Shown here one piece after another: positions 1-64,000 of a stretch of 64,000 bases of DNA. The DNA is from Cellvibrio mixtus subsp. mixtus J3-8 (GTDB lineage Bacteria > Pseudomonadota > Gammaproteobacteria > Pseudomonadales > Cellvibrionaceae). The notes beneath the pieces were generated by a model. The model was not told the origin of the DNA. It did no database searches and saw nothing but the letters and a program-made list of their open reading frames with translations. The translations under genes and the position numbers were made by a program. The stretch spans positions 1,142,444-1,206,443 of the forward strand of contig NZ_KN266207.1 of assembly GCF_000766945.1 (NCBI RefSeq), given 5' to 3'. Every line of letters begins with the position of its first letter. Position 1 is the stretch's first letter.

Positions 1-644
1 TCAGCAGTTACCGTCGTTGTAATTATGGGTGATTCGACAACAGGATACCTAACACAATTGCGCCCATCACGCTTTGCCTGATAAAGCCATGCATCCACCC
101 GTTCAATAAATCCTTCATGGGTATCGCTATGATGACCACGAAATTCATCCACGCCTAAACTGGCAGTCACTGACAAGGATTGATTGTCGTACACCAGCGG
201 AGTGCCTTCAATGGCTTCGCGTAAACGCTCAGCAACATTTTTTGCCTGACGCAAGTCGGTGTTCGGCAACAAAACGACAAACTCTTCACCACCAAAACGA
301 CACGCATAATCCAATTTACGAACAACCAAAGTAATTTGTCGGGCAACCAGGACTAAAACCTGATTACCAATTTCATGCCCCCAGGTATCGTTAAACTTTT
401 TAAAGTGATCGATATCCAACACAATTAGGGAGAGAGCCTGGAATGAGCGGCGGCTACGTTCCATTTCAAGCGGCAAGGTATCTGAAAAAAAACGGAAATT
501 ATATAAACCGGTTAGCGCATCCGTACGCACCTGCTCTTTCAATAAATCAATTTCATCGCGCAAGCTTTGTAATTCATGTGAAAGCTTGCAAGGCGCATCG
601 CCCAGAGGGCATATATGCAATTCGGACGCAGGTGATGAATCCAT
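1..644 (-). CDS. Diguanylate cyclase (GGDEF domain), C-terminus beyond window edge
   Basis: Cytoplasmic enzyme expected to make cyclic di-GMP from two GTP. The frame opens at ATG 644 and stays open to base 1, so the C-terminal end is not seen. A short Cys-containing N-terminus and helical linker (about residues 1-40) leads into the GGDEF domain, which begins at DALTGLYN (42-49). The metal-binding D77 and D79 are present, as is the active-site signature GGEEF (118-122). An RKLD motif at 109-112, five residues before GGEEF, fits the RxxD inhibitory I-site, so product inhibition is likely. No sensor domain or membrane segment lies in the visible part. It could be soluble and partner-regulated, or carry another domain past the edge. 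Family call is firm; physiological role is unknown. Confidence 0.9.
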   Translation of the reverse strand, partial: MDSSPASELHICPLGDAPCKLSHELQSLRDEIDLLKEQVRTDALTGLYNFRFFSDTLPLEMERSRRSFQALSLIVLDIDHFKKFNDTWGHEIGNQVLVLVARQITLVVRKLDYACRFGGEEFVVLLPNTDLRQAKNVAERLREAIEGTPLVYDNQSLSVTASLGVDEFRGHHSDTHEGFIERVDAWLYQAKRDGRNCVRYPVVESPIITTTVTA

Positions 645-765
645 AAAGAGAATCAGAACAATAAATAATTAGATAAGGTGCCACAAGTCTAGACGATAGA
701 CTCCCTCACCACCAATCAAATTCACGACAGCTTATACCGAATCAGAGCAGCCCTGCGGCCCTTGA

Positions 766-1665
766 TCAATCACGATAAATTTTCAGTAAATCACCATAGT
801 GATCAATCCGTCGATCCCGTAAATACGGCCACATACGGCGCACTGTCTCACTGCGAGACAAATCCACAGCTATTACTTTTGTTTCTTCCTGGTCAGTAGT
901 TGCTTGGTAGAGAAACTCCCCTTGGGGACCCGCAATAAAACTACTACCCCAAAATTTCAATCCGGGGCCACCAGCAGGATCAGGCTCGTGGCCGACTCGA
1001 TTAACACTAATGACCGGTATACCATTTGCTATTGCATGTGCACGCTGTACAGTAATCCATGCTTCTCGTTGTCGGCGCTGCTCATCGTGTTTCTCTTGCG
1101 GGGACCAGCCAATGGCAGTTGGATAAATAAGCAAGTCAGCACCAGCCATCGCCATCAGCCTTGCAGCTTCAGGAAACCATTGATCCCAACACACCAAAAT
1201 GCCCAGTTTACCGACAGAAGTCTGGATCGGATGGAAACCCAAATCGCCCGGTGTGAAATAAAATTTTTCGTAGTAGCCCGGATCATCAGGAATATGCATC
1301 TTGCGATATTTACCCGCGATAGTACCGTCACGCTCGATAACCACAGCGGTATTATGATGCAACCCCACACCACGTTTTTCAAAGAGCGAAGCAACTATCA
1401 CAATATCAAGTTCACGAGCCAAAGCAGTTAGAGCATTTGTACTCGGGCCGGGAATGGGTTCAGCCAAATCAAAATGATCAGAAATTTCTTGCTGGCAAAA
1501 ATACAAGCCACGATGTAACTCCTGTAATACAACAAGCTCAGCCCCCTGCTTTGCGGCAATGCGGATTTGCTCGATCGATTTGGCAAAATTAGCAACCAGA
1601 TCAGCAGTACAGGATTGCTGTACCACGCCGACATTCAATAATTTATTGGGGTAATTTTTTTGCAT
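766..1665 (-). CDS. aguB: N-carbamoylputrescine amidase
   Basis: Nitrilase-superfamily enzyme that hydrolyses N-carbamoylputrescine to putrescine, CO2 and ammonia in the cytoplasm. The catalytic triad is visible as E49 (VVLQEL), K122 (YRKMHIPDD) and C159 (LVCWDQWFPEAAR). The 299-residue length is normal for the family. Its ATG directly follows the stop codon of the upstream agmatine deiminase gene with no spacer, which indicates translational coupling and supports this substrate over other nitrilase substrates. Together with the arginine decarboxylase near 40 kb it forms an arginine-agmatine-putrescine route. No clear intrinsic terminator is seen downstream. Confidence 0.95.
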   Translation of the reverse strand: MQKNYPNKLLNVGVVQQSCTADLVANFAKSIEQIRIAAKQGAELVVLQELHRGLYFCQQEISDHFDLAEPIPGPSTNALTALARELDIVIVASLFEKRGVGLHHNTAVVIERDGTIAGKYRKMHIPDDPGYYEKFYFTPGDLGFHPIQTSVGKLGILVCWDQWFPEAARLMAMAGADLLIYPTAIGWSPQEKHDEQRRQREAWITVQRAHAIANGIPVISVNRVGHEPDPAGGPGLKFWGSSFIAGPQGEFLYQATTDQEETKVIAVDLSRSETVRRMWPYLRDRRIDHYGDLLKIYRD

Positions 1666-2709
1666 TTAGAATTGCTCCAAAACACCTTCGGGAATTTGCA
1701 TGGTAATACAATGCAAGCTTCCACCCTGTTCAATCAATGATAAACATGGGATGCCCATAATTTCATAACCGGGAAACGCTTGTGAAACAACTTCCAATGC
1801 CTCTTCATCCATTGGTAAATCATAGATGGGAACTAACACTGCCTCGTTGATCACCAAAAAGTTCGCGTAAGTCGAGGGCAAACGTGAATCTGAATCACGT
1901 CCCAAAACCGGGCCAGACCAAGGTAACGGCAACAAGCGATAAGGTTCACCATCGGCATTGGTAAATGTTTTTAATTGTTCTTCCATTTTTTTTAGCGATG
2001 CGTAGTGCTCATCTTGCTGATCATCACAGGCGGTATAAACAATCGTGTTATTCGGACACAATCGGGCCAGGGTATCAATATGTCCATCAGTGTCATCACC
2101 GGCAAGATAACCGTGATCCAGCCAATTAATTTTACGCACACCGAAATCAGATTTTAAACGCGACTCAATGTCTTCTTTACTTAAATCCGGATTGCGATTT
2201 TTATTTAACAAGCAAGACGTGGTTGTCAGCAAAGTTCCTTGCCCATCCGTTTCTATAGAACCACCTTCCAATACCCAATCCCGAACTTCAAGCGATGCAT
2301 AAGGAAAAGCTTTTTGTGAAAATAACTGACGGGTAATTTGATCATCTTGTGCATGCGGAAATTTATTGCCCCAGCCATTAAATTTAAAATCCAATAATTT
2401 AAATCCATCCGGACTTTCCACTGTTAACGGACCATGATCCCTTGCCCATGTATCGTCGCTATTACAGGGATATAAATAAATGTATTCCAGCGGAGCACCC
2501 ATTGCATCCAACCGCGCACGTATTGATTCAAGCTCATCTTCAGGGGCTGCAATAACAACATCTGCATAATCACTAATAACGGTAGCAAGTGCTTCATAAA
2601 GCTCTGTCACTTCCTCCTGAATCCAGCCCCAGGGGGTATTTTTATGTGGCCAGGTAAGCAAGACGGCATCTTGCGGTTCCCATTCAGCGGGCAGACGTTG
2701 GCTTGACAT
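1666..2709 (-). CDS. aguA: Agmatine deiminase
   Basis: Peptidyl-arginine-deiminase-type hydrolase converting agmatine to N-carbamoylputrescine and ammonia. Family motifs are present: WARDHGP, the GGSIETDGQG loop, GHIDTLARL, and a C-terminal GGSLHCIT motif whose Cys (about residue 334 of 347) is the expected nucleophile. An upstream in-frame GTG (2718) would add three residues, but ATG 2709 is preceded by GAGGTG at good spacing and gives the usual MSSQRLPAEW-type N-terminus, so I chose it. The stop codon abuts the aguB start, making an aguA-aguB operon. A hairpin terminator from the preceding lipoprotein gene lies just upstream, so the aguA promoter must lie within or close to that short spacer. 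Confidence 0.95.
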   Translation of the reverse strand: MSSQRLPAEWEPQDAVLLTWPHKNTPWGWIQEEVTELYEALATVISDYADVVIAAPEDELESIRARLDAMGAPLEYIYLYPCNSDDTWARDHGPLTVESPDGFKLLDFKFNGWGNKFPHAQDDQITRQLFSQKAFPYASLEVRDWVLEGGSIETDGQGTLLTTTSCLLNKNRNPDLSKEDIESRLKSDFGVRKINWLDHGYLAGDDTDGHIDTLARLCPNNTIVYTACDDQQDEHYASLKKMEEQLKTFTNADGEPYRLLPLPWSGPVLGRDSDSRLPSTYANFLVINEAVLVPIYDLPMDEEALEVVSQAFPGYEIMGIPCLSLIEQGGSLHCITMQIPEGVLEQF

Positions 2710-2731
2710 AAAAAACACCTCATGAAAATAA

Positions 2732-2756
2732 AATGGCCAGATTAAGGCTGGCCATT
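2732..2756 (-). terminator. Intrinsic terminator after the 2.8-3.4 kb lipoprotein gene
   Basis: A perfect 9-bp stem (AATGGCCAG pairing with CTGGCCATT) with a 7-nt loop is followed on the minus strand by TTATTTT. It lies between the stop of the upstream lipoprotein gene and the aguA start, so it should isolate the two. Confidence 0.75.
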
Positions 2757-2802
2757 ATAAACAAGCTATATGATGGGTTCACGACAGATTTGAAGTAACG
2801 GA

Positions 2803-3357
2803 TTAATTAGCAGGCTGAATGGTTTCTTTGGCTGGCAGCGAAATAATTCCATCCGCCCCCACTGACTTACCATTTCCCCCTTTTTGTGGTTTGGCAACGG
2901 GACTCCCTACTTGCACGATTGCAGTAATAACCCTGCTATCACGCTGTCCATTTTGAATAATACTGGCCTGCAAATTAACGTAATAACGCCCGATTGCTGG
3001 CGCGTTGATCTGAATGGGCAGTTTATAATCTGTTTCCCGGGTCAGTAAAAACTCAAAATGACCTGGAGACGAAACCAGCTCTAACCCGGCTCCTGCTGTT
3101 ACATCTACCTGCATAACACCGCCCATTGGTGGTGCCGACAAAACCAGTTCAAAGTTGCCTACCCCGGGCGTGTCCAGAAAAAATGGTTGGGGGGTTTTCA
3201 ATGTGATGGATGCACCCGGTTTGGCAAGATGCGTTCGCGGTTCACTTTTTTGCGCAGGCGAAACTTGTGTATCAGGCGTGTCACATGCCGATAATGAAAC
3301 TGCTAATATACCAATAAGCCCTGCCAATGCAGCCTTCCAAAAACATTCTCTATCCAT
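2803..3357 (-). CDS. Predicted lipoprotein of unknown function
   Basis: A 184-residue protein with a type II signal peptide: a charged N-terminus, a hydrophobic stretch and a lipobox LSAC ending at about residue 25, so it is probably a lipidated envelope protein. The mature part begins with a polar linker, followed by a region rich in alternating hydrophobic residues (about 45-155) that looks like a beta-sandwich or Ig-like fold. The C-terminus is Gly/Lys-rich and polar. I do not recognise a family. The start has an AGGT-type ribosome site. It lies downstream of the metalloprotease-like lipoprotein on the same strand (about 90 bp apart) and ends before its own hairpin terminator. The two may be functionally linked, but this is inference. 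Confidence 0.7.
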   Translation of the reverse strand: MDRECFWKAALAGLIGILAVSLSACDTPDTQVSPAQKSEPRTHLAKPGASITLKTPQPFFLDTPGVGNFELVLSAPPMGGVMQVDVTAGAGLELVSSPGHFEFLLTRETDYKLPIQINAPAIGRYYVNLQASIIQNGQRDSRVITAIVQVGSPVAKPQKGGNGKSVGADGIISLPAKETIQPAN

Positions 3358-3444
3358 CTTTCAATTACCTGTTTAAGTAGTTACCTGGCGGCATAGTTAG
3401 TGCGTAGTTAAATGCATAGTTAGTAAATTAAGCCAGCAACATCG

Positions 3445-5190
3445 CTAATTCAAAAATTGTGCGCGCACATCAAAGCAAGCTGTCATTGGCACGCTGTCAT
3501 CGCCATCTTTTGCACGTGCATCCACCAATTCCAGTACATAGGTTCCTGCCGATAAAAACCGGGAAAAGCTTTCCTGATCGGCTGCTGGACCTTCAGCAAA
3601 CCCAATTAATATCCCACGACGATAAAGATAAAAATCAGGGTCTGCTGTGCCAGAATCATCTGCGGTTTCCACGGCGGAAAATTGGTAGGTTCCCGCACTT
3701 GCAACAGTCAATAAAAAATATTGGGCGACGGCCAATTTGTTATAGGAACCAAAGCGATTACTACTGCAAACTTTCACCGGGTTATTGTTCAATGGCAATG
3801 TTTTATAAACCGGCAAATTTTCCGTATAACCACCGGAATTACTTTCTCCCGCACCAAACTCATCCGTAACTTCTATATTTTGCTCAAGCAATAAACTATT
3901 AAAATGGGTAGCTTGTGCCGGCAATTTTTTGCGTAATTGATCAGCAAAGGTATAAATAGAAATCAAACCACTGGTGCCTGCATAATTTTCAGCGCTGATA
4001 ACCTGAAAAATATCCGAGAAATCACGCGCACTTTTACCACTGCTACTGGTATAGAAGTTATAGATAACGGATTGCACCGAAGCTTCTGAGTACCACCCCC
4101 TGGTACCGCTATTTTTTCTACTAACATCATTGAAAAAACCATCCGCTTGTTGTTGGCCACTGGAGTCACGATAGCTGGCATCATCCAGCATCATTGCAGA
4201 AAAAGCATTTGCAAAACCTTCAGACATGGCCACACGCAGATCCAGTTTATCATCGTGCGAGTGATCCCCGCCGATACTGTCTGAACGCGCAAAGCTCGCT
4301 TCTATATAGTGTCCCCATTCATGCAACAGGACGTGGCGGTCATATTCATCAGTATCATTATTTTCATCGCCTAAAATATAAATGGCATCACCGCCAAAAT
4401 AACTGGTACCAATTTCACCGAGGCTACGATCACCTTCCGCAGCTCTGTTTTTAACACTCCAACGTAATTCCAATGGCGGAAAATCCTCAAGGTTTCCAGC
4501 CGCCTGAAAACGCGTTACCCCTTCATAAAGCGTATCCAGAATTGCAAAAGGGGCAGCAACGCGCGCGTCAGTGTATCCATTGCCACCCCACCCCGACGAC
4601 GCATGCAAGTTACGCACTGCGTTTGCATTCGTTGCGGCAACCAAACTGCCGATCATGGAATAAAGCGAATTGCCATTAGTATTGTCAGTCACCTTAAAAT
4701 TCCAACCCGGCGATTGGGTACGCAATAATTGTGCTTTTACCCTGACTTTCACCAATTTATTGCGTGCAGCACCAAGTGAGTAATGACCGTCACTATCACT
4801 TACGGTGCTTGCCAGGATCAGATTATTTTCATCCAGCAATTCCACCAGCAAGCCTCGCCCAGCACGCGCAAAAACAGCTGAATAATCCAGGCCCCTGGTA
4901 CTGTGGGGAACAAAATCATAGGTAATTTTCCCACTAATATTCACGACTGCAGACACAGAGGAATTACTACTGGCAAGGGACCTGCCATTTGAAGAGCCGG
5001 TACTCGATAAACTGTTCGCATTTGCAGAAGAAGCAATTATCGATGAAGAAGAATTACTGCCCGGAATAAGATTTGAGCCGGATGAGCCGCCCCCGCCACC
5101 ACACGCTGTTATCAGTATTACCGTTAATAAAATTGAAAATCTGCGCATAGGCTCCACAACAATAGAAATCGCAGTAGTAACACGAACCAT
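3445..5190 (-). CDS. Lipoprotein with HExxH metalloprotease-like core and PPC-like C-terminus
   Basis: A 581-residue protein with a lipobox LITAC (C30) followed by a Gly run and a long Ser/Asn-rich linker (about 31-80), a design common for surface lipoproteins of cellulolytic gammaproteobacteria. Residues 85-160 resemble a carboxypeptidase-regulatory or Ig-like domain. The central domain contains HEWGH (290-294), an HExxH zinc motif, and a later glutamate in SEGFANAF (E324) that could be the third ligand. Residues about 475-575 look like a pre-peptidase C-terminal beta-sandwich. Start 5190 has AGGAG six bases upstream. An internal ATG at 5148 (MRRFSILL) would give a more typical signal peptide. 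Proteolysis is inferred from motifs only; no substrate is suggested. Confidence 0.75.
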   Translation of the reverse strand: MVRVTTAISIVVEPMRRFSILLTVILITACGGGGGSSGSNLIPGSNSSSSIIASSANANSLSSTGSSNGRSLASSNSSVSAVVNISGKITYDFVPHSTRGLDYSAVFARAGRGLLVELLDENNLILASTVSDSDGHYSLGAARNKLVKVRVKAQLLRTQSPGWNFKVTDNTNGNSLYSMIGSLVAATNANAVRNLHASSGWGGNGYTDARVAAPFAILDTLYEGVTRFQAAGNLEDFPPLELRWSVKNRAAEGDRSLGEIGTSYFGGDAIYILGDENNDTDEYDRHVLLHEWGHYIEASFARSDSIGGDHSHDDKLDLRVAMSEGFANAFSAMMLDDASYRDSSGQQQADGFFNDVSRKNSGTRGWYSEASVQSVIYNFYTSSSGKSARDFSDIFQVISAENYAGTSGLISIYTFADQLRKKLPAQATHFNSLLLEQNIEVTDEFGAGESNSGGYTENLPVYKTLPLNNNPVKVCSSNRFGSYNKLAVAQYFLLTVASAGTYQFSAVETADDSGTADPDFYLYRRGILIGFAEGPAADQESFSRFLSAGTYVLELVDARAKDGDDSVPMTACFDVRAQFLN

Positions 5191-5204
5191 GCCTAACTCC
5201 TGCT

Positions 5205-5399
5205 TTACCTGATCCTGAAGCCCTTGAAGGCGATAAACACCATAACGGCAAGCATAGCCAAAATATTAATGAAGGACATAAAACAGCCAAGGCGACGATG
5301 GTTATTCCATCCCATATTTGGCGGCACGATGGGATTAGCTATCGACATCAGAAAGCAGCTGCCTATAATATCGACCAAAACCAATCGCTCCCCACCCAT
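5205..5399 (-). CDS. Possible small membrane protein
   Basis: A 64-codon frame with a long hydrophobic C-terminal segment (about residues 38-58) and a basic tail. It ends 14 bases before the metalloprotease-like gene on the same strand, with that gene's ribosome site in the gap. Its putative ATG lacks a Shine-Dalgarno sequence, and the frame sits in the head-to-head region with the J-domain gene, so it may be only a promoter region. Reported because of its position and hydrophobic pattern; low confidence. Confidence 0.25.
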   Translation of the reverse strand: MGGERLVLVDIIGSCFLMSIANPIVPPNMGWNNHRRLGCFMSFINILAMLAVMVFIAFKGFRIR

Positions 5400-5408
5400 G
5401 GAGGCTCT

Positions 5409-5927
5409 GTGCTTCTTAAACTTCTGTTTTTTGCCGTTATAGTGACCTGTGTCATCATCTTTTTTGGTCGCTATAAAAAAATGAATGATGAACAAAAACG
5501 CAAAGCACTGTGGCGTGCAGGTGTTGGAGCTTTTTTAGGTGTATTAGTTCTATTGGTGATGTTTCAAAAAATGCACTGGATCGGCGCAGCTATAGCGGCA
5601 TTGATTCCATTCCTGCGCAATGCATATGGGTTGGTCGCGCAAATATTGCCATTTTGGTTACAACACAAAAAAACGCAGCAAAGCCAAAACACACAGCAAG
5701 AACAATCCCCGCCAGCCACATCCCCGAATAATATGGCGATAACAGAAGCCCAGGACATTCTTGGTTTAACGGGTGATATTTACAAAGGCGATATTACTGT
5801 CGCTATGGTTCAGGACGCGCACCGCCGCCTGATCCAAAAGCTACATCCTGATCGCGGTGGCAATGATTACCTTGCGGCTAAAATTAACCAGGCCAGGGAT
5901 TCACTGCTGAAAATCCTGAAAAGCTAA
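5409..5927 (+). CDS. Membrane-anchored J-domain protein
   Basis: A 172-residue protein with hydrophobic segments at about 2-20, 30-47 and 50-78, a polar Gln-rich linker, and a C-terminal J-like domain containing the HPD motif (QKLHPDRGG). The arrangement resembles TIM14/Pam18-type or DnaJ-like membrane co-chaperones that stimulate an Hsp70 ATPase at the membrane. The start is uncertain. I chose GTG 5409 because GGAGG lies four bases before it and the protein then opens with a membrane segment. An earlier in-frame ATG at 5298 would add a polar extension with no membrane character. Its stop is 10 bp from the convergent cmoM stop. The partner Hsp70 is not in this window. Confidence 0.7.
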   Translation: MLLKLLFFAVIVTCVIIFFGRYKKMNDEQKRKALWRAGVGAFLGVLVLLVMFQKMHWIGAAIAALIPFLRNAYGLVAQILPFWLQHKKTQQSQNTQQEQSPPATSPNNMAITEAQDILGLTGDIYKGDITVAMVQDAHRRLIQKLHPDRGGNDYLAAKINQARDSLLKILKS

Positions 5928-5937
5928 CCTGTAGCGT

Positions 5938-6750
5938 TTATTTATTGTGCTCCTGCAACAATAAATGTATATATCGCCCCAGCGAGCGATAAGGTTCCTG
6001 TTGCGAAAATTCCAATTCCAGTTGTAGCAACGTATCAGGTTCACGCGCACGGTGCTCTTCATTAAAAATATAATCGTGGAACACTCGAATACCACTGTGA
6101 CACAAGGTCGATAGCGGTAATTGCCTTACCCATTCCAATACCTGTGCCGGATTTTGTGGATTAATCGGTGTGAGGCTACCACGCGAACCGCCGTAATCCT
6201 GATTGATAATTTTTTTGAAATTGGTGCGTAACAAGTTTTTATAGATTAATGAATGCACGTTATAAAAAGTCAGCGATAAAAAAGCACCCGGAGCAAGGTA
6301 ATCCAGCAAACACGGCAACAGTTGTTGCGGCTCCTGTAACCACTCCATCACCGCGTGGCAGATAACAAAATCAAACTGGTTTTTACCATTAAGGTGTAAA
6401 TGTAAATCTTGTATGGATGAATGAACCAACGTGATTTTATTTTCCAGGTTCAGCGTTTTTATTGGTTCTTCTGCAAGCTTGAGCATTTCAGCAGAAATAT
6501 CGCAAATCACTACGTCATGCCCGGCTTTGGCCCACTGAAGGGAAAATTGCCCTTGTCCACCACCAGCATCCAGGATACGCCAGGCTTTCACAGGATTGGA
6601 TGCAGACGGATAAACCGGTAAATGCGCCTTACAATCGCGCTCCAATACAGCGAGGCGAATATCACCCTTTAGTCCACCATAGATATTTTTTTTGAAACGC
6701 CGGGCGAGATCGTCGAAATTGCGATCTTGCTGTATTGATTCTTTTGCCAT
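5938..6750 (-). CDS. cmoM: tRNA 5-carboxymethoxyuridine methyltransferase
   Basis: SAM-dependent class I methyltransferase of the CmoM (SmtA) family, which methylates cmo5U at the tRNA wobble position to mcmo5U. The N-terminal DRNFDDLARRFKKNIYGG matches the family-specific opening. Motif I (ILDAGGGQGQFSL) binds SAM, followed by the acidic loop VVICDISAEML and the FVICHAVMEWL region. The frame extends upstream to 6816, but those 22 residues do not fit the family and would overlap the divergent GIY-YIG gene, so I took ATG 6750 (270 residues). Its divergent neighbours include another probable tRNA-uridine modification gene, which fits a shared translation theme. Confidence 0.88.
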   Translation of the reverse strand: MAKESIQQDRNFDDLARRFKKNIYGGLKGDIRLAVLERDCKAHLPVYPSASNPVKAWRILDAGGGQGQFSLQWAKAGHDVVICDISAEMLKLAEEPIKTLNLENKITLVHSSIQDLHLHLNGKNQFDFVICHAVMEWLQEPQQLLPCLLDYLAPGAFLSLTFYNVHSLIYKNLLRTNFKKIINQDYGGSRGSLTPINPQNPAQVLEWVRQLPLSTLCHSGIRVFHDYIFNEEHRAREPDTLLQLELEFSQQEPYRSLGRYIHLLLQEHNK

Positions 6751-6802
6751 TCGCCACTCGGGTAAATAAAATTGTCGATTCAATCCTGCCAGCCAGATTT
6801 TT

Positions 6803-7141
6803 ATGACCGCAGCCAATAACTGGTTTGTTTACATGATCCTGACCAGTGATCAACAAGTTTACACTGGAATCACTACCGATATGGCGCGGCGTTGGCGCGA
6901 ACATACATCCGGTAAAGCCGGTGCCCGTTATTTTCGCGGACGCACCCCACAACAATTGTGTTACCTGGAAACGGAACATTCACGGTCAAGTGCAAGCCAG
7001 CGTGAAGCAGCAATCAAGGCGATGAATGCAAAGGCAAAACGTTTATTGATTGAACAGTATGCAGCACAAACGCAGGCGTATCTTGTACACCATCAATTGC
7101 AAGAGCTTAATCAAACTGCCACAAATAGTGCTATTTCATGA
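6803..7141 (+). CDS. GIY-YIG nuclease superfamily protein (YhbQ-like)
   Basis: A 112-residue protein of the UPF0213/YhbQ type. The GIY-YIG core appears as FVYMILTSDQQVYTGIT (about residues 9-25), followed by the conserved arginine helix MARRWREHTSG and the KAGARYFRGR loop. The family is a single-domain relative of DNA-cleaving GIY-YIG enzymes; the true substrate is not well settled. Its stop overlaps the next start in ATGA, so the DTW-type gene is translationally coupled to it. Start ATG 6803 lies close to the divergent cmoM start, leaving a short shared promoter. Confidence 0.85.
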   Translation: MTAANNWFVYMILTSDQQVYTGITTDMARRWREHTSGKAGARYFRGRTPQQLCYLETEHSRSSASQREAAIKAMNAKAKRLLIEQYAAQTQAYLVHHQLQELNQTATNSAIS

Positions 7142-7764
7142 ATCCTGCTGCAAAACGTATTAACTGTGATCGTTGCCTGCGCCCATTGCGCAATTGCATT
7201 TGCAGTTTGGTAAACATCCACAACAATATGATTGAATTATTGATATTGCAGGATAAAACCGAAGCAGTTAATGCCAAAAATACGGCGGGTTTATTACATC
7301 TATGCCTAAAAAACAGCCAGCTTTATAAGCTCAATTCCGATGAATCTATGGCAACCGCTGAGCTTGATCGCCTATTATTTGCTAGCGGCAAACAACCATT
7401 GCTGCTCTATCCGCCCACCCGCGATGCAGCGGCGTTGGGATTGGAAATGCCACTGCCCGCACCTGATATCAGGCAAATTGGCCCCAATGGTTTACGGTTG
7501 GTAGTTATAGATGCAACCTGGCGAAAAAGCCGCAAGATGCTCTATAAAAATCGACCATTGCAAACTCTGCCGCGCCTGGCATTGGAAAATCCACCGGACT
7601 CCCTATATCTAATCAGGAAAGCCGGCAACAAAAATCAGCTTTCCACGCTGGAGGCAAGTTGTTACGCTCTACAGCAACTCGAACAGGACCTTGTTGATTA
7701 CTCGGCATTGCTGGACAGTATGCAGCGTTTTGTGACCCAGCAATTCACCTTTCGCCCTGTATAA
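7138..7764 (+). CDS. DTW-domain tRNA-uridine aminocarboxypropyltransferase
   Basis: A 208-residue member of the DTW family (TapT/YfiP-like), enzymes that transfer the aminocarboxypropyl group of SAM to uridine in tRNA to form acp3U. The N-terminal zinc-type cysteine pattern CDRCLRPLRNCIC is clear, and the signature region reads DATWRKSRKM, so the family triad DTW appears as D-A-T-W, a known kind of variation. The later region around RKAGNKNQLSTLEA is also typical. It overlaps the GIY-YIG gene by four bases. With cmoM adjacent, two tRNA-uridine modification enzymes flank the YhbQ-like gene. Confidence 0.82.
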   Translation: MNPAAKRINCDRCLRPLRNCICSLVNIHNNMIELLILQDKTEAVNAKNTAGLLHLCLKNSQLYKLNSDESMATAELDRLLFASGKQPLLLYPPTRDAAALGLEMPLPAPDIRQIGPNGLRLVVIDATWRKSRKMLYKNRPLQTLPRLALENPPDSLYLIRKAGNKNQLSTLEASCYALQQLEQDLVDYSALLDSMQRFVTQQFTFRPV

Positions 7765-7789
7765 ACCCCTATTTTTTCAGAGATACGCT

Positions 7790-10708
7790 ATGACCCATCC
7801 CGCTTTTGAATTGCTGCGCAGCCAGACTATCGATGCCCTGAAAATTCGCGTTGAAGAATACCGCCACAAAAATACCGGAGCGCAACATATTCATTTGGTC
7901 GCTGATAACGATGAAAACGTATTTCTGGTGGCATTGCGTACGGTGCCTCACGATTCCACTGGCGTCGCCCATATTCTGGAACACACTGCACTGTGCGGCA
8001 GCAAGAAATACCCGGTGCGTGATCCGTTCTTTATGATGGTACGCCGCTCACTGAATACCTTTATGAATGCCTTCACCAGCTCCGACTGGACCGCTTATCC
8101 CTTTGCCAGCCAGAACCGCAAGGATTTTAATAATTTGCTGGATGTGTATCTGGATGCAGTTTTTTTCTCGCGCCTGGACGAACTGGATTTTGCACAGGAA
8201 GGCCATCGCGTTGAATTTGCTGAACCGGAAAATCCTGAATCGGACCTGGTATTTAAAGGCGTCGTATTTAATGAAATGAAAGGCGCTATGAGTTCTGTGC
8301 CATCGCAGCTCTGGCATACACTCTGTAAATATCTTTACCCGACTTCCACCTATCACTACAACAGTGGTGGCGAACCCGAAGATATTCCCGATTTAACCTA
8401 TCAACAACTGAAAGATTTTTACCGCACGCATTATCACCCCAGCAATGCAATTTTTATGACGTATGGCGATATTCCTGCAGCCGTGCACCAGGAAAAATTT
8501 GAAAACCAGGCGCTGCGCCATTTTGAAAAGCTGGATGAAATTATTGCAGTTGATGATGAAAAACGTTATCACGCGCCGGTAAATGTAGAAGAAGCCTACC
8601 CTGTCGATGAAAATGATGCAGATAATCTCGAGCAAAAAAATCACGTCGTGATTTCCTGGTTACTGGGTAAGACTACCAATCTGGATGAATCACTTGAGGC
8701 ACAACTGCTGTCCAATATTTTATTGGACAATAGCGCATCGCCGCTGCAACAAGCCCTGGAAACAACCGAGCTCGGACAAGCGCCGTCACCATTATGTGGA
8801 CTGGATGATTCATCGCGCGAGATGGCATTTGTGTGTGGACTTGAAGGTTGCACATTGGACAATGTTAATAATGTCGAAGCATTAATTCTGGATACCTTGA
8901 CTCAGGTTGCAGAACAGGGTGTACCGCAAGAGCAGATTGCGGCGTCGCTGCACCAATTGGAATTGTCGCAACGCGAAGTCGGGGGCGATGGTTATCCTTA
9001 TGGTTTGCAATTAATTTTAACGGGGCTCACATCGGCAACCCATCGCGGGGATCCAATCGCATTATTGGATGTGGATGCGGCACTGGATAATTTGCGTCGC
9101 AAAACGCAAGACCCACAATTTATCCAGAATGCTGTACGCAAATGGTTATTGGAAAACCCTCATCGTGTGCGCCTGACATTACGCCCGGATTTACAAATGG
9201 GTGATCGCATTAAAGCGGCTGAAAAAAATCGCCTCGCACAATTGAAAGCGCAATTGAGTGAAAATGAAAAGCAACACATCATTGCACAAACCAAAGCGTT
9301 GCAAGCGCGCCAGTTACACCAGGATGATGAAAGCATCCTGCCCAAAGTGGGATTGGAAGATATTCCTGCAAATTTGCATTACACCGCGGGTAGCCATGAA
9401 AGCGTTAACAATTATCCATTGCGCCGTTATGCCGCAGGCACCAATGGTTTGTTGTACCAACAAATTACGTGCAAGCTGCCAGCACTGAATGACGCACAAT
9501 TAAAAGTATTGCCGTTTTATTGTATTTGTTTAACTGAATTGGGAAATGGCGAAAAAGATTATCTCGCCACCCAACGCTGGCAAGCAGAAACAGTAGGATC
9601 AATCAGTGCATTTAGTAGCATTCGCGGTGCAGGTGACGATGTACAAAATATCGATGCTTATATCACCCTTTCCGCCAAAGCACTGAGCCGCAATAGCGCG
9701 GCGTTAAATGAATTAATGCAATCGACTTTATTGCAGCCACGCTTTGACGAGCTGGATCGCATTCGCGAATTGATTGCACAGAATCGTGCGCGCCGCGAAC
9801 AAAGTATTACCGGCCATGGCCATAGCCTTGCTATGACCGCTGCGTGTGCCGGTATGAGCCCGGCAGCGAAAGTATCGCACCAACTCAGTGGCCTTGAAGG
9901 TATTGCCGCATTAAAAGCGCTGGACACCGCATTGGATAATGAAAAATCCCTTGCCGAATTTGCACAAACCCTGGCATCAATTCACCAGCTGATTTTGCAA
10001 GCGCCCAAACAATTTTTAATTGTAGGCGAGCAAGAACACCTGGACACCTACCGCGACCATTTACAACAACGCTGGTCCGGTGAAAGCGCAACTGAATCGT
10101 TTGCAGAATTTGAATTGCCCGAAATCAGCGAACAAGTTCGCGAAGCCTGGATCACCAATACCCAAGTCAATTTTTGCGCAAAAGCGTACCCCACTGTGCC
10201 AAGTGAACACCCGGATGCTGCAGCATTAACAGTACTGGGCGGGTTCCTGCGCAACGGTTATTTGCACCGCGCAGTGCGTGAGCAAGGTGGCGCCTATGGC
10301 GGGGGAGCAAGTCAGGACAGCAATACCGCATCATTTCGTTTTTATTCATACCGCGATCCACGTTTAACTGAAACGCTGGATGACTTTGACCAATCGTTAG
10401 TATGGTTACAGGAAACCACACATCAATGGCAAGCCGTGGAAGAAGCAATTCTCGGGGTAATTGGCAGTATTGATAAACCCGGCTCACCGGCCGGTGAAGC
10501 AAAATCTACCTACCAGGCAGAACTGTTTGGTCGCACCCGTGAAAAACGCGAATTGTTCCGCAATCGCGTACTGCAAGTGACCGCCGACGATCTCAAACGT
10601 GTTGCGCGCACTTATCTCACTGCGGAAAAGGCGAGCATTGCGGTAGTCACACACGCGGGACAAAAAGCAAACCTGGAGTCACTCGGTTTGCAATTGAAAA
10701 CCTGTTAA
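7790..10708 (+). CDS. M16C family zinc metallopeptidase (PreP/Cym1-like)
   Basis: A 972-residue inverted-zincin peptidase. The HxxEH motif is HILEH (61-65), with the following LCGSKKYPVRDPF and NTFMNAFTSSDWTAYPF blocks typical of the presequence-protease subgroup. The third metal ligand is probably the Glu in VVFNEMKGAMS. The long second half (about 500-972) is the non-catalytic clamshell partner, including the YGGGASQDS loop. Length agrees with the roughly 970-1000-residue PreP class. No signal peptide is seen, so it is expected to degrade oligopeptides in the cytoplasm. It starts 25 bp after the DTW gene and may share its transcript. Confidence 0.93.
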   Translation: MTHPAFELLRSQTIDALKIRVEEYRHKNTGAQHIHLVADNDENVFLVALRTVPHDSTGVAHILEHTALCGSKKYPVRDPFFMMVRRSLNTFMNAFTSSDWTAYPFASQNRKDFNNLLDVYLDAVFFSRLDELDFAQEGHRVEFAEPENPESDLVFKGVVFNEMKGAMSSVPSQLWHTLCKYLYPTSTYHYNSGGEPEDIPDLTYQQLKDFYRTHYHPSNAIFMTYGDIPAAVHQEKFENQALRHFEKLDEIIAVDDEKRYHAPVNVEEAYPVDENDADNLEQKNHVVISWLLGKTTNLDESLEAQLLSNILLDNSASPLQQALETTELGQAPSPLCGLDDSSREMAFVCGLEGCTLDNVNNVEALILDTLTQVAEQGVPQEQIAASLHQLELSQREVGGDGYPYGLQLILTGLTSATHRGDPIALLDVDAALDNLRRKTQDPQFIQNAVRKWLLENPHRVRLTLRPDLQMGDRIKAAEKNRLAQLKAQLSENEKQHIIAQTKALQARQLHQDDESILPKVGLEDIPANLHYTAGSHESVNNYPLRRYAAGTNGLLYQQITCKLPALNDAQLKVLPFYCICLTELGNGEKDYLATQRWQAETVGSISAFSSIRGAGDDVQNIDAYITLSAKALSRNSAALNELMQSTLLQPRFDELDRIRELIAQNRARREQSITGHGHSLAMTAACAGMSPAAKVSHQLSGLEGIAALKALDTALDNEKSLAEFAQTLASIHQLILQAPKQFLIVGEQEHLDTYRDHLQQRWSGESATESFAEFELPEISEQVREAWITNTQVNFCAKAYPTVPSEHPDAAALTVLGGFLRNGYLHRAVREQGGAYGGGASQDSNTASFRFYSYRDPRLTETLDDFDQSLVWLQETTHQWQAVEEAILGVIGSIDKPGSPAGEAKSTYQAELFGRTREKRELFRNRVLQVTADDLKRVARTYLTAEKASIAVVTHAGQKANLESLGLQLKTC

Positions 10709-10851
10709 TCCGCCTTCATGAGTTCAGGGACGAACTCTGCAGTGGCCGGGATTGCAATGTTTTGTGCCAGGCTGCGTAGTTTTCCCCATTAAAGTCATCT
10801 AGTATTCATCCACAAGGAATCGCGAAAATAACAACATACAACCCTACGAAG

Positions 10852-11718
10852 ATGACCAAGATCCCACTGGAATACAGCGCTGCATCCCACCCGGGTTTGG
10901 TGCGCGACAATAATGAAGACTGCTTTCTCAGTCAGCCAGAGCACGGGTTATGGTTGGTCGCCGATGGTATGGGCGGTCATGAAGCCGGTGAAGTGGCAAG
11001 CGCCATTGTGCGCGATACCATTGAAAAAGAGACCAACAATAACCCAGCCCTTTCCCTCATAGAAACTATCCAGCACGCTCACACCAGTATTCTCTCCTCC
11101 GCGGCCAAAGGCATAGGCGCACCGGGAATGGGCTCTACGGTGGTAGCATTGCGTAGCGATTCCACCAAATACCAGATTGCCTGGGTAGGTGACAGCCGCG
11201 CGTATTTATGGACTCCTACACGCGACGGCGGCCGGCTGGAGCAATTGAGCGTGGATCACTCCTACGTGCAGATGCTCGTAGACACTGGCGTTATCAGCGC
11301 CGACGATGCCGAATTCCATCCAGAAAAAAATATCATTACCCAATGCCTGGGAATGCAAGAATTGAATCAGGTAAAAGTCGATTCACTGGAAGGCCAATGG
11401 CAAATCGACCAATGGATTTTGTTATGCAGTGATGGCTTAACCGATGAAGTCAGTGACAAAACCATCGCACAGATATTGTGCGAATCCAATGATTGCCTTG
11501 CCGCCGTGGACCAGCTACTTCATGCTGCACTCACTGGCGGCGGACGCGATAATATTACCCTGCAGATTATTGAGTCGCCTTTGCATCAAAACACTGTGCG
11601 TAAAGGCGTGTGGCAATGGATACCCTACTTAACGGGTAAAATTAAAATAGATGCCTGGATTTTTGGCGGCGCACTTTTATCGTTATTAGGCCTGCTGGTT
11701 TATGTAGTAAGTGCCTGA
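10852..11718 (+). CDS. PP2C-family Ser/Thr protein phosphatase with C-terminal membrane anchor
   Basis: A 288-residue PPM-type phosphatase. Metal-binding motifs are in order: DNNEDCF, VADGMGGHEAGE, WVGDSRAYL, LLCSDGLTDEV and GGGRDNITLQI. A hydrophobic segment at about 266-287 anchors the C-terminus in the inner membrane with the catalytic domain cytoplasmic. Bacterial PP2C enzymes typically reverse phosphorylation by a partner Hanks-type kinase, and such a kinase gene follows after about 50 bp. Similar pairs (PppA/PpkA) regulate type VI secretion in Pseudomonas, but no secretion genes are visible here. Ribosome site is weak. Confidence 0.92.
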   Translation: MTKIPLEYSAASHPGLVRDNNEDCFLSQPEHGLWLVADGMGGHEAGEVASAIVRDTIEKETNNNPALSLIETIQHAHTSILSSAAKGIGAPGMGSTVVALRSDSTKYQIAWVGDSRAYLWTPTRDGGRLEQLSVDHSYVQMLVDTGVISADDAEFHPEKNIITQCLGMQELNQVKVDSLEGQWQIDQWILLCSDGLTDEVSDKTIAQILCESNDCLAAVDQLLHAALTGGGRDNITLQIIESPLHQNTVRKGVWQWIPYLTGKIKIDAWIFGGALLSLLGLLVYVVSA

Positions 11719-11769
11719 AATGCGACTCGTTTATTTAACATCAGAAACAGAATTTTGAAATAGTTTGCT

Positions 11770-14148
11770 ATGGCGCTACAAATTCCCGGCTACCGGGTGA
11801 TACGGAAAATTAACCAGGGTGGCATGTCCACTGTATACCTCGCGATCCAGATCAGCGTGGGGCGTGTTGTTGCATTGAAAGTCATGAATCCGCAACTCAA
11901 TAGCGACCCGGCATTTAGTGAACGATTCCAGCGCGAAGCTACCATTGTCGGTCAGTTATCACATCCCAATATTGTGGCGATTTACGACATTGGTCGCCAC
12001 GAAGATTTAAATTACATCGCCATGGATTACTTACCCAATGGTTCTGTGCACGATCGCATGAGCACAGGCCTCAGTGGTGAAGAAGTATTGCGCGTTACCC
12101 GTGAAATCGCCAGTGCACTAGATCACGCCCATGAAAAAGGTTACATCCACCGCGATATAAAACCCGAAAATATTTTATTTCGTTCCGATAATTCAGCTGT
12201 ACTTACCGATTTCGGTGTTGCGCGCGGCCTGGCAACAAATTCGCGCATGACACATGTGGGAACGGTTGTCGGAACGCCCCATTACATGAGCCCGGAGCAA
12301 ACGAAAGGCAACGTAGTCGATGGCCGTTCGGATCTTTATAGCCTCGGTGTGGTCTTTTACGAAATGTTGACCGGCACTTTGCCATTCCAGGGCGATGAAG
12401 CCGTGACCATTGCGCTCAAACATATCAGCGCCCCCATTCCCAAATTGCCCATGCAATATTTGGGTTACCAAAAAATTCTGGATAAATTATTAGCAAAAGA
12501 TCCCGAGCAACGCTTCCAGCGCGGACGCGATTTAATCGCCGCGCTGGAAGATTTTGAAAAAATCCAGCGCCCTGCCACCACAACTGCAACACATCCAGCG
12601 GATTTAACCGTAGTTAATCTTACCCGTGCATTAGTATCAGCAACATTAAATGCCGTGCGTTGGCGTTGGAATAAATTTCGTTCGTTGCGCTGGAGTCCCG
12701 GCCGCGGATTTTATTTACGCCCGGCGACCAAAATTACTGAAATATTTTTCAATGAACAGCATGCAGCCACGCAAATCAGCCGTGAAGAATTTATCACGTC
12801 AATACATTCTGCTTACAATAGTAAAAATCGTCCGATTACGTTTGTATTAACGTTATTGGTATTTTTACCGTTGCTGTGGTGTGGCATGAGTATTTTTTAT
12901 GCAAAGGGAAAATCGCTTAGCGAAAATCCGTCCAGCATTGGCAAATTAATGCTCACCACTGCAACCTGGTTTATGGATGTTCCAGATAACGAGCCCGCAA
13001 CAGCATCCACACATGTTTCGAGTGATACCAATTCACAATCGACCAGCAGCGTTAATGCTATTGCCATTACAAGCCAGGTCAGCCCGGCAACAGAGGCAAC
13101 AAGCGCCCCCAACCCTGGAGAAAACAACACTCAATTAGCGCCCATAGATCAGGCAGCCTATGCGCAAGCCAATAGCAGCACCCCGGTGCAAACCTTCGCA
13201 TTAAAAGTAGTGAGTACACCCACCAACGCACGCGTGCGCATATTAAATATCCCCGAGCGCTATGAAGCGAATATGCAACTGCCTGCCGGGCGTTATCACA
13301 TTGAAGTCAGTTTACAAGGTTATGAAACACAAAAGCGCTGGGTGGAAATTATCGATCAAAATTTACAACCGGAATTTTCACTGAACGTTGCAATTCAACC
13401 CGGCGAAGAAATCAGCAGCGAGGTGATTGCCTCTATTAAAACCGACGGCCCGGAAATGATCAGTATTCCCACAGGCAATTTTTTAATGGGCAATAAAGAT
13501 GATGTCATCGCTATGCCGGTACACAAAGTTGTGATTAGCAAACGTTTTGCAATCAGCAAATACGAAATTACGTTCAATGATTACGATATGTTTGCACAAG
13601 CAACAAAACGCCCGTTACCTAATGATAATCGCTGGGGCCGTGGCAATCGCCCGGTTATTAACGTCAGCTTCGAGGATGCGCGTGCCTATGTGCAATGGTT
13701 AAGTCAAACCACCGGCAAAAAGTACCGGCTGCCCACTGAATCGGAATGGGAATATGTTGCGCGCGCTGAAACCAATACCTTATTTTGGTGGAGCAATGAC
13801 TTGCGCGATGCTGCGGGCCGCGCTAATTGTCGCCGTGGCTGCAACAGTAAATTTTCCGGATTATTCGGCGCAAAAACAGCGCCTGTTGGTACTTACCCTG
13901 CGAACGGTTTTGGTGTCTATGACACGGCGGGCAATGTTGCCGAATGGGTAGAAGATTGTTTTGCAGACAATTACAACTTGCACCCTAAAAATGGCCAGGC
14001 CATGGTGATAAAAAATTGCGAAGCGCATGTAGTGCGCGGTGGCTCCGCCAAAGATAATGCCGAACGCCTGGCCAGCCACATTCGCGACTATCACCGCAAT
14101 GAAATTTTTGACAATCACCTGGGCTTCCGGGTGGTGATGGAATTGTAA
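11770..14148 (+). CDS. Hanks-type Ser/Thr kinase with PEGA and FGE-sulfatase (SUMF1) domains
   Basis: A 792-residue single-pass membrane kinase. The catalytic domain (about 8-270) has the Gly loop INQGGMSTVYL, ATP-anchoring K37, the HRDIKPEN loop (D129, K131, N134) and DFG (147-149), so it looks active. A charged juxtamembrane stretch precedes one membrane helix (about 352-377). Outside lie a Ser/Thr-rich linker, a PEGA-like beta domain (about 475-530) and a C-terminal formylglycine-enzyme/SUMF1-type domain (about 545-790) with the typical end GGSAKDNAERLASHIRDYHR and NHLGFRVV. This PpkA-like design suggests periplasmic sensing coupled to cytoplasmic phosphorylation. It is flanked by its likely phosphatase and an AraC regulator, seven bases apart from the latter. 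Targets are unknown. Confidence 0.92.
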   Translation: MALQIPGYRVIRKINQGGMSTVYLAIQISVGRVVALKVMNPQLNSDPAFSERFQREATIVGQLSHPNIVAIYDIGRHEDLNYIAMDYLPNGSVHDRMSTGLSGEEVLRVTREIASALDHAHEKGYIHRDIKPENILFRSDNSAVLTDFGVARGLATNSRMTHVGTVVGTPHYMSPEQTKGNVVDGRSDLYSLGVVFYEMLTGTLPFQGDEAVTIALKHISAPIPKLPMQYLGYQKILDKLLAKDPEQRFQRGRDLIAALEDFEKIQRPATTTATHPADLTVVNLTRALVSATLNAVRWRWNKFRSLRWSPGRGFYLRPATKITEIFFNEQHAATQISREEFITSIHSAYNSKNRPITFVLTLLVFLPLLWCGMSIFYAKGKSLSENPSSIGKLMLTTATWFMDVPDNEPATASTHVSSDTNSQSTSSVNAIAITSQVSPATEATSAPNPGENNTQLAPIDQAAYAQANSSTPVQTFALKVVSTPTNARVRILNIPERYEANMQLPAGRYHIEVSLQGYETQKRWVEIIDQNLQPEFSLNVAIQPGEEISSEVIASIKTDGPEMISIPTGNFLMGNKDDVIAMPVHKVVISKRFAISKYEITFNDYDMFAQATKRPLPNDNRWGRGNRPVINVSFEDARAYVQWLSQTTGKKYRLPTESEWEYVARAETNTLFWWSNDLRDAAGRANCRRGCNSKFSGLFGAKTAPVGTYPANGFGVYDTAGNVAEWVEDCFADNYNLHPKNGQAMVIKNCEAHVVRGGSAKDNAERLASHIRDYHRNEIFDNHLGFRVVMEL

Positions 14149-14154
14149 TAGACC

Positions 14155-15192
14155 ATGGAACAATTCAGCGCTGTAGCAACTGTATTGACGCAATGGTCAA
14201 TCGGGTTTTCGATGTTCGCTATAGTACTGTTATGGATGGTCTACTGGTGGGTATTCAAACCCTTCGATAACACCTGGTTATCCAGAATTGCCTGCGCCGT
14301 TATGCTGGTTACCTTGGCGGGATTACAGGTTTATCACTGGCAAGCGTTGAACTCCACCGATCCATTGTTTGAAGCACGCGGTTATCTCGCATTTCTTTTT
14401 ATTGCAGCCCCTTCGTTTTATTTATTCAGCCGTGAACTATTGCAATTTAACAGCCGCAATCATCCTTTACTCATCCTGCACTTCCTCCCATTGGCTGTTA
14501 GCCCATTGTTAGCTGGTGTTATCGCCATCCCTCTCGCGTTTTGCATCGGAACCGGTTATGCACTTTGGTTATGCCTTGCCTTGTTTCGCTTGCGCGACCA
14601 ACGTAAATATTTCCAATTGGAGCTTCTTACATTTTCCGTATTCGCGCTAATTGCATTGATTATTTTACTGAGCGGACTACTAGCGCCCTGGCTGGGTGAA
14701 GGAGTGTACATCCATACTTACGCGAATCTGATTTCGCTGGCACTTTTCGCCGTGCTCTACTTGCAGCTACGCTTTCCCGACATTAACCAAAAAACCTGCG
14801 ATGCGGTTGCCGCAACCTATGCCGCATCTACATTGAAAAATACGGACTGCGTCGCCCTGGTGGAGCGATTGAACAACCTGTTGCTCAATGAAAAGATTTA
14901 TCGGGATGAAAACCTGAGTCTCGCTGGCCTTGCGGAACTGTTGGAATTAAGCAGCCACCAAACATCGGAATTGATCAACACCCACTTCAACCTTGGATTT
15001 TCGCGTTTGATTCGACAGTACCGGATTAATGAGGCCAGGCAACAACTCGTTGATGAACCAAGGTCTTCAGTACTTTCAATTGGCCTGGCAGTGGGTTTCA
15101 GCTCCCAATCCAACTTTTATACTGCCTTTCGCGAACTCACCGGCGAAACACCCGGGCAATTTCGTAAACGCATGGGCGTTTCGGAAACCTGA
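14155..15192 (+). CDS. AraC-family transcriptional regulator with polytopic membrane N-terminus
   Basis: A 345-residue protein. The N-terminal half (about 15-205) contains six or seven hydrophobic segments. The C-terminal third (about 240-342) is an AraC-type double helix-turn-helix with the second-helix signature VLSIGLAVGFSSQSNFYTAFRE compressed into the family pattern and ending in TGETPGQFRKR. Membrane-integrated AraC proteins couple an envelope signal to transcription. The start lies seven bases after the kinase stop, so the two are probably co-transcribed. A natural hypothesis is that it is a target or output of the kinase/phosphatase pair, or that it controls the three small membrane proteins immediately downstream. 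Both are inference. Confidence 0.88.
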   Translation: MEQFSAVATVLTQWSIGFSMFAIVLLWMVYWWVFKPFDNTWLSRIACAVMLVTLAGLQVYHWQALNSTDPLFEARGYLAFLFIAAPSFYLFSRELLQFNSRNHPLLILHFLPLAVSPLLAGVIAIPLAFCIGTGYALWLCLALFRLRDQRKYFQLELLTFSVFALIALIILLSGLLAPWLGEGVYIHTYANLISLALFAVLYLQLRFPDINQKTCDAVAATYAASTLKNTDCVALVERLNNLLLNEKIYRDENLSLAGLAELLELSSHQTSELINTHFNLGFSRLIRQYRINEARQQLVDEPRSSVLSIGLAVGFSSQSNFYTAFRELTGETPGQFRKRMGVSET

Positions 15193-15410
15193 ACCCGCAT
15201 AATCTCCGCTAAATCACCTGATGTTGCCTTGCACATTCCGGAATTATCATTTTGGATATTTTTAACTAACTGTTTTTATTAGATTTTATTTTAGGCTGCC
15301 ACTTTTTGCTCCTAAACGATAAAACCGGAAGTTAATCCGTCGCGTCATGCGCAAAATCCCTGTTGTGCCCTGCAATAGCAGCGCAATTAATCAAACAACA
15401 GGAGTTTTCC

Positions 15411-15776
15411 ATGCTCAACCTTATTACCTACATTGCTTATTTGGTTATCAGTTTACTGATTACGTTTCGAGTGGGGGCGTTACTCAGCCAAAACGGGGCT
15501 GTCTTTCTAACCAACCAGACCCACGGCAATGAGCGCCTGGCGCTCGCTATTAATAATCTGTTATTGATTGGTTATTACCTCATCAACATCGGCTACATAT
15601 TGCTGGTGTTAAACCTCAATGATTTCACCCTTTATGAAAATACCCCGGGGATGGACAACCAGCTCTACTTCCTTACACGCAATTTAGGGTTGGTCACCCT
15701 CATGCTCGGTGCAATGCATATGTTGCTGCTTTATGTACTTGCCAACTGGCATCCGGCAAAAAGCGATCAGGAATAA
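15411..15776 (+). CDS. Small polytopic membrane protein of unknown function
   Basis: A 121-residue protein with about three hydrophobic segments (roughly 4-24, 48-68, 92-113). ATG 15411 follows AGGAG at six bases, and I prefer it to the upstream ATG at 15363, which has no ribosome site and adds a polar extension. I recognise no family. It is the first of three tightly spaced small membrane genes (gap of 10 bp, then a 4-bp overlap) downstream of the AraC regulator, so they form a transcription unit. Confidence 0.75.
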   Translation: MLNLITYIAYLVISLLITFRVGALLSQNGAVFLTNQTHGNERLALAINNLLLIGYYLINIGYILLVLNLNDFTLYENTPGMDNQLYFLTRNLGLVTLMLGAMHMLLLYVLANWHPAKSDQE

Positions 15777-15786
15777 GGGGCGAACC

Positions 15787-16233
15787 ATGATGAAGTTACT
15801 CACAACCCGCTTTTTACACCTGCCGTTGGGCATGCTTGTCGTTGGCTTGGTCACGCCACCGGCAGTGACGCTACTAGCGACGGAAGCAGAACCGTTTATG
15901 GTCAGCTTGCCTTACTGGATGTCATGTTGGATTTACCTGGGACTCTCGCTAATGGCAATTCGCCTCACTTGTTTACGATTAATTGAATCCTCTGTACCTA
16001 CCCGCAATTGCACCGCGGAACAGACTGGGGTTCAGGCCCATGTGCGCACAGCTGAACTCCTTATTATGGGAGTAGCGCTATATTCGCTGAATTGGGGAGT
16101 TGCACCTACCGTTATCGAAGAGGCTGTACTCTTCATCAGTATGCGCCTGGGAATCACCTTGTTATTGCTAGGGGGCGTAGTGATGATGTTCACCCATATT
16201 AAAATGCGCGATCTGCAAGGAGCCAAAAAATGA
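15787..16233 (+). CDS. Small polytopic membrane protein of unknown function
   Basis: A 148-residue protein with about four hydrophobic segments (roughly 10-32, 42-62, 88-106, 116-136). ATG 15787 has AAGGGG upstream; an earlier ATG lies inside the preceding gene and is unlikely. I recognise no family. The stop overlaps the start of the next small gene as ATGA, so they are translationally coupled. Probably works with the preceding membrane protein; no reaction can be inferred. Confidence 0.72.
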   Translation: MMKLLTTRFLHLPLGMLVVGLVTPPAVTLLATEAEPFMVSLPYWMSCWIYLGLSLMAIRLTCLRLIESSVPTRNCTAEQTGVQAHVRTAELLIMGVALYSLNWGVAPTVIEEAVLFISMRLGITLLLLGGVVMMFTHIKMRDLQGAKK

Positions 16234-16400
16234 ATTCCATATGGATAAAGCGCATTGCACTCCTATTGATAGCGCTACTGTTATTCTCTGTGTTAGGGCA
16301 ATTAGCAGGTCAGCGATCCTTTCGCGAACGAAAACGCGATTGCGAGGAAGAAAGGCTCAGTAGCGGCAAAATACTCCCTCATTGCAGCCGCTTTTATTAA
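16230..16400 (+). CDS. 56-residue single-pass membrane protein
   Basis: A short gene whose ATG overlaps the preceding stop by four bases. A basic N-terminus (IWIKR) leads into a hydrophobic helix (about 9-24, rich in Leu and Ile), followed by a highly charged tail (RSFRERKRDCEEER) with two cysteines. The orientation rule suggests N-terminus in the cytoplasm. It is the last member of the three-gene membrane cluster and ends 17 bp before a convergent gene. No family recognised. The overlap and consistent design make it likely real. Confidence 0.6.
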   Translation: MNSIWIKRIALLLIALLLFSVLGQLAGQRSFRERKRDCEEERLSSGKILPHCSRFY

Positions 16401-16417
16401 ATCATTTGTTTACTAAA

Positions 16418-17839
16418 TCAATCCTTACGTTTCACTACGGCGACAAACATAGTATCCGCATCCAGTTCCGGCGCACCCAAAATGCGCTGGTACTGCAGTT
16501 CAAACTGCGGATGTTGTTGTAAAAACCAATTCACTTGTTGTTCATTTTCACTCACCTGCCAGCTACAAGTTGCATACACCAGACTTCCCCCTTTACGCAC
16601 TGCCGGTGCTGCGTTTAATAAAATTTTGCGCTGCAAGTGAATTAATTCTTGCGTATCAGCTTCATCAAAACGCCAACGCGCATCCGGGTTCCTGCGCCAG
16701 GTTCCAGATGAACTACAGGGCGCATCGATCAATACCCAATCGAAACCTTGTTGTTGCGCTATTTCCTTCGGTAAACGCAACGGCGCTTCACCGTTCCAGC
16801 TAAAAGTGCGCACATTAAAAGCACCGGCACGTTTTACGCGCCGCTTTAATTCTTCCAATTTGTATTCGTGCAAATCGGTCGCGATAAGTGCACCCTTGTT
16901 ATTCATGCGCGCCGCGATCGCCAGGGTTTTTCCACCAGCACCGGCACAGGTATCCCACACTTTCTGGCCGGGTTTAACATCTATTGCTTGCGCAATTAAT
17001 TGGCTGGCCAAATCCTGGATTTCAATCAACCCGGATTTATATTCATCAGTCGAATTAACACCCGCCCCACCCCGCACATAAATACCCTGCTGCGCATCCA
17101 GGGTTGCATTGACACCTTGTGCTGATAAGTGTGCACAGATCCCGGCCAATGATTCATTTTTTTGTACACGCAGCCACAATGGTGGTGTGGTGGTTTGCTG
17201 CTGCAAAAATAAATGCGTATGTTCATCACTCCACTGGCTGACATTTTTTCTTTCCGCAATCAATGCGACCCATTGCGGGCGCAAACCAATCCATAGGAAG
17301 TGCGTATGGGTTTGGGAAAAATAATTATCGTCTAGTAAATTTTTCAAAAAATCCCGGCGTTCTTGCGCATCGCGTAATTGCGCCTGATTTTGCCTGGGCT
17401 GATCACCGCCCAAACGCAATTGAATCCAATACCAAAACGCGGTGGGCGATAACGCGTTTACATCGCGCACCTGCCAATGCTCGTCCCACTCCAGCCAATC
17501 AATATCCGGACGATCATTAGTGCGGCAAAACGCCTGATAAAAAAACTCCAATGCACACGCCAATTGCTGAAAACGCAATGCGTTATTCATCGCCTGCGAA
17601 AGATCAGCCTGGTCCGATAATGACAACTGGGCATAAGGTTTGCTTTTTTTTGTAGTGGTTGCTTGCGTCACTACCGGTGAACTCGCCAATTCGCGCAGGT
17701 TATGTCGCAACCATTTATCCAACGGCACAGTACCTGCAACAGGCAACCAGTTGCGCCACAAACGGATCAGGCGCGAATCATCATAAATAGCAAGGGATTG
17801 ATCAGGAAGGTTTTCGACGGATATCGGCATATTGGGCAC
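16418..17839 (-). CDS. RsmB/NOP2-family RNA 5-methylcytosine methyltransferase
   Basis: A 473-residue SAM-dependent methyltransferase. Motif I is DTCAGAGGKTLAIAARM; motif IV DAPCSSSGTWRRNP carries one conserved Cys and motif VI VYATCSW carries the catalytic Cys, as expected for m5C methyltransferases that form a covalent RNA adduct. The N-terminal 230 residues do not resemble the NusB-like domain of canonical RsmB, so this is probably a paralogue, and the exact RNA target is unclear. It is divergent from the oxidoreductase at 18 kb and convergent with the small membrane cluster. Start may be ATG 17839 or the ATG nine bases later. Confidence 0.85.
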   Translation of the reverse strand: MPNMPISVENLPDQSLAIYDDSRLIRLWRNWLPVAGTVPLDKWLRHNLRELASSPVVTQATTTKKSKPYAQLSLSDQADLSQAMNNALRFQQLACALEFFYQAFCRTNDRPDIDWLEWDEHWQVRDVNALSPTAFWYWIQLRLGGDQPRQNQAQLRDAQERRDFLKNLLDDNYFSQTHTHFLWIGLRPQWVALIAERKNVSQWSDEHTHLFLQQQTTTPPLWLRVQKNESLAGICAHLSAQGVNATLDAQQGIYVRGGAGVNSTDEYKSGLIEIQDLASQLIAQAIDVKPGQKVWDTCAGAGGKTLAIAARMNNKGALIATDLHEYKLEELKRRVKRAGAFNVRTFSWNGEAPLRLPKEIAQQQGFDWVLIDAPCSSSGTWRRNPDARWRFDEADTQELIHLQRKILLNAAPAVRKGGSLVYATCSWQVSENEQQVNWFLQQHPQFELQYQRILGAPELDADTMFVAVVKRKD

Positions 17840-18046
17840 TGCATAAAAGAGAAAAATTCACAGGCCTTATTCCTCAGGAGCGGGCCCACGACGAACGTCA
17901 TTTTAACAGCGAGGCGCCGGTTTACCCAGCCATCATTAATCAAAACACAAGTTTTGCTTATGCAGGTAATGTTTTGTTTATCCGTTTGCAGCCAGAAACA
18001 TCACGTATTAAAACCTTTTTAGAACGTTATTTGAGAGGTAAAAAAT

Positions 18047-19126
18047 ATGCAGGGATTATCCCGTCGCCAGTTGCTAAAACAACTCGCGTTACTCGGCCTT
18101 GCAACTAACGCTGCCCCGCTGTTCGCCAGTAGCGCGGCCAAACGCATTGGGGTCGCGCTGGTTGGACTTGGTTATTACAGCCGCGATATATTAGCACCTG
18201 CATTACAACTTACACGCCACTGCCAACTCACCGGGATAGTGACAGGCTCCCCTGAAAAAATTCCGTACTGGCAAAAAACCTACGGCATCCTCGATTACAA
18301 CATTTATAACTATAAAAATATGCATGAGATCGCCAACAACCCGGCAATCGATGTTATTTACGTGGTAACACCAACCGGAACGCACAAACAATTTACCGAG
18401 ATAGCGGCGAATGCAGGCAAGCATGTCTGGTGCGAAAAACCCATGGCAATGAATGCACGGGAATGCCAGGCGATGATTGATGTGTGTAAAAAAAATAAAG
18501 TTCAGCTCACCATTGGCTATCGCATGCAACACGAAGCCAATACCCGAAAAATTATGCAATTTGCGCGCGAAAAACCCTACGGTAATATCCGCGAGATTAT
18601 TGCCGAAGCGGGCTATAACAATAGCGGTGACAGTCACGGCTGGCGAGCCGATCCCAAGCTCGGTGGCGGTGCCATGTATGATATGGGTGTCTATCCATTA
18701 AATGCAGCGCGTTATACGGCAGGCGAGGAACCCATTGCAGTCACTGCAACAATGGAATCAACGCGAGAATTGTATAAAAATGTAGATGAAACGACTGAAT
18801 TCGAATTGGAATTCCCCAGTGGCGCGCGCGCAAAATGTGCAACCAGTTATGCAAAGAATATGAATTCCCTGCGCGCAAACTGTGAAAAAGGCTGGTATGA
18901 ATTAACACCATTCCAATCCTATTCCGGTGTTCGCGGACGCACGAGCAAAGGAATACAATTAGCAGCATCACCACTAAACCAACAAGCAGTACAAATGGAT
19001 AATGATGCTCTTTCCATTTTACAAAACTCGCCGATTATTGTTCCCGGTGAAGAAGGAATGAAAGATATTGTTATTCTGGAAGCGATTTTTAAAGCAGCAA
19101 AAAATAATAATCGCGTAATAATTTAA
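18047..19126 (+). CDS. Tat-exported Gfo/Idh/MocA-family oxidoreductase
   Basis: A 359-residue NAD(P)-dependent oxidoreductase related to glucose-fructose oxidoreductase. An N-terminal twin-arginine signal (LSRRQLLKQLALLGL) ending near ASSAA indicates export of the folded, cofactor-bound protein to the periplasm. The Rossmann motif VALVGLGYYS follows, and the catalytic-lysine motif EKPM lies in the WCEKPMAMN block. The C-terminal domain has GGGAMYDMGVYPLNAARY, usual for sugar-acting members. ATG 18047 has AGAGG at good spacing. It is followed by a bidirectional hairpin shared with the convergent deacetylase gene. The sugar substrate cannot be named. Confidence 0.88.
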   Translation: MQGLSRRQLLKQLALLGLATNAAPLFASSAAKRIGVALVGLGYYSRDILAPALQLTRHCQLTGIVTGSPEKIPYWQKTYGILDYNIYNYKNMHEIANNPAIDVIYVVTPTGTHKQFTEIAANAGKHVWCEKPMAMNARECQAMIDVCKKNKVQLTIGYRMQHEANTRKIMQFAREKPYGNIREIIAEAGYNNSGDSHGWRADPKLGGGAMYDMGVYPLNAARYTAGEEPIAVTATMESTRELYKNVDETTEFELEFPSGARAKCATSYAKNMNSLRANCEKGWYELTPFQSYSGVRGRTSKGIQLAASPLNQQAVQMDNDALSILQNSPIIVPGEEGMKDIVILEAIFKAAKNNNRVII

Positions 19127-19134
19127 TTAAATCT

Positions 19135-19169
19135 AAAAATATCGGGCACAATCAGTGCCCAATATTTTT
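19135..19169. terminator. Bidirectional terminator between convergent genes
   Basis: Core stem GGGCAC/GTGCCC with a five-base loop, extended by AAAAATAT pairing with ATATTTTT around one C-A mismatch. A/T runs on both sides serve the oxidoreductase (+) and the deacetylase (-). Confidence 0.85.
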
Positions 19170-19189
19170 ATACTGTATTGCTGGTATTA

Positions 19190-21028
19190 TTAAGGAGCTA
19201 AACCAACCCTCACCCCGGTGGCAGCACGCCCTGCTGCATCTGCACGCCCATCGCCATTGAGATCACCGTACTGCAATGAGCTGTTATATTTAACATCAGC
19301 CCAACCATTTTGATCACTAAATTCCGCGCTCCACAAACGTGCTTCAGTAAATCTCGATCCATTCGACAACGCAGCCCAAACACCTTCATGGCCGCGACCA
19401 ATGACATCCGCCATACCGTCACCATTCAAATCAGCGAAGTGAATGGATTTGTAATACTGTGGTTGAGTCCAATCATAACCACCGTAGTCGGTCGTCCACC
19501 ATTGGGCATACACATTATTAAATTCACTACCTGCAATCGCTGTGTTTAGTGCAACCATAATTCCCCATCTGCCATGGCCCACCGCATCCGGCCAACCATC
19601 ACCATTTACATCAGCATACTGTATGGTAGTGGCGCGGTCAGCAGTTCCCCAATTCCAGCCATCATCCGTGCTATCAAAAAAGTTTTGTGTGAACGCCAAC
19701 TTTTTCTTTTGGAAGCCAGTGCCAGTACTGTAAGCAATCCAGAGACCTTGTGAAGAGCGCGCCATGATATCGGCTTTGCCGTCTTTGTTGATATCCACCA
19801 AACGAATTGTTGCATACCAGTTTTCATCATTACCCCACTTACCATTGCCATCAGCGTCTGCGAAATCGGCAATACCATTGTTGTAAGAGGATAATTGATA
19901 ACTCATATTCACAACATTATTGAAACCATTGCCATTGTTAATGGCAACCATAATGCCATTGGGGCCCTTGCCAACAATATCGATTTTCCCATCGCCATTC
20001 ACATCGCCATATTGGATCGAAGCACTGTATTTCGTGTTATTCCAACCCGTTGCATCGGTAAAGTTGCTGCTGTATAAAACTTGTTTCTGCGCAAAACCCG
20101 TTTGGTTGCCCGGCAGGCTATACGCCACATAAATACCGTTGGATTTGCGTATTAATGCATCGAGCTTTCCATCATTATTAATATCAGCCAAACGAAAGGT
20201 ATTGTAATAACTGGCGTTACCGCTAATACCATCTGCATCAGCATAATCACTATTGGCAGTAGCGAGTTGAAGTGGAGAAAACTCCAGAACGGGTCCAGCG
20301 AATACAAAACCATGTTGCTTGAGGATAGGAACAAGATGTTGCATTGCCTGTAAAATATAGTCACTACCAGGGCTCAACTCATTACCGTCATGGAACTGTA
20401 GAATCCCGCCTTTATTATTTTTTTGGACGGTAATCAAATTCACCAAATCATTCATCGCTTGTTGTGGGCTTATCCCATCCCTGGCATATGCCCAATCAAC
20501 CGAATCATAATTGGTTTCGATATCACGATATTGGCGAGTAATTCCAGGTACTGAATTATAAGCAGAGATTCCTTCGGCATTGTGCGGCGCACGAATGAAA
20601 TACCAGCGATTGTGAATATAAGGATCAATGATATTTTGCAAAGCATTAATGCCACTCAGCACATTGAGATAATTAGGGCTATCAACACCTTCGTAATAAT
20701 GGCTATAAGTATGATTTCCCACACGCTGGCGATTATTAACCAGACTCACCAATGACGAAGAATAATGCTGTACCCCCACAAGGCGATTAGTTTGATGGCC
20801 AATCACAAAAAAGGTCCCTGCTATTTTTTGTGCGTTAAGGTATTGGTACAGCTGTTGTGAATATACGTCAGGGCCATCATCAAATGTTAACGAAACCACC
20901 TGATCCGGAAAATTATAATCATCTTCAAATTGTGACGCCCAAAATGCAGTTTGGGCCATCGCCGCAGAAGTAAAAGTGAATGCAAGAATTCCTGCCGTCA
21001 TCGCTTTTTTGAAAAATACTTTTTTCAT
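19190..21028 (-). CDS. Secreted polysaccharide deacetylase (CE4/NodB) with FG-GAP-like calcium repeats
   Basis: A 612-residue secreted protein. A Sec signal peptide ends at about AMAQ (26). The NodB domain (about 40-235) has motif 1 TFDDGPD (48-54) and motif 2 HTYSHYY with the two metal-binding histidines, plus FFVIGHQTN. The rest carries at least six repeats of the D-x-N-x-D-G type (for example DINNDGKLD, DVNGDGKID, DINKDGKAD, DVNGDGWPD, DLNGDGMAD, DLNGDGRAD), the calcium-binding beta-propeller or VCBS style. The repeats probably stabilise or bind glycans. Deacetylation of a plant or microbial polysaccharide such as acetyl-xylan or chitin is likely, but the substrate is not determined. Expressed alone on the minus strand. 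Confidence 0.92.
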   Translation of the reverse strand: MKKVFFKKAMTAGILAFTFTSAAMAQTAFWASQFEDDYNFPDQVVSLTFDDGPDVYSQQLYQYLNAQKIAGTFFVIGHQTNRLVGVQHYSSSLVSLVNNRQRVGNHTYSHYYEGVDSPNYLNVLSGINALQNIIDPYIHNRWYFIRAPHNAEGISAYNSVPGITRQYRDIETNYDSVDWAYARDGISPQQAMNDLVNLITVQKNNKGGILQFHDGNELSPGSDYILQAMQHLVPILKQHGFVFAGPVLEFSPLQLATANSDYADADGISGNASYYNTFRLADINNDGKLDALIRKSNGIYVAYSLPGNQTGFAQKQVLYSSNFTDATGWNNTKYSASIQYGDVNGDGKIDIVGKGPNGIMVAINNGNGFNNVVNMSYQLSSYNNGIADFADADGNGKWGNDENWYATIRLVDINKDGKADIMARSSQGLWIAYSTGTGFQKKKLAFTQNFFDSTDDGWNWGTADRATTIQYADVNGDGWPDAVGHGRWGIMVALNTAIAGSEFNNVYAQWWTTDYGGYDWTQPQYYKSIHFADLNGDGMADVIGRGHEGVWAALSNGSRFTEARLWSAEFSDQNGWADVKYNSSLQYGDLNGDGRADAAGRAATGVRVGLAP

Positions 21029-21246
21029 GTTTTCTCCTTTAAAAATGCCATTTAATATTAATGAAGACCTTGAAAACCAGGATCATCTGGCAGTTATACA
21101 TCAAGCTCTTCACAGGCAAACTTACAGGAAAGAACGAATTGTTTGTTATGTTTTAGATGACACTTTCACGTTATGTGAACCAAGCCTATGGAAAACATCT
21201 GAATTGAAATAACCGGTGTGTGTAAATAAACACAGTGCGTAAAAAA

Positions 21247-21930
21247 TCAAAGCGCAATTCTTTCTTGCAGCCACATTAATATTGGATAAGCCGCAAGCCA
21301 ACTCCAGAAAAAACGATTTAAACCAAACAAGATAGCATTAGCGAGATGAAAACAGGCAGCAAAGCTCAACGCGATTATCAAGGCAGTCTTATTTAACAAT
21401 GCAAGAGGAAATAATAATTCACCGAGAATAACCACCCAGGATGCAATAAATAATTTCCGGGGCTTCCCGGCAAGAGCACGCAAAGATTCACTCACGGGAT
21501 AGGCAGTAAATGCAAATACCTCGCCCAATGCTTTTCCCGAGCGCCACTCGGGATTAACAACTTTCACCCACCCTGCCTGAAAGTACGAAATGGTCAATTG
21601 CAATGCTAAATACCCTAACGCAATTTCCTGCCACCAACGTGATGGTGCAATGTGATAAAGCCACAAGCACATTAAAACCAATATGCTCATGGTATCGCTT
21701 CCCCCATTGTAGGGACCGCGAAAACGTTTGATTAAAACAATCGACGTAATGAGTAAAAGGCTTTCCACCCAGACAGAATAGATACCCATCATTAAAAACA
21801 CAGCCAGGAGCGCACGCACCAATGCGATTTTTTTCTCCAGCCCAAAACCGCGTAGAAATTCCAGGCTCTGTTGAAATAACGCCAACCCCAGAAAAATTTC
21901 GGCAACACGAACTGCCAACTCCAATGTCAT
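21247..21930 (-). CDS. HTTM-domain-like polytopic membrane protein
   Basis: A 227-residue protein with about six hydrophobic segments spread through its length. The segment YFQAGWVKVVNPEWRSG and the ending LNRFFWSWLAAYPILMW resemble HTTM proteins, distant relatives of vitamin-K-dependent gamma-carboxylase. The family function in bacteria is mostly unknown. Its start overlaps the preceding stop by one base (TAATG), so it is coupled to the 172-residue gene. It is the last gene of the uvrB-side group and no strong terminator follows. Confidence 0.65.
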   Translation of the reverse strand: MTLELAVRVAEIFLGLALFQQSLEFLRGFGLEKKIALVRALLAVFLMMGIYSVWVESLLLITSIVLIKRFRGPYNGGSDTMSILVLMCLWLYHIAPSRWWQEIALGYLALQLTISYFQAGWVKVVNPEWRSGKALGEVFAFTAYPVSESLRALAGKPRKLFIASWVVILGELLFPLALLNKTALIIALSFAACFHLANAILFGLNRFFWSWLAAYPILMWLQERIAL

Positions 21931-22448
21931 TAATTCGCTCCTTGTCGAATTAATGGATACAGTGACGATGTCATAAATACTTCATCGATCACTTGCCCCA
22001 TCACATTTGCCGCTAGTGTCTCTGTGTAGATAACTTTGATTCTGAAAGCCATAAACCGCGCACCATCGGGAATACTAACCTGGCCGGTATGAATTGCATT
22101 CAGCAGTCGCCTGGCAATTTCCTCTACATAAAAATCATCGTTGTTGTCAAAGTTGTTCTCAAATAAACGTTCGGCACAAGTATTTATAAATAACCGCTCA
22201 TTCCACTTCGGGTTATGCCAAAGCCGCACCAGGTTCTGCGCAAAAGTTAGCCGTGGGGGAATTGGCCAGAATGGTGTCCACTCAACAGGAACGCCGGCTT
22301 CCTCAGCAACAAACCCCAACTCAATTCCTGGAGAGGGGCCGATGCTGCTGAAGAAACGCCAGGATGGAAAAAGTATCGGGAATAAAAGTTTAATCATAAT
22401 TATTATTGTGATCGTAAGTATTACCAGTGTGGTTATAAAATCGCTCAC
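21930..22448 (-). CDS. Hypothetical membrane-anchored protein coupled to the HTTM-like gene
   Basis: A 172-residue protein with one N-terminal membrane helix (about 5-27) and a soluble remainder containing an acidic segment (ENNFDNNDDFYVEE). No family recognised. The start shown is GTG 22448, without a clear ribosome site; an internal ATG in MIKLLFPIL is an alternative. HTTM proteins often have a small partner gene next to them, and the one-base TAATG overlap supports a two-protein unit. It follows uvrB by about 47 bp on the same strand. Confidence 0.6.
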   Translation of the reverse strand: MSDFITTLVILTITIIIMIKLLFPILFPSWRFFSSIGPSPGIELGFVAEEAGVPVEWTPFWPIPPRLTFAQNLVRLWHNPKWNERLFINTCAERLFENNFDNNDDFYVEEIARRLLNAIHTGQVSIPDGARFMAFRIKVIYTETLAANVMGQVIDEVFMTSSLYPLIRQGAN

Positions 22449-22495
22449 CGAAGCGAACTATCAATACTTATTTATTGTTGCAACATCGCCAATCG

Positions 22496-24511
22496 CTACA
22501 TCATCGCCTGCTTTTTCAACTTATCAATCTCATCCCGCAATTTCGCAGCCACTTCAAATTCCAGATCTTTCGCAGCCTGGAACATTTGTTTTTCATACAG
22601 TTCGATAGTTTTCCAAATATCTTTGGGATTAACATCCACTTTATATTTAGCTTGCCTTTCAGCGATAGCCATGGCTTTGTTACGCGCACCGCGACCACCG
22701 GCACCGGGAACGACTGAGCCTTCGAGGATATCGGTAATATTCTTATTAATGCCTTGAGGAGTAATACCGTGCTTCAGGTTATGATCAATTTGTTTTTGGC
22801 GACGACGATCTGTTTCATCGATAGCGCGCTGCATGGAACCGGTAATTCTATCGGCATAGAGAATCGCCTTACCATTGACGTTACGCGCAGCGCGGCCAAT
22901 AGTCTGGATAAGTGAACGATCCGAACGCAGGAAACCTTCTTTGTCTGCATCCAGAATGGCCACTAGCGAAACCTCCGGCATATCCAGGCCTTCACGCAGC
23001 AGGTTGATGCCTACCAATACATCAAATTGTCCGAGGCGCAAATCGCGAATAATTTCCACGCGCTCTACCGTATCAATATCCGAATGCAAATAACGCACGC
23101 GTACACCGTGCTCGCTCAAGTATTCAGTAAGGTCTTCCGCCATACGTTTGGTGAGCGTGGTAATTAACACGCGCTCATTTTGCTCCACACGCAAACGAAT
23201 TTCTGAAAGTACATCATCCACTTGTGTAGTTGCAGGGCGAATTTCGATGATCGGATCAATCAAACCCGTGGGGCGCACCACCTGCTCTACGACTTGCCCT
23301 TGATTTTCGGCTTCGTATTTACCGGGCGTCGCAGAAACCATAATCATTTGCGGAGCTATTCGCTCCCACTCATCGAAACGCATGGGACGGTTATCCAACG
23401 CGGAAGGCAAACGGAAACCGTACTCCACCAGCGTTTCCTTACGCGATCTATCGCCTTTATACATTGCACCAATTTGCGGAATAGTTACGTGGCTTTCGTC
23501 GATAACCAATAGCGCATTTTGCGGCAAGTAATCAAATAATGTCGGTGGCGGCTCGCCGGGATTACGGCCGGATAAAAAGCGCGAGTAGTTTTCAATTCCA
23601 TTGCAGTAACCCAACTCCTGCATCATTTCCAAATCGTAACGGGTGCGTTGTTCCAAACGCTGCGCTTCCACCAACTTATTATTTTCACGTAAATATTCCA
23701 AGCGAATACGCAATTCTTCCTTAATATTTTCAATCGCCTCCAATACCGTTTCACGCGGTGTTACATAGTGGGTTTTCGGATAAATGGTATAGCGTGCAAC
23801 CTTGTGCAGCACTTCGCCAGTCAGCGGATCAAATACTGAAATTTGCTCTACTTCATCATCGAACAATTCCACCCGCACCGCTTCCATATCGGAATCGGCA
23901 GGGTAAATATCAATCACTTCACCGCGCACACGATAGGTTGCGCGTGCAAAATCCATATCGTTGCGTGTGTATTGCAATTCAGCAAGGCGACGCAGAATCT
24001 GGCGCTGATCAATTTTGTCGCCGCGAACAATGTGCAACAACATCTTCATGTAAGACTCTGGATCACCCAAACCATAAATTGCAGACACGGTGGCGACGAC
24101 AATGGCATCGCTACGCTCCATCAATGACTTGGTGGCCGACAAACGCATTTGCTCGATGTGTTCGTTTACCGAAGAATCTTTTTCAATAAAAGTATCTGAC
24201 GAGGGTACATAAGCTTCAGGTTGGTAGTAGTCGTAATAAGAAACGAAATATTCCACCGAATTATTAGGGAAGAACTCTTTGAATTCACCATAGAGTTGCG
24301 CCGCCAGGGTCTTGTTATGCGCCATGATCAATGTCGGCCGCTGTATTTTTGCAATCACATTGGCCACGGTGAATGTCTTTCCCGATCCGGTAACACCTAA
24401 TAAAGTTTGGTGTTTGAGGCCAGCCTCAATTCCTTGTACCAAACCTTCAATTGCGGTGGGTTGATCACCAGCGGGGGCAAATTGACTATTTACGACAAAT
24501 TGTTTGGACAT
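22496..24511 (-). CDS. uvrB: Excinuclease ABC subunit B
   Basis: A 671-residue DNA-damage recognition helicase of nucleotide excision repair, working with UvrA to load onto lesions and with UvrC for incision. It has Walker A GVTGSGKT near the N-terminus, the beta-hairpin region with [13 protein letters not shown], helicase motifs including DESHVTIPQ and QTIGRAARN, and a C-terminal UVR domain ([17 protein letters not shown]) that contacts UvrC. Length is normal. I looked for a LexA box upstream (CTGT-N8-ACAG) and did not find one, so SOS control is not evident here. Confidence 0.98.
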
Positions 24512-24634
24512 AATTTCTCGATGATGACAGTAAAGAGAGACAACGATAGTAAAACAGAATTGTAACTAAAATCCGGCCTTCGGTGACGAAACGCAGGATG
24601 TTCCACTGGTTTGACAACCGGACTATGAAACTAT

Positions 24635-24694
24635 TCATAATTAATAACGGACACTCATAATTAATAGCGTACAGTCATAATTAATAGCGCACAG
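24635..24694. repeat. Three tandem 20-bp repeats
   Basis: Three consecutive copies of a 20-bp unit of the form TCATAATTAATARCGNACAS, at 24635-24654, 24655-24674 and 24675-24694. Copies 2 and 3 differ by one base. The AT-rich core contains the palindrome TAATTA. They lie upstream of uvrB (minus) and just before the fumC relic (plus), so they could be regulatory sites or a replication-slippage product. Function unknown. Confidence 0.85.
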
Positions 24695-24742
24695 CCTAAT
24701 CCCTGCAAGTGACATCAGATGTCAGTAGCCCGAGGTAGATTT

Positions 24743-24888
24743 ATGACTGAATTTTGCATCGAACACGACAGTATGGGCGAGGTGCAGGTATCTAAAACCG
24801 CATTTATGGGGCCCAGACCCAACGGGCGCTGATAATTTGGCACCAGTCTCCTAACCCTGCCGCGCCCCTGCGTTTTATCCGATTGTAG
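24743..24888 (+). pseudogene. fumC: Relic of the 5' end of a class II fumarase gene
   Basis: The frame from ATG 24743 reads MTEFCIEHDSMGEVQV, the typical beginning of FumC proteins of this group (family form: RIEHDSMGEVxVP). It stops at a TGA at 24830-24832 after 29 codons. In a shifted frame the same DNA reads GAQTQRA, the hallmark fumarase motif (WGAQTQRAV), then a further shift gives DNLAPVS, comparable to the family DNFPIS. Thus about 45 codons of homology are broken by several indels, and the remaining 400-plus codons are absent. A GAGGT ribosome site remains upstream. Clear decay; an intact copy presumably lies elsewhere. Confidence 0.75.
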
Positions 24889-24906
24889 AATTTACCCACT
24901 CACGAC

Positions 24907-24947
24907 ATAAATAAAAATACCGGTACAAAACCGGTATTTTTATTTAT
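24907..24947. terminator. Strong bidirectional terminator, 18-bp perfect stem
   Basis: An 18-bp perfect inverted repeat with core ACCGGT and loop ACAAA, flanked by A- and T-rich arms. It ends transcription of the ThuA/dehydrogenase fusion gene (minus) and would also stop any transcript through the fumC relic. Confidence 0.9.
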
Positions 24948-24973
24948 GCCATTCCCTGAAGATCACATCAAAT

Positions 24974-27900
24974 TTATTTCTCAAACTCAACATCCGCCAA
25001 GCGCAATTCGGATGCCGATTTCCCCTCTACTTTTACACGAATATAAATATCAGTAATGTCATTTACCGGTTTGGATAAGGGAACACTGACACGCGTATAA
25101 CCCCATAAGGTATCTGATTTTACGGTGGCAGAGCCCAACAATTCACCCGTTGGATTTGCGCGATAAATTTCTATTTTCCATGGCGCGATTTCTTGTAAAA
25201 AATAAGCGCCTAGCTTCAATGAGCTGATATCGGTTAAATCGTAATGACCCAGACTAAATCCAGCCCAGTTTTCACTGGCAGTAAATTTCAATACATCGTT
25301 TTCTTTATATTTATCCTGGCTTACGCCTTTTCCAAGAGAAGCCGGACTTACCGCAGTGGCGAGTTCCAAGCGAGCGGGGATTAATTTAAATTCCTTTTCC
25401 ACGTTAATTGGAGCAATGGAGTTTGCACCTTTATCCATGTAATTCACCGCAAACACATAAGCCTCACCAGTGGCTTTATAAGGTTCATTTGCGACAGCGG
25501 TGTTCCCGGATTTATTTTTTAATTCCACAGCGCCCGACAAAGGTAAAGACGTCGGTTTTTTCACTTCCGCCAACGACAAGACATAGGTAGCCAAGGCAAT
25601 ACGTTCCGATTCACTTAGGCCGGTGAACCCCGGCATATTCATTTCTCCCCAAACGCCATTACCACCGTTGCCAATTTTATTGACGAGGTAGCCAAGTGCC
25701 TTATTATCTTTCTGGTATTTTTTTGCCACATCGCGAAATGCCGGCCCTACCATCTTTTCTTCAATTTTATGGCAAGCAAGGCAATTATTGGCATCAACCA
25801 ATGATTTCCCCTGATCAATCAAACTAACGCTTTGATGCCCCAATGTTTTTTCAGTAGTTGGTGCCAGATAGGAAAACCGGATAAAGACATTATTATTTTC
25901 GACTGCTGAAATAATGCCATCCTCTTTATCATGAATAGCAAATTCGTAGGCATATTGACGAGTATCGGGCCAATAAAAACTTTTATTAGCAGCAGTTTTC
26001 AATTGAATAGTGGGTGGTTCATTGCCGATAACCAGCGACTGTGTGACGGAAGTTGTTGCACCGTGATTATCAGTAACAGTCAAAACCAATTGATAATTTC
26101 CGGCTTGCGGGATAACCGGGCTAACATCCTGCTCATTCCCGAGTTTAATGTCAGGGCAATTATTGCTTGCACATTGCAATTTCCAATCGTATTGAATCTT
26201 GTCGCCATCCAAATCCAAAGAGTGTTTTGCGGATGCATGAATTTGCGCAGGAATGCCCGCTTGTTCTTTATCAACGTGAATATTTGCTACTGGAGGGCGA
26301 TTACCCGCTCCCACATATTCAATACGCGATAAACGCGCATCCGGGTTGCCGGTAAACCAGGACATTCCGTATTCAAGGACATACAAGGTTCCATCGGGCG
26401 CAAAACGCGAATCGATGGGTAACGCATAATTAATTTGCGGTGCAAATGGTTCAATTTTTTGGACGCGCCCCTGTTCATCAAAACTAACAGCTTTCACCCA
26501 GGCGCGCATGAAATCCACAATAAATAATTTATTGTTGTAATACGCGGGGTAACGATTTACTGATTCCGGATAATCCTCTGCATGGTAAACATCAGCGACA
26601 ATCGCGGTGCGGCCACCCGCCCCCATTTCAGGAAACTCTTCAGAAATACCGTAAGGATATGCAATAAATGCAGGCTGTGCCGGAGGTAAGTTCTTTGTGC
26701 CGGTATTGTTGGGTGAATTATTGATTGGCGCCGCAGGGTCCACCCAATCACCCGATTTTTTATTCACGTAATCAAAATAGTTATAGGGACGATTTTTACC
26801 AATCACTAACGGCCAACCAAAATTTCCCGCCGCAGTAACGCGGTTAATTTCATCGTAACCCATAGGGCCTTTTTGATCAGAATCCTTGCTCGCATCAGGA
26901 CCTACATCACCGTAAAACAGGCTACCCGATTTTTTGTCGAATGTAAGGCTGTAGGGGTTGCGCGCGCCCATCACATAAATTTCAGGGCGGCCGGTGGCGG
27001 GATCTGTAAACAAATTGCCGGCGGGAATTTCATAACCAGTATCGGCTTTTGGTTTAATGCGCAATACCTTCCCACGCAAATCCATGGTATTACCGGCACC
27101 ACGCAATCCATCATTCTTTTTCATACCAGAGCGAAAATCAACAGGCGCATAGCCATCCTGGTCATGGGGATTGGTGTTATCGCCGGTTGAAAAAAATAAT
27201 TCGCCATTGTTGCCAAATTGCAAATCACCACCGGTATGGCAGCAATTATTATCTATAGGATATTCCAATAAAATGTGTTCTGTACTTTCATCTACTTTCT
27301 GGTTGTTCCATTTAAAACGTGCAAGGCGCTGGCTTAATTGTTTCTTGCCATCAACATTTTTTGTGACTGTAAACGCTGCATAAATCCAGGGATTATTCGC
27401 AAAATCAGGAGCGACAGCGACACCGACAAGCCCCAGTTCTAAAAATTTGTCATAACCTACGGTTAATGTACCCGCATCACTCAATTGGCCAGTTTTGTAC
27501 TCCACACGCTGGAAACGGCCGGGACGCAATGCAATCAACGCATCGCCGTTGGGAAAGAAAGCGAGCTTGACCGGTTCATCCAGCTTTTCTACCAATGTTT
27601 TCTTAACAAATCGATTATCTTCCGGGCGCACTTTACTGTAATCAAGTCGCGGCTGAAAACCGGGGCGATGATTTACACCAACAACATAACTAATACCACC
27701 GGCCAGATGCTGCAAAAATTGCGCGTTGGAAAAAGTCTCATTGGTGTGGCCAAGGCCGGTGTAAAACGCACGCCCACCATCATATTCGTGATACCAGGAA
27801 ATGGGATGGTCATGATTATGCTCGCCACCCTGGTAAGTATTTTCGTCTACCTTTGCCAATACATGAATGAACTCGTACATATCGCGATAGTTATACCATT

Positions 27901-28528
27901 CGTCTGCAAGCGAAAATGATTCCGGCAATTCTTTAGTTGCGGGATGGTTTTTATCGGCAATAGTCACTGTCGCAGTTTGGACATTACTGGGTTGGTTGGG
28001 ATGATTTTTAAATACAGCGCCGACTAAATTGCGATACCAAAACCAATCTCCTTCCCATTCAGTATCGGTCGCCGCATGTATCCCCACAAAACCACCGCCA
28101 GCTTGAATAAAACGTTCCATCGCCAGTTGTTGGTTATCATCCAGGATATCGCCGGTAGTATTTAAAAAAATGACTGCGTTAAACTGGCGCAAATTGGCAT
28201 CGTTGAATTGTGCAGAATCTTCCGTTGCTATTAATGTAAATTGTTTTTGGCTGGCGAGTTGCTGGAGTGCGGAAATACCGGCAGCAATGGATTCATGGCG
28301 AAAACCGGCTGTCTTGCTAAACACCAAAATACGCGCGCCGCTAATGTTATGTTGCGCCGTATCCGCAAGTGATGCATCAGTTTGCTGTTCTCCTGATTGC
28401 CGGGACACATTGTTATCGCATCCCGTTACGATTAATAGCAACGACACCAATGCCAGAAACACATAGTTTTTTTTCTTATGCGCAAATGACCGAAGGTTGT
28501 AATTAAAATGAGGTGTACCGAGGTGCAT
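24974..28528 (-). CDS. Lipoprotein fusion: ThuA-like, PQQ-type sugar dehydrogenase, PKD, cytochrome c, C-terminal carbohydrate-binding-like domain
   Basis: About 1184 residues. ATG 28528 (AAGGG eight bases upstream) is followed by a lipobox TGC, giving an envelope lipoprotein; an upstream start at 28591 is less likely. Order of domains: ThuA-like (about 55-290: GARILVFSKTAGFRH, GGGFVGIHAATD, WYHEYDGGRAFYTGLGH), a six-bladed glucose/sorbosone-dehydrogenase-like propeller (about 300-730: NCCHTGGDLQFG, RNPYSLTFD), a PKD-like domain (about 735-850), cytochrome c with CLACH and axial-Met region NMPGF (about 890-1000), then a beta-sandwich resembling a carbohydrate-binding module. The fusion suggests periplasmic sugar oxidation with electrons passed to the attached haem. 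Substrate unknown. Monocistronic, with terminator downstream. Confidence 0.85.
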   Translation of the reverse strand: MHLGTPHFNYNLRSFAHKKKNYVFLALVSLLLIVTGCDNNVSRQSGEQQTDASLADTAQHNISGARILVFSKTAGFRHESIAAGISALQQLASQKQFTLIATEDSAQFNDANLRQFNAVIFLNTTGDILDDNQQLAMERFIQAGGGFVGIHAATDTEWEGDWFWYRNLVGAVFKNHPNQPSNVQTATVTIADKNHPATKELPESFSLADEWYNYRDMYEFIHVLAKVDENTYQGGEHNHDHPISWYHEYDGGRAFYTGLGHTNETFSNAQFLQHLAGGISYVVGVNHRPGFQPRLDYSKVRPEDNRFVKKTLVEKLDEPVKLAFFPNGDALIALRPGRFQRVEYKTGQLSDAGTLTVGYDKFLELGLVGVAVAPDFANNPWIYAAFTVTKNVDGKKQLSQRLARFKWNNQKVDESTEHILLEYPIDNNCCHTGGDLQFGNNGELFFSTGDNTNPHDQDGYAPVDFRSGMKKNDGLRGAGNTMDLRGKVLRIKPKADTGYEIPAGNLFTDPATGRPEIYVMGARNPYSLTFDKKSGSLFYGDVGPDASKDSDQKGPMGYDEINRVTAAGNFGWPLVIGKNRPYNYFDYVNKKSGDWVDPAAPINNSPNNTGTKNLPPAQPAFIAYPYGISEEFPEMGAGGRTAIVADVYHAEDYPESVNRYPAYYNNKLFIVDFMRAWVKAVSFDEQGRVQKIEPFAPQINYALPIDSRFAPDGTLYVLEYGMSWFTGNPDARLSRIEYVGAGNRPPVANIHVDKEQAGIPAQIHASAKHSLDLDGDKIQYDWKLQCASNNCPDIKLGNEQDVSPVIPQAGNYQLVLTVTDNHGATTSVTQSLVIGNEPPTIQLKTAANKSFYWPDTRQYAYEFAIHDKEDGIISAVENNNVFIRFSYLAPTTEKTLGHQSVSLIDQGKSLVDANNCLACHKIEEKMVGPAFRDVAKKYQKDNKALGYLVNKIGNGGNGVWGEMNMPGFTGLSESERIALATYVLSLAEVKKPTSLPLSGAVELKNKSGNTAVANEPYKATGEAYVFAVNYMDKGANSIAPINVEKEFKLIPARLELATAVSPASLGKGVSQDKYKENDVLKFTASENWAGFSLGHYDLTDISSLKLGAYFLQEIAPWKIEIYRANPTGELLGSATVKSDTLWGYTRVSVPLSKPVNDITDIYIRVKVEGKSASELRLADVEFEK

Positions 28529-28650
28529 AATCGAACCCTTGTATTTAGCAATCTGATTTATAAAGTCTAGCAGCTCCGCTACTGTTATCATTGCGTAAGC
28601 TGACGTTAAAAAATAGGAAATCAGGCCACAATCATTATTCTTGAAATAAA

Positions 28651-28677
28651 AATGCCGCTGAGTTTATCAGCGGCATT
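28651..28677 (-). terminator. Intrinsic terminator of the hybrid kinase gene
   Basis: An 11-bp stem AATGCCGCTGA/TCAGCGGCATT with a five-base loop, followed on the minus strand by TTTTATTTC. Confidence 0.9.
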
Positions 28678-28729
28678 CCATGCAGGCTTGCAGGTTTACC
28701 CTGCTAAACGCTTCTTTTCCGTACGTGTA

Positions 28730-30919
28730 CTAATCTTTATCCAGCCAGCGCTGCAAACGCGCTTCCAGATCATCGTAACGAATCGGCTTGGCAATGTAAT
28801 CATCCATGCCAGCCGCTCGATATTGCTCCTGATCACTTTCTGTTTGTGCCGCTGTTACCGCTACAATCGGCAGGTGGCGCATACTATGCGTATCGCGCTC
28901 CTGCTGACGGATTTTCTGGGTTGCACGCAAGCTATCGGCTTCTTTCATATCGTAATCCATTAACACCAAATCAAAACGCTCTTGCTCAACAATCTCCACA
29001 GCTTCCAAACCATCCTGGGCAATTTGCACATAACATCCCAATTTTTTCAGCATAGCACTTATCACCATCTGATCGACTCGATGATCTTCCACTAACAACA
29101 CCCGTGGAATTGCCACTGCTGTAGAAGTTTCCTTCTCTGGCGTTTTGCGTTCATCATCCAGATCAAAATTCAATAGTTTTTGCACAGCAACATCGAATAA
29201 CCGCTTGCGCATAATTGGCTTTTCAATAACGCAAACCTGCGGATAGCTGCGCAAATGGAATTTCATTTCCGGGCTATCACTTTGCAAAATACTCATCGCG
29301 ATAATTTGTTTAACCGCAGCGATTTCCGGATGAGATACAATCTCGCGCGATAATGCCAGGCCATTCATATTATTGAGTTTGGTAAAAATTAATACCAAAT
29401 CAAATGGTATCCCGGCACCGGCTTGTTCGGCCAGGCGAATTACTGCCTGTTCTTGTCCGGCAACGATTTGCGTACTCATTCCCCAGGCATTAAGTTCATC
29501 AGCCAACGCGTTGGCATTGCTATCAGGCAGATCTACCAATAACGCACGCTTTCCACGTAGCTTTTGTTCGGAACCGAAGCGGCGCTCATCATGCGATACA
29601 ACCTGCAATGCCACATTAATGAAAATACGATTGCCACGATTTTTATTTTCGCGCAAATGAATGCTGCCCCCCATACATGCAGCGAGTCCTTTGCAAATTG
29701 CCAACCCTATGCCGTTATGATCACTTTCCTGTGCTTCAGGATCATTCTCGCCAGCAACGTTTTTCTCACTGTCGCTGATGATGACTTGCAACTCGCCAAA
29801 ATCATCCTGCTCCTGATGAAAGCGCGCTTCAATAAAGACATGCTCGATGCGGCTGGCCTTTAATGTGTGGTTCAATAATGTTGCAAGGATTTGATTCAAC
29901 CGCGCCACATCACCTTTCACACGCAGTGGCATATTGGGATCAAACATATAATAAAGTTCAATACCTTGCTGGTGTGCATCCAGTGTAAAATCCTGCACAA
30001 ATTTTTCCAGCACACGACGCAGGTCAAACTCTACCTCTTCCAGCACCAGGGTTTTGGTTGTGATCTTGGAAAAGTCCACTACGTTATTTACCAGATCAAT
30101 CTGGCGGCCGGCCGCCTTATTGGCTGTGGTTAACAGCTCGCGGTGATGTTCAGACAGCTGGCTGTCATCAATTAATGACAAGGTACTCATGACATCGCTA
30201 ATCGACGAGCGAATTTCCTGGCCAAGGTTAACCAGAAATTCATTTTTTAATTCGATTTGCGCTTGCGATGTGCGCTTTTCATTTTCCAAACCTTGCGCAC
30301 GCTCACGCAATGAATAGTGAGCTTCCAGGCGCTCCCAATACGCGAGTGACGTTACCTTGCCCTGATGCGATAGCATTATATAAAACACCAGCATAATGCA
30401 TCCGTATAAAATGCCCTCCGCATCGCCTAATAACATCGCGGTAATTGCAGCGGGTATTTGACCAATCGCAAGATACAGCGTTAAAAAATGGCGATAAGGT
30501 GCGAACACGTTAGAGACGCTTGAATAAAACACCACCGAATAAAGCCACATCACCAGGGTTTCATCGCGCATTCCCTGTACCCAGGTCAGGGTTACCAGAA
30601 TAACGCTCCACCACGCAGCGCCCAGGCAAGATGCAAAAAAATATTGGTTGCGCCACCGCGCTGGTGCGCGGGCATACAGCGCATCAAAACGGAATAAATA
30701 ATAACTGCGTACCAGGGTCACCAGCAGTAAGCCGGTTACCAGGACAATAGCGGTGTTGTGTTCTTTTTTTTCAAACTCACCAAAAGTCAGGCAAAGGACG
30801 AAAACAAGAAAATTGAGAATCAAACCACGGCGACTGTATTTAGCAACACGTGCGTCGGTTTCACGCATAATCGCGCGATCTTTCTGGACTTTACTGCCGG
30901 GAACGAAAAAATGAAACAT
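28730..30919 (-). CDS. Degenerate hybrid histidine kinase with two receiver domains
   Basis: A 729-residue inner-membrane protein. Residues 30-185 form about six hydrophobic segments. The HisKA-like region reads FLVNLGQEIRSS, so Gln234 (codon at 30218-30220) occupies the place of the phospho-acceptor His. The ATPase domain (about 300-440) keeps GIGLAI (403-408) but its G1 box is altered (D-S-E-K-N-V). The first receiver (about 455-580) has Phe512 where the Asp should be. The second (605-729) keeps D655 (LMDYDM) and the AKPI lysine, so it can probably be phosphorylated by another kinase. It looks like a pseudokinase signal adaptor or sink. Its partner kinase is unknown. Confidence 0.85.
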   Translation of the reverse strand: MFHFFVPGSKVQKDRAIMRETDARVAKYSRRGLILNFLVFVLCLTFGEFEKKEHNTAIVLVTGLLLVTLVRSYYLFRFDALYARAPARWRNQYFFASCLGAAWWSVILVTLTWVQGMRDETLVMWLYSVVFYSSVSNVFAPYRHFLTLYLAIGQIPAAITAMLLGDAEGILYGCIMLVFYIMLSHQGKVTSLAYWERLEAHYSLRERAQGLENEKRTSQAQIELKNEFLVNLGQEIRSSISDVMSTLSLIDDSQLSEHHRELLTTANKAAGRQIDLVNNVVDFSKITTKTLVLEEVEFDLRRVLEKFVQDFTLDAHQQGIELYYMFDPNMPLRVKGDVARLNQILATLLNHTLKASRIEHVFIEARFHQEQDDFGELQVIISDSEKNVAGENDPEAQESDHNGIGLAICKGLAACMGGSIHLRENKNRGNRIFINVALQVVSHDERRFGSEQKLRGKRALLVDLPDSNANALADELNAWGMSTQIVAGQEQAVIRLAEQAGAGIPFDLVLIFTKLNNMNGLALSREIVSHPEIAAVKQIIAMSILQSDSPEMKFHLRSYPQVCVIEKPIMRKRLFDVAVQKLLNFDLDDERKTPEKETSTAVAIPRVLLVEDHRVDQMVISAMLKKLGCYVQIAQDGLEAVEIVEQERFDLVLMDYDMKEADSLRATQKIRQQERDTHSMRHLPIVAVTAAQTESDQEQYRAAGMDDYIAKPIRYDDLEARLQRWLDKD

Positions 30920-30972
30920 AGCTTACTCAGTAAAAAGTTTGCTTGATTATTGTGATAAGTCGTCCGGAGCGG

Positions 30973-31170
30973 TTACCCCAACAAGTGTACAAAAACTTCC
31001 TTAATCACAAATACCATAATTGCAAATCCCAATACACCGAATAATACGAAGGTACCGAATTTTCCTGCGTTGGATTTTTTTGCCAGATCCCACACAATAA
31101 AAAACATAAAAATAATCAGCCCACCACCACAAATGTACATAGCCAGGCTTTCAAATTGTTCCATAGTCAT
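30973..31170 (-). CDS. DUF2788 small membrane protein
   Basis: A 65-residue protein with two hydrophobic helices (about 12-29 and 40-61) joined by a basic loop (AKKSNAGKFG). The MTMEQFESLA opening and overall pattern match the DUF2788 family of short inner-membrane proteins, of unknown role. The start has AAGGCG upstream. It lies about 50 bp upstream of the hybrid kinase on the same strand, so they may be co-transcribed. Confidence 0.82.
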   Translation of the reverse strand: MTMEQFESLAMYICGGGLIIFMFFIVWDLAKKSNAGKFGTFVLFGVLGFAIMVFVIKEVFVHLLG

Positions 31171-31341
31171 TGTCGATGTCGCCTTAAAAATTAGGTAGTT
31201 CTGCTGTTAAGAACCCCAGGGTCAGAAATTTACTCAAACCTTAGCAGGTCCCCAGGCAAGAAGGGAAAATCGGGGCGCCATTCTAACGAAAAGCCGGATT
31301 CAAGTTTAGCGTTAATGCGGTATTCCGTTGGCTGGAAACAA

Positions 31342-31366
31342 AAAAGCCACCGTTCTGGTGGCTTTT
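31342..31366 (-). terminator. Intrinsic terminator of etfBA
   Basis: Stem AAAAGCCACC/GGTGGCTTTT, loop of five, followed on the minus strand by a T-rich run. It sits nine bases past the etfA stop. Confidence 0.92.
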
Positions 31367-31375
31367 AAGGGATTT

Positions 31376-32317
31376 TTACAATTGCGTTATGAGTTCCGGT
31401 AACACATCAAACAAGTCGGCAACCAGGCCATAATCCGCCACATCAAAAATCGGCGCGTCCGGGTCTTTGTTGATGGCGACCACTACGCGCGATTCACTCA
31501 TCCCCGCCAAATGCTGCACAGCACCGGAAATCCCCACCGCGATGTACAACTCAGGTGCAATAACCTTACCGGTTTGCCCGACTTGCATATCGTTAGCGAC
31601 AAAACCGGCATCTACCGCTGCACGGGAGGCACCAACAGCCGCACCCAGTTTATCGGCGAGACGATACAACAAATTGAAATTATCGCGATTCAGTAATCCC
31701 CTCCCCCCCGCAACCACCACACGGGCGGCCGTCAGCTCTGGCCGTTCCAATGCAACGGTTTCCTCGCTGACCAGGCGGCTCTGGCACTGGCCAGCAGGGC
31801 CAGGCACAACTACTTTGCGCGCAGTTCCCCGACCCGGCGCAACGGCATTAAACGCACTGGTGCGAATACCCAGCAATTTTTGAGTTTGTTCGGTGTACAC
31901 ACTGGCAATCGCACTGCCCGCATAAATTGGGCGCTGGAAACGATGCGGGCTATCAATAGCGGTTACGTCGGTGATTGGCTGGTTATCCAGTAAAGCCGCC
32001 AGACGAGGGAGAAGGTTTTTGCCAAATGAATTGGAAGCGATAAACACATAGCCATAAGAGGAGGCCAGACTCGCCAACCACGGAGCCAGGGTTTCGGCTT
32101 GAACATCCGGTAATGAATCCGGCCACATAACCTGCGCTACATCCGGCATGGCCACGGCTGCATCGATTTGCATCGGGCTATTGGTGCATAGCACCAGATC
32201 GCACTCCAGCGGTAGATGCTGACGCAACGCAGTAACAGCGCCCAACACCCTGGCATTGGCGGTACCCAAACCACTTTCAGCTGGCTCCAGAACGACTAAT
32301 ACCTTGGCGTTATTCAT
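31376..32317 (-). CDS. etfA: Electron transfer flavoprotein alpha subunit
   Basis: A 313-residue FAD-binding subunit of ETF, which collects electrons from acyl-CoA and other flavoprotein dehydrogenases and passes them to ETF:ubiquinone oxidoreductase. The C-terminal FAD domain is evident: [48 protein letters not shown] and [19 protein letters not shown] contain the family signatures (quoted here in parts). ATG 32317 overlaps the etfB stop by four bases, so the two subunits are translationally coupled, as their 1:1 complex requires. Confidence 0.96.
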
Positions 32318-33063
32318 AAAACGCGCGCCTCCGTGCGGAGTTTTTCCAGCAATTCAGTGACGGACTGAACCTTAACGCCCGCCGGACGTGACCTGGGGAT
32401 CGCCAAAGATTCAGTAATCACGCGCAATTCCATGTCTATACCCAGCTCGGCTGGAGTCAGTGTACGGAGCGGTTTTTGGCGAGCTTTGATGATATTCGGC
32501 ATAGTAGGGAAACGCGGCTGGTTCAAGCGCAAGTCGGTTGTAATAACTGCCGGTAGACTTAACGCCAGGGTTTGCAGCCCACCATCCAGTTCGCGCGTCA
32601 CATGAACTTCATCACCCATGGGATTGATTTTAGAGGCAAAGGTCCCCTGGGGATAATTACATAATGCGGCCAGCATCTGGCCTGTTTGATTGTTGTCACC
32701 ATCAATAGATTGCTTACCCAGCAGAATCAACCCCGGCCCTTCTTGTATCACAACGGCCCTTAACAGCTTGGCAATCGATAAGGGCTCCAGAGGTTCATCA
32801 GTATTGATATGGATGGCCCTGTCGGCACCCAGTGCCAAGGCTGCACGCAGTTGTTCCTGGACAACGGCTGGCCCCACACTGACCACCAGGATTTCCGAAG
32901 CAAAACCCTGCTCTTTCAACCGTATGGCTGCTTCGACAGCGATTTCACAAAAGGGATTTATGGACATTTTGGCAGCGGCAAGATCCATTCCGCTACCATC
33001 AGCAAAAGGGCGCACGCGGACACCAGGATCCACTACACGCTTGATAGCAACTAATATTTTCAA
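32314..33063 (-). CDS. etfB: Electron transfer flavoprotein beta subunit
   Basis: A 249-residue AMP-binding subunit of the ETF heterodimer. It shows the typical N-terminus MKILVAIKRVVDPGVRV, the KMSINPFCEIAVEAA segment and the signature GKQSIDGDNNQTGQM. The start is ATG 33063, and its stop overlaps the etfA start. First gene of the etfBA operon, divergent from the lipoprotein at 33.3 kb across a 212-bp spacer that should hold both promoters. Confidence 0.96.
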   Translation of the reverse strand: MKILVAIKRVVDPGVRVRPFADGSGMDLAAAKMSINPFCEIAVEAAIRLKEQGFASEILVVSVGPAVVQEQLRAALALGADRAIHINTDEPLEPLSIAKLLRAVVIQEGPGLILLGKQSIDGDNNQTGQMLAALCNYPQGTFASKINPMGDEVHVTRELDGGLQTLALSLPAVITTDLRLNQPRFPTMPNIIKARQKPLRTLTPAELGIDMELRVITESLAIPRSRPAGVKVQSVTELLEKLRTEARVL

Positions 33064-33275
33064 AACTCATTCCTTGTAATAGCAGGTATGCTCCCTGCTC
33101 ATTATTCAAAAAGTAGATGTAAACAACAGCAGCGACAATGTGTCGTTACCGAATTATAACCAGCCAATAGCAATTTCGCTGCAATTCAAATGCACAACTG
33201 GACGCCAGCGACTGGTTCGCGCACAATTTGCGCCCTTTATTTAGCCTTATTCGTTCATGTTTGCGGAATTGTCTT

Positions 33276-34004
33276 ATGCGTATCACTAAAGTTACCACTA
33301 TTGCTATCCTCTGCTTGTTTCTTAGCGCGTGCGTATCATCGCTCCTGATAGGCAATCAACTTCAGAGCAAACTTATGTGGTCATTTTTAAAACCCCTGGT
33401 CGGGTTTGACCCTAATGAGGTAAATCTCTTTGAAACCCCTATGGTTAAAGACCGTATGACCAAACTATTGGGCGATAAATACGAACCGACCATGAAGCTT
33501 TTGCGCACAGCGCAAACGATCCAGCAAGAAGGTGCCCTGTTTTATGTCGCATCACGCTATGCTCCCGCGCAAGTACAAGCGATTACCGATAAAGCAGGAA
33601 TGATCTGGAACGCCGACACCAACCAAATGGCAGTTATGCTCATTAAAGATGGCACACCGCAAATTTTCTCGGAGCAAATAGAAGGCGCTAAAGAAAAAAT
33701 CACTCCGACACTCCCTAAAGAATTACAAACCGCCTATGACAAAGCACAGGCACTCAAAGAAACATTGAACGAAAAGCAAAAAGCCCTGGAGGATGCACAG
33801 AAAATTATTGAGAATCCGCTGGAAGCAACCGGTGAAGCCGTTAAACAGAAAATAGATTCCAATGCCCGGCAGCTCCAGGATGAAACAAAACAAAAAATGA
33901 CTGACAAAATCGAAAGCGTTACACCACCACTTATCGACCAGGAACAATTGGAGCTTGATGAAGCACTTAAAAAAGAAGCCAATGAGTATAAGGAGAAAAA
34001 ATAA
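33276..34004 (+). CDS. Predicted lipoprotein with C-terminal coiled coil
   Basis: A 242-residue protein beginning with a lipoprotein signal peptide (lipobox LSAC, Cys about residue 19). The mature N-terminal half (about 25-135) is of mixed character with a hydrophobic stretch around SSLLIGNQLQSKLMW. The second half (about 140-242) is strongly charged and helical, rich in Lys, Glu and Gln, consistent with a long coiled coil. I recognise no family. ATG 33276 is preferred over the ATG at 33228, which adds a basic stretch before the signal sequence. A strong hairpin follows. Confidence 0.7.
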   Translation: MRITKVTTIAILCLFLSACVSSLLIGNQLQSKLMWSFLKPLVGFDPNEVNLFETPMVKDRMTKLLGDKYEPTMKLLRTAQTIQQEGALFYVASRYAPAQVQAITDKAGMIWNADTNQMAVMLIKDGTPQIFSEQIEGAKEKITPTLPKELQTAYDKAQALKETLNEKQKALEDAQKIIENPLEATGEAVKQKIDSNARQLQDETKQKMTDKIESVTPPLIDQEQLELDEALKKEANEYKEKK

Positions 34005-34023
34005 CCGGTAATCAATTATTAAC

Positions 34024-34051
34024 CAATCATGCAGCAATGTTGCTGCATGAT
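34024..34051 (+). terminator. Intrinsic terminator after the coiled-coil lipoprotein gene
   Basis: Stem of 13 bp, AATCATGCAGCAA pairing with TTGCTGCATGATT across a two-base centre, then a T-rich stretch (TTCGTTCGGCTTGTTTTG). Confidence 0.8.
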
Positions 34052-34148
34052 TTCGTTCGGCTTGTTTTGTAAAAAACTGCTTCCCTCCCCTGCCAGTACC
34101 AGATATAACACCAGTATTTCCCCTGAATCACCAGAATAGGAAAGCACC

Positions 34149-34907
34149 GTGGAATTTGCACTGGAAACGCTTCTGTTTTTATTTTTTGCTGCGGCTATTG
34201 CCGGTTTCCTGGACACACTTGCCGGCGGCGGTGGACTTATTACTGTTCCCGCACTAGTGGTGGCTGGCGTTCCGCCATTGGCAGCATTAGGTACTAATAA
34301 ATTACAAAGCTCGATTGGTTCCGGTACCGCCAGTTTTTTATTGTTTAAACGCAAAAAAATTCTATGGCCGGAAATCAAGGCACTCATGCTAATGGCATTT
34401 ATCGGATCGATTATTGGCAGCGTGCTGGTGCAATTTATTAATACCAAAGCGTTGGGTTTTATTATTCCGTTGGTGTTAATTATTATTGCTGCCTATTTTA
34501 TGACTGCACCTTATCTGAATTTGGAAACGGATAAGCCACGTATTTCTGACAGAACCTATAAAAATATTGTTGTTCCGGTTATAGGTGCGTATGACGGAAT
34601 GTTTGGTCCGGGTACCGGATCATTTTTAGCAGTATCGGGTGTAAGCTTGCGTGCACTGGAATTAATCAAGGCAACTGCTACAGCAAAACCATTAAATTTT
34701 GCGACGAATATTGCATCGTTACTGGTTTTTATCGTTGCAGGAAAAGTTATGTGGGTTGCCGGGTTTGCAATGATGGCTGGCCAAATGCTGGGGGCATGGC
34801 TAGGATCTCACTATTTGTTCAAGGTCAATCCTAAAATCCTCAGGATACTGATTGTTACAATGTGTTTAATTATGCTGGGGCAATATGGATACAATCAGTT
34901 CGCTTGA
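34149..34907 (+). CDS. TSUP/TauE-SafE-family membrane transporter
   Basis: A 252-residue polytopic inner-membrane protein with about eight hydrophobic segments. The N-terminal repeat motif GFLDTLAGGGGLITVPAL and the matching second-half motif around GAYDGMFGPGTGSFLAV are characteristic of the TSUP family, which exports sulfite, sulfoacetate or related organic anions. Start GTG 34149 follows AGGAAAG. Substrate cannot be assigned: no sulfur-metabolism genes adjoin it. Confidence 0.9.
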   Translation: MEFALETLLFLFFAAAIAGFLDTLAGGGGLITVPALVVAGVPPLAALGTNKLQSSIGSGTASFLLFKRKKILWPEIKALMLMAFIGSIIGSVLVQFINTKALGFIIPLVLIIIAAYFMTAPYLNLETDKPRISDRTYKNIVVPVIGAYDGMFGPGTGSFLAVSGVSLRALELIKATATAKPLNFATNIASLLVFIVAGKVMWVAGFAMMAGQMLGAWLGSHYLFKVNPKILRILIVTMCLIMLGQYGYNQFA

Positions 34908-34940
34908 TAACACCAATAATGTTGCATAGGGCCTGGCATC

Positions 34941-35360
34941 GTGAACTTACGTGTATCCATATTATTAAGCTTGCTCATTACCAGCTTGAATGCCTGCGTT
35001 GTCGTTCCCAAAAAAGTGGCGAGCTACGACGAGAAATGCAAAGTGGCAGTACAAAAAATTACCCTTGACCTTGCACCGGTGGAAAGCGATACCGACTGGC
35101 ATTGTACCAATGAGAATTGTGCTTGGGATGTCTCGTCTGAAATTTTCAATGCAGTGTTGACTACCACTACCAGTGCCGTAGTATCCGGTTCAGTAGCATT
35201 AGCGGGTAACACGCTCTATTGGCTGGAAAGCAACGGGGATTGCCCGAGTGGGAGTTCAGCGGGAAATTCACCGCCGGAAAAACGCTCACCACTCCGGCAA
35301 CAGGAAAATTCCAATGACCCTTACCTGATTCAGGAAGAAATTATTACGGCTGGATCCTGA
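34941..35360 (+). CDS. Small predicted lipoprotein
   Basis: A 139-residue protein with a signal peptide ending in a lipobox (LNAC, Cys about 19). The mature part has four or five Cys residues (including CTNENC), a central hydrophobic stretch (VSGSVALAGNTLYWL) and a polar, Gln/Ser/Pro-rich C-terminus. No family recognised. GTG 34941 has only a weak ribosome site. It follows the transporter by 33 bp. Its last 17 bp overlap the convergent methyltransferase gene. Confidence 0.6.
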   Translation: MNLRVSILLSLLITSLNACVVVPKKVASYDEKCKVAVQKITLDLAPVESDTDWHCTNENCAWDVSSEIFNAVLTTTTSAVVSGSVALAGNTLYWLESNGDCPSGSSAGNSPPEKRSPLRQQENSNDPYLIQEEIITAGS

Positions 35361-35868
35361 TTTTATTATTTACGTCCCGGTTCTCCGCAATTGGCCGCTG
35401 TTCGACCACCGCCCTGCCCGACTTACTCATCCGGTCATAAAGTACAACGTGAACAGTCGCGGCTAAATTCATACAACCGATAGTCGGGATATACACGACG
35501 TGGTCACAGCGCTCCAGGATTTCTTTTTTTAACGAACCATCTTCCGGCCCGAAAATATAATACGCCTGTTCAGGATGCGTAAAATCCATTAACGGCACCG
35601 CGCCTTCAATCAACTCGATAGCAACCAATGCGGCACACGCAACCGGTGCATCTGGTAAATTTTCGACGTGCGTTAACGGAATTTTGCTTTGGGCATTTTT
35701 GGTATCCGTTGCAAATTTGCGCGCGCGATCAAAACGCACACCCGAATAAAAAACGGCATCGGCTTCATAACATCCCGCTGCGCGCATCACCATACCAACG
35801 TTGGTCGGACTTTTGGGATTAACCAAACCAATGTACGCGTGCGGCTTTTGTAACTCTTCATGATTCAT
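35344..35868 (-). CDS. SpoU/TrmH-family RNA 2'-O-methyltransferase
   Basis: A 174-residue single-domain SPOUT enzyme. The motif 1 region YIGLVNPKSPTNVGMVMRAA, motif 2 FGPEDGSL and motif 3 VYIPTIGCMNLAATVHVVLYD (quoted partly) are all recognisable, with the last normally reading PMxGxxxSLNVSxA. The length fits a TrmL-like or small TrmH-like protein that methylates ribose in tRNA or rRNA; the exact site is not clear. It starts 11 bp after the nspC stop, so it may be read with it. It overlaps the convergent lipoprotein tail by 17 bp. Confidence 0.82.
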   Translation of the reverse strand: MNHEELQKPHAYIGLVNPKSPTNVGMVMRAAGCYEADAVFYSGVRFDRARKFATDTKNAQSKIPLTHVENLPDAPVACAALVAIELIEGAVPLMDFTHPEQAYYIFGPEDGSLKKEILERCDHVVYIPTIGCMNLAATVHVVLYDRMSKSGRAVVEQRPIAENRDVNNKIRIQP

Positions 35869-35879
35869 CGAATAACCTG

Positions 35880-37067
35880 TTAAGAAAGACGTTGCTTGAA
35901 ATCGTTGTAACCAAATTCGCGAATAACGTCCAAATCATCAGTACGCGAATCCCACAGGGCAATTGCGGGCAAATTGATGCCGTTAAAGGTCGTGGTTTTT
36001 ACCATGGTGTAGTGAGCCATATCATCAAACACCAAGCGCTGGCCAACTTGCAATGGTTGTGCGAACGAATAATCACCAATGACATCACCGGCCAGGCAAG
36101 TCATACCTCCCAACCGGTAGGTATAGGGTAATTCATCGGGTAACCCTGCCTGCAAAATATCCGCGCGATAAGGCATTTCCAGCACGTCCGGCATATGGCA
36201 AGTAGCGGATGTATCCAGAATCGCCTGCGCTACGGTATTCCAGGTAATGTCCAACACTTCAGTAACGAGCACACCGCTGCGAATTGCCACCGCCTCACCG
36301 GGCTCCAGATAAACTTGTAAATTATATTCCCGTTGAAAAGAGTTAATCGTTTCAATTAACTCATCAACCTGATAATCCTCGCGGCTGATATGGTGGCCGC
36401 CGCCAAAATTAATCCATTGGATACGCTCAAAATATTTTCCGAATTTTTCTTTTACGGCGGTTAATGTGCGCTGCAGTGGCGGCAAATCCTGTTGACACAG
36501 AGTATGAAAATGTAAACCGCTGATACCATGCAATAAAGCAGGATCTTCACGTAATGCCTGCTCAAATTGTGCAAGAGGCACACCCATACGTGAACAGGGC
36601 GCACATGGGTCATACAGTGCAACCTCGCCTTCAGAATGCTCGGGATTGATACGAATACCAAATTGCAGCCCGGGACGATTTTGTTGTGCATTTAATGCTA
36701 ATGATTTAAAGCGTGACCATTGGGAAAATGAATTGAACAATACATGATCCGCAATTTTTAAGATTTCAATTAAATCTGATTCTTTATAAGCAGCAGAATA
36801 ACAATGCACCTCCCCACCGAATTCTTCTCGCCCCAGCCGGGCTTCGTGTAAACCACTAGCGCAAGTTCCGGAAAGGTATTGGCGAAACAAAGGTGCAAGA
36901 TTCCAGCAGGAAAACGCTTTTAGTGCGGCCAATATTTTTGCACCACTCTCCCGCTGGACACGGTTGAGGATTTTTAAATTATCTTCCACTGCCGCTTTGT
37001 CGATGACAAAGCATGGTGATGGCACACGAGTGGGATCAAACTGATTGAAGTATTCACGCTTAATCAT
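35880..37067 (-). CDS. nspC: Carboxynorspermidine/carboxyspermidine decarboxylase
   Basis: A 395-residue PLP-dependent alanine-racemase-fold decarboxylase, the last step of the alternative spermidine/norspermidine pathway. The probable PLP lysine is K50 in AALKAF. Other motifs are GTCASGLHEARLG, NFGGGHHISREDY and EPGEAVAI, and the late CLAGDVIGDYSF with the conserved catalytic Cys. The upstream enzyme, carboxynorspermidine dehydrogenase, lies next to it on the same strand. The start ATG 37067 has no obvious Shine-Dalgarno sequence. Product (spermidine or norspermidine) depends on whether putrescine or diaminopropane is supplied; the nearby agmatine route makes putrescine likely. Confidence 0.93.
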   Translation of the reverse strand: MIKREYFNQFDPTRVPSPCFVIDKAAVEDNLKILNRVQRESGAKILAALKAFSCWNLAPLFRQYLSGTCASGLHEARLGREEFGGEVHCYSAAYKESDLIEILKIADHVLFNSFSQWSRFKSLALNAQQNRPGLQFGIRINPEHSEGEVALYDPCAPCSRMGVPLAQFEQALREDPALLHGISGLHFHTLCQQDLPPLQRTLTAVKEKFGKYFERIQWINFGGGHHISREDYQVDELIETINSFQREYNLQVYLEPGEAVAIRSGVLVTEVLDITWNTVAQAILDTSATCHMPDVLEMPYRADILQAGLPDELPYTYRLGGMTCLAGDVIGDYSFAQPLQVGQRLVFDDMAHYTMVKTTTFNGINLPAIALWDSRTDDLDVIREFGYNDFKQRLS

Positions 37068-37153
37068 TTAAATAACCAGGTAAGTTGCGCGGCGCAGGTA
37101 GTCATGCGCAACGTTTCTATAAATTCGAGCAAAAAATTTATTTACATAGTTGT

Positions 37154-37173
37154 GTTGGGCATGGCTGCCCAAC
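37154..37173. repeat. REP-like inverted repeat
   Basis: A 7-bp stem GTTGGGC/GCCCAAC around a six-base loop, followed by CCTACGAC. This resembles short intergenic palindromes that occur in many copies in gammaproteobacteria. Copy number cannot be judged from this window. It lies between the two polyamine genes next to the 7-bp tandem repeat. Confidence 0.5.
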
Positions 37174-37215
37174 CTACGACTGGGTTGGATTGCATGTTGC
37201 GGTTCGCATGCTCAC

Positions 37216-37254
37216 CAGCAACCAGCAACCAGCAACCAGCAACCAGCAACCAGC
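37216..37254. repeat. Heptanucleotide tandem repeat (CAGCAAC)5
   Basis: Five perfect copies of CAGCAAC (37216-37250) plus a partial copy. It sits between the dehydrogenase stop (37264) and nspC start (37067). Perfect short tandem repeats are prone to slippage, so copy number may vary between strains and change the spacer length of the operon. Confidence 0.95.
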
Positions 37255-37263
37255 GTTGTGAAA

Positions 37264-38463
37264 TTAATCCTGCATTACGCTTGGATCAATATTCACCACC
37301 TGCCATGGCAAACCGTATTTATTGAGGTCATCCATAAATGGATCAGGATCATGTTGTTCCATATTCCATACGCCCGGTTTTTTCCATTTTCCTTCCAGGA
37401 TCATTTTTGCACCAATCATTGCCGGCACACCCGTGGTATAGGAAATCGCCTGGGATTTTACTTCGCGATAACATTCCTGGTGATCACAAACGTTATACAC
37501 AAACATCGCTTTTGGTTGGCCATCTTTTACACCTCGCACCAAACAGCCAATACAGGTTTTACCTTTGGTTAAGGGGCCAAGGCTGGCAGGATCAGGCAAC
37601 AACGCCTTTAAAAATTGCAGCGGCACTATTTCGCGACCCTCAAACATAATCGGCTCGATGCCCGTCATACCGACATTGCCCAACACTTCCAGATGCTTCA
37701 AATAATTATCCGAAAACGTCATCCAGAAACGCGCGCGCTTGATTTCAGGAAAATGTTTTACGATGGACTCCAACTCTTCGTGGTACATCATGTAAATTTT
37801 CTTCGGGCCAATGTCTGCCGGAAAATCAAAAACCTGGTTAACCGATAATGGAGAGGTTTCTACCCAATCACCATTTTCCCAATAACGGCCATTCGCAGTC
37901 ACTTCGCGGATATTAATTTCCGGATTGAAGTTGGTTGCAAATGGCAAGCCGTGATCGCCGGCATTGCAATCGATAATATCCAGATAATGGATTTCATCGA
38001 AATAATGTTTTTTTAAATAAGCGGTGTACACGTTAGTAACACCCGGATCAAAACCGGAACCGAGCAATGCAGTAATACCTGCATTTTTAAATTTATCCTG
38101 GTAAGCCCATTGCCACGAGTATTCAAATTTGGCGGTATCGAGCGGTTCATAATTAGCAGTGTCCAGATAATCAACACCAGTTTCCAAACAGGCATCCATG
38201 ATATGTAGATCCTGATATGGTAATGCAACGTTAATCACCAGATCCGGCTTTTCAGCGTTAATTAATGCAACTAATTCATGCACATTATCCGCATCAACCC
38301 GAGCAGTTTTGATCGGGCGATTTAATTGTGCTGCTATCGCTTTGCATTTGGACTCGGTGCGACTCGCCAATACAATTTCTGAAAAAATTCCAGGCAACTG
38401 TGCACATTTATGCACCACCACACCACTCACACCACCAGCCCCAATAATTAACACTTTTGCCAT
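37264..38463 (-). CDS. Carboxynorspermidine/carboxyspermidine dehydrogenase
   Basis: A 399-residue saccharopine-dehydrogenase-like enzyme that joins aspartate semialdehyde with putrescine or diaminopropane using NADPH to form carboxyspermidine or carboxynorspermidine. The N-terminal Rossmann motif is VLIIGAGGVSGVVVHK, followed by VLASRTESK. Later blocks such as ALLGSGFDPGVTNVYTAY fit the family. ATG 38463, preceded by GGAG at nine bases, is better than the far-upstream start at 38547. Its product is the substrate of the adjacent nspC. About 95 bp downstream of speA, separated from it by a terminator hairpin. Confidence 0.9.
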   Translation of the reverse strand: MAKVLIIGAGGVSGVVVHKCAQLPGIFSEIVLASRTESKCKAIAAQLNRPIKTARVDADNVHELVALINAEKPDLVINVALPYQDLHIMDACLETGVDYLDTANYEPLDTAKFEYSWQWAYQDKFKNAGITALLGSGFDPGVTNVYTAYLKKHYFDEIHYLDIIDCNAGDHGLPFATNFNPEINIREVTANGRYWENGDWVETSPLSVNQVFDFPADIGPKKIYMMYHEELESIVKHFPEIKRARFWMTFSDNYLKHLEVLGNVGMTGIEPIMFEGREIVPLQFLKALLPDPASLGPLTKGKTCIGCLVRGVKDGQPKAMFVYNVCDHQECYREVKSQAISYTTGVPAMIGAKMILEGKWKKPGVWNMEQHDPDPFMDDLNKYGLPWQVVNIDPSVMQD

Positions 38464-38514
38464 TATCACTTTCTCCAACGCTGCATACTTATTGCTTAAA
38501 AAAAATAAAAACAT

Positions 38515-38537
38515 CCGGGCACAATTTCTGCGCCCGG
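38515..38537 (-). terminator. Intrinsic terminator after speA
   Basis: Stem CCGGGC/GCCCGG, extended inside by CA/TG pairs around a five-base loop; on the minus strand it is followed by ATGTTTTTATTTTTTTT. It lies between speA and the dehydrogenase, so part of the transcription may stop here. Confidence 0.8.
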
Positions 38538-38557
38538 GAAATATCAATTCAACAAGA

Positions 38558-40483
38558 TTATTTCTCGAAATAGGTATAACCGCGTAAACCTTCCGAGTAT
38601 GCCGCTAGCATTTGCTGGCGATCAGCCACACTGATTATGCTATCGCGCACTGCCTGCTCAGCAGTTTCGCGAAATTGCTGATAGAGCGCTGCAGGATCAT
38701 ATTCAACATAACTCAATACATCAGCAATGCTATCGCCCTGCAGCTCGTGCACAAAATCAAGGCTAGCATCAGCATTGATACGCACACTCGCAACGTTAGT
38801 ATCGCCAAATAAATTATGCAGATCGCCCAGGGTTTCCTGGTACGCGCCGACCAGAAAAACCCCCAGATAATATTCTTCACCAGCTTTTATAGGATGCAAA
38901 GGTAATGTTGAAGATTCTCCCGTTGGCGTTGCGAATTTTTGCAGCTTACCATCACAGTCGCACGTGAGGTCTGCAATAATTGCCTGGCGTGTTGGTTCTT
39001 CAGTCAAGCGGTGAATAGGCATCACCGGAAATACTTGTCCAATTGCCCAGGAATCCGGCAATGATTGGAATACACTGAAATTGCCATAATAAATATCTGC
39101 CAATAATTGTGAGAGTGTTTCCAGTTCTGCAGGAACCCGTTTCATTTCTGGCAAGAGTGCCGCAATTTTTTGCAACGCAGCCAGATAAATATTTTCACTC
39201 AACACACGATGACGCAAATTGATATCGCCCGAATTAAACAAATCGCGGATTTTATCGCGATAGTAGATAGCGTCGTTATAGGACTCTTGCAGATTATTAA
39301 CACTGATTTCAGCCAAGGATTGCCACAAATTTTGAATCATTTCATGGCAGGGATGCGGCAAAATATCCGGCAAGGTTGTCGGTTCAAATTGGGTCACATC
39401 AAGAATATTAAATAACAGTATTGCTGTATGTGCGACAGTCGCCCGCCCTGATTCAGTAACAATCGTTGGGTGTGGTATGTGATGTTTATCCAGGCTTTCC
39501 TGAATAGCTTCAACGACGTCGATACAATATTCCTGCACCGAATAGTTGCGGCTATGCCCGTTGGTGCTGCAAGTGCCGTCATAATCAATGGCAAGCCCAC
39601 CCCCCAGATCGAGGTATTGCAAAGGTGCGCCCTCACCCACTAATTCAATGTAGTAGCGGCAGGCTTCCAATACGCCAGCACGAATGCTGCGAATATTAGG
39701 AATTTGTGATCCGAGGTGAAAGTGTAATAATTGGAAACAATGTAATAAATTTGCTTCGCGCAATGTGTCAATCACCGTAACCAGTTCATTGGTATTCAAA
39801 CCAAACAAACTGCGGTCACCGCTATCTGCACTCCAATGCCCTTCAACTTTAGTTGATAGTTTCAGGCGCACACCAATAAGCGGTTCAATGTCCAATGCAC
39901 GGCTGCGCTCTATGACAGACTGCAACTCACTCAATGTCTCCAAAACAAAAAAACATTTAAAACCCAATTTGCGCGATTGCAAACCGAGGCTAATAAATTC
40001 AGCATCCTTGTAGCCATTACAAATAATTAAACTCTCGCGATTGGTAATCGTTGCGAGTGCAATCATTAATTCGGCTTTACTACCAGCCTCCAAACCATGA
40101 TTGTAACGCTCACCAAAACGGGCGATTTCGGCAACCACATGGCTTTGCTGATTCACTTTGATAGGAAACACACCGCGATATTGTCCGCGATAACCGGAAG
40201 ATTCCATCGCCTGGGAAAAAGAATCATTGAGAATGCTGATGCGAGTATCAACAAGATTCTCAAGCCGTAACAACACAGGCATTTGCAAACCGCGCTGCTG
40301 TAAGCCATCCACAATATGCATCAGGGAAACACAGGCATCACCGTTCGCAGCGGGTACACAGACAGTTACCTCACCAGCGTCAGATACACCAAAATAGTTG
40401 CTGCTCCATTCATCAATACCATACAACTCAGCTGATTTACGTGCTGACCAATTGTTTTCCGGTTGTTGTGCAGGAATATTCAT
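38558..40483 (-). CDS. speA: Biosynthetic arginine decarboxylase
   Basis: A 641-residue PLP enzyme converting arginine to agmatine. The PLP-lysine motif is FPIKVNQQSHVV; the Gly-rich phosphate-binding segment LDLGGGLAIDYDG and the C-terminal catalytic HPC motif (ILPHPCHEMIQ region and the later Cys-containing strand) agree with the SpeA group. ATG 40483 has AGGAG six bases upstream; an earlier start at 40507 is less supported. It feeds AguA-AguB at the other end of this window and thereby the adjacent carboxyspermidine genes. Confidence 0.95.
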   Translation of the reverse strand: MNIPAQQPENNWSARKSAELYGIDEWSSNYFGVSDAGEVTVCVPAANGDACVSLMHIVDGLQQRGLQMPVLLRLENLVDTRISILNDSFSQAMESSGYRGQYRGVFPIKVNQQSHVVAEIARFGERYNHGLEAGSKAELMIALATITNRESLIICNGYKDAEFISLGLQSRKLGFKCFFVLETLSELQSVIERSRALDIEPLIGVRLKLSTKVEGHWSADSGDRSLFGLNTNELVTVIDTLREANLLHCFQLLHFHLGSQIPNIRSIRAGVLEACRYYIELVGEGAPLQYLDLGGGLAIDYDGTCSTNGHSRNYSVQEYCIDVVEAIQESLDKHHIPHPTIVTESGRATVAHTAILLFNILDVTQFEPTTLPDILPHPCHEMIQNLWQSLAEISVNNLQESYNDAIYYRDKIRDLFNSGDINLRHRVLSENIYLAALQKIAALLPEMKRVPAELETLSQLLADIYYGNFSVFQSLPDSWAIGQVFPVMPIHRLTEEPTRQAIIADLTCDCDGKLQKFATPTGESSTLPLHPIKAGEEYYLGVFLVGAYQETLGDLHNLFGDTNVASVRINADASLDFVHELQGDSIADVLSYVEYDPAALYQQFRETAEQAVRDSIISVADRQQMLAAYSEGLRGYTYFEK

Positions 40484-40645
40484 ACAGGCTCCTTGGAACG
40501 CTGGCAATTCCGAATATGGATGGCAATTGCCGTTGTAAAATCAAAAAATGGCGCGCAATTTTCCACATTTTTGATGAAAAATAAAGGCACACGGCGCGCA
40601 TGTGCGATTTTCAGACAATTTTTATGCATAAAAATGCGGCTTTCG

Positions 40646-42295
40646 CTATTTGACCCCCGCTTTTACTGATACGTTCTCTGTGAGATAGCGAATCAATACC
40701 CCCATGTTCCGAATGTAGGCTCCAGTTGAAATACCCATAACCGGATTATCCACAGGGTATGGTGACGTATCCCATTTATCCCCTACCATGCTGTTGGCAT
40801 AGCGACTGTCATTACTCGCGTTTTTGCGTTTTGGCGGCTGGCCAATGTAAGGATTGGTAGTGAAGAAAAGTGGTGTGGGCCAGTAACCGCTAGCATTAAG
40901 CTCGCCAATTAATTTACCAACCCTTTTCTCCAATGATTCTTCATCATTTTTTGCACGCTCGGATTGTGCGCGAAAATTTAAATCAGAAAAACTCACTCTC
41001 CCCAAGGTAAAATATTCTGGCAATTCCATTCGCACCATTTCACGCAATGGTGAATTCCGGCCCACGTCAATTGTCGGAATTGCTAATACGTCGCGATAGG
41101 CTTTGCGTAACTTATCGATCGGAATACTTGCTGCTGATTTGTAATGCGCGAGCATATTCCCAGGGAGATAATCCAAATAATAATTGCCATTGGCAACATT
41201 CGAACCGCGACGATGCGTGTAAATCGCCTTGCCAGTTCCTATTTCAATAAATGCCGGATGAGTTCGCCCCTCTATTACAGAAGTGCTAGTCACCTTCAAT
41301 GACTCAAGCCAATCCAGAGCTTCCGGAATTCGTGCTAGAAATTTACTATCACCAGTCAAGCGATAAAATTTAATAAGCTGCGTAATATTCCTGGCTGTTG
41401 TTGGGGTGTGCAAACTACGTGGCTCATAAGAACGCGCAGCGGCTGGTTGTAATTCTATTGTATATTGCAATGCCCACCCTGGCTGCGGTTGGCCTTGTTG
41501 GGTAACGATAAAGGTATTCATCGCGCGAATTATCGGTTCTCGTACGCGTGTTTCACCTAACGTTTGATAGCACATTAACAGGAAATCAATATTCTCTATG
41601 GCCACGTCGTCATTGAAGGTAATAAACGATGAGTAGTCGGGATGATCCGGATAAGGATGATCGTACATTAATGGAAATCGTTGCGGCCAACCCCCTATCG
41701 GATATTGGCTATTTAACACAAAATCAATCGCTTTATTTAATGGGCCACGATATTGTTCATCGCGCTTTTCCATATACAACCGCAATAAAAATTTTGCGGC
41801 ATCTACAGTACCTGCATCATCAAATGTGGCGTTGCCATAATAATGATGGAATTCTTCCAATCTCCAGGCATGCTTACCAATCGTCGCATACCAATCTTTT
41901 AAGGATGTTTCACCGGCATAATCCGCAACATAATTCCACCCGCCACTTGGATGCTGGGCATAAATAATTGCTGTCGCAATTTTTTGCGCGCCTTGATAAT
42001 AAAACTCATCGCCCGTTGCATGATAGGCGTCCAGCATTAAATGGCCAACGCTTGCGGTGCCCGGTGGTTGTAGCCAGATCATGGTGCGCTTCGCTTCAAG
42101 CTCTCCCCATTGGCGAGAAAAATCCGGCAAATAAGACCACACAAAACCACCTTGATAGCTGGCTTTTTCTAACATAAATTCGCTGGCAGTTTTCATGGTG
42201 TGAAGTATTTTTTCACGGTCAGGGACATCAGCCAAACAGCCATGAGTTGCAATACAAAAGATATAACAAAGAAATTTTTTGTTGATGAGGGACAT
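40646..42295 (-). CDS. Secreted pectate lyase, polysaccharide lyase family 10-like
   Basis: A 549-residue protein with an N-terminal signal peptide ending near CLADV. The (alpha/alpha)-type repeats and the motif YPIGGWPQRFPL, similar to the PL10 signature YPNGGWPQ, point to calcium-dependent cleavage of polygalacturonate by beta-elimination. An internal helical-repeat region precedes it (about 30-190). The C-terminal 150 residues are rich in Arg/Asn and less typical. Unlike the multi-modular lyases of cellulolytic relatives, no carbohydrate-binding module or Ser-rich linker is seen. Monocistronic on the minus strand. Family assignment rests on short motifs. Confidence 0.75.
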   Translation of the reverse strand: MSLINKKFLCYIFCIATHGCLADVPDREKILHTMKTASEFMLEKASYQGGFVWSYLPDFSRQWGELEAKRTMIWLQPPGTASVGHLMLDAYHATGDEFYYQGAQKIATAIIYAQHPSGGWNYVADYAGETSLKDWYATIGKHAWRLEEFHHYYGNATFDDAGTVDAAKFLLRLYMEKRDEQYRGPLNKAIDFVLNSQYPIGGWPQRFPLMYDHPYPDHPDYSSFITFNDDVAIENIDFLLMCYQTLGETRVREPIIRAMNTFIVTQQGQPQPGWALQYTIELQPAAARSYEPRSLHTPTTARNITQLIKFYRLTGDSKFLARIPEALDWLESLKVTSTSVIEGRTHPAFIEIGTGKAIYTHRRGSNVANGNYYLDYLPGNMLAHYKSAASIPIDKLRKAYRDVLAIPTIDVGRNSPLREMVRMELPEYFTLGRVSFSDLNFRAQSERAKNDEESLEKRVGKLIGELNASGYWPTPLFFTTNPYIGQPPKRKNASNDSRYANSMVGDKWDTSPYPVDNPVMGISTGAYIRNMGVLIRYLTENVSVKAGVK

Positions 42296-42468
42296 AGTTG
42301 GTCTCTTTTATTTTTACACTATGAAAATGAACAATTATTATTGCTAATAACAATTCACTAAAAGGACTAACCGAAAGCAGGCCGATTGTTATTTTTATCG
42401 AGTTATAGACACATCATAAATGTCAAAAAAGAAGAGTGACATGGGTTTAACATTTTTTAGCGGTGCAC

Positions 42469-43092
42469 TTATCCACCCACCACATGCGGGAAAAGACCTT
42501 TAATGCCACCGGCAATAAACTCCACAGCAATCGCCGCCAACAACAACCCCATAACCCGTGTAGACATAACAATACCGCGCTTGCTTAAATGCTGGCGAAA
42601 CCAGGGTAAGAATTTAAAGCACAGCCACAAAGAGCTACTCACTAGCAATATACATCCGGTAATCGCTACATAATGCAATACAGAATTGGATTGATGCGCA
42701 TATACAATGACTGCGCTCATTGCTCCGGGGCCAGCTAGTAGCGGCATCGTTAAAGGAACAAGGGCAATGGTTTCATCCTGGGCTGCTTCTATTTCTTCCG
42801 GCGTATGCCCACGCGATTTGAGCATCGTCAGCCCCATTAACAATAATATTATTCCGCCTGCACAGCGAAATGCATCTATGCTGATGCCAAAAGCCCAAAG
42901 AATCCATTCACCTAATAACAAAGCAACCATCAATGCGGTAAACACCGAAATCACAGTTAAACGTGCCGTTTTAAATTGTTGTTCACGATTCTGGTGAACA
43001 GTTAAGGCGATAAATACGGGAATGGCGCCCAGAGGGTCAACAATTGCCAACAGGCCGATGAGGAATTTGGTGTATTCAGTGATTTCGAGCAT
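42469..43092 (-). CDS. MarC-family integral membrane protein (UPF0056)
   Basis: A 207-residue protein with six hydrophobic segments. The opening TKFLIGLLAIVDPLGAIPVFIAL and the block VPLTMPLLAGPGAMSAVIVYA (here cited in short form) are family hallmarks. The role is unknown; the old link with antibiotic resistance is not supported for the family. ATG 43092 lies divergent to the MscS-type gene across about 140 bp. Confidence 0.9.
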   Translation of the reverse strand: MLEITEYTKFLIGLLAIVDPLGAIPVFIALTVHQNREQQFKTARLTVISVFTALMVALLLGEWILWAFGISIDAFRCAGGIILLLMGLTMLKSRGHTPEEIEAAQDETIALVPLTMPLLAGPGAMSAVIVYAHQSNSVLHYVAITGCILLVSSSLWLCFKFLPWFRQHLSKRGIVMSTRVMGLLLAAIAVEFIAGGIKGLFPHVVGG

Positions 43093-43235
43093 GGCATAGC
43101 TCTTTGGATATTTATGCTTAAGTGTAGGCTAGATTTTAATATTGACCGCTCTCCTCAAAAGGAACTTTTTAATGGTATAAAACCTCATAAACTGCTTGTA
43201 GCTACAGCGAAAACGCATTGAAGGATGTGAGGACT

Positions 43236-44540
43236 ATGTCAATAAAAGCCCATTTACAGCATTGGCTGGATCGGATCGGATTGGAACATAACGAACAGGC
43301 TTATATGATCGCTGTGCTTCTAATCATCCTGCTCACGTCATTAGTAACCCATTGGTTGTTACATCGTGTGATATTGCGTTTTTTGCGCATTAGTGCAAAA
43401 ACGTCCCGACACCCTTGGGCCCAGTCGCTATATCGGCGAAAACTTTTTACGCGCCTGGCACTCACCTTACAAGGTTTTCTTATTTTCGCATTAGCGCGCT
43501 TTTTTCTGGAAAAAGATGCCCCGGAACTGCCCGTGTTCGAAATGCTGACTTATTTATGGGTATTGTTATTCGGGCTGCTTGCATTTTTTTCGCTGTTGGA
43601 CACGCTAGAAGATATTACTGCAACAACCGAAACCGGACGGCGATTCCCTCTGCGTGGTTTATTCCAAAGTTTCAAATTAATTGGATTTATTGTTGTACTC
43701 ATATTCTCCATTTCATTACTGATCGGGAAATCGCCCGTTATTTTATTCAGCGGCCTTGGTGCCATGACTGCCATTTTATTATTGGTATTTAAAGATCCCA
43801 TACTCGGGCTGGTTGCCGGTATCCAGTTATCAGCCAATAAAATGCTGCGGTTGGGTGATTGGGTAGAAATGCCCAAATACGGTGCCGACGGGGAAGTGAC
43901 GGATATCAATTTAACAACGGTAAAAGTACGCAATTGGGATAAAACCATAACCACAATTCCGACCTACGCGTTAATTTCAGATTCGTTTAAAAACTGGCGC
44001 GGTATGTCGGAATCCGGTGGTCGCCGTATTAAGCGAGCAATCCATATTGATGCAACCAGTGTGCGCTTTCTTAATGGTGAGGATATTATCCGTTTACGCA
44101 AGGCACAGTTACTCAGTGGTTATATAGAACAAAAGCTGACTGAAATCGATCAACACAATAGAGAAAAAAATATTGATATTGGTTCAATAACCAATGGTCG
44201 TCGATTAACAAATCTGGGCACTTTCCGTGCGTACCTGACGGCATACCTGAAAGCCAATCAATACATCCACCAGGATATGACTCACATGGTGCGACATTTA
44301 AGCCCGGGGGCGGAGGGAATCCCCATAGAAATTTATGCATTCACCAACAACACAGCCTGGCTCGCTTATGAAAATATCCAGGCCGATATTTTTGACCATG
44401 TTTTTGCTGTGTTACCGGAATTTGATTTGCGTGCTTATCAGTCACCTACCGGATATGACATTCAAGCGGTCGGCTTGGGTTTGCAAACAGCGTTAACCGG
44501 TTTCTCCAAACAGGAAAATAATCTTCATAAAAGGGATTAA
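43236..44540 (+). CDS. MscS-family mechanosensitive channel (YbdG/MscM-like)
   Basis: A 434-residue inner-membrane protein. About five membrane helices lie in residues 15-190, with the pore-lining helix in SGLGAMTAILLLVFKDPILGLVAG followed by the beta domain: LSANKMLRLGDWVEMPKYGADGEV and VRNWDKTITTIPTY are typical MscS sequences (fragments shown). The extended C-terminal domain and length resemble YbdG-type channels. They release solutes during osmotic downshock. ATG 43236 (GAGG close upstream) is preferred to TTG 43218. Confidence 0.92.
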   Translation: MSIKAHLQHWLDRIGLEHNEQAYMIAVLLIILLTSLVTHWLLHRVILRFLRISAKTSRHPWAQSLYRRKLFTRLALTLQGFLIFALARFFLEKDAPELPVFEMLTYLWVLLFGLLAFFSLLDTLEDITATTETGRRFPLRGLFQSFKLIGFIVVLIFSISLLIGKSPVILFSGLGAMTAILLLVFKDPILGLVAGIQLSANKMLRLGDWVEMPKYGADGEVTDINLTTVKVRNWDKTITTIPTYALISDSFKNWRGMSESGGRRIKRAIHIDATSVRFLNGEDIIRLRKAQLLSGYIEQKLTEIDQHNREKNIDIGSITNGRRLTNLGTFRAYLTAYLKANQYIHQDMTHMVRHLSPGAEGIPIEIYAFTNNTAWLAYENIQADIFDHVFAVLPEFDLRAYQSPTGYDIQAVGLGLQTALTGFSKQENNLHKRD

Positions 44541-44907
44541 TGAAGACGAAGTTTACATTTTAATAAAATGTGATTGTTATTCATTTCTCGATTGGGTGCG
44601 CTATTTATCCTCCCAAACCATAGCACACACATTTCATTATTTACGCTGGACTATTGTCACGTCTGAACGTGGCTTCCGAACCAGAAGCGTGCCGCATCTA
44701 ACACGAAAATAAACATTCGGATGTCGATGAACTGTGCGGCTGCACAATTAAATTTGGCAAAAAACCGAAGTGGTGGGGAATATATAAATTAATGTGATTG
44801 GATATTTAATTGAAGAGTTTTTTGAAATGCGGTTATAGAGCAATCATCTTATCCTGAGCCTTCATTGATGAAAATGTTTGGATTTTGCTGGCAACTGGAA
44901 CAATAAA
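44541..44907. other. Intergenic region without recognised gene
   Basis: Between the MscS-type gene (+) and the sucD terminator. It contains an AT-rich palindrome ACATTTTAATAAAATGT (about 44555-44571) that may end the channel transcript, and a short inverted repeat CACGT-CTGA-ACGTG near 44658-44672. I see no open reading frame with a ribosome site and no RNA gene. Confidence 0.5.
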
Positions 44908-44931
44908 AAAGGCGATCCGAAGATCGCCTTT
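44908..44931 (-). terminator. Intrinsic terminator of the suc gene cluster
   Basis: Stem AAAGGCGATC/GATCGCCTTT. In the minus-strand RNA the loop reads UUCG closed by C-G, a very stable tetraloop, followed by a T run (TTTATTG). Lies 28 bp beyond the sucD stop. Confidence 0.95.
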
Positions 44932-44958
44932 CTCGAAAAAACCGTTGGGTAAAATTAA

Positions 44959-45831
44959 TTACCAGCCAGTGATTTCTTTCAGTGCTTTACCAATGTCGGC
45001 CAGGCTCTTAACAGTTTTCACGCCAGCATCTTCCAATGCAGCAAATTTCTCATCAGCAGTACCTTTACCGCCAGAAATAATCGCACCGGCGTGACCCATG
45101 CGCTTACCGGCAGGTGCAGTTACACCAGCGATGTACGACACAACCGGCTTGGTCACGTTAGCTTTGATGAACGCAGCAGCTTCTTCTTCCGCAGAACCGC
45201 CAATCTCACCGATCATTACGATCGCTTCGGTTTGTGGGTCAGCCTGGAACAGCTTCAGGATGTCGATGAAGTTGGAGCCCGGGATTGGATCACCACCAAT
45301 ACCTACGCAAGTAGATTGGCCGAAACCGTAGTCAGTCGTTTGCTTCACAGCTTCATAAGTCAAAGTACCTGAACGTGAAACGATACCTACTTTACCTGGT
45401 TTGTGGATGTGGCCTGGCATGATGCCGATTTTGCACTCGCCCGGAGTGATAACGCCCGGGCAGTTAGGGCCAATCAAACGCACGCCCAATTCGTCACACT
45501 TCACTTTTGCGTCAAGCATATCGAGAGTCGGGATACCTTCGGTAATACACACGATCAACTTGATGCCGCCGTTAGCCGCTTCAAGGATTGAGTCTTTACA
45601 GAAAGGAGCCGGAACGTAGATTACCGATGCATCAGCACCGGTTGCAGCAACTGCTTCAGCAACAGTGTTGAACACTGGCAAGCCGAGGTGAGTTTGACCA
45701 CCCTTACCTGGAGTTACACCACCAACCATTTTGGTGCCGTAAGCAATCGCTTGTTCAGAATGGAAAGTACCTTGCGCACCGGTGAAACCCTGGCAAATTA
45801 CTTTGGTGTCTTTGTTAATTAAAACGCTCAT
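44959..45831 (-). CDS. sucD: Succinyl-CoA synthetase alpha subunit
   Basis: A 290-residue subunit that binds CoA and carries the phosphohistidine. The nucleotide-fold start [18 protein letters not shown] and the active-site region with [14 protein letters not shown] are present; the phosphorylated His lies in the latter motif. Forms the ADP- or GDP-linked ligase with SucC. Last gene of the sdh-suc cluster, 12 bp after sucC, with a strong UUCG-loop terminator downstream. Confidence 0.97.
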
Positions 45832-45843
45832 GTTCTTCGCCCC

Positions 45844-47010
45844 TTATTGATTCGCAGCAGCTGCAACAACTTTCTTGGCAGCGCCAGTCAAGTCGGTATC
45901 GGCAATGATGTTCAGGCCGCTTTCGCCCAACACTTTTGCACCCAATTCAGCATTGTTACCTTGCAAACGAACAACAACAGGTACTTTCACGCCTACCTCT
46001 TTAACCGCACCGATTACGCCTTCTGCGATCATGTCGCAACGTACGATACCGCCGAAGATGTTGATGAAAACGGCTTTAACCGCGTCATCAGACAAAATGA
46101 TTTTGAACGCTTCAACGACGCGCTCTTTGGTCGCACCACCGCCTACGTCGAGGAAGTTAGCGGGTTGGCCGCCGTGCAATTTAACGATGTCCATGGTACC
46201 CATCGCCAAACCAGCGCCGTTAACCATACAACCGATATCACCACCGAGTGCAACGTAGTTCAATTCCCACGCCGCAGCATGAGCTTCACGCGCATCTTCT
46301 TGTGATGGATCTTGCATTGCTTTCAATTCCGGATGACGGTACAGCGCATTGCCGTCGATTACCAATTTCGCATCCAGGCAGTGCAAGTTATCTTCCGGAG
46401 TAATTACCAGTGGGTTAACTTCCAACAGCGCCAAATCTTTCTCTTTGAAGAGTTTGGCAAGGCCGAGGAAAATATTAACGAATTGGTTGATTTGCTTACC
46501 TTCCAAACCGAGTTTGAACGCCAGATCGCGGCCCTGGAATGGCTGAGCGCCAACCAGCGGATCTACCGCAACTTTAAGGATTTTTTCTGGAGTGTCGTGC
46601 GCAACTTTCTCGATTTCTACACCACCTTCGGTAGAAGCCATGAATACGATGCGACGTGAGGAGCGATCTACCACTGCACCCAAATACAATTCTTTGGCGA
46701 TATCGGTGCAAGTCTCAACAAGGATACGGCTTACCGGCTGACCCTTTTCATCTGTCTGATAGGTCACCAGATTCTTGCCCAACCACTTTTCAGCGAAGGC
46801 TTTGATTTCGTCTTTGGATTTAACCAGTTTTACGCCGCCCGCTTTACCGCGGCCACCGGCGTGAACCTGGGCTTTAACGACGAACATATCGCCGCCGATT
46901 TGATCCGCAGCAGCAACAGCTTCTTCAACAGTCGCAGCAGCAATGCCTTTAGACACAGGCAAACCATATTGGGCAAACAGTTGCTTACCCTGATACTCGT
47001 GCAAATTCAT
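45844..47010 (-). CDS. sucC: Succinyl-CoA synthetase beta subunit
   Basis: A 388-residue ATP-grasp subunit. It shows [19 protein letters not shown] at the start, the ATP-binding [17 protein letters not shown] segment and the C-terminal [16 protein letters not shown]. Length equals that of the E. coli protein. It is separated from lpd by about 120 bp containing a 7-bp stem (GGCAAAC/GTTTGCC at 47080-47100) without a following T run. Confidence 0.97.
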
Positions 47011-47132
47011 GGTGTAGTTCCATTTGACGATGGTTGGATTAGCGTTTTAGTACACAGTCCAACTTGGGTTATCGATGGAGGCAAACCTTATGAGTTTGCC
47101 CCCGCCTAAAAAACGAGGACTCTATGGTTCTC

Positions 47133-48616
<1,484 letters not shown>

Positions 48617-48634
48617 CAGTAGCCCTTTACATAA

Positions 48635-48662
48635 AAACGCTCCTGGGTTGCCAGAAGCGTTT
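48635..48662 (-). terminator. Intrinsic terminator between sucB and lpd
   Basis: A 12-bp stem (AAACGCTTCTGG/CCAGGAGCGTTT on the minus strand, with one wobble pair) and four-base loop CAAC, followed by TTATG with the stem's own TTT. It separates sucB from lpd-sucCD. Confidence 0.75.
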
Positions 48663-48690
48663 CAAAACAACAGATTAGATTGCTAACAAC

Positions 48691-49890
48691 TTATATTTCC
48701 AAAAGAATGCGCGCAGGGTCTTCGAGCAGGTCTTTGATAGTAACGAGGAATTGCACAGCCTCTTTACCATCCAGCAAACGGTGATCGTAAGACAGGGCCA
48801 AATACATCATCGGCAGGATTTCTACCTTGCCATTGACTGCCATTGGACGCTCCTGGATCTTGTGCATACCCAGAATCGCCGATTGCGGCAGGTTCAGGAT
48901 TGGAGTGGAAAGCAGTGAACCAAACACACCACCGTTGGTGATAGTGAATGTACCACCCGACATTTCTTCAATGCCCAACTTGCCATCGCGTGCGCGCAAA
49001 CCAAAATCGCGAATGGTATTTTCAATTGTCGCCAGGCTCATATTTTCGGCGTTACGCAACACCGGAACTACCAGGCCTTTATCGGTAGATACCGCTACAC
49101 CGATATCCTGATAACCGTGGTACACGATATCGTTGTTATCGATAGAAGCGTTAACTGCCGGGAAACGACGCAATGCTTCAGCAGCGGCTTTTACAAAGAA
49201 ACTCATAAAGCCCAAACGTGAACCGCCGTGTGCTTTTTCAAATTGGTCTTTGTATTTTGCACGCAGTGCCATCACCGGGGCCATGTTCACTTCGTTAAAC
49301 GTAGTGAGCATCGCGGTAGTGTTGGAAGCTTCGAGCAGACGCTCGGCAATACGTTTGCGCAAACGGGTCATTGGTACACGTTTTTCAACGCGATCACCCA
49401 CTGCTTCAATAGCGGCAACCGGAGCAGCGGCAGCAGGTGCAGCAGCCGGGGTTGATTTGATGTGGTTGGCAACATCTTCTTTCAGCACGCGGCCATCTTT
49501 ACCAGAGCCAGCAACAGAAGACGTGTTTACGTTGTTTTCTTCAGCCAATTTGCGTGCAGCAGGATTGACCGGTTTTTCGGCAGATGCAGCCGCAGGAGCG
49601 CTTGCCGCTGCAGGAGCAGCCGCCGGTGCTGACACAGCAGGAGCACTAGCAGCACCTTCAACAAAACGGGCAATGACTTCGTTACTCAGGACAGTCTCAC
49701 CCTCGCCCTTCAAAATTTCAGCGATGCTGCCATCAGCAGGTGCAACAACTTCCAGTACCACCTTGTCAGTTTCAATATCAACAATCAGTTCATCGCGCTT
49801 GACAGCTTCGCCAGGTTTTTTGTGCCAGGTTGCTACCGTGCCATCAGCAACGGATTCAGGGAAGGTTGGGGCTTTGATTTCGATACTCAT
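48691..49890 (-). CDS. sucB: 2-oxoglutarate dehydrogenase E2, dihydrolipoyl succinyltransferase
   Basis: A 399-residue protein. Lipoyl domain (about 1-78) with the lipoylation Lys in ETDKVVLEV; an Ala/Pro-rich flexible linker; a peripheral-subunit-binding domain (about 110-145, [13 protein letters not shown]); a second Ala/Pro linker; and the catalytic acyltransferase domain ending in the active-site motif [12 protein letters not shown]. Forms the 24-mer core with SucA and Lpd. It follows sucA by 60 bp, where a hairpin covers the sucA stop. Confidence 0.97.
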
Positions 49891-49943
49891 GCTATTCCAT
49901 CTCTCTGTAGCGCTAGGATTATTTGATCAACTCAATCAGTTAA

Positions 49944-49968
49944 AAAGCTCTCACACAGTGAGAGCTTT
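49944..49968 (-). terminator. Terminator-like hairpin embracing the sucA stop codon
   Basis: An 11-bp perfect stem AAAGCTCTCAC/GTGAGAGCTTT with a three-base loop; on the minus strand it ends in TTTTTAACTG. The sucA stop TGA (49951-49953) lies inside the 3' arm, so translating ribosomes would melt it and poor translation would expose it. Confidence 0.7.
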
Positions 49969-52782
49969 GTTTACAAAACGTTTTTCTTCTTCGATATGCG
50001 CCGACATATAACCACCTGCCGGAGCTGCTGAAGGATCGCGACCTACGTAGTCCAAATGCAGTGACTTGCCGTAGACCTCGGCAACAACATGACGCATATG
50101 ATGCTGGCTGCTATACCACGCGCCCTGGTTCATTGGCTCTTCCTGGCACCAGAAAATATCCTTGATATTTTTGAACGGCGCGAGTGCTACTTTCAATTCT
50201 GCCTCAGGGAATGGATACAACTGCTCCAGACGAATCAGTGCAACATTGTCGAGGTTGCGCGCGGTGCGTTCTTCCAGCAAGGTGTAGTAAACCTTACCGC
50301 TACACAGAATTACACGCTGCACTTTTGCAGGATCAACACTTGCATCAGCAATGACGTTTTGGAAACTGCCGTTTGCCAATTCTTCCAGCGTCGATGTTGC
50401 CAATTTATGACGCAGCAAGGATTTCGGGCTCATTACCACCAATGGACGACGCATCGGGCGAACCGCCTGGCGGCGCAGCATGTGGAATACTTGCGCAGGC
50501 GTTGATGGTACACAAACCTGGATATTGTGTTCTGCACACAATTGCATAAAGCGTTCAAGGCGAGCTGATGAGTGCTCCGGGCCCTGCCCTTCATAACCAT
50601 GTGGCAACAACATAGTCAGGCCACTCAAGCGGCCCCACTTGTGTTCACCGCTGGTGATGAACTGGTCGATAACCACTTGTGCGCCGTTGGCAAAATCACC
50701 GAACTGGGCTTCCCAAATTACCAGGCCTTTTGGCGAGGTTGTGGAGTAACCATATTCGAATGCCAACACGGCTTCTTCAGATAAATAGGAGTCGAACAAC
50801 TCAAATGACGGTTGATCAGGTTTCATGTTTGCCAGAGCAACATACGCTGAACCATCTTTCTGGCTGTGCACCACGGCATGGCGATGTGAGAAAGTACCAC
50901 GACCAACGTCCTGGCCAGTCATACGCACAGGGTAACCTTGCTCTATCAAAGTGGCGTAAGCGAGGGTTTCAGCCATACCCCAGTTCAGCGGCAACGCACC
51001 ACCGGCCATTTTGCGGCGGTCTTCGTAAATTTTCTCTACTTGCTTTTGCAACACGATTCCATCGGGAATCTCGCACATTTTGTACGCGGCGGCTTGCAAT
51101 GCTTTTAATTCATAGCCGGTATTGGCTGGAGCAACCCAGTCATGGCCAATGTAAGGAGTCCAGTCAACAAATAATGTACGATCCGGCTCGCTCACCAAAC
51201 CACTGGCAACGTGTTCACCGCGATCCAGTGCCGCGCGATAGTTGGTGGTCAACTCGTCTGCCGCTGCTTGAGTCAACAGGTTCTGTGCAACCAGTTTTTC
51301 CGCATAAAGCGTGCGAGTTGTTTTGAGGGCACGGATGATCTGGTACATCAGCGGTTGGGTTGCTGATGGCTCGTCGGTTTCGTTATGGCCGCGACGGCGA
51401 TAGCAAACCAGATCGATCACTACATCCTTCTTGAATTCGTAGCGATAATCCATTGCCAGTTGGGCGATAAACAATACCGCTTCCGGATCATCACCATTTA
51501 CGTGGAAAATCGGGCATTCGATCATCTTGGCAACGTCAGTACAGTATTCTGTCGAACGCGCGTCTTCACGTTTGTTAGTGGTAAAACCAACCTGGTTGTT
51601 GATCACAATATGTAGCGTGCCGCCAGTACCGTAAGCGCGAGTCTGGGACATCTGGAATGTCTCCATCACCACACCTTGGCCAGCAAACGCTGCATCGCCG
51701 TGGATATTAATCGCAACTACTTTTGAGCCGGTTTTATCGTTACGACGATCCTGGCGCGCACGCACAGAACCTTCAACTACCGGAGAAACAATTTCCAAAT
51801 GCGACGGGTTAAACGCCATCGCCATATGCAATTCACCACCAGGAGTCATCACGTTGGATGAAAAACCCGAGTGATACTTCACGTCACCGGAAGTATTTAA
51901 TGAACGCTTGCCATCAAACTCGGCAAACAATTCTGCAGGGTTTTTACCGAACACATTAACCAATGTGTTCAAACGGCCACGGTGCGCCATACCCAATACG
52001 ATTTCTTTTGCACCGTAGGTACCCGCGCGTTTTACCAGCGCATCTACCAATGGAATGAAGCTCTCACCACCTTCAAGGCCGAAACGCTTGGTACCTGGAT
52101 ATTTACTATCAAGGTGACGCTCAAGGCCTTCCGCAGCGGTCAGACGTTCCAATAACGCCAAACGTTGTTCTTTGGTGAATTCCGGATTTGAACGAACGCT
52201 CTCAAGGCGTTGTTGCAACCATTGTTTTTCAGCCAATGGTGTGATGTGCATAATTTCAGCACCGATATGACCGCAATAGGTCTTCTCCAGTGCTTCAATA
52301 ATTTCACGCAGGGTTGCCTGCTCTTTACCGATAAACAAAGTGCCGCTGCTAAATACGGTATCCAGATCAGCATTAGTCAAACCGTGGAATTGCAAATCCA
52401 GATCTGCAACCGGCTCACGCACCATCAATCCCAATGGATCAAGTTGTGCTTTCTGGTGGCCGCGGAAACGATAGGAGCTGATTAATTGCAGAACTTTAAT
52501 TTGTTTTTGTTCGTGTTCTGCGCTCACTGAACCACCGGCAACAGTCACGGTGCGAACGCGGGATTTACCCAATTGCTCAAATTGAGCGCGAATCACTGAA
52601 TGGGGAGTATCCTGGGTCAGTACGCCGTTCACACGGGGCAACTGATCGAAGTAGTTACGCCATTCTTCAGGAACGGCATTAGGATTGTGTAAATACGTGT
52701 CGTAGAGCTCTTCGACGTAAGCAGCGTTCCCACCGGAGATGTGAGACGTACTCCAAAATTGCTCCATAATGCTGTCTTGCAT
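49951..52782 (-). CDS. sucA: 2-oxoglutarate dehydrogenase E1 component
   Basis: A 943-residue thiamine-diphosphate enzyme that decarboxylates 2-oxoglutarate. N-terminal MQDSIMEQFWSTSHISGGN and LRGHQ-type region (SYRFRGHQKAQLDPLG), ThDP-binding GHRGRLNTL-like segment (GMAHRGRLNTLVNV), HGDAAFAGQG and RRRGHNETDEP are all family features. An upstream in-frame start (52824) adds 14 residues foreign to the family; ATG 52782 with AAGGTGG was chosen. About 200 bp separate it from sdhB. Confidence 0.97.
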   Translation of the reverse strand: MQDSIMEQFWSTSHISGGNAAYVEELYDTYLHNPNAVPEEWRNYFDQLPRVNGVLTQDTPHSVIRAQFEQLGKSRVRTVTVAGGSVSAEHEQKQIKVLQLISSYRFRGHQKAQLDPLGLMVREPVADLDLQFHGLTNADLDTVFSSGTLFIGKEQATLREIIEALEKTYCGHIGAEIMHITPLAEKQWLQQRLESVRSNPEFTKEQRLALLERLTAAEGLERHLDSKYPGTKRFGLEGGESFIPLVDALVKRAGTYGAKEIVLGMAHRGRLNTLVNVFGKNPAELFAEFDGKRSLNTSGDVKYHSGFSSNVMTPGGELHMAMAFNPSHLEIVSPVVEGSVRARQDRRNDKTGSKVVAINIHGDAAFAGQGVVMETFQMSQTRAYGTGGTLHIVINNQVGFTTNKREDARSTEYCTDVAKMIECPIFHVNGDDPEAVLFIAQLAMDYRYEFKKDVVIDLVCYRRRGHNETDEPSATQPLMYQIIRALKTTRTLYAEKLVAQNLLTQAAADELTTNYRAALDRGEHVASGLVSEPDRTLFVDWTPYIGHDWVAPANTGYELKALQAAAYKMCEIPDGIVLQKQVEKIYEDRRKMAGGALPLNWGMAETLAYATLIEQGYPVRMTGQDVGRGTFSHRHAVVHSQKDGSAYVALANMKPDQPSFELFDSYLSEEAVLAFEYGYSTTSPKGLVIWEAQFGDFANGAQVVIDQFITSGEHKWGRLSGLTMLLPHGYEGQGPEHSSARLERFMQLCAEHNIQVCVPSTPAQVFHMLRRQAVRPMRRPLVVMSPKSLLRHKLATSTLEELANGSFQNVIADASVDPAKVQRVILCSGKVYYTLLEERTARNLDNVALIRLEQLYPFPEAELKVALAPFKNIKDIFWCQEEPMNQGAWYSSQHHMRHVVAEVYGKSLHLDYVGRDPSAAPAGGYMSAHIEEEKRFVNKALTV

Positions 52783-52975
52783 TCCACCCACCTTAATCTT
52801 TGGGGAATTATCCCCTGCTATCAACTAGCGGTTAGCTACCAAACGCTTTCAACTTGTGATTAAAAGCGCCGCTTTTAAGTCGCTATCACCCAAGGCGACA
52901 ACGGACAGTTTTTGATTAAACAAGCGCAAATCGCTCATCAAATCATCAAGTTTTTGCCTGCTTCAGATACGCAAA

Positions 52976-52996
52976 AGCGCCACCTTAGGTAGCGCT
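52976..52996 (-). terminator. Hairpin containing the sdhB stop codon in its loop
   Basis: On the minus strand AGCGCTACC pairs with GGTGGCGCT (one wobble) and the loop is exactly TAA, the sdhB stop. Only four Ts follow, so it may act as a weak terminator, RNA-stability element or attenuator between sdh and suc. Confidence 0.5.
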
Positions 52997-53689
52997 CTGT
53001 AACAACATGTTGCGTATATGGCCGATGGCTCGTGTCGGGTTCAGCCCTTTGGGGCAAACCGCTACACAGTTCTGGATACCATGGCAACGGAACACACTGA
53101 AGGGGTCATCCAGATTGGCCAATCGTTTCTGGGTCGCCAGGTCACGACTATCAGCGAGGAAACGATAAGCCTGCAACAAACCGGCAGGACCGATAAATTT
53201 ATCGGGGTTCCACCAGAAGGAAGGACAACTGGTTGAGCAACAGGCGCAGAGTATACACTCATAAAGGCCGTCAAGCTTCTCGCGATCTTCGGGAGATTGC
53301 AAACGCTCGATGGCCGGTGCGGGGGTATCGTTCTGCAAGTAGGGTTCAATTTTCTTGTATTGATCATAGAACTGGGTCATATCGACAACCAGATCGCGGA
53401 TCACTGGTAAACCAGGTAGTGGACGCAAAATCAGCGTGTTATTTTTCACGCATTCGGAAATTGGCTTGATACAAGCCAAACCATTTTTACCATTGATATT
53501 CATACCGTCAGAGCCGCACACACCTTCACGGCATGAACGACGGTATGCCAAAGACTGGTCCTGTGCTTTTAACAACTCAAGAACATCGAGCACCATCAGG
53601 TCTTTACCCTGGGTGTCGACCTCATATTCTTTCATGTAAGGCGCATTATCAGTTTCTGGGTTGTAGCGATAAACTTGTACTTTCAACAT
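52985..53689 (-). CDS. sdhB: Succinate dehydrogenase iron-sulfur subunit
   Basis: A 234-residue peripheral membrane subunit. The 2Fe-2S ligands are in CREGVCGSDG and NGLAC; the 4Fe-4S and 3Fe-4S ligands in CILCACCSTSCP and CHGIQNCVAVCPKGLNP. It passes electrons from SdhA flavin to ubiquinone at SdhCD. The start follows sdhA by 18 bp. Its stop lies in the loop of a hairpin before the sucA spacer. Confidence 0.97.
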   Translation of the reverse strand: MLKVQVYRYNPETDNAPYMKEYEVDTQGKDLMVLDVLELLKAQDQSLAYRRSCREGVCGSDGMNINGKNGLACIKPISECVKNNTLILRPLPGLPVIRDLVVDMTQFYDQYKKIEPYLQNDTPAPAIERLQSPEDREKLDGLYECILCACCSTSCPSFWWNPDKFIGPAGLLQAYRFLADSRDLATQKRLANLDDPFSVFRCHGIQNCVAVCPKGLNPTRAIGHIRNMLLQSAT

Positions 53690-53707
53690 GATTTCGGCTC
53701 CCGATGA

Positions 53708-55480
53708 TTAGTAAGTGCGTTTCTTGGGTTGGAAAGCTTCCATAGTGCGCGGTTTGAAATTCACCGCACGCTTGCCAACGCGCTTTTCGCCGGGGAAATA
53801 TATTGAGTGACACAGCCAATTGGCATCGTCACGGTCTTCGTAGTCTTCGCGTGCGTGTGCACCGCGGGACTCTTTACGCTCTTCGGCAGCGATCGCTGTC
53901 GCTTCAGCCACTTCAAGCAGGTTTTGCAATTCAAGCGCTTCAATACGTGCGGTATTGAATGCGTTGCTCTTGTCAGTGATCGCCACGTTTTCGATGCGCT
54001 TACGCAATTCAGCCAACTGCTCAATACCCTTCTGCATAAACTCACCTTTACGGAATACACCGAAGTAGTTTTGCATAATGGTTTGCAGCTCTTTACGCAG
54101 GACCGCTGCACTTTCGCCGCTGGTAGAGTTGTTGATTTTGTTCAGGCGCGCCATCGCTTTATCGATATCAGCCTGGGTTGCGTCGCGATGCTCAATACCT
54201 TCACGCAACGCCTTCTCGATGTACAAACCTGCTGCGCGACCAAACACCACCAGATCAAGCAATGAGTTACCGCCCAAACGGTTTGCACCGTGTACCGATA
54301 CGCAAGCTACTTCACCACAGGCAAAGAGGCCATCAATGACTACGTCATTACCGTTGGCATCAACGGTCAAAGCCTGGCCATTCACGTTGGTAGGAACACC
54401 ACCCATCATGTAGTGACAGGTTGGAACCACAGGGATTGGAGCGTAAACAGGATCAACGTGAGCAAAGGTACGGGACAATTCGCAGATGCCTGGCAACTTG
54501 CTCTCAAGAACTTCTTCACCGAGGTGATCCAGTTTCAGCAATACGTGATCTTTGTTCGGACCAACACCGCGACCCGCAATAATTTCCTGGATCATGGAAC
54601 GCGCTACTACGTCACGGCCAGCAAGGTCTTTCGCATTGGGGGCATAACGCTCCATGAAGCGCTCGCCATCAGAGTTGATCAGGTAACCGCCTTCACCGCG
54701 GCAACCTTCAGTTACCAATACCCCGGCACCGGCAATACCGGTCGGGTGGAACTGCCACATTTCGATATCCTGTACCGGGAAGCCGGCACGCAACGCCATA
54801 CCTACACCGTCACCGGTATTGATGTGGGCGTTGGTAGTAGACGCGTAGATGCGCCCTGCACCACCGGTCGCCAATACAGTTGCCTTGGCTTTTACATAAA
54901 CAGTTTCGCCATCTTCAATATTAATGGCGATAACACCAACCACAGCGCCATCGGCATTTTTAACCAGATCAACAGCAAACCACTCATTCAGGAATACCGT
55001 TTTATTCTTCAGGTTGCCTTGGTACAGGGTGTGAAGAAGAGCGTGGCCGGTACGGTCCGCCGCCGCACAAGTACGCGCAGCCTGGCCACCTTCGCCGAAG
55101 TTTTTGGATTGACCACCGAACGGGCGCTGGTAGATGCGGCCATTTTCAGTACGTGAGAATGGCAAGCCCATATGCTCAAGCTCAAATACCGCTTCAGGAC
55201 CAACAGAACACATATATTCAATTGCATCCTGGTCACCGATGTAATCTGAACCTTTTACAGTGTCATACATGTGCCAGCGCCAATCATCGTTCGGGTCAGC
55301 ACTGGCAATCGCACAAGTAATACCGCCCTGGGCAGATACGGTGTGCGAACGGGTTGGAAATACTTTGGTAATTACAGCTGTTTTGTAACCGGATTGGGCC
55401 AACTGCAATGCCGCGCGCATACCGGCGCCGCCGCCGCCAATCACAATACCGTCAAAAGAAATCGTGCGCATAGTAGACAT
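53708..55480 (-). CDS. sdhA: Succinate dehydrogenase flavoprotein subunit
   Basis: A 590-residue FAD subunit oxidising succinate to fumarate. FAD motif [13 protein letters not shown], covalent-FAD His in [11 protein letters not shown], substrate-binding region [21 protein letters not shown] (in parts) and TCHYMMGG are visible. The start overlaps the sdhD stop by one base (TAATG), so the genes are coupled. Long open frames antisense to it are shadows. Confidence 0.97.
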
Positions 55481-55851
55481 TAGTTAATTCCCCAAATCAC
55501 TTGAACACCCCAGACCAGATAGGTAACTGCTACAGCACCCAACACAATCTGCGCAAATATGCGTAAGAAGGTGGCTTTTGAACCCATCAGGCGCACGGTT
55601 AAATAATCAGTGAGCACCGCCCACAAACCAATCCACGCATGGGAAATAAAGGAAAGCAACGTAACGAGGGTAAATACACGCATCCATAATTGGTTATAGA
55701 GTGATTGCCACTGCTCAAACGTCAATTCAGGATTTAATACGAGATATACAACGATGAAGATGGTGTAAGCCGCCATCACGGCACCGCCGACGCGCTGGAT
55801 CAGCCAATCATAAAGGCCGCTACGTCCGAAACTGGTTACTGAAGTTACCAT
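55480..55851 (-). CDS. sdhD: Succinate dehydrogenase membrane anchor subunit D
   Basis: A 123-residue integral membrane subunit with three helices (about 20-40, 60-80, 95-118). The haem/quinone region reads [16 protein letters not shown], with the axial His. Start ATG 55851 has GGGAG seven bases upstream and overlaps the sdhC tail; a longer frame at 55905 is not needed. Stop overlaps the sdhA start by one base. Confidence 0.92.
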
Positions 55852-56219
55852 ACCCAAACTCCCGCCAATACAATCAATACGACAGCAACGCTTAATGCGA
55901 GCCATGCACCGGTTTTACCACCTTTCAAGGATTCACCAACGCCAAAATCCATAATGAGGTGACGGATACCCATCGCAGTGTGATAAGCCAACGCAGCTAA
56001 AACCACCCACAGGATAGCCTGACAAATTGGATTCGCCCCAAGATCGCGAATGCTATTGAATCCCTCTTGTGAATCCAGGCTGGCATCGAGCATCCATAAA
56101 AGGAAGGCAACACCTGCGAAGAGGAAAACGCCGGAAACACGATGAAGGATGGAAACGTAAGCGGTGATGGGAAGTTTGATAGTAGATATATCGAGGTTGA
56201 CAGGTCTTTTCTTGTTCAC
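55845..56219 (-). CDS. sdhC: Succinate dehydrogenase cytochrome b556 subunit C
   Basis: A 124-residue membrane subunit. The N-terminus NKKRPVNLDISTIKLPITAYVSILHRVSGV matches the family (shown as the pattern RPVNLD and SILHRVSG, with haem-binding His). Start is GTG 56219 with AGGTGAG upstream. First gene of the sdh-suc cluster, divergent from gltA. Overlaps sdhD by seven bases. Confidence 0.95.
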   Translation of the reverse strand: MNKKRPVNLDISTIKLPITAYVSILHRVSGVFLFAGVAFLLWMLDASLDSQEGFNSIRDLGANPICQAILWVVLAALAYHTAMGIRHLIMDFGVGESLKGGKTGAWLALSVAVVLIVLAGVWVW

Positions 56220-56857
56220 GGTCTATCTCACCTGGTTGCCCATCGCGGGCAGGTTTAAGAATAAGCGCTTCATTTTTATCACCGGAAAGTGACCTCTAAT
56301 GAAACACGCCCTGCAAGTCGCGCAGCATTATAGAGATTGACCTCTCGAAACACAAACAAAAAGCCGCACTCAAGTCTTCATAATCAAAGATGTGAAAATG
56401 ATTGCAGATATTTAACGAAATTTTTACACAAACCACTGATATTCATAAAAAATTTTCATGAAAATGCACTTCACGCGAGCATTTTTGTCGCCCTGGCCCC
56501 ACACCAGTGCAAAGAATTTTCGGTGATTTTTGACGACTCGCACCAGATAATTCAGATGACAATTAAAATTTAATAAAAGATAAAAGAAATTGCCCCCGGA
56601 TGTGCCAAAAACTTTCGCCTTAACAATCAAGTCATCTATAATGCCGCTCGCTAACGGCAGCGTCAGTAAAACCACAATAGCTGACTAGTCCATAAAAAGT
56701 AGCCAGCCCATAACGCCACTTGTAGAAAGTAGATATGAGTTTAGCTTTGATTTAAACGGCTAACTGCAGCAGACTACCTACAGTTTTTATTCGATGAGCA
56801 GAGCGAAACATGCTTCTCTCAAGCCTTAAGTCCAATCAGTAAGCACAGGAGTCAGTA
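56220..56857. promoter_or_regulatory. Divergent sdhC/gltA regulatory region
   Basis: 638 bp with no convincing gene. It should hold promoters for both TCA units. A TATAAT at 56637-56642 (plus) could be a -10 for gltA, but no matching -35 is convincing. A perfect 14-bp palindrome ATTTTCATGAAAAT lies at 56452-56465, a possible operator. The long spacer implies long leaders or several regulatory sites. Confidence 0.5.
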
Positions 56858-58138
56858 ATGACTGACAAGAAAGCACATCTCAAGATTGATGGCATTGATA
56901 CGACGATTGAATTACCTATTTATTCAAGCACTATCGGCCCTGATGTTATCGACGTTACCAGTATTACCAAGAATGGCTTTTTCACGTTTGACCCGGGCTT
57001 TATGTCCACCGCCTCATGCGAATCGAAGATTACGTTTATTGATGGCGATGAAGGTGTGTTACTCCACCGCGGTTACCCGATTGAACAACTGGCTGTCTCC
57101 TCTGATTACATCGAAACCTGTTACCTCCTCCTGAATGGCGAATTGCCAACCCCGGCGCAAAAAGAAGAATTCACTGCCGAAGTTAAAAAACATTCTGTTG
57201 TAGATCCTTCCGTTGCCAACATCATTAAAAGCTTCAAGCGCGAATCCCATCCGATGGCAATCCTGTGTAGCGCTGTGGCTGCATTGGCGGCGGTATACAA
57301 CGATGAAATCGACATTACCAATGCCGAGAGCCGCAAGCTCACCGCCTATCGCCTGATCGGCCAAATCGCCACGCTCTCATCCATGGTTTACAAACATCGC
57401 AAAGGCGAAGAGTTTGTAGCACCGGATAGCAATCTTGATTACGCCGAAAATTTCCTGAACATGACCTTCGGCACCGCTGGCCAACCTTCCAGTGTCAGCA
57501 AAACCATTGCCAAGGCAATGGACAGGATCTTTATCCTGCACGCTGATCATGAACAAAATGCGTCAACGTCAACTGTTCGTTTGTCCGGTTCATCAGGCAC
57601 CAATCCTTTCGCTGCGATTGCCGCCGGTATTTCAACACTCTGGGGCCCGGCCCATGGCGGCGCCAACGAAGCCGTGCTGGAAATGCTGGAAGAAATCGGT
57701 ACTGTTGAAAACATTGAGGCATGTGTTGCCCGCGCTAAAGATAAAACCTCTGGCTTCCGCCTGATGGGCTTCGGTCACCGTGTGTACAAAAACTTTGACC
57801 CGCGCGCCAAAGTAATGAAACAAACCTGCGATGAAGTATTGTCTGAATTAGGCCTGGAGAATGAGCCATTACTTGCGATTGCGAAACGCCTTGAGCAAAT
57901 CGCGCTGGAAGATCCCTATTTCATCTCCAAAAAACTTTATCCAAACGTAGACTTCTACTCAGGCATTATCATGAAAGCAATCGGTATTCCGACCGAAATG
58001 TTCACTGTGATTTTTGCCTTGGGTCGCGCTGTGGGTTGGTACTCCCATTGGAATGAAATGGTTAGCACCTCTTACAAAATTGGTCGCCCGCGTCAGCAAT
58101 ATACCGGTAGCCCAAAGCGCGACTATCCTAAAAAATAG
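56858..58138 (+). CDS. gltA: Citrate synthase
   Basis: A 426-residue type II (hexameric, NADH-sensitive) citrate synthase, first step of the TCA cycle. Catalytic histidines lie in [15 protein letters not shown] and in [14 protein letters not shown], and the C-terminal catalytic Asp in YPNVDFYSG (all within the expected order). A good ribosome site precedes ATG 56858. Divergent from sdhCDAB across a 638-bp region, with a bidirectional terminator downstream. Confidence 0.98.
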
Positions 58139-58143
58139 TATTT

Positions 58144-58198
58144 TCGAAAATAGCACTCTCGAAAATAGAGATGTCGAAAATAGTTGTTTTGAAAATAG
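58144..58198. repeat. Tandem 15-bp repeats after gltA
   Basis: Four copies of a 15-bp unit beginning TCGAAAATAG (the last TTGAAAATAG) at 58144, 58159, 58174 and 58189. A multiple-of-three period gives a repeated five-residue pattern in one frame (FENSx-like), but no start or ribosome site supports translation. They lie between the gltA stop and its terminator, so they belong to the 3' UTR. Confidence 0.9.
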
Positions 58199-58217
58199 TT
58201 CGAAACATTATTTAAAA

Positions 58218-58250
58218 ATAAAAAGGCCGCAATTTTTGCGGCCTTTTTAT
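58218..58250. terminator. Bidirectional terminator between gltA and the 5'-nucleotidase gene
   Basis: Stem ATAAAAAGGCCGCAA pairing with TTGCGGCCTTTTTAT across a three-base loop; T runs on both strands suit the two convergent genes. Confidence 0.92.
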
Positions 58251-58263
58251 TTTCCAGCATTCA

Positions 58264-60075
58264 TTAATTCAACCGGATAATGCGGTTTTGCGCTCCCGGA
58301 GCAATTTGCACACCGCTAAGTGAAGCATCGGCATCATTTAATGGATTGGCAAAAAATGCTTCGAGTGCATCAACATCCTGGGCACCACCCAAACGTTGTT
58401 TCCCCTTGGCGAGAATAAAAAACTTATCGCCACCATCCGCCAGGAAATTATTAACCGTTATACGGTATTCAAGTGCGGGATCAATGGCCTTGCCATTCAA
58501 CGTAATGGACGCTTGCGCAACCTTGTCGCAACCCGGCCCGAGCGCGGACCAGGTATAAATAAAACCGGAAGACACTTGCAAGATACGATTAAACGCCTGG
58601 CCGGTATCACCTGCCGGATAATTCCAGCTCGCTGGCGCATTACCAGCATGGCAACCGGTAAATTGCTGCTCCAACAAAATATGGATTTGTTCCCCGGATA
58701 ATGTCAGCGTGGTCAAACTGTTTCCGAAAGGCTGCACAGTAAATACTTCACCATAGGTTACCTTGCCATCGCCCTCACCTGCCGCGCTGGAAGGATAGAG
58801 CAACCCGGGCGCACGGATTCCACCAGGATTCATAAATGCAACGACTGCGTTGCCCTTATCACTGGCACCCGTTGCCTGCAATTGTGCATCGGCAATCACA
58901 TCGCCCAATGCCGATTCACCCGCAGCATTAAGAGCTGAATCCGGCATAGCCGCCGTAATTTCGCCAATCACTCGATTGGCGATGGGCATCGCTAGCGCGC
59001 GGTATTTACTCACAATCGCTGCAATTTCTGCATCGGGCACTACGCCCGTCGCCGACCGATCAACCACTTTATTTTGTGCAGTCACAGACGTGATATCACC
59101 ATTTTTTGGATTCACTTCAATATCAATGTCCGTTAATACCCGGCCGATGGAATTGGCACTCGTTACCGAAATCAGTCGGCCCGATTTATTGGGCAATAAA
59201 CAATTGTAGGCCTGATGGGTGTGGCCGGAAATTACCAAATCAACCTCATCATCCAAACGATTCACAAGCGGCGCGATATGTGTCCCCGCCAGATTCCCCA
59301 CGCACGAATTAATAGTATCCGCCGCCTGGGTTACCGGCTGCGTTCCACCCTGGTGAATCAACACTACAACCGCCCTTACTCCGCGCGCGCGCAATTTGGG
59401 AATCAACGCATTTACAGTTGTTGCCTCATCAAGAAATTCCAAACCGGCAACACCGCTGGGAGAAACGATGGTGGGAGTTTCCTTTAACGTCATGCCGATA
59501 AATGCAACACGAACCGCACCAAACGTTTTAATGGCATAGGGAACAAATACTGTTTTTTTGCTGACTGCATCTTGTACGTTGGCAGCAAGGAACGAAAATT
59601 GTGCACCTTCAAACGGAACAGGTGTTCCCACGATTGCGCCCTGGCAGCTATTTGAATCAGAAGGATGGCATCCACCTTTTTGCATGCGCACTAACTCTTC
59701 GCGGCCCTCATCAAATTCATGATTGCCTACCGCATTGAATTCCAGCCCCAAACGATTCATTGCTTCGATTGTAGGTTCATCATGAAATAATGCAGAAATT
59801 AATGGTGTTGCGCCAATCAGGTCACCGGCAGAAACAACGGCATTGTTTGGATTTTTTGATTTTAATGAATCGACATAAGCAGCCATCCATTCAACACCAC
59901 CGACAGGAATTGCAGGTGCCGCCGTAGCAGCATTTGCGCGCAACGTTCCCGGCGCTTCCAATTGGCCGTGAAAATCATTAAACGCAATAATTTTTACCGG
60001 AACATCTGCCGCATAGATAGAACCCGAACAAACCGAAAAACCCAGCAATTTTACCAAACAATTTATTAATTTCAT
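58264..60075 (-). CDS. Periplasmic 5'-nucleotidase/metallophosphatase (UshA-like)
   Basis: A 603-residue protein with signal peptide ending near IYAAD. The N-terminal dinuclear-metal phosphoesterase domain has the order FNDFHG, SAGDLIGATP, GNHEFDEG and VISGHTHQAYN. The C-terminal 5'-nucleotidase domain has GGIRAPGLLYP and LADGGDKF, typical for substrate binding. Hydrolyses nucleotides or related phosphate esters in the periplasm. Its ATG overlaps the upstream gene by four bases, so it is translated after the PEP-CTERM-like protein. Confidence 0.93.
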   Translation of the reverse strand: MKLINCLVKLLGFSVCSGSIYAADVPVKIIAFNDFHGQLEAPGTLRANAATAAPAIPVGGVEWMAAYVDSLKSKNPNNAVVSAGDLIGATPLISALFHDEPTIEAMNRLGLEFNAVGNHEFDEGREELVRMQKGGCHPSDSNSCQGAIVGTPVPFEGAQFSFLAANVQDAVSKKTVFVPYAIKTFGAVRVAFIGMTLKETPTIVSPSGVAGLEFLDEATTVNALIPKLRARGVRAVVVLIHQGGTQPVTQAADTINSCVGNLAGTHIAPLVNRLDDEVDLVISGHTHQAYNCLLPNKSGRLISVTSANSIGRVLTDIDIEVNPKNGDITSVTAQNKVVDRSATGVVPDAEIAAIVSKYRALAMPIANRVIGEITAAMPDSALNAAGESALGDVIADAQLQATGASDKGNAVVAFMNPGGIRAPGLLYPSSAAGEGDGKVTYGEVFTVQPFGNSLTTLTLSGEQIHILLEQQFTGCHAGNAPASWNYPAGDTGQAFNRILQVSSGFIYTWSALGPGCDKVAQASITLNGKAIDPALEYRITVNNFLADGGDKFFILAKGKQRLGGAQDVDALEAFFANPLNDADASLSGVQIAPGAQNRIIRLN

Positions 60076-60689
60076 TTCGCAACTCCTTTATCAGAAAAAG
60101 CAGCAGCGATGCGCCATTTTTGACGGATGAATAACAATATAAATGCACCAACGCCCAATAATGCAAATATGCCGGATTCATTTACATCCACAATTTTTAA
60201 TCCACCCGCTGTGGCCAGGTAAGGAAAGCCATATTCGTCAGTGGCAGACTGTTTCAAAAAACCGGTTACTGTGTAATCACCAGGCACCAATAAAACAGAT
60301 AGGCGACTAAACCCAGGAGCCATCCAAGCCGCATCAAGATCAATTCCAACATACGCAGCTGAGCTTGCAGCAACCGAAGAGCTTGTGTAATTAACGCCGT
60401 TAATTAACAGATTGAATACATCGCCAGCCAATCCGGCATCCACCAGATTTAAGAATGCAGAATTTGTTAAAGAAAAGGAAAACGCGAGCGCCGAACCGTC
60501 GCCACGATAACCAGACAATTCGTCGTTTTGGGCATCAATCCACTCAGTACCGCCCGATAGTGAAACAATTTCATCCACATCAAACAAATACCAACTTCCC
60601 TTTACCGGATAAATTTCTGTGGCGCCTGCCCTTGCAGACATTACACCAACCAGCAACAAGCTAGCGATTAAAAATAAATGGTTACGCAT
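60072..60689 (-). CDS. Secreted protein with PEP-CTERM-like C-terminal anchor
   Basis: A 205-residue protein. Signal peptide ends near ARAGA; the middle (about 25-165) is beta-rich with no family recognised. The C-terminus has a short motif (NESG), a hydrophobic segment FALLGVGAFILLF and a basic stretch RQKWR, the layout of PEP-CTERM sorting signals with NESG in place of the usual PEP motif. The anchor is followed by ten more residues, which is unusual. The stop overlaps the 5'-nucleotidase start, so the two are coupled. Function unknown. Confidence 0.6.
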   Translation of the reverse strand: MRNHLFLIASLLLVGVMSARAGATEIYPVKGSWYLFDVDEIVSLSGGTEWIDAQNDELSGYRGDGSALAFSFSLTNSAFLNLVDAGLAGDVFNLLINGVNYTSSSVAASSAAYVGIDLDAAWMAPGFSRLSVLLVPGDYTVTGFLKQSATDEYGFPYLATAGGLKIVDVNESGIFALLGVGAFILLFIRQKWRIAAAFSDKGVAK

Positions 60690-60829
60690 ATCCTTCTCCG
60701 TTATTGATTACCAGCAATAGCGCACAAGCTTGTGCACGCACTCAATAAAATGCTGGCCGGAGAATATGAAATTTGCTTGATAATTTGATGAAAGTTTTTA
60801 TACAGGAAGGAAAAGCGTGATGTAAATAA

Positions 60830-60864
60830 CCAAATCCCCGACCATTAACGATCAGGGATTTTGG
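60830..60864 (-). terminator. Possible terminator of the porin gene
   Basis: Stem of about seven to nine pairs (CCAAATCCC with GGGATTTTGG) with a long loop; on the minus strand it is followed by a weak T-rich stretch. Located 20 bp past the porin stop. Confidence 0.45.
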
Positions 60865-60882
60865 TGTATCAATGTAGCCTGC

Positions 60883-62142
60883 CTAAAAATTCCAATCAGC
60901 CATTACCCAGAACTTAGTGGTATCAGTGTAGTTAGCATTGGTATCCCCCATGGAATATTGGGCATATTTTGCTGTCCATACTACCGCACCATATTTTTTG
61001 CTTAAACTGAAATTAATTTCATCACCAAAATCGATACCCCCTTCATCCGAGTCATATTTGTGATAACTCACCAAAGCTTGAGCCCCCAGGATAGTTGCAC
61101 CAGCATTTAAATAAGTATCTTCCAAACCTGCTGCAGGTGTAGCCAGGAATTTATCAGCCCATCCCTGAAAGGCGTGCAGGGTTGCCAGTGGTGTTGCAAA
61201 ACCATATTTGCCGTCATCTGACCCGAGAAGCTCATAGCCCACAGTGAGACTGTAACGACTAACATTGCAGGTAACCTCAGCCAATGTGTAATCAGCCTCA
61301 AATAATTTTGCAGCGCCAGCATCCTGCTGCTTTGCGTATTCAAGATTGTAGAGAAACGCCTCGCCAACAGCACCTTGCCAACGAATACCAAAAGTGTCGC
61401 TGGTTAAACCACGTTGTGCGATTGGATCATTAACATCAAGTAAATATGCATAACCAATTAATTTCCCTGCATCAAAACCAGTGTAACTTGCATTGAGTAC
61501 ATGGCTGTCCATATGCAGATCACCCAATGCCGGATTATCCTCGCCGAAAACACGGTTTACGTTGCTAATGTAGGCGTAAGTAAAATTGGTGTAGCGAATA
61601 GTTTTATTTGTCCAAGATAAACCATCATAAGTTTGCTCATTCTGCCTCCAGCCAACATTGCCAATAAAACGTGAGTTATCCAGCACAAGTCGTTGGCGGC
61701 CATATTTAACCTGGTTATTAAAATTGGTGTAAGAAATAAACGCCTGATTAACCTCGGTTCCCGTTGGGTCAGCAATGACAGCCACAGTATTGCGCTCTGC
61801 CCATAAAGGATCTGTCGCTGCTGCGGAAGTCCGATAATCGACATCATTTGTCATTTCACTGATGTTATCCACCTCACCGGTAAAGCCAAAACCATTCCAT
61901 GCCCCCGATTGATAAGATATACGTGAGCGAGTCGTCCACGCATCCGCTTTACGCTCACCATTTTTTTTGCCCGCAGCATCCAATGTATCTTCAGTAACAT
62001 CTTCAAACCGTGTACGAAAATTTATTTTTACTACACTACCTTGTTGCAAAGACTCAGTGAATGTTTTTGCAGAAAGACTTGGCGCCGCGCATAGCAACGA
62101 ACTTGTGGCAGCTGCAAAAAGATGAATCATATTTTTTTTCAT
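60883..62142 (-). CDS. Outer-membrane porin-like beta-barrel protein
   Basis: A 419-residue protein. Signal peptide ends near LSAKT. The mature part alternates short beta strands (for example RFEDVTED, TTRSRISYQ, QVKYGRQRLVLD, YTNFTYAYISN) and ends in Phe (MADWNF), the usual C-terminal signal for outer-membrane assembly. The pattern recalls OprD-type or alginate-export-type porins. ATG 62142 with GGAG eight bases upstream was chosen; 20 extra residues at 62202 are foreign. Substrate is unknown. Confidence 0.75.
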   Translation of the reverse strand: MKKNMIHLFAAATSSLLCAAPSLSAKTFTESLQQGSVVKINFRTRFEDVTEDTLDAAGKKNGERKADAWTTRSRISYQSGAWNGFGFTGEVDNISEMTNDVDYRTSAAATDPLWAERNTVAVIADPTGTEVNQAFISYTNFNNQVKYGRQRLVLDNSRFIGNVGWRQNEQTYDGLSWTNKTIRYTNFTYAYISNVNRVFGEDNPALGDLHMDSHVLNASYTGFDAGKLIGYAYLLDVNDPIAQRGLTSDTFGIRWQGAVGEAFLYNLEYAKQQDAGAAKLFEADYTLAEVTCNVSRYSLTVGYELLGSDDGKYGFATPLATLHAFQGWADKFLATPAAGLEDTYLNAGATILGAQALVSYHKYDSDEGGIDFGDEINFSLSKKYGAVVWTAKYAQYSMGDTNANYTDTTKFWVMADWNF

Positions 62143-62588
62143 AGAGCCGTCTCCAGTTTTGGAAAATGTGTGTGGTTTTACGATCAACACCAATAACGAC
62201 AATAAATATTTTTTAGCCAGGTTTTGTCATGCACTAAAAAAATCATTGATTTAAATTGAGAGTACAATACAGGTGTGACTGATCCCCACAGGAGCAAGGC
62301 TTATGCCAATCGCTTTTTTAAAACAGCCTTTAAGGAGTAATTCATTATTAATCAAAGGGATATAATTTCTTAAAATTGAAATAGAAATTTTTTATTATTT
62401 TTTCAATTGCTCTTTTATGGTGAGCCAGGAATGGGCAATGCGTCATTTGAAAACAAACATTAAAAATTTCACGCACAATTAAAACGCAACCTAATGCACA
62501 GTATTTTTTTGACATGCACAATTAGATAGCAAAGCATGAAAACTTATTTGTTAAAACACAGGTGCCAGCCGAGAAAAATGTAACAAAA
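62143..62588. other. AT-rich intergenic region
   Basis: About 446 bp upstream of the porin gene. It contains an inverted repeat AATTGAAA (62374-62381) and TTTCAATT (62401-62408) around an A/T tract, and no open frame or RNA gene that I recognise. It presumably holds the porin promoter. Confidence 0.45.
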
Positions 62589-62616
62589 AAGGCCGCTTGC
62601 TTACGCAGGCGGCCTT
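62589..62616 (-). terminator. Intrinsic terminator of the GH3 gene
   Basis: A 12-bp stem (AAGGCCGC extended by four pairs, one wobble) with a four-base loop; on the minus strand it is followed by TTTTTTGTTA, 18 bp past the stop codon. Confidence 0.9.
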
Positions 62617-62633
62617 GGCACAACGGTATCATC

Positions 62634-64000
62634 TCAGGCTATTCGAACTCCCACCCCTTTGGCTAATCCCTTTTCTATACGCACTTGAGAAAATGTCACA
62701 TCCAGCTTGCCATTTGCAACCAAGGTGAACGGCTCAAGAATCAGCGCAAATAATTCTTGCGGTGTGCGCTTCAAGCCGAAATCCGTACCCGCATCGGGAT
62801 AATCTTTTAAATCCACTAACAAAGTTTTCCATCCCTTGCCAGCTATTTCAGCAAGTTCGTTAGTAATCTCAACTTGCGAATGACAAGATGGACCGCAACC
62901 TATACGCACCCACGCCTGAGCTTGTGGGGGAACATCAACCTTGATATCAAAAACCAAAGCAGAATCCGTTTCATAGTAATCACTTAATACCTGGCGATTG
63001 GGTGTTGATATCGCCACCAAACCTTCGCCTTCGCCGTTCCATACCGCACGGCGAGCATCTTCTTGAACATCTTTATCCACACAGCTGACGGTCAAAGTCG
63101 ATACGCTTGCAATATTGCCATTAAGCGCAGTGCGGTCGTTATTCTTGCCTTCAAGAATGATGCCGTAAATTCCCAAGGGGCGACGGTTAAATAATTCCAG
63201 AACATGGGAAGTTGCTTCAAAGCTGATTCCTTCTTCAGAAAGATCATCGCGCAATAAATCTTCTTCGCCGTACTTCAGGCCAAAACCATAAGCAAATAAT
63301 GGATCGTATTCTTTATCACCAATATTTAACGTTCCCTGATCAGGGCGTTTCGGCCAGGAAAAAGATAACTGCCCTTTTACCGGGTGGTTAATTTTGCCGT
63401 CTACCGTTTTAAAAATAACATCAGCAACACCAGCACCTTCTGTACCCGGTTGCCAGATAACAGCAAACGCATCTGAAGCATTGAGTTCACGATTGATCCA
63501 CATAGGGCGACCGGTCACAAACAGCGCTACAACCGAAATACCATCGCTCTTCAATTTTTTGAGCAATTCCAAATCAGAGGTATCGCCAGCTTTCAATAAT
63601 TGATGCTGGATATCGCCCTGCATTTCGGCATAAGGATCTTCGCCGAAAATGACGATGGCGACATCTGGCTTTTCGGTATAGGAGCCATCGATACTTAATT
63701 GCACCGAACCACCAGCTGCTGCAACAACAGATTCAATTCCCATCCACAACGTTGTTGCGCCAGGGAAATCAGCCATAGTATTACCTGTGCCCTGCCAGTT
63801 AATTGACCAACCCCCGGTTTGCTTACTGATATTGTCCGCACCATCGCCAGCCACCAGAATTTTTGCGTCAGGCGATAATGGCAATAAATTATTTTTATTT
63901 TTTAACAATACAATCGATTCACGCACCGCCTGACGTGCAACGGCGCGATGCTCTACAGCACCTAATAAATCATCGCGCCCCGCTAATGGACGAGAGGACG
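62634..64000 (-). CDS. Glycoside hydrolase family 3 beta-glucosidase, N-terminus beyond window edge
   Basis: The open frame runs off the right end. The visible 455 or so residues begin with a linker RPLAGRDDLLGAVEHRAVARQAV, then RESIVLLKN, typical of the GH3 C-terminal (alpha/beta)6 domain. The catalytic acid/base region around VAIVIFGEDPYAEMQGD is present; the nucleophile Asp domain lies outside the window. A C-terminal extension (about the last 200 residues) resembles ExoP-type beta-sandwich domains of marine and cellulolytic bacteria. Likely removes beta-glucose or similar from cello-oligosaccharides. A strong terminator follows. Confidence 0.9.
   Translation of the reverse strand, partial: SSRPLAGRDDLLGAVEHRAVARQAVRESIVLLKNKNNLLPLSPDAKILVAGDGADNISKQTGGWSINWQGTGNTMADFPGATTLWMGIESVVAAAGGSVQLSIDGSYTEKPDVAIVIFGEDPYAEMQGDIQHQLLKAGDTSDLELLKKLKSDGISVVALFVTGRPMWINRELNASDAFAVIWQPGTEGAGVADVIFKTVDGKINHPVKGQLSFSWPKRPDQGTLNIGDKEYDPLFAYGFGLKYGEEDLLRDDLSEEGISFEATSHVLELFNRRPLGIYGIILEGKNNDRTALNGNIASVSTLTVSCVDKDVQEDARRAVWNGEGEGLVAISTPNRQVLSDYYETDSALVFDIKVDVPPQAQAWVRIGCGPSCHSQVEITNELAEIAGKGWKTLLVDLKDYPDAGTDFGLKRTPQELFALILEPFTLVANGKLDVTFSQVRIEKGLAKGVGVRIA

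Follow-up and report, generated by a model that had tools for sequence, protein, structure and literature searches.

The stop codon of sucA in Cellvibrio mixtus subsp. mixtus J3-8 lies within a hairpin that, to judge from the sequence comparisons below, is under selection as part of the mRNA, because the stem is retained among relatives, both sides of some of its pairs have changed together, a leucine codon and the TGA stop are frozen, and the sequence following the stop fits its own gene end better than swapped sequence does. We suggest, with about even confidence, that this conserved stem-loop of the sdh-suc mRNA is an intercistronic hairpin that is masked by the ribosome and acts as a pause site and a 3'-end barrier. 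Both junctions flanking sucA bear a stop-codon hairpin.

The window (the whole 64,000-nucleotide stretch of DNA analysed, from a genome of 5.18 Mb) has sdhA, sdhB, sucA, sucB, a dihydrolipoyl dehydrogenase gene (lpd), sucC and sucD on its minus strand, and from the gene order we infer that sucA and sucB would be co-transcribed. The sucA stop is followed by the sucB start after 60 nt on the same strand, which is the setting of a galE-type intercistronic hairpin, and sucB has a purine-rich stretch of its own upstream of its start. Note that the listed open reading frame of sucA begins further upstream, at TTG 52824, than the start assumed here. The features of the two junctions are as follows.

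52974..52998, minus strand: hairpin at the sdhB stop codon (sdhB-sucA junction), an 11-pair stem with two G-U pairs, followed by a T run
49951..52782, minus strand: sucA, 2-oxoglutarate dehydrogenase E1 (ATG at 52782 assumed as the start)
49958..49968, minus strand: 5' arm of the sucA hairpin, AAAGCTCTCAC, the last sucA codons (Lys-Ala-Leu-Thr)
49955..49957, minus strand: loop of the sucA hairpin, 3 nt, TGT (sense)
49944..49954, minus strand: 3' arm of the sucA hairpin, GTGAGAGCTTT, the last sucA base, the stop codon and seven non-coding bases
49951..49953, minus strand: sucA stop codon TGA, paired within the 3' arm
49942..49946, minus strand: T run after the sucA hairpin, 5 T, a sub-canonical U tract
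48691..49890, minus strand: sucB, dihydrolipoyl succinyltransferase, the next gene

The sense (minus) strand from 49968 to 49944 reads AAAGCTCTCAC-TGT-GTGAGAGCTTT, in which 11 of 11 pairs are perfect around the 3-nt loop. These are the first 25 bases of the longer sense-strand read at the sucA end, AAAGCTCTCAC-TGT-GTGAGAGCTTTTTAACTG. The first-pass annotation of this DNA had described an 11-bp perfect stem with the stop codon inside, and the sequence confirmed this, the genes being on the minus strand. The contiguous stop-spanning stem (-14.7 kcal/mol) is also of the kind expected of an intrinsic terminator, having at least 5 pairs, GC pairs among them and a short loop. The trailing Ts that had been described as well were borne out in part: the T run (49946-49942) starts after the last GC pair and gives five Ts from there, but three of them pair with the AAA codon and only two lie beyond the 11-bp stem. 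Directly 3' of the hairpin, a small AT-rich second hairpin (UUAACU-GAUUG-AGUUGA; window 49927-49943, minus strand) takes up these last two Us, and comparable weak folds were seen in several relatives.

Within the genome itself, the stem was compared with shuffled sequences and with other gene ends. None of 100 shuffles of the sucA-sucB gap matched the real stem, and when the coding side was kept fixed and the 30 nt downstream were shuffled, two runs gave p = 0.027 and 0.020. Among 46 gene ends in the window (taken, like the stops and same-strand gaps surveyed in this genome and the gene ends of the second shuffle run, by a greedy pick of long open reading frames rather than from annotation), only the stem at sdhB (-15.9 kcal/mol, 11 pairs) exceeded that at sucA, the third best being -8.9 kcal/mol. 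Across an 800-kb sample of this genome, stop-spanning stems of -14.7 kcal/mol or stronger occurred at 6 of 571 stops, and 4 of 1713 internal control positions reached -14 kcal/mol. A significant stop-spanning stem was found in 3 of 93 same-strand gaps, in which a hairpin of any kind was common (25/93). With so few stops (6/571) and same-strand gaps (3/93) affected, a general stop-codon feature of this genome was rejected. The fold of 115 nt of the sense strand was unremarkable (z -0.63, 41 of 200 shuffles equally good), and therefore the signal of the sucA hairpin is local; a z of -3.7, equalled by none of 200 shuffles, belongs to the fold of the plus strand and not to that of the sense strand. 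A dispersed repeat or uptake-type hairpin was also rejected, since the exact core is single-copy in the genome and a search of the window with up to 3 mismatches returned no copy besides the sucA site itself.

The same survey of gene ends contained other strong cases. The gene end at 5789-6817 of L225 (G000:C1:445789-446817, plus strand) has a strong stop-spanning stem, AGGGGGGAT-tta-ATCCCCCCT, with a T-rich tail, 28 nt ahead of the next same-strand open reading frame. Among the 571 sampled ends, the stop-spanning stem at 15644-16390 of L234 (G000:C1:635644-636390, plus strand; 14 pairs, -21.4 kcal/mol) was the strongest, and the next same-strand open reading frame is 10 nt away.

Conservation was examined in the 20 genomes of the genus, out of 21, that had a sucA match; 13 of these form a clade (clade A) supported at 99/96. 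The same stem was retained in all 13, with p < 0.05 in each, and 96.7% of the cells of their alignment were paired. The 3' arm covaries with the 5' arm, double-sided changes occurring at three of the 11 pairs. None of 500 shuffles attained the covariation score (0.164), and 7 of 500 reached three double-changed pairs (mean, 1.0), in a procedure that ignores the relatedness of the rows. At the main covarying pair, U-A is set against G-U and A-U; this split follows one supported subclade and is probably a single event, and two of the three double changes come from a single genome, L092. Therefore, the number of independent paired-change events is small.

The codons of the 5' arm were examined within the last 182 sucA codons of the 13 clade A genomes. 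Of 123 sites invariant in amino acid (Met and Trp aside), 11 have one codon in all 13 genomes. Among the 16 invariant leucine sites, the one in the stem is alone in having a single codon throughout (CTC in 13/13), and CTC is rare, making up 8.9% of the leucine codons in the genome sample. The alanine codon beside it varies (GCT, GCG, GCA), and the partner base changes with it. The sucA stop was TGA in all 13 genomes, and TGA accounts for 139 of the 571 stops in the genome sample.

These data bear on two explanations that would dispense with a selected RNA structure. A chance hairpin could have been inherited by descent with its 5' arm held by the protein; equally strong stop-spanning stems at about 1% of the genome's stops are compatible with this, as are the close relationship of several clade members and the few independent paired changes. 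However, the synonymous freezing together with paired changes over long branches, and the better fit of the native downstream sequence described below, argue against such a history, which we consider very improbable. The other explanation, that a regulator binds the site as a DNA dyad, receives hardly any credence from us. A near-perfect palindrome could suit a dimer, but at the main covarying pair a dyad-breaking G-U is present in 5 of the 11 distinct rows of clade A, the sequence drifts between lineages while the pairing stays, and the exact core has no second copy. The G-U pairs in the sucA and sdhB stems are thus better explained by pairing within the sense RNA than by a DNA dyad.

To cover the wider family, 90 distinct genomes among the 142 with a sucA match were examined, comprising the 20 of the genus and 70 others that were chosen partly by rank and partly by hand (L113 was left out as a duplicate of L101). 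The seven genus genomes not in clade A have other folds around the stop, with p < 0.05 in four of them (e.g. L097 and L099). A stop-spanning stem with p < 0.05 was found in 17 of the 70 non-genus genomes, versus 3 of 78 other junctions. The latter came from a set of 80 loci, of which 78 had enough sequence for the stem and swap tests; because the set retains the family members L003 (= G075) and L005 (= G021), and possibly other near kin, the contrast with the family is weakened and not inflated. The swap control asks whether a gene end pairs better with the sequence that follows its own stop than with post-stop sequences taken from other genera. Over the 90 family genomes, the mean was -5.62 kcal/mol with the own and -1.64 kcal/mol with the swapped sequence, own stems being stronger also when counted by genus (27 genera; Wilcoxon one-sided p 0.0023), and 25 of the 90 fell into the top 5% of the test, whereas the 78 other junctions showed no effect (-1.14 versus -0.95 kcal/mol, p 0.99). 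These comparisons indicate that the stop-spanning stem is a lineage feature wandering in register and not a universal one, since several genera (g2, g9, g15, g17 and g24 in the swap analysis) lack a contiguous stem and in 13 family genomes a significant hairpin is located further down the sucA-sucB gap instead.

That hairpins of the sucA-sucB gap might be special beyond the family was considered and dropped: they were present in 17 of 51 gaps (77 other loci with a sucB start, 26 of them skipped for gap length) versus 25 of the 93 same-strand gaps of the Cellvibrio genome itself. Some individual gaps have strong hairpins (-19 to -27 kcal/mol) about 10-43 nt past the stop, namely L009, L012 and L014 (Pseudomonas) and L016 (Thiopseudomonas); a U tract is absent at the first three, and L016 has a T-rich tail.

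At the sdhB-sucA junction, the loop of the hairpin is the sdhB stop TAA itself (52985-52987), and no stop-spanning stem of at least 5 pairs was found at the stops of sdhA, sucB, lpd and sucC. For sdhB, 30 loci were fetched from 141 family genomes with a match, and the counts are confined to the rows of the genus. The hairpin was retained in 19 of the 19 genus genomes (of 21) in which sdhB was found, and the stem survives indels in the loop, including a long insertion in L187. The shuffle p of this site was only 0.104, and one-sided changes are present with no double changes among them, so covariation gives no support here, and the support comes from the 19/19 retention through loop indels. In the 18 genus rows scored, 5-6 of the 8 residues after the stem are T. 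On a wider reading for this genus, which we regard as doubtful, the sucA cistron would be bracketed by two conserved stop hairpins that are melted by every terminating ribosome and act as gated switches tuning the stoichiometry of 2-oxoglutarate dehydrogenase; pausing, termination or 3'-end formation ahead of a gene would then be set directly by the translation flux of the TCA gene before it.

Whether the sucA hairpin works as a terminator depends on its U tract. At the sucA site, five of the eight residues that follow the GC stem are T. The clearest terminators of this genome, which make up 26 of the 89 stems scored in convergent gaps, have 7-8 T among these eight, so the tract is not on a par with theirs, and the site was not listed by a consensus terminator scan. 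In 11 of the 13 clade A genomes, 5-6 of the 8 residues are T, with 4-5 Us after the GC stem. The other two retain the stem: L090 is left with three Ts, each of them paired to the AAA codon, and L092 has no U tract, one A-U pair having turned into G-C, so that the pairing was preserved while the tract was lost. Among the stop-spanning stems scored in other lineages (L097, L099, L107, L112, L128, L137 and L147), none is followed by more than 3 T in 8 residues. The U tract is thus not conserved jointly with the stem, being lost or unusable in 2 of 13 clade A genomes, and the stem appears to be selected independently of it, as indicated on the side of the tract by L090, L092 and the other lineages. 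Evolution seems to have retained the sucA stem more than the U tract. We do not consider the hairpin a canonical terminator because the tract is short, lost or fully paired in two of 13 genomes and missing from the stems scored in other lineages, although weak termination may occur in this species. The tail score of the site (4.71) is nevertheless not a poor one.

The annotation had further proposed a switch in which read-through into sucB depends on the translation of sucA. The stem extends from -15 to +9 relative to the stop and would lie within the stretch that a terminating ribosome covers, so the geometry on which the proposal was based, a ribosome finishing sucA covering the stem, is right. 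As a weak, translation-gated intrinsic terminator, the hairpin would be melted when sucA is translated, and sucB would be read; when sucA is untranslated, the hairpin and its five Us would terminate transcription. Besides the position of the stem, the U tracts at both junctions in the genus (4-5 Us in 11 of 13 at sucA, 5-6 T of 8 at sdhB) are more easily explained by termination and speak against a pause or barrier, and the tail score is equalled by only 32-36 of the 89 convergent-gap stems. On the other hand, the T content is below that of the clearest own terminators, the tract is unusable in L090, absent in L092 and poor in the other lineages scored, and the terminator scan passed over the site. 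Rho-dependent polarity is, moreover, possible without a hairpin terminator, so Rho alone would produce polarity. A precedent is found in E. coli, where, according to passages of Li et al., a terminator a few bp past the stop was almost completely repressed and uncoupling of translation abolished the repression (PMC4824070), which makes translation gating plausible. We regard the gated terminator as possible rather than probable; geometry and precedent favour the proposed switch, and its terminator half is weak.

An effect on translation itself was also considered: a structured stop might slow the ribosome, improve the fidelity of termination, or prevent sliding of the 30S subunit or reinitiation at sucB. 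The stop codon does lie within the stem or the loop in the strong cases, and in E. coli, as reported in parts of PMC4619774, structure is enriched just upstream of stops and the stop regions of operon genes are more structured. However, PMC4619774 describes the effect for genes ending in UAA and upstream of the stop, whereas the codon here is TGA, and sucB starts 60 nt away with its own purine-rich stretch. We think such an effect unlikely to be the main role of the hairpin.

The pause-and-barrier reading is ranked first, the gated terminator second, the translation effect third and chance or a DNA site last, because selection seems to act more strongly on the stem than on the U tract. In the pause-and-barrier reading, a ribosome finishing sucA would hide the whole stem, so the hairpin would fold only after the ribosome had departed or when none had come. 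Once formed, it would mark off the sucA part of the message from the sucB part. It may prolong a pause of RNA polymerase at the junction, and it would stop 3'-to-5' exonucleases arriving from cleaved or Rho-terminated ends in sucB. As the outcome, mRNA ending at sucA would remain and the sucA:sucB ratio would be adjusted, possibly with an effect on the ratio of the enzymes. In this species, with its five Us, a small fraction of transcripts may terminate as well. Unequal output of the subunits of one enzyme complex from an operon is an old question. A stop-containing hairpin that shifts its register across part of a family and occurs at two successive junctions makes a natural test series, in which one could ask whether pausing, 3'-end formation or termination between cistrons is under the control of terminating ribosomes.

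Among known RNA structures, the Rfam motifs sucA-II and sucC are located upstream of their genes. A scan of 44500-57500 against Rfam gave no family above threshold, the one weak match being MicX (44897-45021, 20 bits versus a gathering score of 75), and a known RNA family, including sucA-II and sucC, was rejected for want of a covariance-model match above threshold. As named in portions of PMC2864571, these two motifs are likewise RNA structures associated with the suc genes of Gammaproteobacteria. None of the matches listed in open-licence PMC was a paper on the sucA-sucB junction in Cellvibrio. The sdhCDAB-sucABCD transcript of E. coli is processed by RNase III 5' of sucA (Cunningham and Guest 1998, as cited in an excerpt of PMC5371410); the operon is the same and the processing point is just before sucA, but that is another junction than sucA-sucB, and the stems here are short (about 11 bp). 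With the Rho-independent terminators near or over stops that appear in passages of PMC4824070, the sucA hairpin shares a GC stem, some Us and a geometry that a ribosome can mask, and it differs in a U tract that is shorter than the clearest ones of its genome and is not conserved with the stem. The E-hairpin of galE in the E. coli gal operon is likewise a short stem-loop (about 8 bp with a 4-nt loop) near a cistron junction; in the sections of PMC9239205 and PMC11925234 consulted, mutation showed that it is needed for the galE mRNA 3' end, and it was proposed to prolong the pause of RNA polymerase and to block exonucleases. It lies about 100 nt past the galE stop, inside galT, and not on a stop codon, so the analogy is partial, whereas the sucA hairpin, known from sequence alone, contains the stop. 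The sucA hairpin thus falls into a known class of RNA signals, and it is unusual in that the structure includes the stop codon itself.
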